Source of the DNA: Nitrospirota bacterium
GTDB lineage: Bacteria; Nitrospirota; Thermodesulfovibrionia; UBA6902
DNA length: 39,866 nt
Assembly: GCA_016222905.1 (NCBI GenBank)
Contig: JACRPZ010000070.1
Coordinates: 1 to 39,866, forward strand
Direction of reading: 5' to 3'
The notes under the pieces were generated by a model. It ran no database searches. It was not told the DNA's origin and saw nothing but the letters and a program-made list of their open reading frames with translations. The position numbers and the translations under genes were made by a program. This document shows positions 1-39,866 of this stretch, piece after piece. Each line of letters starts with the position of its first letter. The first letter of the stretch is position 1.

Positions 1-2444
1 CCCTTGGGCTGTGCCGTGTCACCCACGGCCTGGAGGCATCGGATATCGCCGATGAGCTGGTTGTGGGAGCATTTGAAAGAAGCACTTTCAGAGAAGATTA
101 TTTACGGACGAACAGTGAACGGGCCAAATTACAGTGGTTCGCCAAATACGAACAGATCGGTAAATTGCTGACGGCGGCCTCTGAAAAGTTTCAGGATACC
201 GAAGACAGGAAGATAATCGAAACGCTGATAGAAGAGCATAAATCGACCGAGAAGCTCTTCACTTCAATCGTGGAAAACCGGAATAAGCGCGGATTGCCCG
301 CAGATTCTGCCGCACTCTCGCAGGAGCTTGAAGACAGGCTCCGCACCCAGTTGATCATGAGGGTATATGATAAGGTCCTGAACTTCCGCAAATTGCACGA
401 GTCGGCCCAGAGAAGTCTTTTCTCCGCCCTTATGTTTGCGGGCGCGGGCATCTTTGCCGCATTTGCAATCATCGTCGCGACAACATTAATCAATTCATGG
501 ACAATGGGACGCATGATCACAGGCCGTATCCTGCGGCTCTGCGACGGCGCCTCGGTCATTGGAAAGGGAAACCTCGATTACAGAGGCGATGACGAGTTCG
601 CCGAACTCTCGGACTCGTTTAATGCAATGACCGTACAATTGAGCGGGACCAACAGCTCTCTCAGAAACGAGATCGAGGATCGCAAGCGGGCGGAGGAGGT
701 GCTGCGTCAGAGCGAGGAGCGGTTCCGGAGTTATTTTGAACTGGGACTCATCGGTATGGCGATCACTTCTCCGGATAAGGGCATAATAGAGGTCAACGAG
801 AAGCTCTGTGAAATTTTCGGATACAAAAAAAACGACCTTTTGCAAATGACCTGGGCGGAGTTGACCCATGCGGATGATTTGGCCGCCGATATCTCCCAGT
901 TCAATAAGGTGCTCGCCGGAGAGATTGACGGCTATACGATAGACAAGCGGTTTGTCCGCAAAAACGGCGACATCATAGATACCACTATTGCGGTGACATG
1001 CGTCAGAACTGCTGATGGCTCAGTAGATTTCTTCCTGGCGTTGCTGCAAGACATCACCGAGCGCAAGCAGGCCGAGGAGGCGCTGCGTAAGGCCACTGAA
1101 TTTGACGAGGCCGCGCTGAAAAGCCTCGGCGAAGGGCTGTACACGATTGATGACAAGGGGCTGGTCTCGTCCATGAACCCGGCAGCCGAGGAACTCTTCG
1201 GCTGGACCTTCGAGGAGCTGCGCGGCAAGAAGATGCACGACATCACCCATCACCACTACCGCGATGGCAGACTGTTCCCTTCCTCCGAATGCGCGGGCTT
1301 CCAGGTCCTCACGACCGGAGTGCCGCTCAAAAACCATGAAGACGTATTCATACACAAGAACGGCACATTCTTCGACGTGATCTACAGCATCGCTCCTCTA
1401 CGCGATAACGCCGGCAAGATCAATGGGCTGGTCGTCGTGTTCAGCGATATCAGCGAGCCCAAGCGGGCGGAAGTGGCGCTGCGTAAAGCGCATGACGAAT
1501 TGGAGCTGCGTGTTCAGGAGCGCACCAAAGAACTCAGGGAACTCAATGAAACCCTCGAACAGCGCGTGGCAGAGCGCACCTCCGAGCTGAAGACCGCCAA
1601 TGCCTCCCTGCACGACTTCAGCCGGGCGTCTCTCAATTTAATGGATGACGCCCTCGCTGCCCGCCGTCAGGCCGAAGAGGTGACCGCCGAACTTGCCGTG
1701 GTCAATAAAGAACTTGAAATGTATTCTGTCACGGTTTCTCATGATCTTAAGGCCCCCCTCAGGAGCATTATGGGATTTACCAGGGCGATAACGGAAGATT
1801 ATGCAGATAAGCTTGATAAGACCGGCAAGGATTATTTCCGCCGCATAACCTCGGCCGGACAGAAGATGTCGCAGCTCATTGACGCGCTGCTGAGCATGGC
1901 CCGCATGACCAGGGGCGAGCTTATGGAGAGGACAGCGAACCTCAGCGACATGGCGGAGGTGGCTGCATATGAGCTGGGTAAAAAATACCCTGAGCGACGT
2001 GTGGAGAGCGTAATAGCCAAAGGCGTAAAGGCTCACGGAGATATTGATATGTTAAAGGTGGTGATTGATAACCTCATGGACAACGCATGGAAATTCACCG
2101 TCGGGCATGAACAGGCAAAGATAGAATTCGGGGTTTACCCTAACAAACCACCCCTGCCCCTCCTTAACCAAGGGCTTACAAACCACCCCGGCCTGCGGCC
2201 ACCCCTCCTTAACCAAGGAGGGGAGCAGGCTGTTTATTTCGTCCGTGATGACGGGGCCGGGTTCAATATGGAATTTGCAGGAAAGCTCTTCGAGCCATTT
2301 AAGCGGCTCCATTCAGACTCCGAATTCCCCGGCCTCGGTATAGGGCTGGCCATCGTCCACAAAATCATCATCAAGCACGGCGGAAAGATATGGGCGGAAA
2401 GCGAAGTGGAAAAAGGCGCGACGTTTTATTTCACGCTGGGATGA
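1..2444 (+). CDS. Membrane sensor histidine kinase (helical sensor-TM-HAMP-PAS-PAS-HisKA-HATPase), 5' partial
   Basis: Autophosphorylating sensor kinase of the inner membrane; ligand unknown. The frame is open to the left edge (codons from base 3), and the residues before the GTG at 63 continue the helical sensor domain, so the true start lies outside the window. Numbering from that GTG: helical extracytoplasmic region 1-118, membrane helix about 120-144, HAMP about 145-195, PAS about 220-340, PAS about 350-475, a long coiled coil, then HisKA with phospho-acceptor His560 (VSHDLKAPLRS). The ATPase domain has an N box (DNLMDNAWKF), DDGAGF and GLGIGLAIV. Residues about 692-722 (bases 2136-2228), between IEFGV and AVYFV, are encoded by a palindromic repeat; the related kinase at 3254 has only about six residues there. 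Kinase assignment is certain; the signal and partner are unknown. The Rcp1-like receiver downstream is a plausible partner. Confidence 0.93.
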   Translation, partial: LGLCRVTHGLEASDIADELVVGAFERSTFREDYLRTNSERAKLQWFAKYEQIGKLLTAASEKFQDTEDRKIIETLIEEHKSTEKLFTSIVENRNKRGLPADSAALSQELEDRLRTQLIMRVYDKVLNFRKLHESAQRSLFSALMFAGAGIFAAFAIIVATTLINSWTMGRMITGRILRLCDGASVIGKGNLDYRGDDEFAELSDSFNAMTVQLSGTNSSLRNEIEDRKRAEEVLRQSEERFRSYFELGLIGMAITSPDKGIIEVNEKLCEIFGYKKNDLLQMTWAELTHADDLAADISQFNKVLAGEIDGYTIDKRFVRKNGDIIDTTIAVTCVRTADGSVDFFLALLQDITERKQAEEALRKATEFDEAALKSLGEGLYTIDDKGLVSSMNPAAEELFGWTFEELRGKKMHDITHHHYRDGRLFPSSECAGFQVLTTGVPLKNHEDVFIHKNGTFFDVIYSIAPLRDNAGKINGLVVVFSDISEPKRAEVALRKAHDELELRVQERTKELRELNETLEQRVAERTSELKTANASLHDFSRASLNLMDDALAARRQAEEVTAELAVVNKELEMYSVTVSHDLKAPLRSIMGFTRAITEDYADKLDKTGKDYFRRITSAGQKMSQLIDALLSMARMTRGELMERTANLSDMAEVAAYELGKKYPERRVESVIAKGVKAHGDIDMLKVVIDNLMDNAWKFTVGHEQAKIEFGVYPNKPPLPLLNQGLTNHPGLRPPLLNQGGEQAVYFVRDDGAGFNMEFAGKLFEPFKRLHSDSEFPGLGIGLAIVHKIIIKHGGKIWAESEVEKGATFYFTLG
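2136..2228. repeat. Palindromic GC-rich repeat inserted in frame in a kinase gene
   Basis: Two CCCCTCCTTAACCA-type segments separated by ACAAACCACCCC and GGCCTGCGGCCACC. It matches, in opposite orientation, the intergenic repeat at 3147-3244, including the ACAAACCACCCC and GGCCTGCGGCCACCCCTCCT parts. It is exactly 31 codons long, has no stop in the kinase frame, and encodes a Pro/Leu/Asn/Gln-rich linker in the HATPase domain. Confidence 0.8.
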
Positions 2445-2458
2445 AAAATAAGTCATAA

Positions 2459-2510
2459 CTCCCCCTTTCCCCCTCTTATCTTAAGAGGGGGTGCCGAAGG
2501 CGGGGGCGTT
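2459..2510. repeat. Palindromic GC-rich repeat, single hairpin
   Basis: A perfect 10-bp stem (CCCCCTCTTA at 2469-2478, TAAGAGGGGG at 2482-2491) with a 3-base loop, followed by GTGCCGAAGGCGGGGGC. It lies in the gap between the first kinase and the MEDS protein. No T tract follows, so it is a repeat-family member rather than a clear terminator, although it could attenuate or stabilise mRNA. Confidence 0.7.
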
Positions 2511-2529
2511 ACTAAGAGGAGGTATAATC

Positions 2530-3138
2530 ATGAAGTCCGCAGAGAAAAGAGATTCTGGAATAGCATTGATCGGTGATGTGCCGTGGGGGACGCACTTCTG
2601 CCAGTTCTACAAGACAAAGCAGGACCTGTTAGACATGCTGGTCCCTTACTTCAAGGCAGGACTGGAAAACAACGAGTTCTGCATGTGGGTAACATCAGAA
2701 CCTTTAAGCGTTGAGGACGCGAAGAAGGCGATGAAAAAGGCCGTGCCCGGTTTTGACGAGTATGTCAAGAAGGGGCAGATAGAGATCATACCCTATGACC
2801 AGTGGTACACCAAGGGCGGAAGCTTTAAGGAAAAAAGGGTGCTGAACGGCTGGGTCAGCAGGCTCAACAGCGCTCTCAGGAAAGGCTTTGCCGGCCTGAG
2901 ACTGACAGGCAACACCTTCTGGATTGAAAAGAAAGACTGGGACGCCTTTACGGACTATGAAGCTACTGTAAACAGCGTTCTCGGCAACTATAAAATGCTC
3001 GCGATCTGCACCTATTCGCTAAAAAAGTGCGGAGTTGTGGAGATCATGGACGTCGTCAAGAACCACGAGTTTGCGCTTGCGATGAACCATGGCGAGTGGC
3101 AGGTAGTAAGCAATCCGGGCGGGGGGCACGGACACTAA
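2530..3138 (+). CDS. Stand-alone MEDS-domain protein
   Basis: A 202-residue cytoplasmic protein consisting of one MEDS (methanogen/methylotroph DcmR sensory) domain. The hallmarks are the N-terminal G-D-V-P-W-G-T-H-F-C-Q-F-Y stretch, the following LVPYFKAGLENNE, and the C-terminal VMDVVKNHEFAL-like segment. The ATG at 2530 is chosen because AAGAGGAGGT sits just upstream at 2513-2523; an in-frame GTG at 2491 falls in the preceding repeat hairpin and lacks a ribosome site. MEDS domains are sensory modules often fused to kinases or HTH proteins; here the domain stands alone next to a kinase carrying a close homologue, suggesting duplication. The ligand is unknown. It could feed signals to, or compete with, the kinase at 3254. 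Confidence 0.85.
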   Translation: MKSAEKRDSGIALIGDVPWGTHFCQFYKTKQDLLDMLVPYFKAGLENNEFCMWVTSEPLSVEDAKKAMKKAVPGFDEYVKKGQIEIIPYDQWYTKGGSFKEKRVLNGWVSRLNSALRKGFAGLRLTGNTFWIEKKDWDAFTDYEATVNSVLGNYKMLAICTYSLKKCGVVEIMDVVKNHEFALAMNHGEWQVVSNPGGGHGH

Positions 3139-3146
3139 AGAAAAAG

Positions 3147-3244
3147 CTCCCCGCCTATTTTAGGAGGGGTGGCCGCAGGCCGGGGGTGGTAATTAATAAA
3201 ACAAACCACCCCTTAATCCCCTCCTTAACCAGGGAGGGGAGCTG
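3147..3244. repeat. Composite palindromic GC-rich repeat carrying a ribosome binding site
   Basis: Two hairpin halves: CTCCCCGCCTATTTTAGGAGGGG followed by GGCCGCAGGCC, then ACAAACCACCCC and a CCCCTCC-loop-GGAGGGG stem. It is related in inverse orientation to the copy inside the first kinase. The 3' arm GGGAGGGGAG (3233-3241) lies 12 bases before the ATG of the MEDS kinase and is its only purine-rich ribosome-site candidate, so folding of the repeat could control translation of that gene. Confidence 0.75.
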
Positions 3245-3253
3245 TTAAAAAGT

Positions 3254-5722
3254 ATGCATACTTTATACTCTGACAACCGCAAATCAGGCATTTCTCTGAT
3301 CGGTGAACTGCCGTGGGGCAGCCGCTTTTGTCAGTTCTACCAGACGAAGAAGGACCTGCTTGAGATATTTCTCCCTTACTTAAAGGCGGGATTGGAGAAT
3401 AACGAGCTTTGCGTATGGACCACTTCGAGGGCCCTTGGAGTTGAGGATGCGAAGAGGGCCCTTAAGAAAGCCGTGCCGGATTTTGAGAAATATGTAAAGA
3501 ACGGGCAGATGGAGATAATCCCTTCCAGCCGTTGCCATAATACAAAGGGGCAAGGGGCTAAAGACAAAACAGGGGGTAGGGGGGAAGAGTCCGGCAAGGT
3601 CATTACGGCCTGGCTTGATAAAGCTATCTCCGGCGGGTTTGAAGGGCTCAGGCTTGCGTGCAGCGCTTTTCCTTCAAAAGAGGGCGGCAAACCTCTCACA
3701 TGTTTTGGATCTGATGCCATTAGCAAATACAATGCGCTTGCGGTCTTTGCATATCCCCGCGATAAGTTTGACGCGATAGGGCTTATGGAGGTCGTAAAGA
3801 ACCACCGGTTTGCCCTTGTGAAGAATGCAGGCAAATGGGAGGTGCTTGAAAGCTCGGAGGCCCGGGCTGTCAAGGACGCCCTTAGGAGGAGCGAAGAAAA
3901 GCTGCATTCCCTCTTCAGTAACATGTCTGAAGGGTTCGCCTATCACAGGACCGTGCTCGATGCGAGCGGGAAGCCCTGCGATTACATCTTCCTTGAGATC
4001 AATGAGGCATTTGAGAGGCTTACCGGCCTTAAAGGGAAAGACATCATCGGCAGGAGAGTCACAGAAGCCCTGCCTGGCATTGAGAAAGACCCGACAGACT
4101 GGATAGGGAAATACGGGAAGGTCGCGCTGACCGGAAAGCCTGTACAATTTGAGAGCTTTGCAGAACCGTTAAAAAAATGGTTTTCGCTTTCCGCCTTCAG
4201 CCCATACAAAGGTTATTTTGCCGTGACGTTCACAGACATCACCGCGCGCAAACAGGCAGAGCAGGAGATCGTCCGGTCCCAAGAGGAATGGGAGCGCACC
4301 TTCGACAGCGTGCCGGATATGATAGCTATTCTCGATAATAAGCACAGGATAATGAGGGTCAACCGGGCGATGGCGGCCCAATTGGGGCTCAAGCCTGAAG
4401 AATGTGTCGGGCTGCCGTGTTACAAATATGTGCATGGTCTGTCTGCCCCTCCTGCCTTCTGCCCCCATTCACGTACCTTAAAGGACGGATGCGAGCACAT
4501 GTTCGAATTGCGTGAGGAAAGACTCGGGGGCGACATGCTGGTCAGCACTACCCCTATATTGAATGACCGGGGGGAGATAACCGGTTCTGTTCATGTGGCA
4601 AGAAATATCTCCAAACTAAAACAGACGGAGAATTCGCTGCGTGAGAGCGAACAGCGGATGAACAGGGCAGAGGAGATCGCCCACCTCGGCAGCTGGGAGC
4701 TTGATCTCGCAAGCAACCATCTGTTCTGGTCAGATGAGGCATACCGGATCTTCGGCTTGAAGCCGCAGGAATTCAGCGCAACTTATGGAGCCTTCCTTGA
4801 AGCAGTGCACCCTGATGATCGCGCAGCAGTGAACGAAGCATATTCCGGTTCGCTGCGGGAAGGAAAGGACACTTACGAAATAGTACACCGGGTTGTGAGA
4901 AAAGCTACCGGCGAGGTCCGTATTGTCCATGAAAAATGCGAGCATTTCCGGGACGAGGCCGGACGTATTATCCGTTCTGTCGGGATGGTGCATGACATCA
5001 CCGAGCGTAAACAGGCAGAGGAAAAATTGAGTCAGCGAACCGCTGAGCTTGAAGCCGCCAACAGGGAGCTTGAGGCCTTCAGCTATTCGGTCTCGCATGA
5101 TCTCCGCTCGCCTCTCAGAAGCATTGCCGGTTTTAGCCAGATTTTGCTGGAAGATTACGATGACCGGCTGGATGCTGACGGTAAAGATTTTCTCAGGCGC
5201 ATGCACGAAGCTACCAGCCGGATGAGCCAGCTCATAGACGATCTATTAAATCTTTCCCGCATTGCACGGACTGAAATGAGACGGGAAAAAGTAGACCTCA
5301 GTGAGCTTGCGTTGAAGATCGCCGATGCGCTTATGAAAACACTGCCGGAACGGAAAGCGGAGTTCATTATCGCAGAAGGTCTTTTTGCATACGGAGACGA
5401 GCGTCTGTTTAATGTGATGCTGGAGAACCTGCTTGATAATGCTTATAAGTTTACCGAAAAACAATCGAAGGCGGTAATAGAATTCGGTGTAACGCAGTAT
5501 AACGGGAAGGCAGTCTATTTTGTCAGAGATAATGGAGTCGGTTTTGACAAAAACTTTACAGACAAACTCTTCAATCCTTTTCAAAGGCTTCACACTGCAA
5601 ACGAATTCCCCGGCACAGGCATCGGCCTTGCCACGGTGAAACGCATTATAGACCGCCACGGCGGAGATGTGTGGATCGAAGGAGAAATTGATAAAGGTAC
5701 TACGGTGTATTTTACGTTATAA
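3254..5722 (+). CDS. MEDS-PAS-PAS-PAS sensor histidine kinase
   Basis: Soluble hybrid-input sensor kinase of 822 residues. Order: MEDS domain about 10-200 (ELPWGSRFCQFY, LKAGLENNE), PAS about 215-335, PAS about 344-460, PAS_3 type about 470-590 (LGSWELD, VHPDDR), HisKA with His615 (VSHDLRSPLRS), and HATPase with DNLLDNAYKFTE, RDNGVGF and GTGIGLATV. No membrane helix is visible, so it should sense a cytoplasmic cue. The kinase core closely resembles that of the first kinase, indicating paralogy. A G-rich stretch about 3538-3595 encodes a Lys/Gly-rich loop absent from the stand-alone MEDS protein and could be an older repeat insertion. The Rcp1-type receiver 27 bp downstream is the likely phosphotransfer partner. 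Confidence 0.93.
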   Translation: MHTLYSDNRKSGISLIGELPWGSRFCQFYQTKKDLLEIFLPYLKAGLENNELCVWTTSRALGVEDAKRALKKAVPDFEKYVKNGQMEIIPSSRCHNTKGQGAKDKTGGRGEESGKVITAWLDKAISGGFEGLRLACSAFPSKEGGKPLTCFGSDAISKYNALAVFAYPRDKFDAIGLMEVVKNHRFALVKNAGKWEVLESSEARAVKDALRRSEEKLHSLFSNMSEGFAYHRTVLDASGKPCDYIFLEINEAFERLTGLKGKDIIGRRVTEALPGIEKDPTDWIGKYGKVALTGKPVQFESFAEPLKKWFSLSAFSPYKGYFAVTFTDITARKQAEQEIVRSQEEWERTFDSVPDMIAILDNKHRIMRVNRAMAAQLGLKPEECVGLPCYKYVHGLSAPPAFCPHSRTLKDGCEHMFELREERLGGDMLVSTTPILNDRGEITGSVHVARNISKLKQTENSLRESEQRMNRAEEIAHLGSWELDLASNHLFWSDEAYRIFGLKPQEFSATYGAFLEAVHPDDRAAVNEAYSGSLREGKDTYEIVHRVVRKATGEVRIVHEKCEHFRDEAGRIIRSVGMVHDITERKQAEEKLSQRTAELEAANRELEAFSYSVSHDLRSPLRSIAGFSQILLEDYDDRLDADGKDFLRRMHEATSRMSQLIDDLLNLSRIARTEMRREKVDLSELALKIADALMKTLPERKAEFIIAEGLFAYGDERLFNVMLENLLDNAYKFTEKQSKAVIEFGVTQYNGKAVYFVRDNGVGFDKNFTDKLFNPFQRLHTANEFPGTGIGLATVKRIIDRHGGDVWIEGEIDKGTTVYFTL

Positions 5723-5749
5723 TAAAAAAATATTTTTAAGGAGGCCCAA

Positions 5750-6181
5750 ATGAAAAACAAGATAATTCTTTTAGCGGAAGACAGTCCCGATGACGTCAAG
5801 CTGACGCTGCGCGCGCTTAAAAAAAGCAATATCCTGAACGAGGTGATCGTTGCGGAGGACGGGGTAGAGGCGTTGGACTATCTTTTCGGCACGGGCAAGT
5901 ATGCAGGCCGGGACACAAGTGTCCTGCCTCAGGTGGTGCTGCTCGACCTGAAGATGCCGAAGATGGATGGGCTTGATGTCCTTCACCGAATACGGGCGGA
6001 TGAAAGAACTAAACTCATGCCGGTCGTCATTCTCACGACATCAAGCGAGGATAAAGACAAGGTTGACAGCTATAAACTGGGCGCAAACAGCTATATCCGC
6101 AAGCCGGTGAACTTTAACCAGTTTGTAGATGCCGTGCAGCAGTTGGGACTATACTGGCTGGTGCTTAATGAAGCGCCGTAA
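5750..6181 (+). CDS. Single-domain response regulator, Rcp1-like receiver
   Basis: A 143-residue receiver with no output domain. Acidic residues are in LLAEDSPDD, the phospho-acceptor is Asp66 (LLDLKMPKMDG), the conserved Thr is in VVILTTSSEDKD, and Lys lies in the IRKPV motif. The extended loop before the acceptor (DYLFGTGKYAGRD) and C-terminal extension are typical of Rcp1/phytochrome-associated receivers, usually cognate to PAS/GAF kinases with HisKA domains. The start has AAGGAGG 5-12 bases upstream. It follows the MEDS kinase by 27 bp and overlaps the small gene after it by 14 bases, so it is almost certainly co-transcribed. It probably receives phosphate from one or both upstream kinases; output by protein-protein interaction is inferred. 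Confidence 0.93.
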   Translation: MKNKIILLAEDSPDDVKLTLRALKKSNILNEVIVAEDGVEALDYLFGTGKYAGRDTSVLPQVVLLDLKMPKMDGLDVLHRIRADERTKLMPVVILTTSSEDKDKVDSYKLGANSYIRKPVNFNQFVDAVQQLGLYWLVLNEAP

Positions 6182-6515
6182 AATAGAAATGCGAAATGCG
6201 GAACTCGGAATGCGAAATGTTGAATCGTTGCCAAAGACAATGACAGCCGCAATACTTGGGAAACAATTATTACGGGCCGGAACCTCGGTCGGAGCTAATT
6301 ATAGAGCTGCTTGCAGGGCTCGTTCGACAGCGGAGTTTATTGCGAAAATGGGGATAGTCGAAGAAGAAGCGGATGAGTCCATATATTGGATGGAGTTGCT
6401 TCTTGAGGCCGGCATACCTACCCGAGACAAGATTGGACCGCTAAAGTGTGAGGCCGAGGAGTTGCTTGCAATTACTGTTTCATCTATCAAGACCGCTCGG
6501 AAGGGGGTCAGATGA
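6168..6515 (+). CDS. Four-helix-bundle protein (23S rRNA intervening-sequence protein family)
   Basis: About 115 residues. The core ESLPKTMTAAILGKQLLRAG followed by TSVGANYRAACRARS and the ...EEADESIYWMELL... helix are hallmarks of the S23/IVP four-helix-bundle family (also related to Avd of diversity-generating retroelements). The usual N-terminal helix that precedes LPK is replaced by MRNAELGMRNVE, read from an ATGCGAAATGCGGAA repeat, so the protein is shortened or re-started. The start at 6168 overlaps the receiver stop; ATGs at 6189 and 6210 are alternatives, none with a good ribosome site. The stop overlaps the next start (ATGA). The gene is bounded by imperfect inverted repeats (6195-6225 and 6525-6555), suggesting it entered the signalling operon as a cassette. 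Function outside rRNA is unknown. Confidence 0.75.
   Translation: MKRRKIEMRNAELGMRNVESLPKTMTAAILGKQLLRAGTSVGANYRAACRARSTAEFIAKMGIVEEEADESIYWMELLLEAGIPTRDKIGPLKCEAEELLAITVSSIKTARKGVR
6195..6225 (+). repeat. Left inverted repeat of the four-helix-bundle cassette
   Basis: A 31-base AATGCGGAA...GGAATG...AATG segment that matches the reverse complement of 6525-6555 at about 25 of 31 positions. Both are built from GGAATG-like units. It encodes the odd N-terminus of the four-helix-bundle protein. Confidence 0.6.
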
Positions 6516-8014
6516 GTTCCGAAGATTCCACATTCCACATTCCACATTCCGCATTAAAAAAACCACTTCGTTTATTAATTGTAGAAGATTCAGAAGACGA
6601 CGCGCTTCTTCTGCTCCGCGAGCTGAAGAAGGGTGGATATATGCCTGTATCTGAACGCATAGAGACGTCTGAAGCAATGAAAACATCCCTTGAAAAAAAC
6701 CGGTGGGACATTATCATTTCAGATTACGTACTGCCCAGGTTCAGCGGACTTGCCGCCCTGAACATTCTCAAGGAAAGCGGGCAGGATATTCCGTTCATCA
6801 TAGTATCCGGCAACATCGGCGAGGATATTGCAGTTGAAGCCATGAAGGCAGGCGCCCATGATTACATAATAAAAGGAAATCTGAAAAGACTCATTCCGGC
6901 CGTTGAGAGGGAACTGCGCGAAGCCGGAGTGCGCGGCGAGCGGAAAATTATAGAAGAAGACCGTATACGCCTCATGGCCGCGGTAGAATCAGCCCCTGAC
7001 GCCATAATGATAACCGATGCCTCAGGGATGGTACAGTATATGAATCCTTCCTTTGAACGCATAACAGGCTATTCACGGGAAGAGGCTATCGGGCATCACC
7101 TTCATATGCTCGACAGAGGCAGCAATGACGAAGCTGTTTATCAGGCCATTAGAGAAGCGATGAAGCAGGGGCGGCCCTGGAACGGGCTGATTATCAGCAA
7201 AAAGAAAGACGGCACTCTGTATCATGAAGACTGTACGATCTCGTCAATTAAGGATGTTACAGGAAAGATGACCAACTATGTGTCGGTCAGGCGCGATGTG
7301 ACTGATAAGCTGAGGTTTGAATCTATCGCGGAGGCGGTCAATACCATGAACAGTATCGGATATGTCTTCTCCGGGATCAGGCATGAGATAGGCAATCCGG
7401 TAAATTCCATAAAGATGACCCTGAATGTCCTGAAGAAAAATCTGGACAAATACGGAAAGGAGAATATTCTGGAGTACATCGACAGGGCGCTCAGTGAATC
7501 TTCGAGGATAGAATATCTGCTGAAGAGTTTTAAAAACTTCAACATGTTTGAGAAACCGGAAATGCAGGATGTGGAAATAGGTCCGTTTATGTATAATTTC
7601 CATGCATTAGTCCTCGGTGATTCCATGAGTAAGGGGATTACTATTACAAGGGCCGTTTCAGAGGATGCGAAGTTTTTTTATGTGGACCCAAGGGCGCTGC
7701 AGCAGGTGCTCCTTAATTTATTCACCAATGCAGTTGACGCATGTGAAGGGAGAAAGGAACCTGTAATAGATATCAGCGTATCAAAAATACCGGGCATGAT
7801 ATTTATGCTAATAACAGACAATGGAAGAGGAATGACAGAAGAACAGCAGAAGGACCTCTTCAAGCCTTTCCATACCTCAAAGAGTCATGGAACGGGACTC
7901 GGTCTTGTTATCTGCAAAAAGATGCTCTCCAGGATGAACTGTTTTATTGAAGTGAAGAGCATCAAAGATAAAGGCACGACAGTGGACATTCTCATACCGG
8001 ATAAAAAGTCATAG
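6512..8014 (+). CDS. REC-PAS-histidine kinase
   Basis: A 500-residue cytoplasmic protein. The N-terminal receiver (about 18-135) has Asp71 (IISDYVLPRFSG) and DYIIKGN; then PAS (about 150-265) with NPSFERITGYSREE; then a dimerisation region with His291 (IRHEIGNPVNSIK) and an HATPase (NLFTNAVDAC, DNGRGM, GTGLGLVICKK). The receiver before the kinase suggests it is controlled by another kinase's phosphate. The start overlaps the preceding gene as ATGA and has AAGGGGGT upstream. The first 14 residues (STFHIPHSA...) are read from the right-hand inverted repeat of the four-helix-bundle cassette, so the N-terminus was probably rebuilt by insertion of that cassette. It lies just before the NtrC-type regulator, a likely target. 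Confidence 0.92.
   Translation: MSSEDSTFHIPHSALKKPLRLLIVEDSEDDALLLLRELKKGGYMPVSERIETSEAMKTSLEKNRWDIIISDYVLPRFSGLAALNILKESGQDIPFIIVSGNIGEDIAVEAMKAGAHDYIIKGNLKRLIPAVERELREAGVRGERKIIEEDRIRLMAAVESAPDAIMITDASGMVQYMNPSFERITGYSREEAIGHHLHMLDRGSNDEAVYQAIREAMKQGRPWNGLIISKKKDGTLYHEDCTISSIKDVTGKMTNYVSVRRDVTDKLRFESIAEAVNTMNSIGYVFSGIRHEIGNPVNSIKMTLNVLKKNLDKYGKENILEYIDRALSESSRIEYLLKSFKNFNMFEKPEMQDVEIGPFMYNFHALVLGDSMSKGITITRAVSEDAKFFYVDPRALQQVLLNLFTNAVDACEGRKEPVIDISVSKIPGMIFMLITDNGRGMTEEQQKDLFKPFHTSKSHGTGLGLVICKKMLSRMNCFIEVKSIKDKGTTVDILIPDKKS
6525..6555 (-). repeat. Right inverted repeat of the four-helix-bundle cassette (tandem ATTCCAC units)
   Basis: Tandem ATTCCAC units ending in ATTCCGCATT, the reverse-complement partner of 6195-6225. 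It sits inside the first codons of the REC-PAS kinase, encoding a STFHIPHSA-like peptide. Confidence 0.6.
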
Positions 8015-8075
8015 CAGTCGTCCCAATATTTTCAATTTATAAAAAAGGCGGGAGAGGCAATTTTTTGGATTAATA

Positions 8076-9425
8076 ATGAACAATAAAAGAAACCTGCTCA
8101 TAATAGACGATGACAAGCTTTTCTGCGAAACTGTCAGGGATTACCTCAGTAGCAGCGCATTAAGCGTGTTTATCAGTCACACAGGAGCTGACGGACTTTC
8201 GGCATGCTCGAAGAATAAAATGGATGTGGTGCTCCTGGACCAGAACCTGCCTGATACGGAAGGTCATCTGCTCTGCTCCCCCATCCTTGCCTGCAGCGAT
8301 CAGACCAAGATAATCTTCATCACGGCCCATCCGAGTTTTGACGGCGCAATTATTGCGATCAGGTCAGGCGCGCACGACTATCTCTCAAAGCCTTTTGAAC
8401 TCGAGGAGCTTTCACTGACAGTAAAAAACTCCCTGAATACTATTGCGCTTGAAAAGGTCGCACAGGTAGAAGCTTATAAGAGCGAAAAAGAGGTCGAGGA
8501 AGCGGTGCTGATCGGCTCAAAAGGGCTTGCCGAGATACTCAAGCCCATAGAGCTTGCGGCATCATCTTCAGCGACTGTTCTTATTTCGGGCGAGACAGGG
8601 ACCGGAAAGAATGTGGCGGCAAAGGCAATACACTATAAAAGCAGAGCAAGGAAAGACGCTTTCATAAGCATAAACTGCGCGGCCATTCCGGAAAATCTTA
8701 TTGAGTCTGAGCTCTTCGGGTTTGAAAAGGGCGCCTTTACCGGAGCTTCATATTCAAAAAAAGGCATCTTTGAAATGGCTGAAGACGGAACGCTCTTCCT
8801 TGATGAAATCGGTGCAATGCCGATGCACCTTCAGGTAAAACTTCTCGGGGTCCTTGAGGATAAAAAAATAAAGAGGCTCGGCAGCGATATTATACGGCCG
8901 GTTCAAGTGCGCATAATAGCCGCTACAAATTCGGACATTGAGAACTCTCTTGACAAAACATTCCGCAGTGACCTTTATTATCGCCTGGGTGTAATACGTA
9001 TACACATTCAGCCGTTAAGGGAGCGCAAGGATGATATCCCGGAATTGTGCAATTATCTTATAAACAAGATATCCAACAGCAGCACTGTTAGAATCGAAAA
9101 AGATGAAATCAGGAAACTGATGGATTATGACTGGCCCGGCAACGTACGAGAGTTGAGGAATGTTCTTGAGAGGGCATTCATCCTTCAGAAAGGCGATGTT
9201 CTGAGACCTTCCGAACTACTGACTACGATAATTCCGCAAAAAGCCGCTCAAAGAACAGAGACGGAATCAGATGATGAGACGATATACACCTTTGAGGAGA
9301 TGGAGAAGAAACATATTAAAAAAGCGCTTGAAAAACTGTCAGGAAACTATACGAGAACTGCTGAAGCTCTCGGTATATCGCTCTCAACATTGAAAAGAAA
9401 GATCATGGAGTACGGCTTAAAATAA
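8076..9425 (+). CDS. NtrC-family sigma-54-dependent response regulator
   Basis: Transcription activator of 449 residues. Receiver about 5-120 with Asp55 (LLDQNLPDTEG) and a SKPFE lysine motif; AAA+ domain about 145-375 with Walker A GETGTGKN (172-179), sigma-54 contact loop GAFTGA (219-224), Walker B DGTLFLDEIG and arginine-rich WPGNVRELRNV; Fis-type HTH at about 407-447 (NYTRTAEALGISLSTLKRK). All residues needed for sigma-54 activation are present. It follows the REC-PAS kinase by 61 bp with a weak GGCGGGAGAGG ribosome site. Two sigma-54-like promoters are found in this window, at 11588 and 17023, which makes the haem-protein operon and the receiver operon plausible targets (inference). Confidence 0.95.
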   Translation: MNNKRNLLIIDDDKLFCETVRDYLSSSALSVFISHTGADGLSACSKNKMDVVLLDQNLPDTEGHLLCSPILACSDQTKIIFITAHPSFDGAIIAIRSGAHDYLSKPFELEELSLTVKNSLNTIALEKVAQVEAYKSEKEVEEAVLIGSKGLAEILKPIELAASSSATVLISGETGTGKNVAAKAIHYKSRARKDAFISINCAAIPENLIESELFGFEKGAFTGASYSKKGIFEMAEDGTLFLDEIGAMPMHLQVKLLGVLEDKKIKRLGSDIIRPVQVRIIAATNSDIENSLDKTFRSDLYYRLGVIRIHIQPLRERKDDIPELCNYLINKISNSSTVRIEKDEIRKLMDYDWPGNVRELRNVLERAFILQKGDVLRPSELLTTIIPQKAAQRTETESDDETIYTFEEMEKKHIKKALEKLSGNYTRTAEALGISLSTLKRKIMEYGLK

Positions 9426-9436
9426 ACCTCTCGCGA

Positions 9437-10090
9437 CTAACCCTGGGTCAACCCTTCGCGGATGGCATACTTGATAAGTTCAGCCGCATTCTGCATCTTC
9501 AGCCTGCTCATGATATTGAGGCGGTGCTTTTCGACCGTTCTCGCGCTAAGGTCCAGAATCTCCGCGATCTTCGCGTTCGTCTTCCCCTCGGCAATCAGTT
9601 GCACGATCTCTCTTTCTCTCGAGGTAAGCGCGGGGCTGTCCGGCTTTTCCCCTTCCCTGATTACCCTGAGATAATCATCCACCATTACTGCTGATATTTT
9701 TGGGCTCAGGTAAATCTGGTCCTTCTCAAATGCCAGACGGATGGCCTGGACCAGTTCCTCGAAGGCGCACTCCTTCAGCAGATACCCTGAGGCCCCGGCG
9801 TCAAGCATCTCCCTCGCGAGGCGCCTGTGGGCATGCATAGACAATGCAATCACCTTAATGCCGGGGTTTTCCATCCGAATCCGGCGGGTGGCTTCGATCC
9901 CGTTCAAATCCGGCATGGTCACGTCCATGATCACTACCCGGGGTTGAAGTTGCCGGACCAGATTGACAGCCGTTCGCCCGTCCTCCGCTTCTCCGATCAC
10001 CTTCATTTCTTCCTGCTGCTCCAGTAAGTGGCGGACCCCTTCCCGGAAGATCCTGTGATCGTCAACCAGTACAATTTCTATTGTCTTCAT
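9437..10090 (-). CDS. NarL/FixJ-family response regulator (REC-LuxR HTH)
   Basis: DNA-binding response regulator, 217 residues, full length for the family. Receiver 1-120 with Asp56 (VVIMDVTMPDLNG), an acidic pair in VDDHR, and Lys in LLKECAF; LuxR-type HTH about 150-210 (LTSREREIVQLIAEGKTNAKIAEILDLSARTVEKHRLNIM). The ATG is preceded by AAGGAAGGGA. It lies on the minus strand downstream of the NarX-type kinase with a 222-bp gap. The two very probably form a two-component pair. It converges tail to tail with the NtrC-type gene, whose stop is only about 12 bp away. Confidence 0.95.
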   Translation of the reverse strand: MKTIEIVLVDDHRIFREGVRHLLEQQEEMKVIGEAEDGRTAVNLVRQLQPRVVIMDVTMPDLNGIEATRRIRMENPGIKVIALSMHAHRRLAREMLDAGASGYLLKECAFEELVQAIRLAFEKDQIYLSPKISAVMVDDYLRVIREGEKPDSPALTSREREIVQLIAEGKTNAKIAEILDLSARTVEKHRLNIMSRLKMQNAAELIKYAIREGLTQG

Positions 10091-10128
10091 GAGTTATTCC
10101 CTTCCTTGTCCATATTATCCAATAAACA

Positions 10129-10317
10129 GCAATTAACCACAGCCAAAAGTAGGCGCTTCTAAGCGAGAACACGGAGAATAAAGATGTAAAAGAATTTAGA
10201 TTCTAATAGTTACTCACATTATTTGCATTTGTTTTTGCTCTCACCCGAAAAGGGAAAGGATTTTATGTATTAATATTATGATGTTTAAGTCTTTCTCTGT
10301 GATCTCCGTGGTTCAAC
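10129..10317. repeat. Intergenic segment bounded by degenerate AACCAC/CACGGAGA inverted repeats
   Basis: This gap between the NarL-type and NarX-type genes begins near 10132 with AATTAACCACAG and AACACGGAGAA, and ends near 10292-10317 with the inverse CTCTGTGATCTCCGTGGTT, overlapping the last codons of the kinase gene. The left copy is split by a small CGCTT/AAGCG hairpin. It resembles a short non-coding repeat element rather than a gene; no promoter is obvious. Confidence 0.35.
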
Positions 10318-11326
10318 TGCTTTTTTTAGGTTTATAGGGCATTGACAGGGTGATGGTGGTCCCTCTCCCCGGTTCTGATATGATTAAAAAATTGCCATTC
10401 ATATATGTCATCCGCTCCCTGACAGTAATAATCCCCAATTTCTGCTGGCCGATTAATGAAACCGGTGATAAGCTATCAATGTCAAAGCCGGTCCCGTCAT
10501 CCTTGATCTCAACGACTATGTTGCTGGTTTCCCGGCGAACGGAAATCTCCACGTTGCGGGCCTTTGCGTGCTTGACGGCATTCACCAGGAGTTCCCGTAT
10601 CGCCCTGATGAAAATCACTCTTGTGTCGCCGGCCGGCAAATCAGGGGCGCCATCTGCTTTAATGCTGAAGGCCACGCCGTTTCTTTCGAGCACTTCCTCG
10701 CCCAGCCATTCCAGGGCGGACATAAAAGGTAAATCGTTTATCAGAAGAGGCAAACTTAAGTCGGAGCTGAGTGAGCGGGAATAGCTTAACGCTTCATTGA
10801 TAAGCTCTTTAATGTCGTCTATAGTTTTCTTTTCCTGATCTGCGGAAAGTGACAGCCTCAACATACCGAGCCGGTTATTCACTATTGCCAGCGTATGGCC
10901 GATGTTGTCGTGCAATTCAGCAGCTATCCGGTTCCTTTCTTGCTCTTCGACGACTGCCAACTGTGAGGACATAGATCGAAGCTGCCCCTGATGTTCGACA
11001 AGCCTCTCTTCTATCCTTTTCCGCTCTTCAAGCTCCATATGCAATTGTGCTGTTCGTTCTCCTACACGCTTTTCCAGATCAAGGTTGAGTTGCTCCATGT
11101 CCCGCTGTACCTGTCTAAGGGTGGTAATCTGATGAAGTAACGAGCGAAAAAAGATGAAGTACAGGGCGGGGGAAATCAACAGGAGCAGAAGGGCGGAATC
11201 AAATAACGCTGTCATGTAAACTGACATCGGCGGCATGTACTGCAGAATTATCATGGCAAGTGTCTCGGCCACAGCTATCACCATGGCCAGGTCAATGACA
11301 AGACGAAGAGGTTGGGATTCTTTCAT
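10313..11326 (-). CDS. Membrane histidine kinase, NarX/DegS (HisKA_3) type
   Basis: A 337-residue kinase. Two hydrophobic helices (about 10-30 and 40-60) with a very short periplasmic loop, a coiled coil (about 65-130), HisKA_3 with His139 (AAELHDNIGHTLA), and HATPase with ELLVNAVKHAKA, DDGTGFD and a GIITVRERMTYMNG segment typical of this class. The tiny extracytoplasmic loop argues against binding a large ligand; it may sense membrane or redox state (inference). It is encoded upstream of the NarL-type regulator on the same strand, its probable partner, and is divergent from the large cytochrome gene, so either regulator could act on the 376-bp intergenic region. Confidence 0.92.
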   Translation of the reverse strand: MKESQPLRLVIDLAMVIAVAETLAMIILQYMPPMSVYMTALFDSALLLLLISPALYFIFFRSLLHQITTLRQVQRDMEQLNLDLEKRVGERTAQLHMELEERKRIEERLVEHQGQLRSMSSQLAVVEEQERNRIAAELHDNIGHTLAIVNNRLGMLRLSLSADQEKKTIDDIKELINEALSYSRSLSSDLSLPLLINDLPFMSALEWLGEEVLERNGVAFSIKADGAPDLPAGDTRVIFIRAIRELLVNAVKHAKARNVEISVRRETSNIVVEIKDDGTGFDIDSLSPVSLIGQQKLGIITVRERMTYMNGNFLIISEPGRGTTITLSMPYKPKKSS

Positions 11327-11587
11327 GAATATATTCTACCAGAAACCGCTGAGAGCAGTCTTTCCGGTCAGAGCAGAGACTGCGACGTGATGAACATGGT
11401 CACAACGAGATACAACACCTCATTTTATGAATAACCTATGAGTATTATGGATAGTCTATTTTGAATGACTGTTCGTTTTGATTATGCGTAATTGTCCTCT
11501 GTTTTCCGGGCGGAAGATACCCGCGTTCGGGTGTATTAAATACTTAGCATCTTGATTTATAAGAATATTTTTAAACCGGATATTAAT

Positions 11588-11603
11588 TGGTTCTTATCTT
11601 GCA
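11588..11603 (+). promoter_or_regulatory. Putative sigma-54 promoter upstream of the large cytochrome gene
   Basis: TGGTTC-N5-TTGC-A matches the sigma-54 -24/-12 pattern (TGGCAC-N5-TTGC) with exact spacing and intact GG and GC. It is about 100 bp before the start at 11703, leaving room for a leader. The rest of the 376-bp gap (11327-11702) is AT-rich and holds no gene that I can see; the cytochrome gene's ribosome site AAAGGAGGGG is at about 11687-11697. Confidence 0.5.
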
Positions 11604-11702
11604 AAGAATGATCTATAGAAATATACAATTCTGTTTCAACTACTGAGTGAATATGGCTCGATTGACATTTACAATAGCAAAATAAAAAAGGAGGGGAATA
11701 TC

Positions 11703-14700
11703 ATGAGTCAAAGACTGTTTTTTAGGGGACGAAATTCTAACATTTTAACGAAGTGTCTGCTGATAGTTTTGTGTATCAGCATGGCGCTGCCGTTTCCCGC
11801 CATGGCTGAATCGGGGGGAACAATCACAACACCGATAGTACCCCCAGGATTTTTATTTGAGCCTGAGAGCACCATCGATTCGCTGAAAACTGTTTCCGAA
11901 TGGAACGAGGTCGAGCAGCTAATGGACAACCCGTACGCTGTGATACGGGACACAAGCGGCACCCCCGGAAATGCGCAGGGCTACCCGTCCTACATCACAA
12001 CAATTGTGCGCCGCAAATCCTTCCTGCCGCCCGGATGCACTTACAACCCCGCAGTTGCAGGTCCGGATGGTGGGGGTCTGCCCCTTTGCAATAATGCCCT
12101 GCTGCCCCAGTTTCCTATCCATCCTTTGAATTACAATCCGACTACAGGTGAAGAAATGCGCTTACTCAGCCCTCTTTACACGGGCGGTAATTTTAGAGTC
12201 CCTCTTGAACTCGTAGATACCGGAGAGCTCAATGCCGATGGGCTTCCCATTTATCAATGGACATATCAGATCGCAACCATTTCTCCGGGCGCAGACCGTG
12301 TTTTTGAGACTTCAATTGACTACAACAGCCCGATTAGGCCTGATGTTAATCCCTTGAATCCAGACACATTTGCTTGCATAATTGGAACGGAGGCAAACCC
12401 CCCGGAGGGATCTACCATTTGTGGGGGAGATCCGGGCGAACCCGGCTATCTCGGGTTCGGCGCGCTGGGAAACACCAATGTCCAAAGGATAGGGCTATAC
12501 TCGGTTCCGGCCGTTCCACTCGCCGGACTTGGTGTGCCGGGGGGCTCGCTACCGGGAGGTCTGAGAGTGCCGGGGACGGTAATCCCCACAAACAAGCGAC
12601 TCTTTGATCCGGAGAGGGGCTATATCCAGGCGAGAAATGCAACGACCGGCGCAGGCGGGCTCAGAAAGCCTTCTCTCAGGATACCGGATGCGGGTGGAAC
12701 TCCGGCCAATCCGAATTATCTTGCAAACACCGACCCGAACGACGTTCTGCCTTCGAATGAGAACGATTACATCCGTGGAGCTACCTTTGCCGAAAAGCAG
12801 GCTGCCAGAGATGCCGCAACCATATTCGGAAAGGCTGTATTCTGGGACATGCAGGTGGGGAGCGATGGCGTGCAATCCTGCGGTTCCTGTCACTTCTCGG
12901 CCCTCGTTGACGACCGTGTCAAAAATCAGCTTAATCCTAACCATTTAGGCGGGGACCTGACATTACAACTCCACGGACCCAATGCCAATCAACAAGTGAC
13001 AGCCGCTGACTTCCCCCTCCACAAGCTGGCAGATATAACCAGCCCAGGTGAACCGCTTCTGAATTCGGGCAATGTTATTTTTGACACAAATGACGTCATG
13101 TCTTCCATGGGCGTTGTTTTCCGCCAGTTCGTTGATGTGCCTGTGGGAACGACAGCATTTTTCACCGCACCGGGCACCGGGATAAAGTCGTTGCTGCCTG
13201 ACATAGGCAATGCCGTGCCAGACCCGATCCCGGCTTTTCAAGGACTGAGAAGGGTTGAGCCTCGCAATACGCCTTCGCTCTTCTCAGCGGCAATGAACTT
13301 CGACAATTTCTGGGACGGCCGTGCCCGTCACGACTTTAACGGCGGCAGTGTCTTCGGCGCCTCGGATCCCGGAAACCATGTTTTCGTTAATAACGGCGCT
13401 ACATCCGGAAGCCTGTCGGCTACCCGGCAGATCATCCGGTTCTCCAGCCTGGCATCCCTGGCAACAGGGCCGGCCCTGAGCGAATTTGAGATGTCTTTCG
13501 CAGGCCGCAACTGGGCCAAGATAGGCAAGAAGCTGCTTCAGTCAGGTGTTACGCCCTTGGCCAACCAGTTGGTGGATAAGACGGACAGTGTGCTGGGTAT
13601 TTATTCCAATCAGGGTGGTTCGGCCTGTGCTGGACTGCCGGTCGCTGATCGTTCAGGTAACGGTCTCACTGCAGCCGGCAAGCCAGGCCTTTGCATCAGT
13701 TATCCTGCCCTTATACGGCGGGCCTTCTATCCGCATCTCTGGTCAAATACCACACAGCATCTCAATGGCGCGCCCTCAGGGGACCCATTTGATTTTTACT
13801 CCCTCACGATTACGGCAGGCGCAGTTTCGCCATCCAACACCAACCAGTTCACCCAGATGGAAGCGAACATGTCACTCTTCTTCGGGCTGGGGGTCCAGAT
13901 CTGGGGACAGATACTGATCCCGGACAATACCCCTTTCGACCGGTTCCTTGATGTGAATCCTGACGCGTTCCTTGCGTTGGGAGAGGCAGGCGAGCCGCTG
14001 CTTGTTAACGACCAGCGCTCGTGCAGCCGGACGGAAGGCAGGCGCCCCTGCTTTACCGAATTAGGGAATTTTAAGCGTGATCCAAACTTGATAGCCCGGC
14101 TTAATCCAGCGAATGAGGGTGGAATAGGCGCTACGGAATTTCCGGACGGCGGGACCCGTCAGCCGGGACAGCCTGACCCGCTGCTCGGGTCGGACCTCTT
14201 CAATGGGACCAACCTTTCGCTCAAGAACCCTAACTTCAGATCCACCCGGTGCGGCGCATGCCATTTGGGAGCCAATCTGACCGACAATAACTTTGAAAGG
14301 ACCCATGCGGTATCGCTTGGTGACTTTGCCTCGGAGTTCCTTATTCCCGGAATTGAAAATATTCTTGAGCCCTTGGGCAGAGGGAGGCTCATATCGGGTT
14401 TCCTGCTTGAATCCGAGTTGAACGAAAACGGACAGGACGCGATAGAGCGCTTCATTGCGAACCAGTCTTTGACAGTCGATCCGGAGACAGGTTTGGCGTT
14501 TCCGGACGGCGCCTTCTTCCTCGACAACGGCGTATACAACATCGGAGTTCGCCCTATAGATGAGGACATTTCCCGTGGAGGCGACGACCCATTTGGCTGG
14601 CCGCTTTCTCTGTCAGCTCTTATGCTTAAAAATCTCGGCGGTCCGGCTTTTGAGCCGGGAGTTCCGCTGACTAATTTTGATCCGGACCTCGGTGTAGGCG

Positions 14701-15557
14701 GAGGGTTGTTCGAGGAAACAGCACAGGACCAGATGATCAACCCCGGACTTGAGGCCGATCCTCTTGATCCACAACTGCCGCCTCACCTTGCGCCGTGGGT
14801 CAACAACGATAACGTTGGCAACTCACATCCTGAAATGGACGAGTTATTCGGCGGACTTAATACCCTAACGGAATCCCCTATGCTGGAAGGGTATGTTGAT
14901 ACACTGGGACCATTCAATCCTGCCGGCGTTGTCAACGAGGCTTTGAACAACGCTGAGGGCCCGCTCATGGGCATGTGGCCAGTCGTCAACCGTGTGGGCA
15001 GAATGGGCAACTTCAAGGCGCCCCAACTGCGTAATGTGGAGTTCACCGGCCCTTACTTCCATAACGGAGGCCAGTTGACGCTCCGCCAGGTAGTTGACTT
15101 TTATGCCCGCGGCGGCGACTTCCCGATCACTAATGCCGCACACCGGGACATGATGATCCTCAATCTTAGAGAGGAAATCCAGTCATTAGGCCGCCTCAAT
15201 GACCCAAGTCAGCTTTATCCTGATGGTTTCACACAGGAGGAGGCGCTGGTAGCCCTGGTGGATTATCTGCTGGAGCTCACCGACAGCCGGGTGAAGTATG
15301 AGCAGGCGCCATATGACCACCCCGAGGTCTTCGTGCCTCTGGATGGCACTGCCCCGGACAATACCTTCGGCAGGCCGGGCTTCCTGGCTAATCTTAGCAA
15401 TGGTCTGTTCAGACAGGTGACGGCATCCGGCGCAGGAGGCCACAAAGACACGAACGGCAATCTTATCCCTACTCCGAGCTTCCTCGGAGTCACGACTGTT
15501 CGCAATAACCCGAATTGTAATCCCTCTTCAGGCCCGATCAGTCACTACTGTCATTAA
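11703..15557 (+). CDS. Very large exported di-haem protein of the MauG/cytochrome c peroxidase superfamily
   Basis: 1284 residues with a signal peptide (hydrophobic core CLLIVLCISMALPFPAMA, cleavage near residue 35). Two haem-c sites are visible: CGSCH at 393-397 and CGACH at 850-854. Family signatures include FWDGRARHDFNGG after the first haem and, near the C-terminus, FKAPQLRNVEFTGPYFHNGG with TLRQVVDFYARGGDF, typical of bacterial di-haem peroxidases and MauG. Usual members are about 320-500 residues; here the haems are 457 residues apart and about 390 residues precede the first. It should act in the periplasm or outside the cell as an oxidase/peroxidase or electron-transfer enzyme; the substrate is unknown. 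It is followed by an exported FKBP isomerase and preceded by a sigma-54-like promoter. A strong ribosome site precedes the ATG. Confidence 0.85.
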   Translation: MSQRLFFRGRNSNILTKCLLIVLCISMALPFPAMAESGGTITTPIVPPGFLFEPESTIDSLKTVSEWNEVEQLMDNPYAVIRDTSGTPGNAQGYPSYITTIVRRKSFLPPGCTYNPAVAGPDGGGLPLCNNALLPQFPIHPLNYNPTTGEEMRLLSPLYTGGNFRVPLELVDTGELNADGLPIYQWTYQIATISPGADRVFETSIDYNSPIRPDVNPLNPDTFACIIGTEANPPEGSTICGGDPGEPGYLGFGALGNTNVQRIGLYSVPAVPLAGLGVPGGSLPGGLRVPGTVIPTNKRLFDPERGYIQARNATTGAGGLRKPSLRIPDAGGTPANPNYLANTDPNDVLPSNENDYIRGATFAEKQAARDAATIFGKAVFWDMQVGSDGVQSCGSCHFSALVDDRVKNQLNPNHLGGDLTLQLHGPNANQQVTAADFPLHKLADITSPGEPLLNSGNVIFDTNDVMSSMGVVFRQFVDVPVGTTAFFTAPGTGIKSLLPDIGNAVPDPIPAFQGLRRVEPRNTPSLFSAAMNFDNFWDGRARHDFNGGSVFGASDPGNHVFVNNGATSGSLSATRQIIRFSSLASLATGPALSEFEMSFAGRNWAKIGKKLLQSGVTPLANQLVDKTDSVLGIYSNQGGSACAGLPVADRSGNGLTAAGKPGLCISYPALIRRAFYPHLWSNTTQHLNGAPSGDPFDFYSLTITAGAVSPSNTNQFTQMEANMSLFFGLGVQIWGQILIPDNTPFDRFLDVNPDAFLALGEAGEPLLVNDQRSCSRTEGRRPCFTELGNFKRDPNLIARLNPANEGGIGATEFPDGGTRQPGQPDPLLGSDLFNGTNLSLKNPNFRSTRCGACHLGANLTDNNFERTHAVSLGDFASEFLIPGIENILEPLGRGRLISGFLLESELNENGQDAIERFIANQSLTVDPETGLAFPDGAFFLDNGVYNIGVRPIDEDISRGGDDPFGWPLSLSALMLKNLGGPAFEPGVPLTNFDPDLGVGGGLFEETAQDQMINPGLEADPLDPQLPPHLAPWVNNDNVGNSHPEMDELFGGLNTLTESPMLEGYVDTLGPFNPAGVVNEALNNAEGPLMGMWPVVNRVGRMGNFKAPQLRNVEFTGPYFHNGGQLTLRQVVDFYARGGDFPITNAAHRDMMILNLREEIQSLGRLNDPSQLYPDGFTQEEALVALVDYLLELTDSRVKYEQAPYDHPEVFVPLDGTAPDNTFGRPGFLANLSNGLFRQVTASGAGGHKDTNGNLIPTPSFLGVTTVRNNPNCNPSSGPISHYCH

Positions 15558-15572
15558 GTCAGTTTTTTCTCC

Positions 15573-15607
15573 GTGCTAATCCCCTCTTTTTCAGAGGGGA
15601 TTAGCAC
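15573..15607 (+). terminator. Perfect 15-bp hairpin between the cytochrome and FKBP genes
   Basis: GTGCTAATCCCCTCT (15573-15587), a 5-base loop, and its exact complement at 15593-15607, flanked by T6 and A6 runs that can extend the stem. No T tract follows on the plus strand, so this may be an mRNA-stabilising or attenuating hairpin rather than a classic terminator. The CCCCTCT/AGAGGGG core links it to the palindromic repeat family. Confidence 0.6.
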
Positions 15608-15634
15608 AAAAAAGAGGTCATTGACAACAAGGAA

Positions 15635-16807
15635 ATGAGAGGAAAATCAATGATTATACCAGACAACATTCGCTGTTTACTTGCCTCAACAGCCTTGATA
15701 TTGGTCCTTCTATCCGGTAGTTTGCCGGCACAGGAGACACATGCAGCGTCTTCAGCAGCCATAACTGACATAAAAATATCCTTCAAACTTGATACCCGGC
15801 TCACTCATGGCCAGTACATGGGAGATCTCTGGGTCTCGCCGCCAACTTATACCGGCACTGTCGGTCAGGATACTGTAGATGCCAGGGTAGAGGGGGTTGA
15901 CGTTGCCGGAAACTCAGTGGTGATAAGCTCTGAATGGACAGCGTCCGATCCCTCTATGATTGAGGTATCGCCAGAGCAAGGTAAGGAGGTCAAAATAACT
16001 GTAAAACGAACAGGAGAGAGCAGGCTGACAGCAGTTGCTCCCGGGTTTTCCAAAGAGTTATACATAAAGGCGGTGCATAAGAATAATGCCATGCAGATTG
16101 ATATTACTCCGGTGCAGACCTCAATCGTGGGGAAGCAAAAGGAGACAGAGGGAACAGAGGGCCAGAGAGAAAAGGTGAGCTATAGTCTTGGTTACATCAC
16201 TGGCAGCCGAATAAAAAGGGAATCCATGGACATCGATCCCGACGTCTATGTTAAGTCATTCAAGGAAGGTTTTGCCGGAGATAAACCGGCCATGACCGAT
16301 CAGGAGATGCGCGACACCCTCGCAACGATCCAGAAGGACTGGAAGACAAAACAGTCCGAACAAAAAAAGGAAGCGGCTGCGGAGCGTAATAAACTTGCTG
16401 AAAAGAACAAAAAAGAAGGTGAAGCATTCCTGTCTGAGAATGCCATGAAGGAGGGTGTTGTTACTCTGCCGGGCGGTCTCCAGTACAAGATCATCAAGGA
16501 AGGCACGGGCAAGCAGCCTGCAAGTACCGATAAGGTCAAAGTACATTATCGCGGCAGCCTGATCAACGGGACCGAGTTTGACAGTTCTTACAAGAGAGGC
16601 GCGCCCGCGGAGTTCAATCTTGATAAAGTCATCAAGGGCTGGACCGATGCATTGCCGCTTATGAAGGAGGGATCCAAGTGGATGCTTTACATACCGCCTG
16701 ATCTTGGCTATGGCAAGCGGGGAGGAGGGGCCCGAGGCAAGATCGGACCAAATCAGACCCTCATTTTTGAGGTCGAACTTTTATCTGTTGAGCAGCGGGG
16801 GCAATAA
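15635..16807 (+). CDS. Exported FKBP-type peptidyl-prolyl isomerase with N-terminal Ig-like domain
   Basis: 390 residues. A signal peptide (LLASTALILVLLSGSLPAQETHA) is followed by a beta-rich Ig-like region (about 45-150: ISSEWTASDPSMIEVSPEQG, SRLTAVAPGFS), an FKBP_N dimerisation domain (about 180-275: VSYSLGYITGSRIKRE) with a charged helix, and an FKBP domain (about 282-388: KVKVHYRGSLINGTEFDSSY, PPDLGYGKRG, LIFEVELL). The C-terminal part is like FkpA/Mip; the Ig-like N-terminus is not usual for that family. A second ATG at 15650 with AGAGGAAA ahead is an alternative start. Its position 77 bp after the giant di-haem protein suggests it helps fold that proline-rich protein in the periplasm (inference). 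Confidence 0.88.
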   Translation: MRGKSMIIPDNIRCLLASTALILVLLSGSLPAQETHAASSAAITDIKISFKLDTRLTHGQYMGDLWVSPPTYTGTVGQDTVDARVEGVDVAGNSVVISSEWTASDPSMIEVSPEQGKEVKITVKRTGESRLTAVAPGFSKELYIKAVHKNNAMQIDITPVQTSIVGKQKETEGTEGQREKVSYSLGYITGSRIKRESMDIDPDVYVKSFKEGFAGDKPAMTDQEMRDTLATIQKDWKTKQSEQKKEAAAERNKLAEKNKKEGEAFLSENAMKEGVVTLPGGLQYKIIKEGTGKQPASTDKVKVHYRGSLINGTEFDSSYKRGAPAEFNLDKVIKGWTDALPLMKEGSKWMLYIPPDLGYGKRGGGARGKIGPNQTLIFEVELLSVEQRGQ

Positions 16808-16884
16808 GTAAATCTGTCTTGAAACTGATCGCGGAAGGATTTAGTTAATAATTTATTACAAGAGGAAAGTGTCGGTTATAGCGG

Positions 16885-16901
16885 GGCGGGAGGATCCCGC
16901 C
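16885..16901 (+). terminator. Possible hairpin terminator after the FKBP gene
   Basis: GGCGGGA-GGA-TCCCGCC, a 7-bp GC-rich stem with a 3-base loop, 78 bp after the FKBP stop. No T run follows, so factor-independent termination is uncertain. Besides this hairpin and the sigma-54-like site at 17023, the 333-bp gap 16808-17140 shows nothing recognisable. Confidence 0.4.
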
Positions 16902-17022
16902 TTGCCAACTATCTATTTAAAATAACCCCTCCTTTCAAAATAGACTACCCAAATCAATCTGATTAATTGATCCCCTGAATTCCTTAGAAGATAACTCCTT
17001 GATTTTCCTCTATATTTACCCC

Positions 17023-17038
17023 TGGTATAGTAGTTGCT
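17023..17038 (+). promoter_or_regulatory. Putative sigma-54 promoter upstream of the receiver gene
   Basis: TGGTAT-N5-TTGC-T matches the -24/-12 sigma-54 pattern with correct spacing and both GG and GC. It lies about 103 bp before the receiver start at 17141, nearly the same distance as the similar site before the large cytochrome gene. Confidence 0.5.
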
Positions 17039-17140
17039 TCTAAATATTACAACGCAATTGTCCGAAATAATTTTTTCGGTACATGCGAAGCATGGCAGGC
17101 ATTATTTAGCCTGACTTCTTATATGTAAAGGGAGGCTTTA

Positions 17141-17518
17141 ATGACAATGCCCAAAACCATACTGCTGGTGGATGATGAAAAACCTTTATTAATGAGCCTG
17201 TCAGAAGGCCTCAGCATGTTAGACAAGAATTTGTATGTGCTAACAGCGGAAAACGGAGAAGAGGCGATAGAAATTTTAAATTCTTCAGATATTGATCTGA
17301 TCATCACTGACCTGAAAATGCCTAAAAAAGACGGCTTTGATTTACTGATGTATAAATACAACAATTGTCCTCATGTGCCGGCAATTGTAATGACGGCACA
17401 GTACGGTCAGAATATTCTCAGACGTTTGGATGATATAGGAGTATACTGTATGGAGAAACCTCTGGATTTTGATGAACTTGCCAATAAGGTATTCAGTCTT
17501 CTGGAAAAAGAGGTGTAG
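17141..17518 (+). CDS. Single-domain response regulator (CheY-like receiver)
   Basis: A 125-residue receiver without an output domain: acidic pair in LLVDDEK, phospho-acceptor Asp57 (LIITDLKMPKKDG), Thr in IVMTAQY, Lys in MEKPLDFDEL. The start has GGGAGGC 8-14 bases upstream. No kinase is adjacent, so it is an orphan that may take phosphate from kinases at the left end. It begins a series of small same-strand genes leading to the monohaem cytochrome. Confidence 0.93.
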   Translation: MTMPKTILLVDDEKPLLMSLSEGLSMLDKNLYVLTAENGEEAIEILNSSDIDLIITDLKMPKKDGFDLLMYKYNNCPHVPAIVMTAQYGQNILRRLDDIGVYCMEKPLDFDELANKVFSLLEKEV

Positions 17519-17559
17519 ACTTAGTAATAATTTGTTGTCATGCGCGAAAGGAAAATGTT

Positions 17560-17886
17560 ATGAATTTGCAGGCTGAAGCCCGGCAAACCAAAGCGATGAA
17601 GAGAAAACCGGCATTGAATAAGCAGAATAATCAGAGATTGCAGCCCCATGGTTTGAAACTTCTTTTAAGTCTCGCAGATGCCGTAGTATTACAGTCAATA
17701 GAAGACCTTTTCAGCCCTTTTTTCAGAGGCAGCAGCCTGAAATTTTTTAACGGCAAAGGTTTTGAATTATGCGCCGGGACTACAGGAATGAACGAAAATG
17801 AAAAGGCTGGAATTCTAACAGTGCTCAAACAGAGTGGTTTTAAAATCAACAGCAGAAAGGCGACACCACTTGTTCAGGAATTTTAA
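17560..17886 (+). CDS. Small hypothetical protein, no family recognised
   Basis: 108 residues with AAAGGAAAA 6-14 bases before the ATG. The first 30 residues are basic and Gln/Asn-rich and look disordered; the remainder (LKLLLSLADAVVLQSIEDLF, then SSLKFFNGKGFELCAGTTGMNENEKAGILTVLKQSGF) looks like a folded alpha/beta domain. There is no signal peptide. It sits 41 bp after the orphan receiver on the same strand, so it may be its effector or partner, which is only a positional argument. Confidence 0.6.
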   Translation: MNLQAEARQTKAMKRKPALNKQNNQRLQPHGLKLLLSLADAVVLQSIEDLFSPFFRGSSLKFFNGKGFELCAGTTGMNENEKAGILTVLKQSGFKINSRKATPLVQEF

Positions 17887-17913
17887 TTCATTTGAGAATA
17901 AAGAAAGAAGGAA

Positions 17914-18076
17914 ATGTCATCACCTGAAAACAATTGGAATTCCTATGTGTAAGGCTGAAAGTGTAGCTGCCCATATCCCGAGCGTCATTGAGTTTAAAGA
18001 ATTCTGCGCACACAATAATCATAAAAATTGTCCGATTTATTTATATGATTTTCAGAAACGAGAGGCTTTCAATTAA
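17914..18076 (+). pseudogene. Small Cys-containing protein, apparently split by a frame change
   Basis: A reading frame with a strong AGAAGGAA site starts at ATG 17914 and stops after 12 codons (MSSPENNWNSYV). The overlapping frame from ATG 17945 runs to 18076 as MCKAESVAAHIPSV..., containing EFCAHNNHKNCPIYLYDF. Skipping one base at 17950 would join them into a 53-residue protein with the good ribosome site. Either this is a broken gene, a sequencing or assembly error, or only the second frame (43 residues) is real. Function unknown. Confidence 0.4.
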
Positions 18077-18159
18077 TGAAAAATTTAAAAGTAACATAGG
18101 AATATCTCGATGCCATCAAGAAAGGAGGAACGATTCATGAATTCAGCAAAAGAGTGTAG
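18076..18159 (+). pseudogene. Tiny reading frame interrupted by an in-frame TAG
   Basis: ATG at 18076 overlaps the previous stop (TAATG). It reads seven codons, an amber TAG at 18097, then 19 more codons (EYLDAIKKGGTIHEFSKRV) to a second TAG. The second part looks protein-like. It may be the remnant of a small gene. A second frame with a perfect AAAGGAGG site starts at 18137 and is only 10 codons long. Confidence 0.25.
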
Positions 18160-18184
18160 TTTAAAATGAGAGGGGGTATGAGCT

Positions 18185-18409
18185 ATGATGACAAAGATTG
18201 CATACGTGGATGGAAGGCCTGATTTGATTAAAACCGAAATGCTCGATGCGCTGATATCAAAAGGAAAATTGAAGATGTTTCATCGCGCAGGGGGATGGGC
18301 TATCGTCGGAAGAGACAAGCTGAGAGGGGCAGACGGAACTTACAAGGGGCAGAAAAGACGTCTCATGGATGATAAAAATTGTGAGTGCAAAAAAATAGAG
18401 GAGGTTTAA
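18185..18409 (+). CDS. GSU3473-family small protein
   Basis: 74 residues. It matches the small GSU3473 family by its layout: a short beta strand (KIAYVDGRPDLIKTEMLDALI), KGKLKMFHRAGGWAIVGRDKLRG, and a basic YKGQKRR end. The usual family end is a YxGPERRR-like motif. The ATG has GAGGGGG 8-14 bases upstream. The tail NCECKK adds two cysteines. Role unknown; the family is common in Geobacter-like and Nitrospirota genomes. It sits directly before the cytochrome gene (4 bp apart), so the two are co-expressed. Confidence 0.75.
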   Translation: MMTKIAYVDGRPDLIKTEMLDALISKGKLKMFHRAGGWAIVGRDKLRGADGTYKGQKRRLMDDKNCECKKIEEV

Positions 18410-18413
18410 GGAG

Positions 18414-18830
18414 ATGAAAATATTAAAAGCGGTTGTCATGGCAGTGATCGTTTCAGGATTTCTTTTTTCGCTTGCATCAGCTGGCGGAAAGATGAAAGGC
18501 GATGCGGAAAAAGGCAGGGCGCTGTTCAATGACCCGAAGGCTTTTGGCGGGAGTGTATCATGCAGCTCATGCCATCCAGACGGCAAGGGATTAGAAAAGT
18601 CGGGAATGAAGGATAAAAAAGAGTGGACTAACCCCGTCGGTACGTTCAAAAGCCTTGAAGAAGCAATAAACGCTTGCATTACTGCTGCCAATAAAGGCCA
18701 AGCAATTGACGTGAAGTCCCAGGAAATGATGGACATGGTCGCTTACATTAAGTCACTTGGCATGAAGATGGAAAAAGAGATGAAGCAGGAAATACCGATG
18801 GAAATGAAAGAGAAAAAATCAGGCTATTAA
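18414..18830 (+). CDS. Periplasmic monohaem cytochrome c
   Basis: 138 residues: signal peptide (ILKAVVMAVIVSGFLFSLASA), haem-binding CSSCH at 50-54, and a C-terminal helix MMDMVAYIKSL whose Met residues could supply the distal ligand, as in class I cytochromes. The C-terminus is Lys/Met/Glu-rich (KMEKEMKQEIPMEMKEKK), unusual and possibly disordered. It should shuttle electrons in the periplasm; the large di-haem protein encoded 3 kb upstream is a possible partner (inference). The start has AAGGAG just upstream. Confidence 0.9.
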   Translation: MKILKAVVMAVIVSGFLFSLASAGGKMKGDAEKGRALFNDPKAFGGSVSCSSCHPDGKGLEKSGMKDKKEWTNPVGTFKSLEEAINACITAANKGQAIDVKSQEMMDMVAYIKSLGMKMEKEMKQEIPMEMKEKKSGY

Positions 18831-18839
18831 GGTTTATAA

Positions 18840-18861
18840 AAGGGAGAGGCTTCTCTCCCTT
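18840..18861 (+). terminator. Hairpin after the cytochrome c gene
   Basis: AAGGGAGAG-GCTT-CTCTCCCTT, a perfect 9-bp stem with a 4-base loop, 9 bp after the stop and just before the tRNA. It is followed by C/T-rich sequence rather than a clean T run. Confidence 0.6.
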
Positions 18862-18936
18862 CCCCTCTTCTCCGCCCAAAGCTGTAAAAGAAGTATTGGC
18901 AAAGACTTGTCGAAATTTGGTAAACTGTCAGAGCAC

Positions 18937-19012
18937 GGCGACGTACCCAAGTGGCTAAGGGGGAGGTCTGCAAAACCTTTATGCAGCGGTTCGAATCCGC
19001 TCGTCGCCTCCA
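18937..19012 (+). tRNA. tRNA-Cys (GCA)
   Basis: Acceptor arms GGCGACG (18937-18943) and CGTCGCC (19002-19008) pair perfectly, followed by discriminator T, as expected for tRNA-Cys, and an encoded CCA. The anticodon loop CTGCAAA gives anticodon GCA; the T loop GGTTCGAATCC is canonical. A weak TTGGCA/TAAACT promoter pair (18896, 18921) lies just upstream. Confidence 0.95.
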
Positions 19013-19065
19013 CTTAACCCAATTTTCCTATTGCCTGCCTTAAATTTTTTGAGCTAATATAACTA

Positions 19066-21171
19066 ATGCATACTTCTTCGGCTAATAACCGCGCGTTTCT
19101 CATTATAATTACAATCTTTATATCTGCAATTGCATTCTGCTGTACGCAAGTCTGCGCCTATGATTTGACTTCCATCAATAAACAGGAAGATGTTGAGGCA
19201 AGATTAAAGAATGCTGTTGACCTGATCAATTCAAGGTCGTATGAGGAAGCAGGGAATATCCTGCTTGAAACTGAAGATACGCCGTTATCTCAGGGGAAGA
19301 AACTTTTTTTGCTTGGCATACTGTATAAAAAGGAAGGGAAGCTTGAAGAGGCCGCTCAATTTCTGACAAGGGCTGAAAACAGCTATCCTCTGCTTGGCGA
19401 TTATGCGTTGAAGATGCTTACGGATATTTATATTGATTCAAAAAAATATGAGGAGGCTGTTAAAACAGCAAGGCGGATAAAAAATAAAGTCTTATTGCAA
19501 GAGGCAAAGCAGTCCGAAATCGCCGCATTGCTTGAGTTGAAGAGGGATGATGATGCCATATCCCTTCTTTCAGATTATGTCAGCGACTATCCGGCAGATT
19601 GGGATTCAAAATTCAGGCTTGCCGTGCTGCTTAAAAATAAAGATAAGACTGACAAAGCGATAAACCTCTTCAGGGAAATATATATCAATGCTGTTCCTTT
19701 GTCGGAAGACGCGCTTAAGGAACTGAGGTCTCTGAAAGCTGACATCTTTACAGGGGAAGAGGCGCTTTCGAGAGCGGACCATACTTTTGAAAATGGTGAT
19801 TATTACGGGGCTGAAGCCGCTTATAAGAAAACTCTTGGCCGTGAGGATATATCGTTAAAAGATAATATACTTTATAAGATCAGTATGTGCCAGTTCAGGC
19901 TGAAGCGATATTCTGAGTCTTCCGTTAGTTTTGGATTGATTAAAACTCAAGCGGCAATGTACTGGCAGGCGAGGTCATTCTTCAGGATAGATGACAGGGC
20001 CGGGTATGACAGGATCATAAAAAAATTTGAGAAGAAATATCCGGGCGACAAGCAGCTTGCCGAACTTCTTATCATGTCTGCTGAAGATTATAGCCGTGCC
20101 GGTAATAGAACCGGAGCGGAGAAGGAGTTCAAGAAGGTTATAAAAGGATTTCCTGAGAATAAGGAGGAAGCGCTCTGGGGGCTTGGCTGGATGCGTTATA
20201 CAGCCGGTGATTATAAAGATGCTCAAAAATATTTCTCCGAGCTTACAGCATTTAAGGAGAGCAGGGAATATTATAAATATATCTACTGGAAGGCGAGGGC
20301 GGATGAAAAGCTGGCTGAAAGCTGTGCAACAAACTCTAACAATGAAAATAATAAATGCCCTGAAGAGACAGGTGATTTCTTCTCCGGCCTTCCTTCAAAT
20401 GAAGGATATTACGGGTATCTTATAAAGTTCCGTTCAAAGAAAGAGAGGCCGGTTGTCAGGATCGAGGCGGTAAAACCTGAGATGCCGGATGGAGAGGAGT
20501 ATCAAAGGATCGGAGAGCTGACATTTCTCGGATTAAAAGCTGAGGCTGTTAAAGAAATGGTATCCGCATTACAAAAGGCAAGGAGCGATAGGGAGTATTT
20601 TTATCTTGGTTATCTTGCAAAGGAATTGCAGGAATATCCCGGTATAATCAACTTTGCCGAGCAGCAGAGCAAGAGCGAGTTTCTGCCTCTCTCTTATCCG
20701 CTCGGCTACTGGGATTCCGTCGAGCGCGCCGCGCAAAAAAGCGGCGTGGATCCTTATCTTATAGCCGCCGTGATCAGAGAAGAGAGCCGCTTTAATCCAA
20801 AGGCGGTTTCACCGGCAGGGGCAATAGGGCTTATGCAGCTTATGCCTTCCACCGCCCGCAGATTAAAGCATGATATCAATGTTGAAATAGCTGAGACTGC
20901 CGATATTCACGATGCGGAAAAAAATATTAATCTTGGGGCACACTACCTATCCATTCTTTTGGAGGAGTTTAAAAAGCCGCCCTTTGCGATTGCGGCATAT
21001 AATGCCGGAGAGAATGCCTTAAAGAGATGGCTGGCACGTTCTAATAATAAGGATCTTGATGAGTTTATAGAAGAGATCACATATAAAGAGACAAGAAAAT
21101 ATGTGAAGAAGGTTTTGAAGAGCTACTGGCAATACAGAACGGTATATGGCCTGCCTGTGGAGGGGTATTGA
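19066..21171 (+). CDS. Soluble lytic murein transglycosylase (Slt-like) with TPR-like repeats
   Basis: 701-residue periplasmic enzyme that cleaves peptidoglycan glycan strands. A signal peptide (FLIIITIFISAIAFCCTQVCA) is followed by helical TPR-like repeats (about 35-530) and a C-terminal SLT domain (about 555-690) with the catalytic Glu573 in REESRFNPKA, then GAIGLMQLMPSTA and AYNAGENAL. The architecture is that of Slt70. The ATG at 19066 has only a weak ribosome site; no better in-frame start keeps the signal peptide. It is transcribed alone after tRNA-Cys. Confidence 0.93.
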   Translation: MHTSSANNRAFLIIITIFISAIAFCCTQVCAYDLTSINKQEDVEARLKNAVDLINSRSYEEAGNILLETEDTPLSQGKKLFLLGILYKKEGKLEEAAQFLTRAENSYPLLGDYALKMLTDIYIDSKKYEEAVKTARRIKNKVLLQEAKQSEIAALLELKRDDDAISLLSDYVSDYPADWDSKFRLAVLLKNKDKTDKAINLFREIYINAVPLSEDALKELRSLKADIFTGEEALSRADHTFENGDYYGAEAAYKKTLGREDISLKDNILYKISMCQFRLKRYSESSVSFGLIKTQAAMYWQARSFFRIDDRAGYDRIIKKFEKKYPGDKQLAELLIMSAEDYSRAGNRTGAEKEFKKVIKGFPENKEEALWGLGWMRYTAGDYKDAQKYFSELTAFKESREYYKYIYWKARADEKLAESCATNSNNENNKCPEETGDFFSGLPSNEGYYGYLIKFRSKKERPVVRIEAVKPEMPDGEEYQRIGELTFLGLKAEAVKEMVSALQKARSDREYFYLGYLAKELQEYPGIINFAEQQSKSEFLPLSYPLGYWDSVERAAQKSGVDPYLIAAVIREESRFNPKAVSPAGAIGLMQLMPSTARRLKHDINVEIAETADIHDAEKNINLGAHYLSILLEEFKKPPFAIAAYNAGENALKRWLARSNNKDLDEFIEEITYKETRKYVKKVLKSYWQYRTVYGLPVEGY

Positions 21172-21205
21172 GAGTAGCAGTCTTTATTTTTATGAAATAG
21201 TTTTC

Positions 21206-21235
21206 TTGACATATTCTAATGCTTCGCTGCATATT
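21206..21235 (+). promoter_or_regulatory. Possible sigma-70 promoter before a truncated gene
   Basis: TTGACA (21206-21211) with CATATT 18 bases downstream, about 65 bp before a 34-codon frame that has a strong AAAAAAGGAG ribosome site. Promoter, leader and ribosome site appear intact though the gene is not. Confidence 0.4.
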
Positions 21236-21300
21236 TATAGCAACTGCGGAAGCAGAAATAACGATAACTGTTAAATTAATAAATAAAAAAGGAGAACTCA

Positions 21301-21405
21301 ATGGCTATTCCTAAAAAAGTCTCTGACAGATTATCCTCTGGGTTAAAACGTTTCCAACCAATTATTCACCGAGTCATGGTAACACGGACACGAATAACGT
21401 GCTAA
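21301..21405 (+). pseudogene. Remnant of a restriction-endonuclease-like gene (N-terminus only)
   Basis: ATG with a strong ribosome site starts MAIPKKVSDRLSSGLKRFQP, which resembles from memory the start of a HsdR-N-like/PD-(D/E)XK nuclease family common in delta-proteobacterial and Nitrospirota genomes. After about 23 codons the similarity ends and a stop follows at 34 codons. Everything after QPII is missing and the frame runs into the BrnT-like module, so this looks like a deletion scar or insertion junction. Confidence 0.45.
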
Positions 21406-21450
21406 AATAATAAGCATGAGGAAATGCTAATAAGTGAAGTATAATATTCA

Positions 21451-21702
21451 ATGGTAGATTGGAATCGCTTTAATCCGGTAGACTTTGAATATGATTTCGA
21501 AAACGATAAACTCGCCGCTCATAGAATTACCTTTGAAGAAGCCGTTGAATGTTTTTTTTCGGATTTTGAAGTTCGGAGGAATAAAGCATTCAAAGACCGT
21601 TATCAACTTCATGGAAGGACAATTGGGGGGAGAAAACTTAAAATAATTTTTCAACTTAAACCGGGTTCTGTTATCCGGATAATAACAGGATGGGAAATAT
21701 GA
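21451..21702 (+). CDS. BrnT-like toxin
   Basis: 83 residues matching the BrnT ribonuclease toxin layout: FEYDFENDKLAAHRITFEEAV, a phenylalanine-rich turn with FSDFE, then basic R-rich strands (DRYQLHGRTIGGRKLKIIFQL) and IRIITGWE at the end. BrnT toxins adopt a RelE-like fold and cleave RNA. A TATAAT at 21440-21445 lies only five bases before the ATG, so transcription may start almost at the start codon; the ribosome site is weak. The stop overlaps the antitoxin start (ATGA). Confidence 0.75.
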   Translation: MVDWNRFNPVDFEYDFENDKLAAHRITFEEAVECFFSDFEVRRNKAFKDRYQLHGRTIGGRKLKIIFQLKPGSVIRIITGWEI

Positions 21703-21986
21703 AAACAAAAAGAAAAGTTATGACTCAGGAAGAAACTGATCGTTTTGTAATCGCACGGGCAGATAATGACTCTGCATGGGAGAAACCGATGAGCGTGCGT
21801 AAGGCTAAGTCAAAGACGGTAATGCTTCCGTCTGATTTGGCGGATCAAGCGGCATTCTTTGCACGCCTGCATAGAGAAAAAAGTTTGGCCAACTGGCTTA
21901 AACGCGTTATTCGGGAAAGATTGGATATTGAGGAAGCAGCTTTTGCCGGTTCAAAGAAAGAATTGCTTGCAAGGAATATCCGATAA
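21699..21986 (+). CDS. BrnA-like antitoxin
   Basis: 95 residues from the ATG that overlaps the toxin stop. The N-terminal half binds toxin in this family; the C-terminal half (KTVMLPSDLADQAAFFARLHREKSLANWLKRVIRERL) looks like a ribbon-helix-helix/CopG-type DNA-binding segment. The toxin-first order and ATGA coupling fit brnTA operons, which are usually autoregulated. An upstream in-frame ATG at 21690 is less likely. Confidence 0.7.
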   Translation: MKTKRKVMTQEETDRFVIARADNDSAWEKPMSVRKAKSKTVMLPSDLADQAAFFARLHREKSLANWLKRVIRERLDIEEAAFAGSKKELLARNIR

Positions 21987-22221
21987 CTCAGCACAAAAGG
22001 TTCTCAGTAAAAACTTTCGCAAGCAAGAGGGTCACCCATTAAATAGAGTCTGTTTATAAAGTCGTCATTTTTACCATTGTCTGTCATTCTGGCTTGTCGG
22101 GAATCCTTTAACTGCATTGTTACACCACATCAGAATTTCGACTTTACTTTTTTCTTTGTTTTTGATAAGTTACATGCTGATGAAACAGGATAAATTTAAT
22201 TTTCTGAAGGAGGAGCACTCG

Positions 22222-22491
22222 GTGGATAATATTCAAATGCTCGAAGAGAAGATAACGAAAGTTATTGAAAAGATTAAGGTTTTAACTGAAGAGAACAGGT
22301 CGCTGAACGGAAAGATTAATCAATTTCAGGCGAAACTGGATGAGAAGGACCAGCAAATAGAGACGCTGAAAAAAGAATTAAAAGATGCAGATCAACTGAA
22401 AGAAAATATAGATCAACTCAAGACCGAGCGTGAGGCTATAAAGGCCCAGGTTGAAGAGTTGATTAAAGATTTGGAGACGGTGGAGCTCTGA
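22222..22491 (+). CDS. zapB: ZapB-like coiled-coil protein
   Basis: 89-residue all-helical coiled coil (MLEEKITKVIEKIKVLTEENRSL... to EELIKDLETVEL) immediately before zapA. The GTG at 22222 is preferred because GAAGGAGGAG lies 8 bases upstream; an ATG at 22117 would add a hydrophobic stretch and has no ribosome site. ZapB links ZapA to the Z ring and division site. Assignment rests on size, coiled-coil character and the zapA neighbour; it is a division-associated coiled coil at least. Confidence 0.65.
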   Translation: MDNIQMLEEKITKVIEKIKVLTEENRSLNGKINQFQAKLDEKDQQIETLKKELKDADQLKENIDQLKTEREAIKAQVEELIKDLETVEL

Positions 22492-22522
22492 TTTCATTAT
22501 CAGACAATCTGCTGAAGAGGCT

Positions 22523-22795
22523 ATGTCAATGCGTTCTGTAGAGATCGAGATACTCGGACAGAATTATTCAATCAGAACTGAAGAGGATGAGGCTTATATC
22601 AAAGCCCTGGCCAAATACGTTGATGAGAGGCTAAAAGAGATATATGTTGTTGCTCCAAACGTAACTCACACAAAGGCCGCGATTATGACTGCCTTTGGAA
22701 TAGCTGATGAGCTATTCAAGATGAAGCAGAAGCAGGAGAGCTTTGACCGGATGATCGAGGAGAAGACGAAGATACTTGCGGGTATTCTTGAATAA
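22523..22795 (+). CDS. zapA: Cell division protein ZapA
   Basis: 90 residues with the ZapA pattern: VEIEILGQNYSIRTEEDEAYIKALAKYVDERLKEI followed by a C-terminal coiled coil (KQKQESFDRMIEEKTKIL). ZapA bundles FtsZ protofilaments. Starts at 22523 or at the next Met (22529), which has better spacing from GAAGAGG. It lies 31 bp after the ZapB-like gene and probably shares its mRNA. Confidence 0.88.
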   Translation: MSMRSVEIEILGQNYSIRTEEDEAYIKALAKYVDERLKEIYVVAPNVTHTKAAIMTAFGIADELFKMKQKQESFDRMIEEKTKILAGILE

Positions 22796-22886
22796 AATAA
22801 CTAAAAAATAAGAGATAAGAACTGAGAAGTAAAGAAGAACATAAGCAAGAAACAGAATTTCAGCAGTATGAAGACATTAAACTATA

Positions 22887-22963
22887 AAATCCCTCCTATC
22901 CTCCCTTTGCTAAAGTGAGGAAAACTGCCCCTCTTTGACAAAGAGGGGTGTGGGGAGATTTTT
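22887..22963. repeat. Composite palindromic repeat between zapA and lysS
   Basis: About 77 bp with a CCCCTCTTTGACAAAGAGGGG hairpin and a CCTCCCTTTGCTAAAG half, bounded by AAAATCCCTCC and GGGGAGATTTTTT. Its reverse complement matches the 39181-39260 copy over nearly its whole length. The terminal T6 after the GC-rich hairpin could act as a terminator for zapA. Confidence 0.8.
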
Positions 22964-23027
22964 TGATGTGTTATCTTTCTAATGCACTTATTACTAAGTC
23001 CTATTTTCTTTTTTTAAAAGGTGAATT

Positions 23028-24512
23028 GTGGAAGAGATTAACGAACTGATTCAGGAAAGAATAAAAAAACTCAAGAACCTTCAGGATGCCGGCATTGATC
23101 CTTACGGTGGTTCATTTGATGTTAAGCACAAGGCTGCTGATATCATCAGGAATTTTGGCGGCATGCCTAAGGATGAACTGGAGGCAAAGGGCGAAGAGTG
23201 CACCATAGCTGGGCGCATTGTCGCCTTCAGGGATTTTGGCAAAGCTGCTTTTGCTCATATTCAGGATGCGACAGGCAAAATACAGGTCTATTTAAAGAAG
23301 GATATTATCGGCGGTGATTTCAGCATACTGAAGAACCTTGATATCGGCGACATAGTTGGCTTGAGCGGGCCGCTCTTCAGGACAAGGACAGATGAGCTTA
23401 CCATTGAGGTCAAGAAATTCAGGTTCCTCTGTAAATCACTGAGGCCTCTGCCTGAAAAGTGGCATGGGCTTAAGGACACTGAAATTCGCTACAGGCAAAG
23501 ATATCTTGACCTTATAGTTAATCCGCAGGTGAGAGAGCTATTTGTAAAGAGGAGCAGGCTGGTAAGAGCTATCAGAAACTTTTTTGATGCAGAGGGGTTT
23601 CTGGAGGTTGAGACGCCGATGATGCATCAGATACCCGGAGGCGCGGCAGCCCGTCCTTTCAAGACGCATCATAATGCGCTTGGAATTGATCTGTATCTCA
23701 GGATAGCGCCGGAGCTATACCTTAAAAGACTGCTGGTCGGCGGATATGAGAAGGTTTATGAAATAAACAAGAACTTCAGGAATGAAGGCATATCCACAAA
23801 ACATAACCCTGAGTTTACAATGCTGGAATTTTACATCTCTTACGCGGACTATAATTATCTGATGGACTTCACCGAAAAGCTTGTTACCCATCTCTGCATG
23901 GAGACGTCCGGAACACTCCGCGTACCTTATGGAGATGATCCGGAAAGTGTGATAGATTTTACGCCGCCATGGCCGAGGCTGAGCATCCAGAAAGCAATGG
24001 AGAAGGAAGGGGTCAGCCCGGATGTCTTTAAGAGCATTGATGCGGCAAAAGAGTACGCTCTAAAAAACAATATTGATATTGCCAAGAAAGCTTCACTCGG
24101 GAAAATTCTCGATGAGATATTCAAGGAGAAGGTGGAGCCGAAGCTTATACAGCCTGTCTTCATCACAGACTATCCGGTTGAACTCTCGCCCCTTGCAAAA
24201 AGGAAGAAGGAGAGCCCTGAGCTTGTTGAGAGGTTTGAACTCTTCATGGCGGGCAGGGAAGTTGCCAATGCCTTTTCAGAGCTTAATGATCCTGCAGACC
24301 AGAAGGGTAGATTCCTTGAACAAGTGGAAGAACGCAGGATGGGCGATGAAGAGGCTAACCAGATGGACGAAGATTTTGTCAGAGCGCTGGAATACGGCAT
24401 GCCTCCGGCTGCTGGAGAGGGCATAGGCATTGACAGACTACTAATGATCCTTACCAACTCTCAATCAATAAGGGATGTGATCCTCTTCCCTCAGCTTAAA
24501 CCGGAACAGTGA
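23028..24512 (+). CDS. lysS: Lysyl-tRNA synthetase, class II
   Basis: 494 residues, full length. Charges tRNA-Lys with lysine. N-terminal OB-fold anticodon-binding domain (about 55-150; AGRIVAFRDFGKAAFAHIQDATGKIQ) and class II catalytic core with motif 1 (EVETPMMHQIPGGAAARPF), motif 2 (NKNFRNEGISTKHNPEFTMLEFY) and motif 3 (PPAAGEGIGIDRLLM). The start is GTG with AAAAGGTGA just upstream. The stop overlaps the lolC start (GTGA), giving a lysS-lolC-lolD arrangement seen in many Gram-negatives. Confidence 0.98.
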   Translation: MEEINELIQERIKKLKNLQDAGIDPYGGSFDVKHKAADIIRNFGGMPKDELEAKGEECTIAGRIVAFRDFGKAAFAHIQDATGKIQVYLKKDIIGGDFSILKNLDIGDIVGLSGPLFRTRTDELTIEVKKFRFLCKSLRPLPEKWHGLKDTEIRYRQRYLDLIVNPQVRELFVKRSRLVRAIRNFFDAEGFLEVETPMMHQIPGGAAARPFKTHHNALGIDLYLRIAPELYLKRLLVGGYEKVYEINKNFRNEGISTKHNPEFTMLEFYISYADYNYLMDFTEKLVTHLCMETSGTLRVPYGDDPESVIDFTPPWPRLSIQKAMEKEGVSPDVFKSIDAAKEYALKNNIDIAKKASLGKILDEIFKEKVEPKLIQPVFITDYPVELSPLAKRKKESPELVERFELFMAGREVANAFSELNDPADQKGRFLEQVEERRMGDEEANQMDEDFVRALEYGMPPAAGEGIGIDRLLMILTNSQSIRDVILFPQLKPEQ

Positions 24513-25741
24513 AAATACCTTATCAACTCTTCATAGCCCTTCGTTACTTTAAATCAAAAAAACGGAACTCCGGCATCTCGATCAATACTGTTATTTCTAT
24601 CGGCGGAGTTGCGCTTGGCGTTATGACATTGTTAGTCGTTCTCTCTGTCATGGGCGGGTTTCATGAAGACCTTCAGGAGAAGATCCTCGGAGTCAACGCG
24701 CACATCATCGTTCAGAATTATGGAGGCAGACTAAAAGACGCGGATGCGGCCAGAGCAAATATCAATAATATCAAAGGCGTTGTTGCCTCCTCTCCCTTTA
24801 TTTACGGACAGGTTATGCTTAGGCATGGCGACAGGGCGCACGGCATTGTGATGAAGGGCATAAATCCTGATATTGAGACCGGCACAACAGACATCCTTAA
24901 GAATCTCAAGAAAGGCAAGGCTGAGAACCTCAACAGAAAAGAAGACGAATCACCAGGGATAATTATCGGGTCAGAACTTGCCAGAAATCTCGGATTATTT
25001 ATAGATGACGAAATTGAGATGATCTCACCTGTTGGCGAGGTCGGCCCTCTCGGTATGCTGCCCAAGATGAAGAAGTTCAAGGTTGTCGGTATCTTTGAGG
25101 CTGGCATGTACGAGTATGATTCGAGCCTGGCTTTTATAAATATTCATGAAGCCGGTAAGTTTTTGAATATGCAGGATGATGTCACCGGCATTGAGGTCAA
25201 GACGTCCGACATATATAGAGCTGAAGAGATAGCGAAAGAGATAGAGGGTTCGCTCGGCGCTCCTTATTACGCAAGGGACTGGATGCAGATGAACAGGAAC
25301 CTGTTCTCAGCTCTTAAGCTTGAGAAGATAGTGATGTTCATAATCCTTACGCTGATAATCCTTGTGGCGTCATTTAATATAGTCAGCAATCTGATAATGA
25401 TAGTAATGGAGAAAGCGAGGGAGATAGCCATTATGAGGGCTATGGGCGCAACCGGCAGGGGCATAATGTCAATATTTATGATCCATGGGTTGATCATAGG
25501 CATTGTCGGCACGGTCATCGGCGTTATGGGCGGATTTGCCTTAAGCCAGATCCTGAAGACCTATAAATTTATAACTCTTCCTCCTGATATATATTACCTC
25601 AGCTACCTCCCGGTAAGGATGAATCCGTTTGATTTTATTGTGGTTCCGGCAGCGGCAATTTTCATCAGTTTCATGGCAACCATTTATCCGTCATGGCAGG
25701 CCGCAAGGCTGGATCCTGTTGAACCGCTAAGGTATGAATGA
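24509..25741 (+). CDS. lolC: Lipoprotein-releasing ABC transporter permease LolC/LolE
   Basis: 410 residues with a membrane helix near 25-48, a large periplasmic domain (about 50-265) and three C-terminal helices (about 270-400), the MacB/FtsX-like layout of LolC/E. Signature: ALRYFKSKKRNSGISINTVISIGGVALGVM and MRAMGATGRGIMSIFMIHG. With LolD it extracts lipoproteins from the inner membrane for transfer to LolA. Only one permease is present, so it may work as a homodimer (LolF type). GTG start overlaps the lysS stop; the stop overlaps the next possible start. Confidence 0.95.
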   Translation: MKIPYQLFIALRYFKSKKRNSGISINTVISIGGVALGVMTLLVVLSVMGGFHEDLQEKILGVNAHIIVQNYGGRLKDADAARANINNIKGVVASSPFIYGQVMLRHGDRAHGIVMKGINPDIETGTTDILKNLKKGKAENLNRKEDESPGIIIGSELARNLGLFIDDEIEMISPVGEVGPLGMLPKMKKFKVVGIFEAGMYEYDSSLAFINIHEAGKFLNMQDDVTGIEVKTSDIYRAEEIAKEIEGSLGAPYYARDWMQMNRNLFSALKLEKIVMFIILTLIILVASFNIVSNLIMIVMEKAREIAIMRAMGATGRGIMSIFMIHGLIIGIVGTVIGVMGGFALSQILKTYKFITLPPDIYYLSYLPVRMNPFDFIVVPAAAIFISFMATIYPSWQAARLDPVEPLRYE

Positions 25742-25809
25742 AGAAATCCAGGGTTATGCCCGGCAAAGTATTAGGTCTTAAAACTTTCATAATATTTTAC
25801 GGAGGGATT

Positions 25810-26106
25810 ATGTTTAAGATTATATTCAGAACAATAACCATAATAGTATTTACAGTAATCTTAATTACGGTGCTGGCTTTTTGGAAAGGCGGAAAACCGT
25901 TCAGGTGGCTCGGTCATAAGACAGAATCTGTCGGAGTCGCAATCGTGCAGTTCGGAGAGATGATTGATGATCTAAAAGGGAAGAAGGAAGAGGTGAAGAA
26001 GACCTACAAAGATATAAAAGAGACTCTGTCTGAAGGAAAGGAAGCGCTTACAAAAGAATATAAAGGAAAAGATGATGGAACCAATACTAAGGACAAACAG
26101 CCTTAA
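25810..26106 (+). CDS. Small membrane-anchored protein between lolC and lolD
   Basis: 98 residues from the ATG at 25810, which has ACGGAGGG just upstream. An in-frame ATG at 25738 overlapping the lolC stop would add 24 residues. One N-terminal membrane helix (FKIIFRTITIIVFTVILITVLAF) is followed by a charged helical tail (DDLKGKKEEVKKTYKDIKETLSEGKEALTKEYKG) likely to be in the cytoplasm. The 3' end overlaps lolD by 35 bases. No family is recognised. Position suggests a link to lipoprotein export, but that is only inferred. Confidence 0.65.
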   Translation: MFKIIFRTITIIVFTVILITVLAFWKGGKPFRWLGHKTESVGVAIVQFGEMIDDLKGKKEEVKKTYKDIKETLSEGKEALTKEYKGKDDGTNTKDKQP

Positions 26107-26743
26107 CAAATCCTTTACGTCTTCAAGGGGCAGCCTCCATGTATTAAAAGACATAACCTTTGATATACAGGAAGGCGAGATGACCGCTGTTATGGGCCCT
26201 TCAGGCGCGGGCAAGAGCACTCTGCTTCATATACTCGGTACGCTTGACAGGCCGACATCAGGGGACCTTTTATACAGAGGCAAGGATATCTTCAGACTTA
26301 AGAATGATGAATTGGCTGATTTCAGGAACAAGAGAATAGGTTTTGTCTTTCAGTTTCACCATCTCCTTCCCGAATTCAATGCTCTGGAAAATACAATAAT
26401 GCCCGCTCTCATAGCCGGAGCCGGTCACAAGGAATCGCTAAAAAAAGCAGAGGGTATACTTGAGGAGGTCGGGCTTTCCGGCAGGGTGCTTCACAGACCC
26501 GGAGAACTCTCCGGAGGCGAACAGCAGCGTGTTGCTGTTGCCAGAGCCCTGATGCTTGAGCCTGAGGTTGTGCTGGCTGATGAACCTACCGGCAATCTTG
26601 ATACAGAGACAGGAGAGAATCTCTTCAAGCTACTTATTCAACTCAACAAAAAAGGCATAACCTTCATCATCGTAACGCATAATGACGCTCTTGCCTCTTT
26701 GTGCGGAAGAATTATAAGGATGAAGGATGGGAGGATAGTCTGA
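26072..26743 (+). CDS. lolD: Lipoprotein-releasing ABC transporter ATPase LolD
   Basis: 223-residue ABC ATPase: Walker [11 protein letters not shown] loop in [11 protein letters not shown], signature [15 protein letters not shown], Walker [13 protein letters not shown], and the switch histidine in IVTHN. The extra NLDTET segment and [16 protein letters not shown] are typical of the LolD/MacB group. It powers lipoprotein release together with the LolC/E-type permease upstream. Overlaps the preceding small gene; AAAGGAAAA precedes the ATG. Confidence 0.95.
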
Positions 26744-26777
26744 CTTTAACCCGAAAAATGCAGATATTGTTTAGTTT

Positions 26778-27017
26778 TTAGAAAAAAAATCTAAAGTCTG
26801 GGAGAAAGATACCCAAAATAAAAAATATCGTGCTAATAATAATTGTTCCGTAACCAAATAATTTAATGCCGTCTGCTGACCATCGTGGCGCAAACATATG
26901 AACCAAAAAGCCTGATGTAAAAGTCCCTTCAAGCCATTCGGCCCCGCCCCATCGGACAACCCACAGCCAAAACAGCAAATTGATTAAATATGTGATTATC
27001 AGAGTCGATAGTGACAT
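26778..27017 (-). CDS. Small membrane protein of unknown function
   Basis: 79 residues with two membrane helices (about 4-20 and 54-75) and a conserved-looking WLWVVRWGGAEWLEGTF...SADGIKLF loop rich in Trp, similar in style to small hypothetical proteins I recall from other bacteria. Ribosome site is weak. It lies alone on the minus strand next to lolD, tail to tail. Confidence 0.5.
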   Translation of the reverse strand: MSLSTLIITYLINLLFWLWVVRWGGAEWLEGTFTSGFLVHMFAPRWSADGIKLFGYGTIIISTIFFILGIFLPDFRFFF

Positions 27018-27210
27018 GTTTCATCTATTTTAAACAAGTTATTATGTAGTTAGAAAACATTAGCACAAAATTGTGAGCCCGTCAATAACTATTGAAGGCT
27101 ATTTAATAGCTATCATTATACTTTTCAACTGACTAATACGAAATTTGTAATGGTAGTCATGTTGTAATCTTCCAGCACATCTCTGCCCATCTCCAGTGAA
27201 CTTGTCGATT

Positions 27211-27241
27211 TTTCTGAATTCTGATATTCTAAATTCAGAAA
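27211..27241. promoter_or_regulatory. Perfect inverted repeat upstream of the AbrB/PIN pair (candidate operator)
   Basis: TTTCTGAATT and AATTCAGAAA, a 10-bp perfect inverted repeat separated by 11 bases, ending 23 bp before the antitoxin start. Toxin-antitoxin operons are normally repressed by their own antitoxin at such palindromes, so this is a likely operator. Confidence 0.5.
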
Positions 27242-27264
27242 AGAAGACAATAAGGAGGTTTAAA

Positions 27265-27552
27265 ATGGATACCATGAAAACAGCCATTGCAGAAATAAAA
27301 ACCCGAGGCCAGTTGACCATCCCCAAGAAAATAAGAGAATCAAGCCATCTTGAAGAAGGACAGGTGGTCTCTATCATACCTGTGGGTGACTCTGTTATCA
27401 TCACCCCGAAAAGACTTGAGCTTGATGAGGCGAGAAGGCAGATCAGAAAGATAATGAAAGACTCGGGACTTTCAGAAAAAGAACTGCTCAAGGGGATTGG
27501 AGAAGAGAGAGAGCTGCTTTACAAAGAAACCTATGGCAAAAAAAAGCGTTAA
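27265..27552 (+). CDS. AbrB/MazE-like antitoxin (SpoVT-AbrB domain)
   Basis: 95 residues. N-terminal swapped-hairpin domain (about 5-50: AIAEIKTRGQLTIPKKIRESSHLEEGQVVSI, then DSVIITPKR), followed by a helical toxin-neutralising tail. The ATG at 27265 has TAAGGAGG just upstream; an in-frame upstream start lies in the operator region and is unlikely. Overlaps the PIN gene by 20 bases. Confidence 0.85.
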   Translation: MDTMKTAIAEIKTRGQLTIPKKIRESSHLEEGQVVSIIPVGDSVIITPKRLELDEARRQIRKIMKDSGLSEKELLKGIGEERELLYKETYGKKKR

Positions 27553-27997
27553 GATCTTCCTTGATTCAAACATCATCATATCGGGTTTGTTCTCTGATAG
27601 AGGGGCACCCCGCGTCATTCTCGACCTTTTATCGCTCGGGCTTCCTCAGCTTGCCGGGGTAACAGGGGAATATAATATCATTGAAATTGAACGGAACATA
27701 AGAAAAAAGATGCCTGATGCGCTTCCGGTTTATCTTAAATATCTTCCCTTGATGAACCTTGAAATCATCCCGCTTCCATCGTCAAGAGATATTGCAAAAC
27801 TAAGCGGGACCACTTCCCAAAAGGACATCCCTGTTCTTGCTTCAGCCATCAATGGCAATGTTGATTTCCTCGTAACAGGGGACAAAAAAGACTTTATCCA
27901 TTTAACAGGAAAATATTCATTTAAAATCCTGAACCCCTCGGAATTTCTTGATATCATTCTTCCTGAGGTGCTTAAGGCTTTGGAATCTGACATATGA
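27533..27997 (+). CDS. PIN-domain toxin (VapC-like ribonuclease)
   Basis: 154 residues from ATG 27533. PIN signatures: FLDSNIIISGLFSDRGAPRVIL at the start with the first acidic residue, a middle acidic residue region, TTSQKDIPVLASAINGNVDFLVTGDKKDF near the end with the second acidic cluster. PIN toxins are Mg-dependent RNases. It belongs to the 'putative toxin-antitoxin system' PIN subgroup rather than classical VapC. Coupled to the AbrB-like antitoxin by overlap. Confidence 0.82.
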   Translation: MAKKSVKIFLDSNIIISGLFSDRGAPRVILDLLSLGLPQLAGVTGEYNIIEIERNIRKKMPDALPVYLKYLPLMNLEIIPLPSSRDIAKLSGTTSQKDIPVLASAINGNVDFLVTGDKKDFIHLTGKYSFKILNPSEFLDIILPEVLKALESDI

Positions 27998-28045
27998 AAA
28001 AGGCATGCGATATCATAAATAATAAAACGAAAAGAGGATGATTTT

Positions 28046-29968
28046 TTGGACTCATTAACATCCGCCTTTAAAATCCTGAAGCAGAAGTTTCCTGACTATG
28101 AAGACCGTACTCAGCAGATGGAGATGGCAGAGGCGGTCTTTTCATCTCTTCAAAATAATGAGAGGCTTCTTGTTGAGGCAGGCACAGGAGTTGGAAAGTC
28201 CTTTGCCTATCTTATCCCGGCGATAATATCTAATGAAAAGACGATAGTCTCAACAGCCTCAATAGCCCTTCAGGATCAGCTGATAAATAAAGACCTTTTC
28301 TTTCTTCAAAGGGTCTTGCCGCAAAAGTTCTCCTTTGCCATGCTGAAAGGCAAGAACAATTATCTATGCCTGAAACGCGAGAGGGAGTTCTCCGAGCTGA
28401 CTGAATCATACATGAAGTTCCGGGAGTGGGCGTTTGAGACTGAAACAGGCGACAAGGATGAACTCGACTTTATCCCTGATTTCTGGCCTAGGGTCTGCGG
28501 CGATTCAAATGACTGCGGCGTTACGCAGTGTCCGTTTTACAGCGAATGCTTTTATTACAGTCACTTCAAAAGCCTATACAAAAAAGATATTATCGTAGTA
28601 AACCATCACCTCCTCATGTACGACCTTCTGTCGGAATTTAATATCCTGCCTTTTCACAAGCAGTTGATCATTGATGAAGCGCATCAGACAGAGAATGTTA
28701 TTTCGCACGTCTTCGGCAGCGTCCTCAGCCATTCCCAGGTTGTCTGGCTTCTCTATCGTCTCAAGGGATTGAAAATAGCTGTTGATCAGCTTTTTGATCC
28801 TGTTGATTCTTTCTTCAGGATGCAGGATTTTTCCGCTAATACGGCATCTCCTATCCCTGAGACCGCTATTGAAGGATTAAAAAGAGTTAAGGAACTGCTT
28901 GCACCTGATAAAGTGCTTTACAGGTTAAACCTGTACAAGGATTCCGCAGAGAGCGAGGAGTTGAGGGACAGGGCTGAGACGACGATGATCTATGTGAAGT
29001 CACTTGAAAATATTATTGATGATTTCATATCAAGGGAAGATAAAAGCAAGGTCTATTACATGTCGGTAAATAAGAAGGGGCTGGAGCTGAAGAGCAATCT
29101 TGTTGAGTCGCAGAAACCGTTCTCTGCTATGCTGAATGGTTACGAAAGTGTGATCATGACATCCGCTACCCTTACAACGGCTGGTGATTTCAATTATATA
29201 AAAGAGCGACTTGGAATAACAGATTGCAAAGAGATGGTGATCGGCTCGCCGTTTGACTATAAAAAGCAGGCCTTGCTTTATCTTGAAAAAAAGCTTCCTT
29301 CTCCGGTCAAAGGCAGCAATGAGATCTTTCAGCAGCAGAGCCTCAAGGTCATAGAAGAGCTTATCTCAGCATCAAAGGGCAGGGCGCTTGTGCTCTTTAC
29401 TTCATACAGCCATCTGCGTTTTGTATCTGAGAATATAACAATAGAGCATCCATATAAATCACAGGGCGAGATGCCGCCTTCAAGATTGATTGACTGGTTT
29501 AAAGAGACTCCAAATTCTGTGCTCCTTGCAACCGCTACGTTTTGGCAGGGAATTGATATCAAGGGAGATGATCTGAGCCTTGTGGTTATCGTTAAGATGC
29601 CGTTCGGTTCGCCCGGCGACCCTGTATATGACGAGAGATGCAGAAGACTCGGTGACAGATGGTTTTATGATCTTGCGCTTCCGTCAGCAATACTTCAATT
29701 GAGGCAGGGCTTCGGACGTCTCATACGGAGCTCTGACGAGCGCGGCGTGGTGGCTATTCTTGACGGACGGCTTGTCAAAAGTTCGTACGGCAAATCAATC
29801 ACCTCCTCTCTTCCCAAAATGGATATCGTGCATACTGTTGAGGAGGTCAAAAGGTTCTTTGATGCAATTCCGGAGCCCAAATTAATTATAGATAACCACC
29901 TTAAAAAGGGGTATAATGTAGCATTGGCAAAGGAGAGGCGGAAGAGAACGCCGGGGGTAATTAAGTGA
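28046..29968 (+). CDS. dinG: DinG-family ATP-dependent DNA helicase
   Basis: 640-residue superfamily 2 XPD-like helicase. Walker A VEAGTGVGKSFAYLIPA, motif Ia STASIALQDQL, DEAH box IIDEAHQTEN, motif VI LRQGFGRLIRS. Cysteines between the ATPase motifs (YLCLKRE, CGDSNDCGVTQCPFYSEC) likely bind the Fe-S cluster found in DinG/XPD. It unwinds DNA and R-loops with 5'-3' polarity in known homologues. The start is TTG with AAGAGGAT upstream. The 3' end overlaps the rmuC start by four bases. Confidence 0.93.
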   Translation: MDSLTSAFKILKQKFPDYEDRTQQMEMAEAVFSSLQNNERLLVEAGTGVGKSFAYLIPAIISNEKTIVSTASIALQDQLINKDLFFLQRVLPQKFSFAMLKGKNNYLCLKREREFSELTESYMKFREWAFETETGDKDELDFIPDFWPRVCGDSNDCGVTQCPFYSECFYYSHFKSLYKKDIIVVNHHLLMYDLLSEFNILPFHKQLIIDEAHQTENVISHVFGSVLSHSQVVWLLYRLKGLKIAVDQLFDPVDSFFRMQDFSANTASPIPETAIEGLKRVKELLAPDKVLYRLNLYKDSAESEELRDRAETTMIYVKSLENIIDDFISREDKSKVYYMSVNKKGLELKSNLVESQKPFSAMLNGYESVIMTSATLTTAGDFNYIKERLGITDCKEMVIGSPFDYKKQALLYLEKKLPSPVKGSNEIFQQQSLKVIEELISASKGRALVLFTSYSHLRFVSENITIEHPYKSQGEMPPSRLIDWFKETPNSVLLATATFWQGIDIKGDDLSLVVIVKMPFGSPGDPVYDERCRRLGDRWFYDLALPSAILQLRQGFGRLIRSSDERGVVAILDGRLVKSSYGKSITSSLPKMDIVHTVEEVKRFFDAIPEPKLIIDNHLKKGYNVALAKERRKRTPGVIK

Positions 29969-31446
29969 CGACATTGTTGTTAATCATAGCTGTATTGGCT
30001 GCAATTGCGATTGTCTTGTTGATTGTTTTGTTGACGCGGAATCCGAATACAAAATTGCTGCAAATAGAAGCTCAATTGTTGTCTTTTGAGAAGAATCAGG
30101 AGAGGACGGAAAGGGCATTAAAAGAAGAGATAGCAAAAAACAGGGAAGAGACCACTGGCAGCTCAAAAGACTTGCGGGTAGAAATAATTAATAATATGAC
30201 GAACTTAATCGCTTCAAACGAAGATAAACTCGGCAAAATGACTCAGACGGTTGAAGAAAAGTTAAGATTTTCACAGGAACAGATCAACACCAATGCAAAA
30301 GATAACAGGGACGAATTGGGAAGATCGTTAAAGTCATTTGAGGAGAAATTTACTGCAAGCGTCGGAGAATTTAACGAACTTCAAAAACAGAAATTTGATA
30401 GTCTCGTAAATAAACAGACGGAATTGATTCAGACCACCGAGCTGAAGCTGGAGAAGATGAGAGAGACCATAGAAGCAAAGCTGAAGCTGATACAGGATGA
30501 CACGAATGAGAAGCTCGAAAAAATGAGGGCCACGGTTGACGAGAAGCTTCACAAAACGCTCGAAGATAGACTCAGTCAATCCTTCAAGATAGTCAGTGAA
30601 AGACTGGAACTGGTCCATAAGGGTTTGGGGGAAATGCAGAATCTGGCTGTTGGAGTCGGCGATTTAAAAAAGGTATTATCTAACGTAAAAACCAGAGGGA
30701 TATTAGGCGAAATTCAGCTTGGCAATATTCTTGAGCAGATACTTACCCCGGAGCAATATTCAAAAAATGTTGCCACCAAAAAAGGAAGCAGGGATAACGT
30801 AGAATTTGCGATCAAGCTTCCGGGAAAAGACGATTCCGGTGAAGTCGTTTATCTGCCTCTGGATTCAAAATTTCCCATTGAAAATTATCATGCATTGCAT
30901 AATGCCTATGAACACGGAGAGCCTGTTGCAATTGAGGAGGCCGCAAAGCTTCTTGAGGCTAATATAAAGAAATGCGCTAAAGACATACGCGATAAATACA
31001 TTGACCCTCCAAATACAACTGACTTTGGGATATTGTTTTTGCCCGTCGAAGGGCTTTATGCGGAAGTGGTCAGAAGACCTGCGTTACTTGAGATCCTGCA
31101 AAGAGACTATAAAATAATGATCGCGGGACCAACAACATTGTCCGCATTTTTAAATAGCCTTCAAATGGGATTCAGAACCCTGGTTATTGAAAAACGCTCA
31201 AGTGAGGTATGGAATATTTTAGGGGCGGTTAAAACAGAATTTGAAGAATTCGGTAATGTTTTGAAAAAGGCCCAGAAAAAGATAAAGGAAGCAGACGATG
31301 AAATAGACAAACTGGTTGGCGTAAGGACGCGGCAGATACAGCGTAAGCTTAAGGATGTGCAGGAATTGCCCGCGCAGGAATCTTTACTGAATTTACCTGG
31401 CGAAATATTAGATACTGATGAAGCCGAAAATGATGGAAACAATTAA
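29965..31446 (+). CDS. rmuC: DNA recombination protein RmuC
   Basis: 493 residues with an N-terminal membrane helix (LLLIIAVLAAIAIVLLIVLL), a long coiled coil (about 30-235), then the RmuC nuclease-like domain (about 240-420): KTRGILGEIQLGNILEQILTPEQY, SKFPIENYHAL, FLPVEGLYAEVVRRP, IAGPTTLSAFLNSLQMGF. RmuC limits inverted-repeat recombination, notable in a genome full of palindromic repeats. GTG start overlapping dinG. Confidence 0.93.
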   Translation: MTTLLLIIAVLAAIAIVLLIVLLTRNPNTKLLQIEAQLLSFEKNQERTERALKEEIAKNREETTGSSKDLRVEIINNMTNLIASNEDKLGKMTQTVEEKLRFSQEQINTNAKDNRDELGRSLKSFEEKFTASVGEFNELQKQKFDSLVNKQTELIQTTELKLEKMRETIEAKLKLIQDDTNEKLEKMRATVDEKLHKTLEDRLSQSFKIVSERLELVHKGLGEMQNLAVGVGDLKKVLSNVKTRGILGEIQLGNILEQILTPEQYSKNVATKKGSRDNVEFAIKLPGKDDSGEVVYLPLDSKFPIENYHALHNAYEHGEPVAIEEAAKLLEANIKKCAKDIRDKYIDPPNTTDFGILFLPVEGLYAEVVRRPALLEILQRDYKIMIAGPTTLSAFLNSLQMGFRTLVIEKRSSEVWNILGAVKTEFEEFGNVLKKAQKKIKEADDEIDKLVGVRTRQIQRKLKDVQELPAQESLLNLPGEILDTDEAENDGNN

Positions 31447-31477
31447 ACAACCTTTAACCTTAAAAAAGGAGGGCGCT

Positions 31478-31756
31478 ATGGCGGAAAAATTGAATCATGA
31501 GGAGTTTATCAAGAAGGCGATTGTAAGTCTGAGAAAAGAGGGGTACAAGGGCATACACACTGTCTATTCAGGATTCAACACGGCTTTTAAGAAATATTTT
31601 GACGGCGAAGACCCGATAAAGGTAACCAACCAACTTGCTACAGAAGGGAAGATTGTAATCAGGCCTGTCAAGGGAGGGGTCATGCTTTATCTTCCTGAAG
31701 AGGCCCCGAAAACAGCGAATGCAGGCGATGAAGCATTGAAAAAGATGGGGCTGTAA
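31478..31756 (+). CDS. Conserved hypothetical small protein
   Basis: 92 residues from ATG 31478, which has AAAAAAGGAGGG 6-17 bases upstream; an ATG overlapping rmuC at 31418 is unlikely. Sequence: EEFIKKAIVSLRKEGYKGIHTVYSGFNTAFKKYF...DPIKVTNQLATEGKIVIRPVKGGVMLYLPEEAP. The helix-helix-strand-GGVMLYL layout looks like a winged-helix fold. I recall similar hypothetical proteins in delta-proteobacteria but know no function. Confidence 0.75.
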   Translation: MAEKLNHEEFIKKAIVSLRKEGYKGIHTVYSGFNTAFKKYFDGEDPIKVTNQLATEGKIVIRPVKGGVMLYLPEEAPKTANAGDEALKKMGL

Positions 31757-31846
31757 AAAGAGGGGAACACACCCCTATATCCCCTCTTGATAGAGGGGAC
31801 TTAATAAGAATTCCCACTTTGAAAAAAGGGGATTAAGGGGGATTTA
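31755..31846. repeat. Composite palindromic repeat before the methyltransferase gene
   Basis: About 92 bp: AGAGGGGAACACACCCCT, a CCCCTCTTGATAGAGGGG hairpin, then CCCACTTTGAAAAAAGGGG and GGGGGATTTAAA. Its reverse complement matches the in-gene copy at 32436-32543. The GGGGGATTTAAACT end precedes the next ATG and is its only candidate ribosome region. Confidence 0.78.
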
Positions 31847-31850
31847 AACT

Positions 31851-32903
31851 ATGCCGGACATTCTTGAAGAGTCAATTGAGATAAGAAAGATATGGGGCAG
31901 CTTCAGGCAGGCGAGGGTGCTCCTCACGGCGAACAACTACAGGATATTTGATTATCTAAAAAAACCTCAATCAGCAGGCAGCGTCTCAAAAAAACTCAAG
32001 ACGGATTTAAGGGCAACAACAATATTGCTTGATGCTTTAACAGGTCTTGGACTGCTTAAAAAACAGAATAACAGGTATCAGAACACAACTCGTACTACTA
32101 CGTTCCTCGTATCTGGCAGTTCGCATTATCAGGGCAACATTATAAGACATGCGGATAACTTGTGGCAGAACTGGTCAGGACTTGATGAGGTCATGAAAAC
32201 CGGCAAGCCTTATCGCAAAGCGCATGACCATGAGGCGTTTATTCTCGGAATGCACGATTTGGCGTCTCTTAAAGTTGATAAAGTTCTCAAGGCGATAGGA
32301 TTAAAAGGTGTCAGGACGGCTCTTGACCTCGGAGGAGGTCCCGGCACTTATTCAATCGCTATGGCTAATAAAGGAGTTCAGGTGACGCTCTTTGACAGGC
32401 CCGAGACCGTTGCAATTGCAAAGAAGGTTGTTGGTAAAATCCCCCTTAATCCCCCTTTGCCAAAGGGGGAGAGTTCCCCTCTATCAAGAGGGGTCAGGGG
32501 TGTGTTCCCCACTTTGAAAAAGGGGGGTGAGGGGGGATTTAAAAATAATATTCATTTCATTCAGGGGGATTTTATCAATGACAATATTGGAAACGGTTAC
32601 GACCTTATATTTGCCAGCCAGATATTGCATTCAGTTTCAGATAAAGAAAATATTCATCTTCTCAAGAAATGCAAAAGCGCATTAAATGCAAACGGCAGAA
32701 TTGTAATTCAGGAGTTCCGTATATCAAAAGACCTGACGCAGCCTTCGAATAGCGCACTATTCGCAGTGAACATGCTCGTCAATACAGACGGGGGAAGATG
32801 CTATTCACCTGATGAGATGAAAGGCTGGCTGTCGAAGCTGGGCATGAAAAATATTTCAGAGAAGGCGATTGATGATTCAGTGCTGATTATTGGGGTGAAA
32901 TAG
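31851..32903 (+). CDS. SAM-dependent O-methyltransferase-like protein with an in-frame repeat insertion
   Basis: 350 residues. N-terminal dimerisation winged-helix (about 10-85: GSFRQARVLLTANNYRIFDYL, LKTDLRATTILLDAL) followed by a methyltransferase domain with SAM motif I (ALDLGGGPGTYSIAMA at 157-172), DYLIFASQILHSVSDKE-like motif and an acidic substrate region, as in O-methyltransferase_2 proteins. Residues about 196-231 (bases 32436-32543) are encoded by a palindromic repeat and read PLNPPLPKGESSPLSRG..., separating two halves of the Rossmann fold. The protein may still fold since the insertion falls in a loop after a beta strand (inference). Substrate unknown. Confidence 0.8.
   Translation: MPDILEESIEIRKIWGSFRQARVLLTANNYRIFDYLKKPQSAGSVSKKLKTDLRATTILLDALTGLGLLKKQNNRYQNTTRTTTFLVSGSSHYQGNIIRHADNLWQNWSGLDEVMKTGKPYRKAHDHEAFILGMHDLASLKVDKVLKAIGLKGVRTALDLGGGPGTYSIAMANKGVQVTLFDRPETVAIAKKVVGKIPLNPPLPKGESSPLSRGVRGVFPTLKKGGEGGFKNNIHFIQGDFINDNIGNGYDLIFASQILHSVSDKENIHLLKKCKSALNANGRIVIQEFRISKDLTQPSNSALFAVNMLVNTDGGRCYSPDEMKGWLSKLGMKNISEKAIDDSVLIIGVK
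32436..32543. repeat. Palindromic repeat inserted in frame in the methyltransferase gene
   Basis: CCCCCTTAATCCCCCTTTGCCAAAGGGGG, then CCCCTCTATCAAGAGGGG, then CCCCACTTTGAAAAAGGGG. It is 108 bp, 36 codons, stop-free in the gene's frame, and resembles the reverse complement of the copy at 31755-31846 directly upstream of the same gene. Confidence 0.8.
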
Positions 32904-33075
32904 ATCAATGATGCAGACATTACTCAAGAATTTCTTTAACTCGATGAAATTATCAAAAGTGAGCATTAGAACGTTTTAAAAATATACACAATGATGTTTT
33001 AATTATTCCCATTTAATGACGAAAGAGGTATCGAAAAAGAATTTTTTCGCAACATCTGCATCATTTCGAGAATTT

Positions 33076-34110
33076 ATGACAATACGTGAACAGACAGAGG
33101 CGATAGAAAAACAGATACTTCATCCGAATGCGTGTCTGAGTTCCGCAAGCAGAGGCAGAGAGAGGAAGGAGAAGGAAGGCGAAATAAGGACATGCTTTCA
33201 GCGTGACAGGGACAGGATCATCCATTCAAAGTCATTCAGAAGGTTAAAGCATAAGACACAGGTCTTTCTGGCGCCGAAAGGCGATCATTACAGGACGCGT
33301 CTGACGCATACGCTTGAGGTCTCGCAGATCGCCAGGACCATTGCGCGCGCTCTCAGGCTCAATGAAGACCTTACAGAGGCGATCGCTCTCGGACACGATC
33401 TGGGACACACCCCTTTCGGTCACGCGGGAGAAGATATATTGCGCGAAATTTATCCGGGCGGATTCGCGCACTATAAACAGAGTTTGAGGGTAGTTGAGCT
33501 GCTTGAAAGAAAAGGGCGCGGGCTGAATCTGACATTTGAGGTGAAGGACGGCATATTGAAACATTCCAAAGGGCAGGGGAAGATATTATCAAAGCGGCGC
33601 AGTGATGAATCTCTGGAAGGTCAGATAGTCAGGGTCTCTGATGTTATAGCATATGTTAACCATGATCTTGATGATGCAATGCGCGCCGGTGTTCTGAAGC
33701 GTTCTGACATGCCTTCTGAATTTTTCAGCATAGGAGATACTCCGGCAAAAAGAATTGATGCGATGGTCAAGGATGTGATATACACCTCGCTTTCGTCAGA
33801 GTTGCAGGATATAAAAATGAGCGATGACATCCTGAATATTACATATGCCCTGAGAGACTTTCTCTATAAGAATATCTATGAGGGCGAAGTGACCAAGGGG
33901 GAGTTTAAAAAGGCGAGGAAGGTCCTGCTGGACCTCTATAATTATTATATGGAGCATACTGAAGAGGTCTTCAGAGAATTTCCAAAAGATATTATTGCAA
34001 AAGAGAATAAGGGAAGAATGGTCTGTGATTTTATAGCAGGGATGACTGACAGATATGCGTTAATGATGTATGAGAAGCACTTTCTTCCCCAGCCGTGGAA
34101 GGTTTTTTAG
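33076..34110 (+). CDS. dgt: Deoxyguanosinetriphosphate triphosphohydrolase-like protein
   Basis: 344 residues from the ATG at 33076, where [19 protein letters not shown] matches the usual dGTPase N-terminus; an upstream in-frame ATG at 33016 gives 364 residues. HD-domain metal ligands are in [21 protein letters not shown] and [17 protein letters not shown]. Also [26 protein letters not shown]. The protein hydrolyses dNTPs to nucleoside and triphosphate; related dGTPases also act in anti-phage nucleotide depletion. Length and sequence fit the short 'dGTPase-like, type 2' group. It precedes the defence island but is oppositely oriented. Confidence 0.93.
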
Positions 34111-34149
34111 AGTTATACATAACTGTGTAAAAAGCAAAGAAACTTCAGA

Positions 34150-34171
34150 GGAGATTTACATTAAAATCTCC
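34150..34171 (+). terminator. Hairpin after dgt
   Basis: GGAGATTT-N6-AAATCTCC, a perfect 8-bp stem 39 bp after the dgt stop. No T run follows. The rest of the gap 34111-34351 contains another short hairpin (34303-34331) with a T10 loop, discussed as a possible recombination site. Confidence 0.4.
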
Positions 34172-34351
34172 CGGAAAACCGAAAAAGAAGGCGGTCAAGA
34201 AAATGAGGGATGTGTCGCCATATTTTAATTCTCAGCGAAAGCTATGATTTAGTTCTTTCTGATTCCTGTTATGAATTTTGAGGGTTGTAACGTAAAAGAA
34301 CAGCCGCTCCGTTTTTTTTTTGGAGTCGGGCAGACGTGCTTGTTATGCACT

Positions 34352-35019
34352 TTAAGTTAAATATTGTTTAAACTCGTTTAATAAAGTCTCATTCCGCCTG
34401 ATAATACAACGTTTAAAAGAAGTGAAATTAGAAGCTCTATTCAAATGACCTTTTATCTTCATTAAAATATATTCTTTGTCCTTGGCATCATTTGTTTCTT
34501 GAAAATAATCAATAAGATTCTCTTGAAATGATTTTATTTCTTCTAATAATCTGTTGCGCAAATTAGATGATTCTATCATTTTCAACTTGGTTGTTCCGTT
34601 GTAAACTTTAAGTAAAAGTTCTTGTGTATATTTTGATTTATCACTGTCATCTAATAATTCTACTTCCACCTTTTCAAATGGAAATGGCATAAAAATATAT
34701 TTCAATTTTTCTTCAACTTTATCATCTGCATCTGTGCAGTTAAGGATATTGTCATAATTTCCTAATTTAATGTTATTGCAATGTGAGCATGCCCAGAATA
34801 AATTATTCCAGCTAAATTTAAGGGTATTGTCATCCTTGTGCGGGACAAAATGTTCAACATTTATGCTTTTAGGTTCTTTAGATTCACATATGTAACATTT
34901 GTTTTTAAAATCATTCTTTAGACGTGTTAAAACATCACCACATTTATAATCGCCATTTGCTTTCTTGCTCTCGATTTCTAAGCAAGCAGGAGCTGCTGAC
35001 TTTTTTTAAAAAATAACAT
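34352..35019 (-). pseudogene. HNH endonuclease (PtuB-like, TIGR02646-type) split by a frameshift
   Basis: Second gene of a Septu-like pair. ATG at 35019 lies five bases after the ATPase stop with AAGAGGT in the last ATPase codons as ribosome site. It reads MLFFKK, then a T6A7 run, and goes out of frame to a stop after 13 codons. In the -1 frame (equivalent to one extra A) it continues for a total of 222 residues with no stop: SAAPACLEIESKKANGDYK, CYIC, VEHFVPHKDD, SWNNLFWACSHCNN and a helical C-terminus. VEHF, the Asn in NNLF and CSHCNN form the HNH metal site; the two CxxC pairs are zinc ligands. The HNH part has no ATG, GTG or TTG of its own until after the motif. Either an inactivated gene, an assembly indel, or a slippage-controlled nuclease. 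Confidence 0.75.
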
Positions 35020-35024
35020 ATTAT

Positions 35025-36284
35025 TTATGACCTCTTTGCTGTAAGGGATTTCAGAGTTATTTCTTGTAATTTAACCAAAAGCTCATTGCTTAAATATTTA
35101 GGAATATGTAAAAAATATTTTTCTAACTCCTTCAACCTCTGTTTCTCTTCTGCATCTAATTGGTCTGCTAATGATAATTTTTCATATTCAACAATTTTGG
35201 CTTTTATTAAAGAAGAATATTTATCTGAGTAAAAATAACTCTCTAATAGCGCATCATAAGAGTATCCAGATAGATCAGATGTGACAATATTACTTTCCAG
35301 ATCACAAACTACAGAGTTTGCCAATGAAGATAAAACAAACGGAGAATGTGTTGTCACTATAAATTGTATTCTTGGGAAAAAATTAGTTAGAAAAGGTAAT
35401 ATTTTTTTCTGCAACTCCACGTGCAAGTGTGTTTCAATTTCATCTATTAATACCAATCCTTCCATGTCATAATTTCTTGCTTGGTGCGCTTCCATTCTCA
35501 GAAGTAATTCTGTGACAATACTTATTATTGCCGAATAACCATCTGATAATTTATCAAACTCATAAGGTTCTTTATCTTCCTCTATAATTTGAAAATTATA
35601 ATTTTTCCTATCGAATTTTAATTCTAAAGTAGGTGATTCAAAAATCTCTCTCAGACGTTCTTGAAAACTTTTAAACCATTTATCTATACTTGTAACCTCA
35701 TCGACTAAATCATCATCTCGTGCAAATGATCTGTTTGCCTTCAAATTAACTAGATACTGAATAAAATGTTTATTTGCTTTCTCTTTAAAATCATATCGGT
35801 GTTGCAATCTTATCTTCGAGATACCAGATGGGATATCTATTTGCGCGTGTCTCTTAGCCTCAAAAAATGCGATTATAAAAGTCCCATCCCTTGCCTTTTC
35901 CCATAAAAGATGCTCATTTGCAAAAGTTATGCATGCATTTCCGAAGCTGCTGAGATAGTTATTGATATTATTTATTTGGCTTTTAACGTCTGCAATTTGT
36001 CTTGAATTCTTACCATAATTAATGTCGTCCGAACTAGTTGAGAATGTATTCAGAAGTTGCTTTTTGGAATCAAGTGCAGAAAGCTGCGCTCGACGATTTT
36101 CAATTTTTCCGTTATATATATTAGTCAAATATTTATTCAACTCTAATAGTAAGCTAGTTTTACCAGAGCCATTTCTCCCTGTGATTATCAAATGTTTCCT
36201 TTCCTTATCAGAAAGGGGGAGAGATAGATCTTTGACAACCATCGCCTTTGTTATATTTATACTTGATGCAAATATTTCTACCAT
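35025..36284 (-). CDS. Septu-like (PtuA-type) AAA/SMC ATPase
   Basis: 419-residue ATPase of the AAA_15/21, OLD/RecF-like group: Walker A GRNGSGKTSLLLELN near residue 36-44, a central coiled-coil/insert region, signature-like KLSDGYSAIISIVTELLLR, Walker B GLVLIDEIETHLHVELQ and the switch histidine in FIVTTHSPFVLSS. It is followed by an HNH nuclease gene, the gene order of Septu (PtuA-PtuB) defence, in which the ATPase senses phage and the nuclease cuts nucleic acid. GAAGG lies about 10 bases before the ATG. AT-rich codons set it apart from flanking genes, suggesting transfer. It might alternatively be a retron/other ATPase-HNH pair; no reverse transcriptase is present. Confidence 0.85.
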   Translation of the reverse strand: MVEIFASSINITKAMVVKDLSLPLSDKERKHLIITGRNGSGKTSLLLELNKYLTNIYNGKIENRRAQLSALDSKKQLLNTFSTSSDDINYGKNSRQIADVKSQINNINNYLSSFGNACITFANEHLLWEKARDGTFIIAFFEAKRHAQIDIPSGISKIRLQHRYDFKEKANKHFIQYLVNLKANRSFARDDDLVDEVTSIDKWFKSFQERLREIFESPTLELKFDRKNYNFQIIEEDKEPYEFDKLSDGYSAIISIVTELLLRMEAHQARNYDMEGLVLIDEIETHLHVELQKKILPFLTNFFPRIQFIVTTHSPFVLSSLANSVVCDLESNIVTSDLSGYSYDALLESYFYSDKYSSLIKAKIVEYEKLSLADQLDAEEKQRLKELEKYFLHIPKYLSNELLVKLQEITLKSLTAKRS

Positions 36285-36654
36285 AATTTTTAACCTTCTT
36301 TAATTAAATACAAAGTTTCGGTTCTTATTTTGAACATATTAGCACACTGAGTCAATTGAGCTCAATGCAATATGCACCTATCTCCTCACATACCATTTTA
36401 TACTCACTTTCTGTTCTATATCAATAATAACTTTCAAATGAATTAAAATGTAGCAGAATATATCAAAAAGGACAGAAAATACTAAGTCCAGCGCGTCTTC
36501 CAGATCTGTCACTCCGATTTTGAAAATAACATCATTCAGTAGAACTTTAGGTTGTTTAGTACACCTACAACTCGATAATCAGAAGGGACTGAAATATTAA
36601 TGATTAACGAAAGGAATAAAGCCTAACGTTGTACGCTGTATTGTTAATATTCAT
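36285..36654. other. 370-bp AT-rich gap between the TIR gene and the Septu-like pair
   Basis: No gene is recognisable on either strand. It should carry the promoter of the ATPase gene, but no convincing -35/-10 pair stands out. GCCTAACG at 36621-36628 resembles one half of an integron attC core site. Confidence 0.4.
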
Positions 36655-37767
36655 TCAACAATTTTTTGAACTGTTCTTAGGATGATCCAGAAGCACCTTA
36701 TGAATACTCGATATAACTAAATCGAATGAAATAGCAACCTCACCAATGTTACTTTCCATCGCTTCTCTATGATAAAGATGGTCCGCTTTTAACATGTTAT
36801 ACGCACAAATGCCTTTTAAGATGTGCATATTTCTAACGTGTTCATCTGCACGACGGCCACTTGCAATGAATGACATATAATACTCATGAAGTAATAGGAA
36901 TAAGTTGTTAATCGCATTATATGACTTTTTATATTCACTATCGCGAAGCAAGAGTGTATGGTCACGGCGAAATGGCAAACTATAAGCAGCAAAATATGCA
37001 CTGTTCAACTTTACTAATGCTTCATGAATACTCTTGTGTGGGATTTCATTACTTGCGTGTTCAATAGTTACAGTGTTGCCGAGTTTTGAAACTACACAGT
37101 AAAACCCATTTTTTAGTGGAACGAGTAGAGATTCATAATCCATGTGATACAAAATTATATGACTATTGAATTCTTGTTTAACATAGGTCATAAAATCGGT
37201 TGAGTCAATGTTGTGCTCCTTTAAAGTGCTATCAAGAATATCTGAAATAAGAAAACTCGTATTGCTCCCTTGTGATACATTTTGATCGTCCGGAGTTATC
37301 AGATTAGCAGCTTTTCTTTTCGGAATGCCACTTGACAATATCGTTTCAGCTACGCGCACAAAGACTGCATCCTGTTCGCCTATTTGTTGCATAACTAGCG
37401 GGGTTGAATTAACAGCTTGAAATTGACTTAACTCTTCGTAATTCATAAATAAGGACCAGCTCAAAAGAATAGGTAAAACAAGTGCGCCATCATTCTCGGC
37501 GGCTTTTAGTAAAAAAGGAAGCTCAACAGCAGCGATGAAATCTGATGCCAAAAAATCGGGACTTATCATTAGAATAGCTACTTTAGTACGTTGCAACATG
37601 CTCATAATTTCTTTTTTCCAGCGCGCCCCAGGTTGGATCCTTGTATCCTCCCAAACTTCAATCTGAAAGTCACGTTCGAGAGGTTTAAGATGTATCTTTA
37701 AGCGTTCTAACCAGACTTTATCCTTATGACTGTAACTGATAAAAATTGCTGATCTAATTATTGACAA
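36655..37767 (-). CDS. TIR-domain protein with unknown C-terminal domain
   Basis: 370 residues. The TIR domain (about 1-150) shows AIFISYSHKDKVWLERLKIHL, VWEDTRIQPGARWKKEI, VAILMISPDFLASDFIAAVELPFLL with the Glu that is catalytic in NADase-type TIRs, and VLPILLS. Bacterial TIRs of this group deplete NAD+ or make cyclic ADP-ribose signals in anti-phage defence. The C-terminal 200 residues (from about 170) match nothing I recognise and are probably the sensor or regulator. The start is TTG because an in-frame stop lies two codons upstream; the ribosome site is weak. It is on the same strand as the Septu-like genes 370 bp downstream, forming a defence island. Confidence 0.82.
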   Translation of the reverse strand: MSIIRSAIFISYSHKDKVWLERLKIHLKPLERDFQIEVWEDTRIQPGARWKKEIMSMLQRTKVAILMISPDFLASDFIAAVELPFLLKAAENDGALVLPILLSWSLFMNYEELSQFQAVNSTPLVMQQIGEQDAVFVRVAETILSSGIPKRKAANLITPDDQNVSQGSNTSFLISDILDSTLKEHNIDSTDFMTYVKQEFNSHIILYHMDYESLLVPLKNGFYCVVSKLGNTVTIEHASNEIPHKSIHEALVKLNSAYFAAYSLPFRRDHTLLLRDSEYKKSYNAINNLFLLLHEYYMSFIASGRRADEHVRNMHILKGICAYNMLKADHLYHREAMESNIGEVAISFDLVISSIHKVLLDHPKNSSKNC

Positions 37768-38313
37768 TGTTTAACACCCAACCTGATTTATATAGAATGA
37801 AATGCATTATTTTATAAAACATTTCTAAGATGGTGCATAACATTGCTCACCTCATCTCAAAGACTGAATTGCATACGATAGTTTTATAAAGTATATTTTC
37901 GTACAACAATTATTTTTATGCTTATTCTATCTTTTGTAAGATTATATTCGCGCTAATGAAATTAATCAACTGTTTTCGTTAGAAAAATGGACAAACAATC
38001 AAGGATAATTCAGCTTTTTGTTAAAATGGGAGAAATATGGGGACACATAGAAATATGGGGACACATACCCGATTTCTGTGTCAGGTTAGTGCCACCCTGT
38101 CAAGAGCCAATAATAATCCATAGCGCAAAAGACGTTTTTCTGCGCTTTCATATCTTCGGTTACCATTATTCGCCACACATGACCACATTATTTTTTTCAA
38201 GAGTTTTCCAGATGCCTCATTCTGCGCAGACTGCGGACAGACGCTGAAATAATGAGCGTAATAAGGTGGGTTATGGATCGAAAATGTTAGAATAACGGCA
38301 GGAGGTGAAAGAA
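37768..38313. other. 546-bp gap between the TIR gene and the ParE-type pair
   Basis: AT-rich left half should hold the minus-strand promoter of the TIR gene. The middle holds a perfect 18-bp tandem duplication (38031-38066). The right half has an imperfect GCGCAAAA...TTTTCTGCGC hairpin near 38126. No confident gene; an 86-codon plus-strand frame there spans the duplication and lacks a ribosome site. Confidence 0.4.
38031..38066 (+). repeat. Perfect 18-bp tandem repeat with GGGGACACAT motif
   Basis: AGAAATATGGGGACACAT occurs twice head to tail. GGGGACACA motifs like this are common at the edges of REP-associated (Y1/TnpA-REP) transposase elements in related genomes, so this may be a relic of such an element; no transposase gene is seen beside it. 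Confidence 0.6.
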
Positions 38314-38502
38314 ATGAACATTTCAAAATCAAAATTAGAAACCCTTTTTAAAGAACTTCCTGAAAATATTGATATTGAGGAAGTTATGTATCGCCTTTAT
38401 CTTATTCAAAAAATAGAGGCAGGCGAAAGAGATATTCAGGAAGGTAGAACACTTTCACATAAAGATGCCATGGAGAGATTATCAAAGAAATGGCAGAACT
38501 GA
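38314..38502 (+). CDS. Antitoxin partner of ParE-type toxin
   Basis: 62 residues from ATG 38314, with AGGAGGTG just upstream. All-helical: SKSKLETLFKELPENIDIEEVMYRLYLIQKIEAGERDIQEGRTLSHKDAMERL. The EGRTLSHKDAMERL end is typical of small antitoxins preceding ParE/RelE toxins. Overlaps the toxin gene by 13 bases, implying translational coupling. Confidence 0.78.
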   Translation: MNISKSKLETLFKELPENIDIEEVMYRLYLIQKIEAGERDIQEGRTLSHKDAMERLSKKWQN

Positions 38503-38801
38503 TATGGAGTGAGAAATCTCTCTTGGATGTGGAAAATATTTATGACTATATTGCCCGCGACTCTCCGCTATATGCAAGATATCAAGTAGAAAGCATTTCC
38601 GCTTCTTTAGAGCGATTATGCGTGTTTCCTGAATCGGGACGTCATCTTCCTGAATTTCCACAACTTCCTCACAGAGAAGTAATTGTTGATAATTATCGGG
38701 TAATTTATCGGTATGATTCAAGTATTGATGAAGTAAAGATAGTAGCCGTTGTGCACGGAAGCCGCTTATTAAAAGAAACCATTTTCATATCCAGAGATTA
38801 G
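38490..38801 (+). CDS. ParE/RelE-superfamily toxin
   Basis: 103 residues: LIWSEKSLLDVENIYDYIARDSPLYARYQVESI, LCVFPESGRHLPEFPQLPHREVIVDNYRVIYRYD, VKIVAVVHGSRLL. This is the ParE pattern (gyrase-inhibiting family), though RelE-type RNase activity cannot be excluded from sequence alone. Directly coupled to the antitoxin upstream. Confidence 0.88.
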   Translation: MAELIWSEKSLLDVENIYDYIARDSPLYARYQVESISASLERLCVFPESGRHLPEFPQLPHREVIVDNYRVIYRYDSSIDEVKIVAVVHGSRLLKETIFISRD

Positions 38802-38833
38802 TAAGTATCATTTTATTTTTAAACTAATTTATC

Positions 38834-38862
38834 TTGACAACTTATGTATCTCCTTTTATAAT
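38834..38862 (+). promoter_or_regulatory. Consensus sigma-70 promoter of the ihfA-like gene
   Basis: TTGACA (38834-38839), exactly 17 bases, TATAAT (38857-38862): both hexamers match the consensus perfectly. Transcription should begin near 38869, about 20 bp before the ATG. Confidence 0.85.
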
Positions 38863-38887
38863 TTAAGAAAAACAAGCAGGAGGGGCT

Positions 38888-39166
38888 ATGACAAAAGCAG
38901 AGCTTTCAGACAGGATCTATGAAAAGATAGGTCTTTCCAGAAAAGAGGCGTTAGGGATTGTTGAGATGCTTTTTGAATCTATAAAGAGCATTCTCGCTGA
39001 TGGAGAATCTATCAAGATAACCGGATTTGGAACATTTCTCGTCAGGAAAAAGAGCGCCCGGAAGGGAAGAAACCCGAAAACAGGGACTGAGTTAGAGATT
39101 GAGCCGAGAAAGGTTGTTACATTTAAACCGAGTCTCCATTTTAAGGCTTTGGTTGAAAAAGTTTAA
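38888..39166 (+). CDS. ihfA: Integration host factor / HU-family protein, IHF alpha-like
   Basis: 92 residues, full length. Signature: MTKAELSDRIYEKIGLSRKEALGIVEMLFESIKSILADGESIKITGFGTFLVRKKSARKGRNPKTGTELEIEPRKVVTFKPSLHFKALVEKV in essence; the beta-arm RKGRNPKTG with the intercalating proline is present. Bends DNA in recombination and in sigma-54-dependent transcription, relevant to the NtrC-type system in this window. Ribosome site AGGAGG lies 5-10 bases before the ATG. Followed by a MerR-like gene as in many bacteria. Confidence 0.93.
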   Translation: MTKAELSDRIYEKIGLSRKEALGIVEMLFESIKSILADGESIKITGFGTFLVRKKSARKGRNPKTGTELEIEPRKVVTFKPSLHFKALVEKV

Positions 39167-39180
39167 TAAAACCATTTTAA

Positions 39181-39260
39181 AAAAAATCTCCCCTCACCCC
39201 TCTTTGCCAAAGAGGGGAACGATGCCTCACTTTGGCAAAGGGAGGTCAGGAGGGATTTCT
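39181..39260. repeat. Composite palindromic repeat between ihfA and the merR-like gene
   Basis: About 80 bp: AAAAAATCTCCCCTC, CCCCTCTTTGCCAAAGAGGGG hairpin, CTTTGGCAAAGGGAGG and AGGAGGGATTT. It closely matches the reverse complement of the copy at 22887-22963. The first half resembles a terminator for ihfA read on the minus strand. Confidence 0.8.
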
Positions 39261-39325
39261 CGATATTAATGAACTCCTTGGTAAGTCTCTTTGAGCAGGT
39301 GAATGTAGAGCATTCTTAAAGCATA

Positions 39326-39673
39326 ATGAATATAGAATCTTCGCTTGGAACCAAAACGATACCTGATAAACTCTTTTATAAGATCGGCGAAGTCAGCGAA
39401 ATTGCGGATATTGAGACTTATGTCTTAAGGTACTGGGAATCGGAATTCCCTTTTTTAAAACCGAGAAAGAATAAAGCCGGGCAGAGAGTATATGCAAGAA
39501 AAGACCTGGAGCTTATTATCCAGATCAAGAACCTTCTGTACAAAGAAAAATATACTATCGCAGGTGTCAGAAAGCAATTTTCAGAGCGTTCCTTAACAAA
39601 AAATAGCGTTTCAATAGAGACTCTTCAGGACGTTAAGAGGAAGCTTAAATCTATTCTTAAGATATTAAAGTAG
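39326..39673 (+). CDS. MerR-family transcriptional regulator
   Basis: 115 residues with a MerR-type winged helix: KLFYKIGEVSEIADIETYVLRYWESEFPFLKPRKNKAGQRVYARKDLELI, then YKEKYTIAGVRKQF and a short coiled coil. No metal-binding cysteines are seen. This small MerR type commonly follows ihfA (pheT-ihfA-merR order). The ribosome site is weak. Target unknown. Confidence 0.9.
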   Translation: MNIESSLGTKTIPDKLFYKIGEVSEIADIETYVLRYWESEFPFLKPRKNKAGQRVYARKDLELIIQIKNLLYKEKYTIAGVRKQFSERSLTKNSVSIETLQDVKRKLKSILKILK

Positions 39674-39697
39674 TCAGAAATCAGCAGTGTTTTTAGC

Positions 39698-39805
39698 GAG
39701 CCTTAAAGGGATGTCCTGAGTTAGGTCCCTGTTGCCTCACATAAGAATCGATACAAAATGATATACGTTGCCTCATGTAAAAATCTATACAAAAGGTATA
39801 GTTCA
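39698..39805. repeat. Direct repeats at a probable insertion-sequence end
   Basis: GTTGCCTCACATAAGAATC and GATACAAAATGATATAC are followed at about 36-bp spacing by a similar GTTGCCTCATGTAAAAATC and TATACAAAAGGTATAG. Preceded by AGGGATGTCC...TCCCT hairpin-like sequence. Multiple repeats at an end beside a transposase tail are typical of IS21-like elements (inference). Confidence 0.5.
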
Positions 39806-39866
39806 TCAGGCAGCCTTTTTCTTCTTTGGAGATCGTTTTTGAGCGTTCAATCTGTATAACTCTTGC
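39806..39866 (-). CDS. C-terminal end of a probable transposase, partial
   Basis: The last 19 codons of a minus-strand gene that runs off the right edge: QELYRLNAQKRSPKKKKAA then stop. The Lys-rich tail and the repeats just beyond the stop suggest an insertion-sequence transposase; too little is present to name the family. Confidence 0.4.
   Translation of the reverse strand, partial: QELYRLNAQKRSPKKKKAA

Follow-up and report, generated by a model that had tools for sequence, protein, structure and literature searches.

Gene content of the locus

The window analysed here, a stretch of 39,866 nucleotides of a Nitrospirota bacterium, carries a Septu-like pair of genes on its minus strand, consisting of an intact ATPase gene followed by an HNH nuclease gene that can only be read in two frames. 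The features discussed below are as follows.

35025 to 36284, minus strand: ptuA-like AAA ATPase gene, intact, 419 aa (PADLOC, Pfam, identity to homologues)
34352 to 35019, minus strand: ptuB-like HNH nuclease gene, frame-broken (PADLOC PtuB1, Pfam HNH, break-point scan)
35001 to 35013, minus strand: T6A7 run, coding F-F-K-K in frame 0 and fitting the family without a shift; taken as the slip site by the first-pass annotation
34994 to 34995, minus strand: most likely break site, the two bases left at codon 9, which is Pro in 44 of 46 relatives (alignment and break-point scan)
34978 to 34980, minus strand: TAG ending frame 0 of ptuB after 13 codons

The ATPase (36284-35025) matches Pfam AAA_21/AAA_15 and the PADLOC PtuA1 model PDLC00268 (E = 2.5e-117, 390.8 bits, residues 6-416), Walker A (GRNGSGKT) and Walker B (VLIDEIE) are readable in its translation, and it shares 50-55% identity with many homologues that adjoin PtuB genes. 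The ptuA stop and the ptuB start are separated by five bases (35024-35020) on the same strand, and AGAGG precedes the start ATG at 35019-35017. The normal layout of ATPase stop, ribosome site and HNH start described in the first-pass annotation was thus found as stated, and its call of a Septu-like ATPase-HNH pair was also right, since the PtuA1 and PtuB1 models both match. Among the relatives compared below, the two genes lie at most 40 bases apart in 44 of 46 cases. Neither a second PtuA of the same family nor a second PtuB is present in the genome.

Frame 0 of ptuB, starting at ATG 35019, reads MLFFKKSQQLLLA and then TAG, and its first eight codons match the family. From 34993 onwards the match continues in the -1 frame, which ends with the stop codon at 34354-34352. 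This -1 frame follows a TAA overlapping the T/A run and contains no stop over 217 codons (35005-34355); the chance of such an open frame in random sequence of the same composition is about 1.7e-9. It carries the HNH residues, matches Pfam HNH and is hit by the PADLOC PtuB1 model PDLC00321 (E = 3.6e-59), which bears out the earlier description of a nuclease out of frame with its HNH frame intact. Start Met aside, 47 of the 49 residues conserved in at least 90% of 43 relatives are retained; the two absent ones, an S and a P, fall exactly in frame 0 or at the break. C37, C40, E51, H52, C73, C76, N77 and others are retained, but reading them requires the -1 frame. The first ATG, GTG or TTG in this frame lies 101 codons in, beyond the HNH core, therefore no in-frame start rescues ptuB. 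At this locus, no single frame yields a complete PtuB, whereas a Septu system requires two translatable genes; as sequenced, the locus ranks as a broken Septu member that would not work.

GC content falls from 0.41-0.46 over 28-34 kb of the window to 0.31-0.37 over 34-39 kb, a drop that appears to resemble that of many acquired defence islands. Between a dGTPase gene and ptuB there is a low-GC stretch (34117-34351) with a run of ten T (34312-34321). Upstream, the pair is adjoined by a TIR-domain gene (36655-37767, minus strand, TTG start), which matches Pfam TIR_2 (E = 1.5e-13) and, over its first 143 residues, PADLOC ThsB1 (E = 4.1e-19); it is possibly a second defence gene. Elsewhere in the window, we also identified a ParE-type toxin gene (38490-38801, plus strand; Pfam E = 1.5e-16), an ordinary toxin-antitoxin pair in which a MazE/AbrB-type antitoxin gene overlaps a PIN-domain toxin gene (27196-27997, plus strand), and a gene for a 23S rRNA-intervening-sequence protein of the four-helix family (6129-6515, plus strand), which shares bases with the last part of a response-regulator gene and the first part of a histidine kinase gene.

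Position of the frame break

The break was located by comparison with 46 aligned PtuB relatives, one on a Persicobacter plasmid (54% identity) and 45 from a genome collection. A first search of 60 genomes had given two distant copies only, and protein searches of viral contigs and phage records gave no relatives. A 47th relative, from the window's own phylum and class, reads MVNVKKSQIAPDCL and has an intact ptuB after an intact ptuA; it was the one close intact pair in the 396 genomes of the phylum that were searched. The 46 relatives, with an inferred start codon of ATG in 45 and TTG in one (L039), share the ungapped N-terminal consensus M-x-x-x-x-K-S-Q-P-A-P-x-C-L at a fixed spacing from the start, in which K6 (45/46), S7 (43/46), Q8 (36/46), P9 (44/46), A10 (41/46), P11 (45/46), C13 (35/46) and L14 (45/46) recur. 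All 46 keep one reading frame from the start across this block, with no frame break at this site.

Against this consensus, frame 0 of the window gives MLFFKKSQ without interruption at the T6A7 run, and the -1 frame gives APACL, which places the break in codon 9, just beyond the A-run. According to the frames alone, the shift could lie anywhere between the -1-frame TAA at the A-run and the frame-0 TAG; the first-pass annotation, which required the shift to occur at A7, is therefore too strict, and the homologues put the shift at codon 9. In a break-point scan, 12 positions were scored against the consensus block of the relatives with an X at the join. Codon 9 scored best (41.3 bits), its neighbours reached 34.6 and 33.7 bits, and codons 5, 6 and 7, over the A-run, gave 22.8, 19.4 and 26.7 bits. 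The advantage of codon 9 over the best of these three is 14.6 bits, which corresponds very roughly to a 2^15-fold difference and serves as a guide only, as the relatives are not independent. With a break at codon 9, 8 + 1 + 213 codons give 222 residues, including one unknown residue at codon 9, and more relatives have this length than any other.

Origin of the missing base

The explanation we favour, with a probability of about 92%, is a Septu operon in which ptuB is one base short in codon 9, through a recent mutation or a sequence error, with the system inactive if the break is real. The base would be lost a few nucleotides 3' of the A7 run, translation of ptuB would end after 13 codons, and no HNH nuclease would be made, so that PtuA would be left alone and the Septu system would be inactive. 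An intact pair would be expected to act like other PtuAB, the ATPase and nuclease forming a complex to cut nucleic acid after infection, with phage DNA or tRNA as the target depending on the system.

Between the two sources of the break, we lean slightly towards a real loss-of-function mutation, at about 60:40. The other source, an assembly or sequencing error with ptuB intact in the organism, is somewhat the less probable. The 213 codons 3' of the break show no further damage; after 5% neutral divergence, the probability of finding no stop would be 0.12, and that of finding neither stop nor indel about 0.005, assuming 0.1 indels per substitution. The undamaged -1 frame is no less compatible with an error than with a mutation, and the draft assembly consists of 90 contigs. 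However, the break lies outside a long homopolymer, where errors are commonest. No other frame break was noticed in those genes of the window that match a family, a mild argument against a contig rich in errors. If the break is real, the undamaged -1 frame means that neutral divergence since it arose amounts to a few per cent at most under the assumed indel ratio. The earlier alternatives of a very recent break or an assembly error accordingly survive.

Three other disrupted operons were found among the relatives, at unrelated places, as expected of decay or error. The ptuA gene changes frame in two of them (L032, 1-460; L052, 2250-2500), both on short contigs of draft genomes. In the third (L053, 2486-2803), ptuB ends early before a transposase-like frame, which resembles the start of an IS630-type transposase. 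Frameshifted members of defence operons have been described by the authors of PADLOC, who also warned of sequence errors (PMC9252829).

A real break combined with weak slippage at A7, which would still give a trace of PtuB and so a muted nuclease beside full-dose PtuA, is very unlikely. Slightly less likely again is programmed -1 slippage of the ribosome (or polymerase) at the T6A7 run, by which limited PtuB would be made. A lysine tRNA can slip to some extent on a run the length of A7, and a product shifted there would have a normal PtuB length, but breaks at codons 5-7 score 14.6-21.9 bits below codon 9, and none of the nine codon steps from the -1-frame TAA to the 0-frame TAG offers an X XXY YYZ heptamer in register. 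The RNA downstream of the run folds no better than its shuffles (z from -0.11 to 0.25, folding without pseudoknots). T6A7 occurs three times in the genome, so the run alone means little. Moreover, the intact gene of Sphingobacterium mizutaii (L031) spells MLFFKK with a T8A6 run and continues in the normal frame, which indicates that FFKK-type runs are an ordinary spelling in an AT-rich gene.

Least likely of all is phase variation, in which the A-run would gain or lose one base and switch ptuB on or off: homopolymer runs drive such variation in some restriction systems, but the base is missing from codon 9 and not from the A-run, A7 is short for a contingency run, and the longest A-runs within the first nine codons of the relatives measure 3-6, all in frame. 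The first-pass annotation had proposed a slippage switch or phase variation at T6A7 and suggested looking for a conserved slippery run in homologues. That comparison went against a switch, as the homologues have normal starts with no need of slippage and show frame 0 to be correct through the A-run and KSQ, with the break in the next codon.

Comparison with known systems and meaning of the locus

The pair shares with Septu (PADLOC PtuA1/PtuB1) its gene order, close spacing, ATPase and HNH families, HNH residues and a homologous N-terminus, and differs from it in that ptuB is one base short. Homology to the PtuA-PtuB of retron Ec78 and retron I-A is distant; the window proteins score 105.8 bits with NCBIfam NF041760 and 21.3 bits with NF041761, below the respective cut-offs of 500 and 150 bits, and PtuA has 419 aa here against about 550 in the Ec78/I-A type. 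Solved retron PtuA chains are likewise only distantly homologous to the window PtuA, and no solved structure chain matches the HNH protein by sequence. No reverse transcriptase was matched among the window genes scanned with Pfam.

According to previous studies, PtuA or PtuB of retron-Eco7 alone gave no growth arrest in E. coli, while the pair depletes tRNA-Tyr, and the Septu of E. coli ATCC25922 was reported to target nicked DNA (PMC11555353). In another Septu, Walker and HNH substitutions abolish immunity, showing that both motifs are needed (PMC13096335). Because an intact PtuAB needs both partners and ptuB stops after 13 codons, Septu should be inactive here. Frameshifted operon members are known among defence-system pseudogenes, and the window locus is no different in kind.

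As far as the sequence tells, the locus is an ordinary one, a Septu pair with what is probably a one-base break in codon 9 of ptuB and not in the A-run. Its significance beyond the locus itself is small. It illustrates that homologues can locate a frame break, which may fall outside the run that looks most prone to slippage, and it contributes a Septu pair, probably broken, to the known cases in which defence genes have decayed or draft sequences contain errors.
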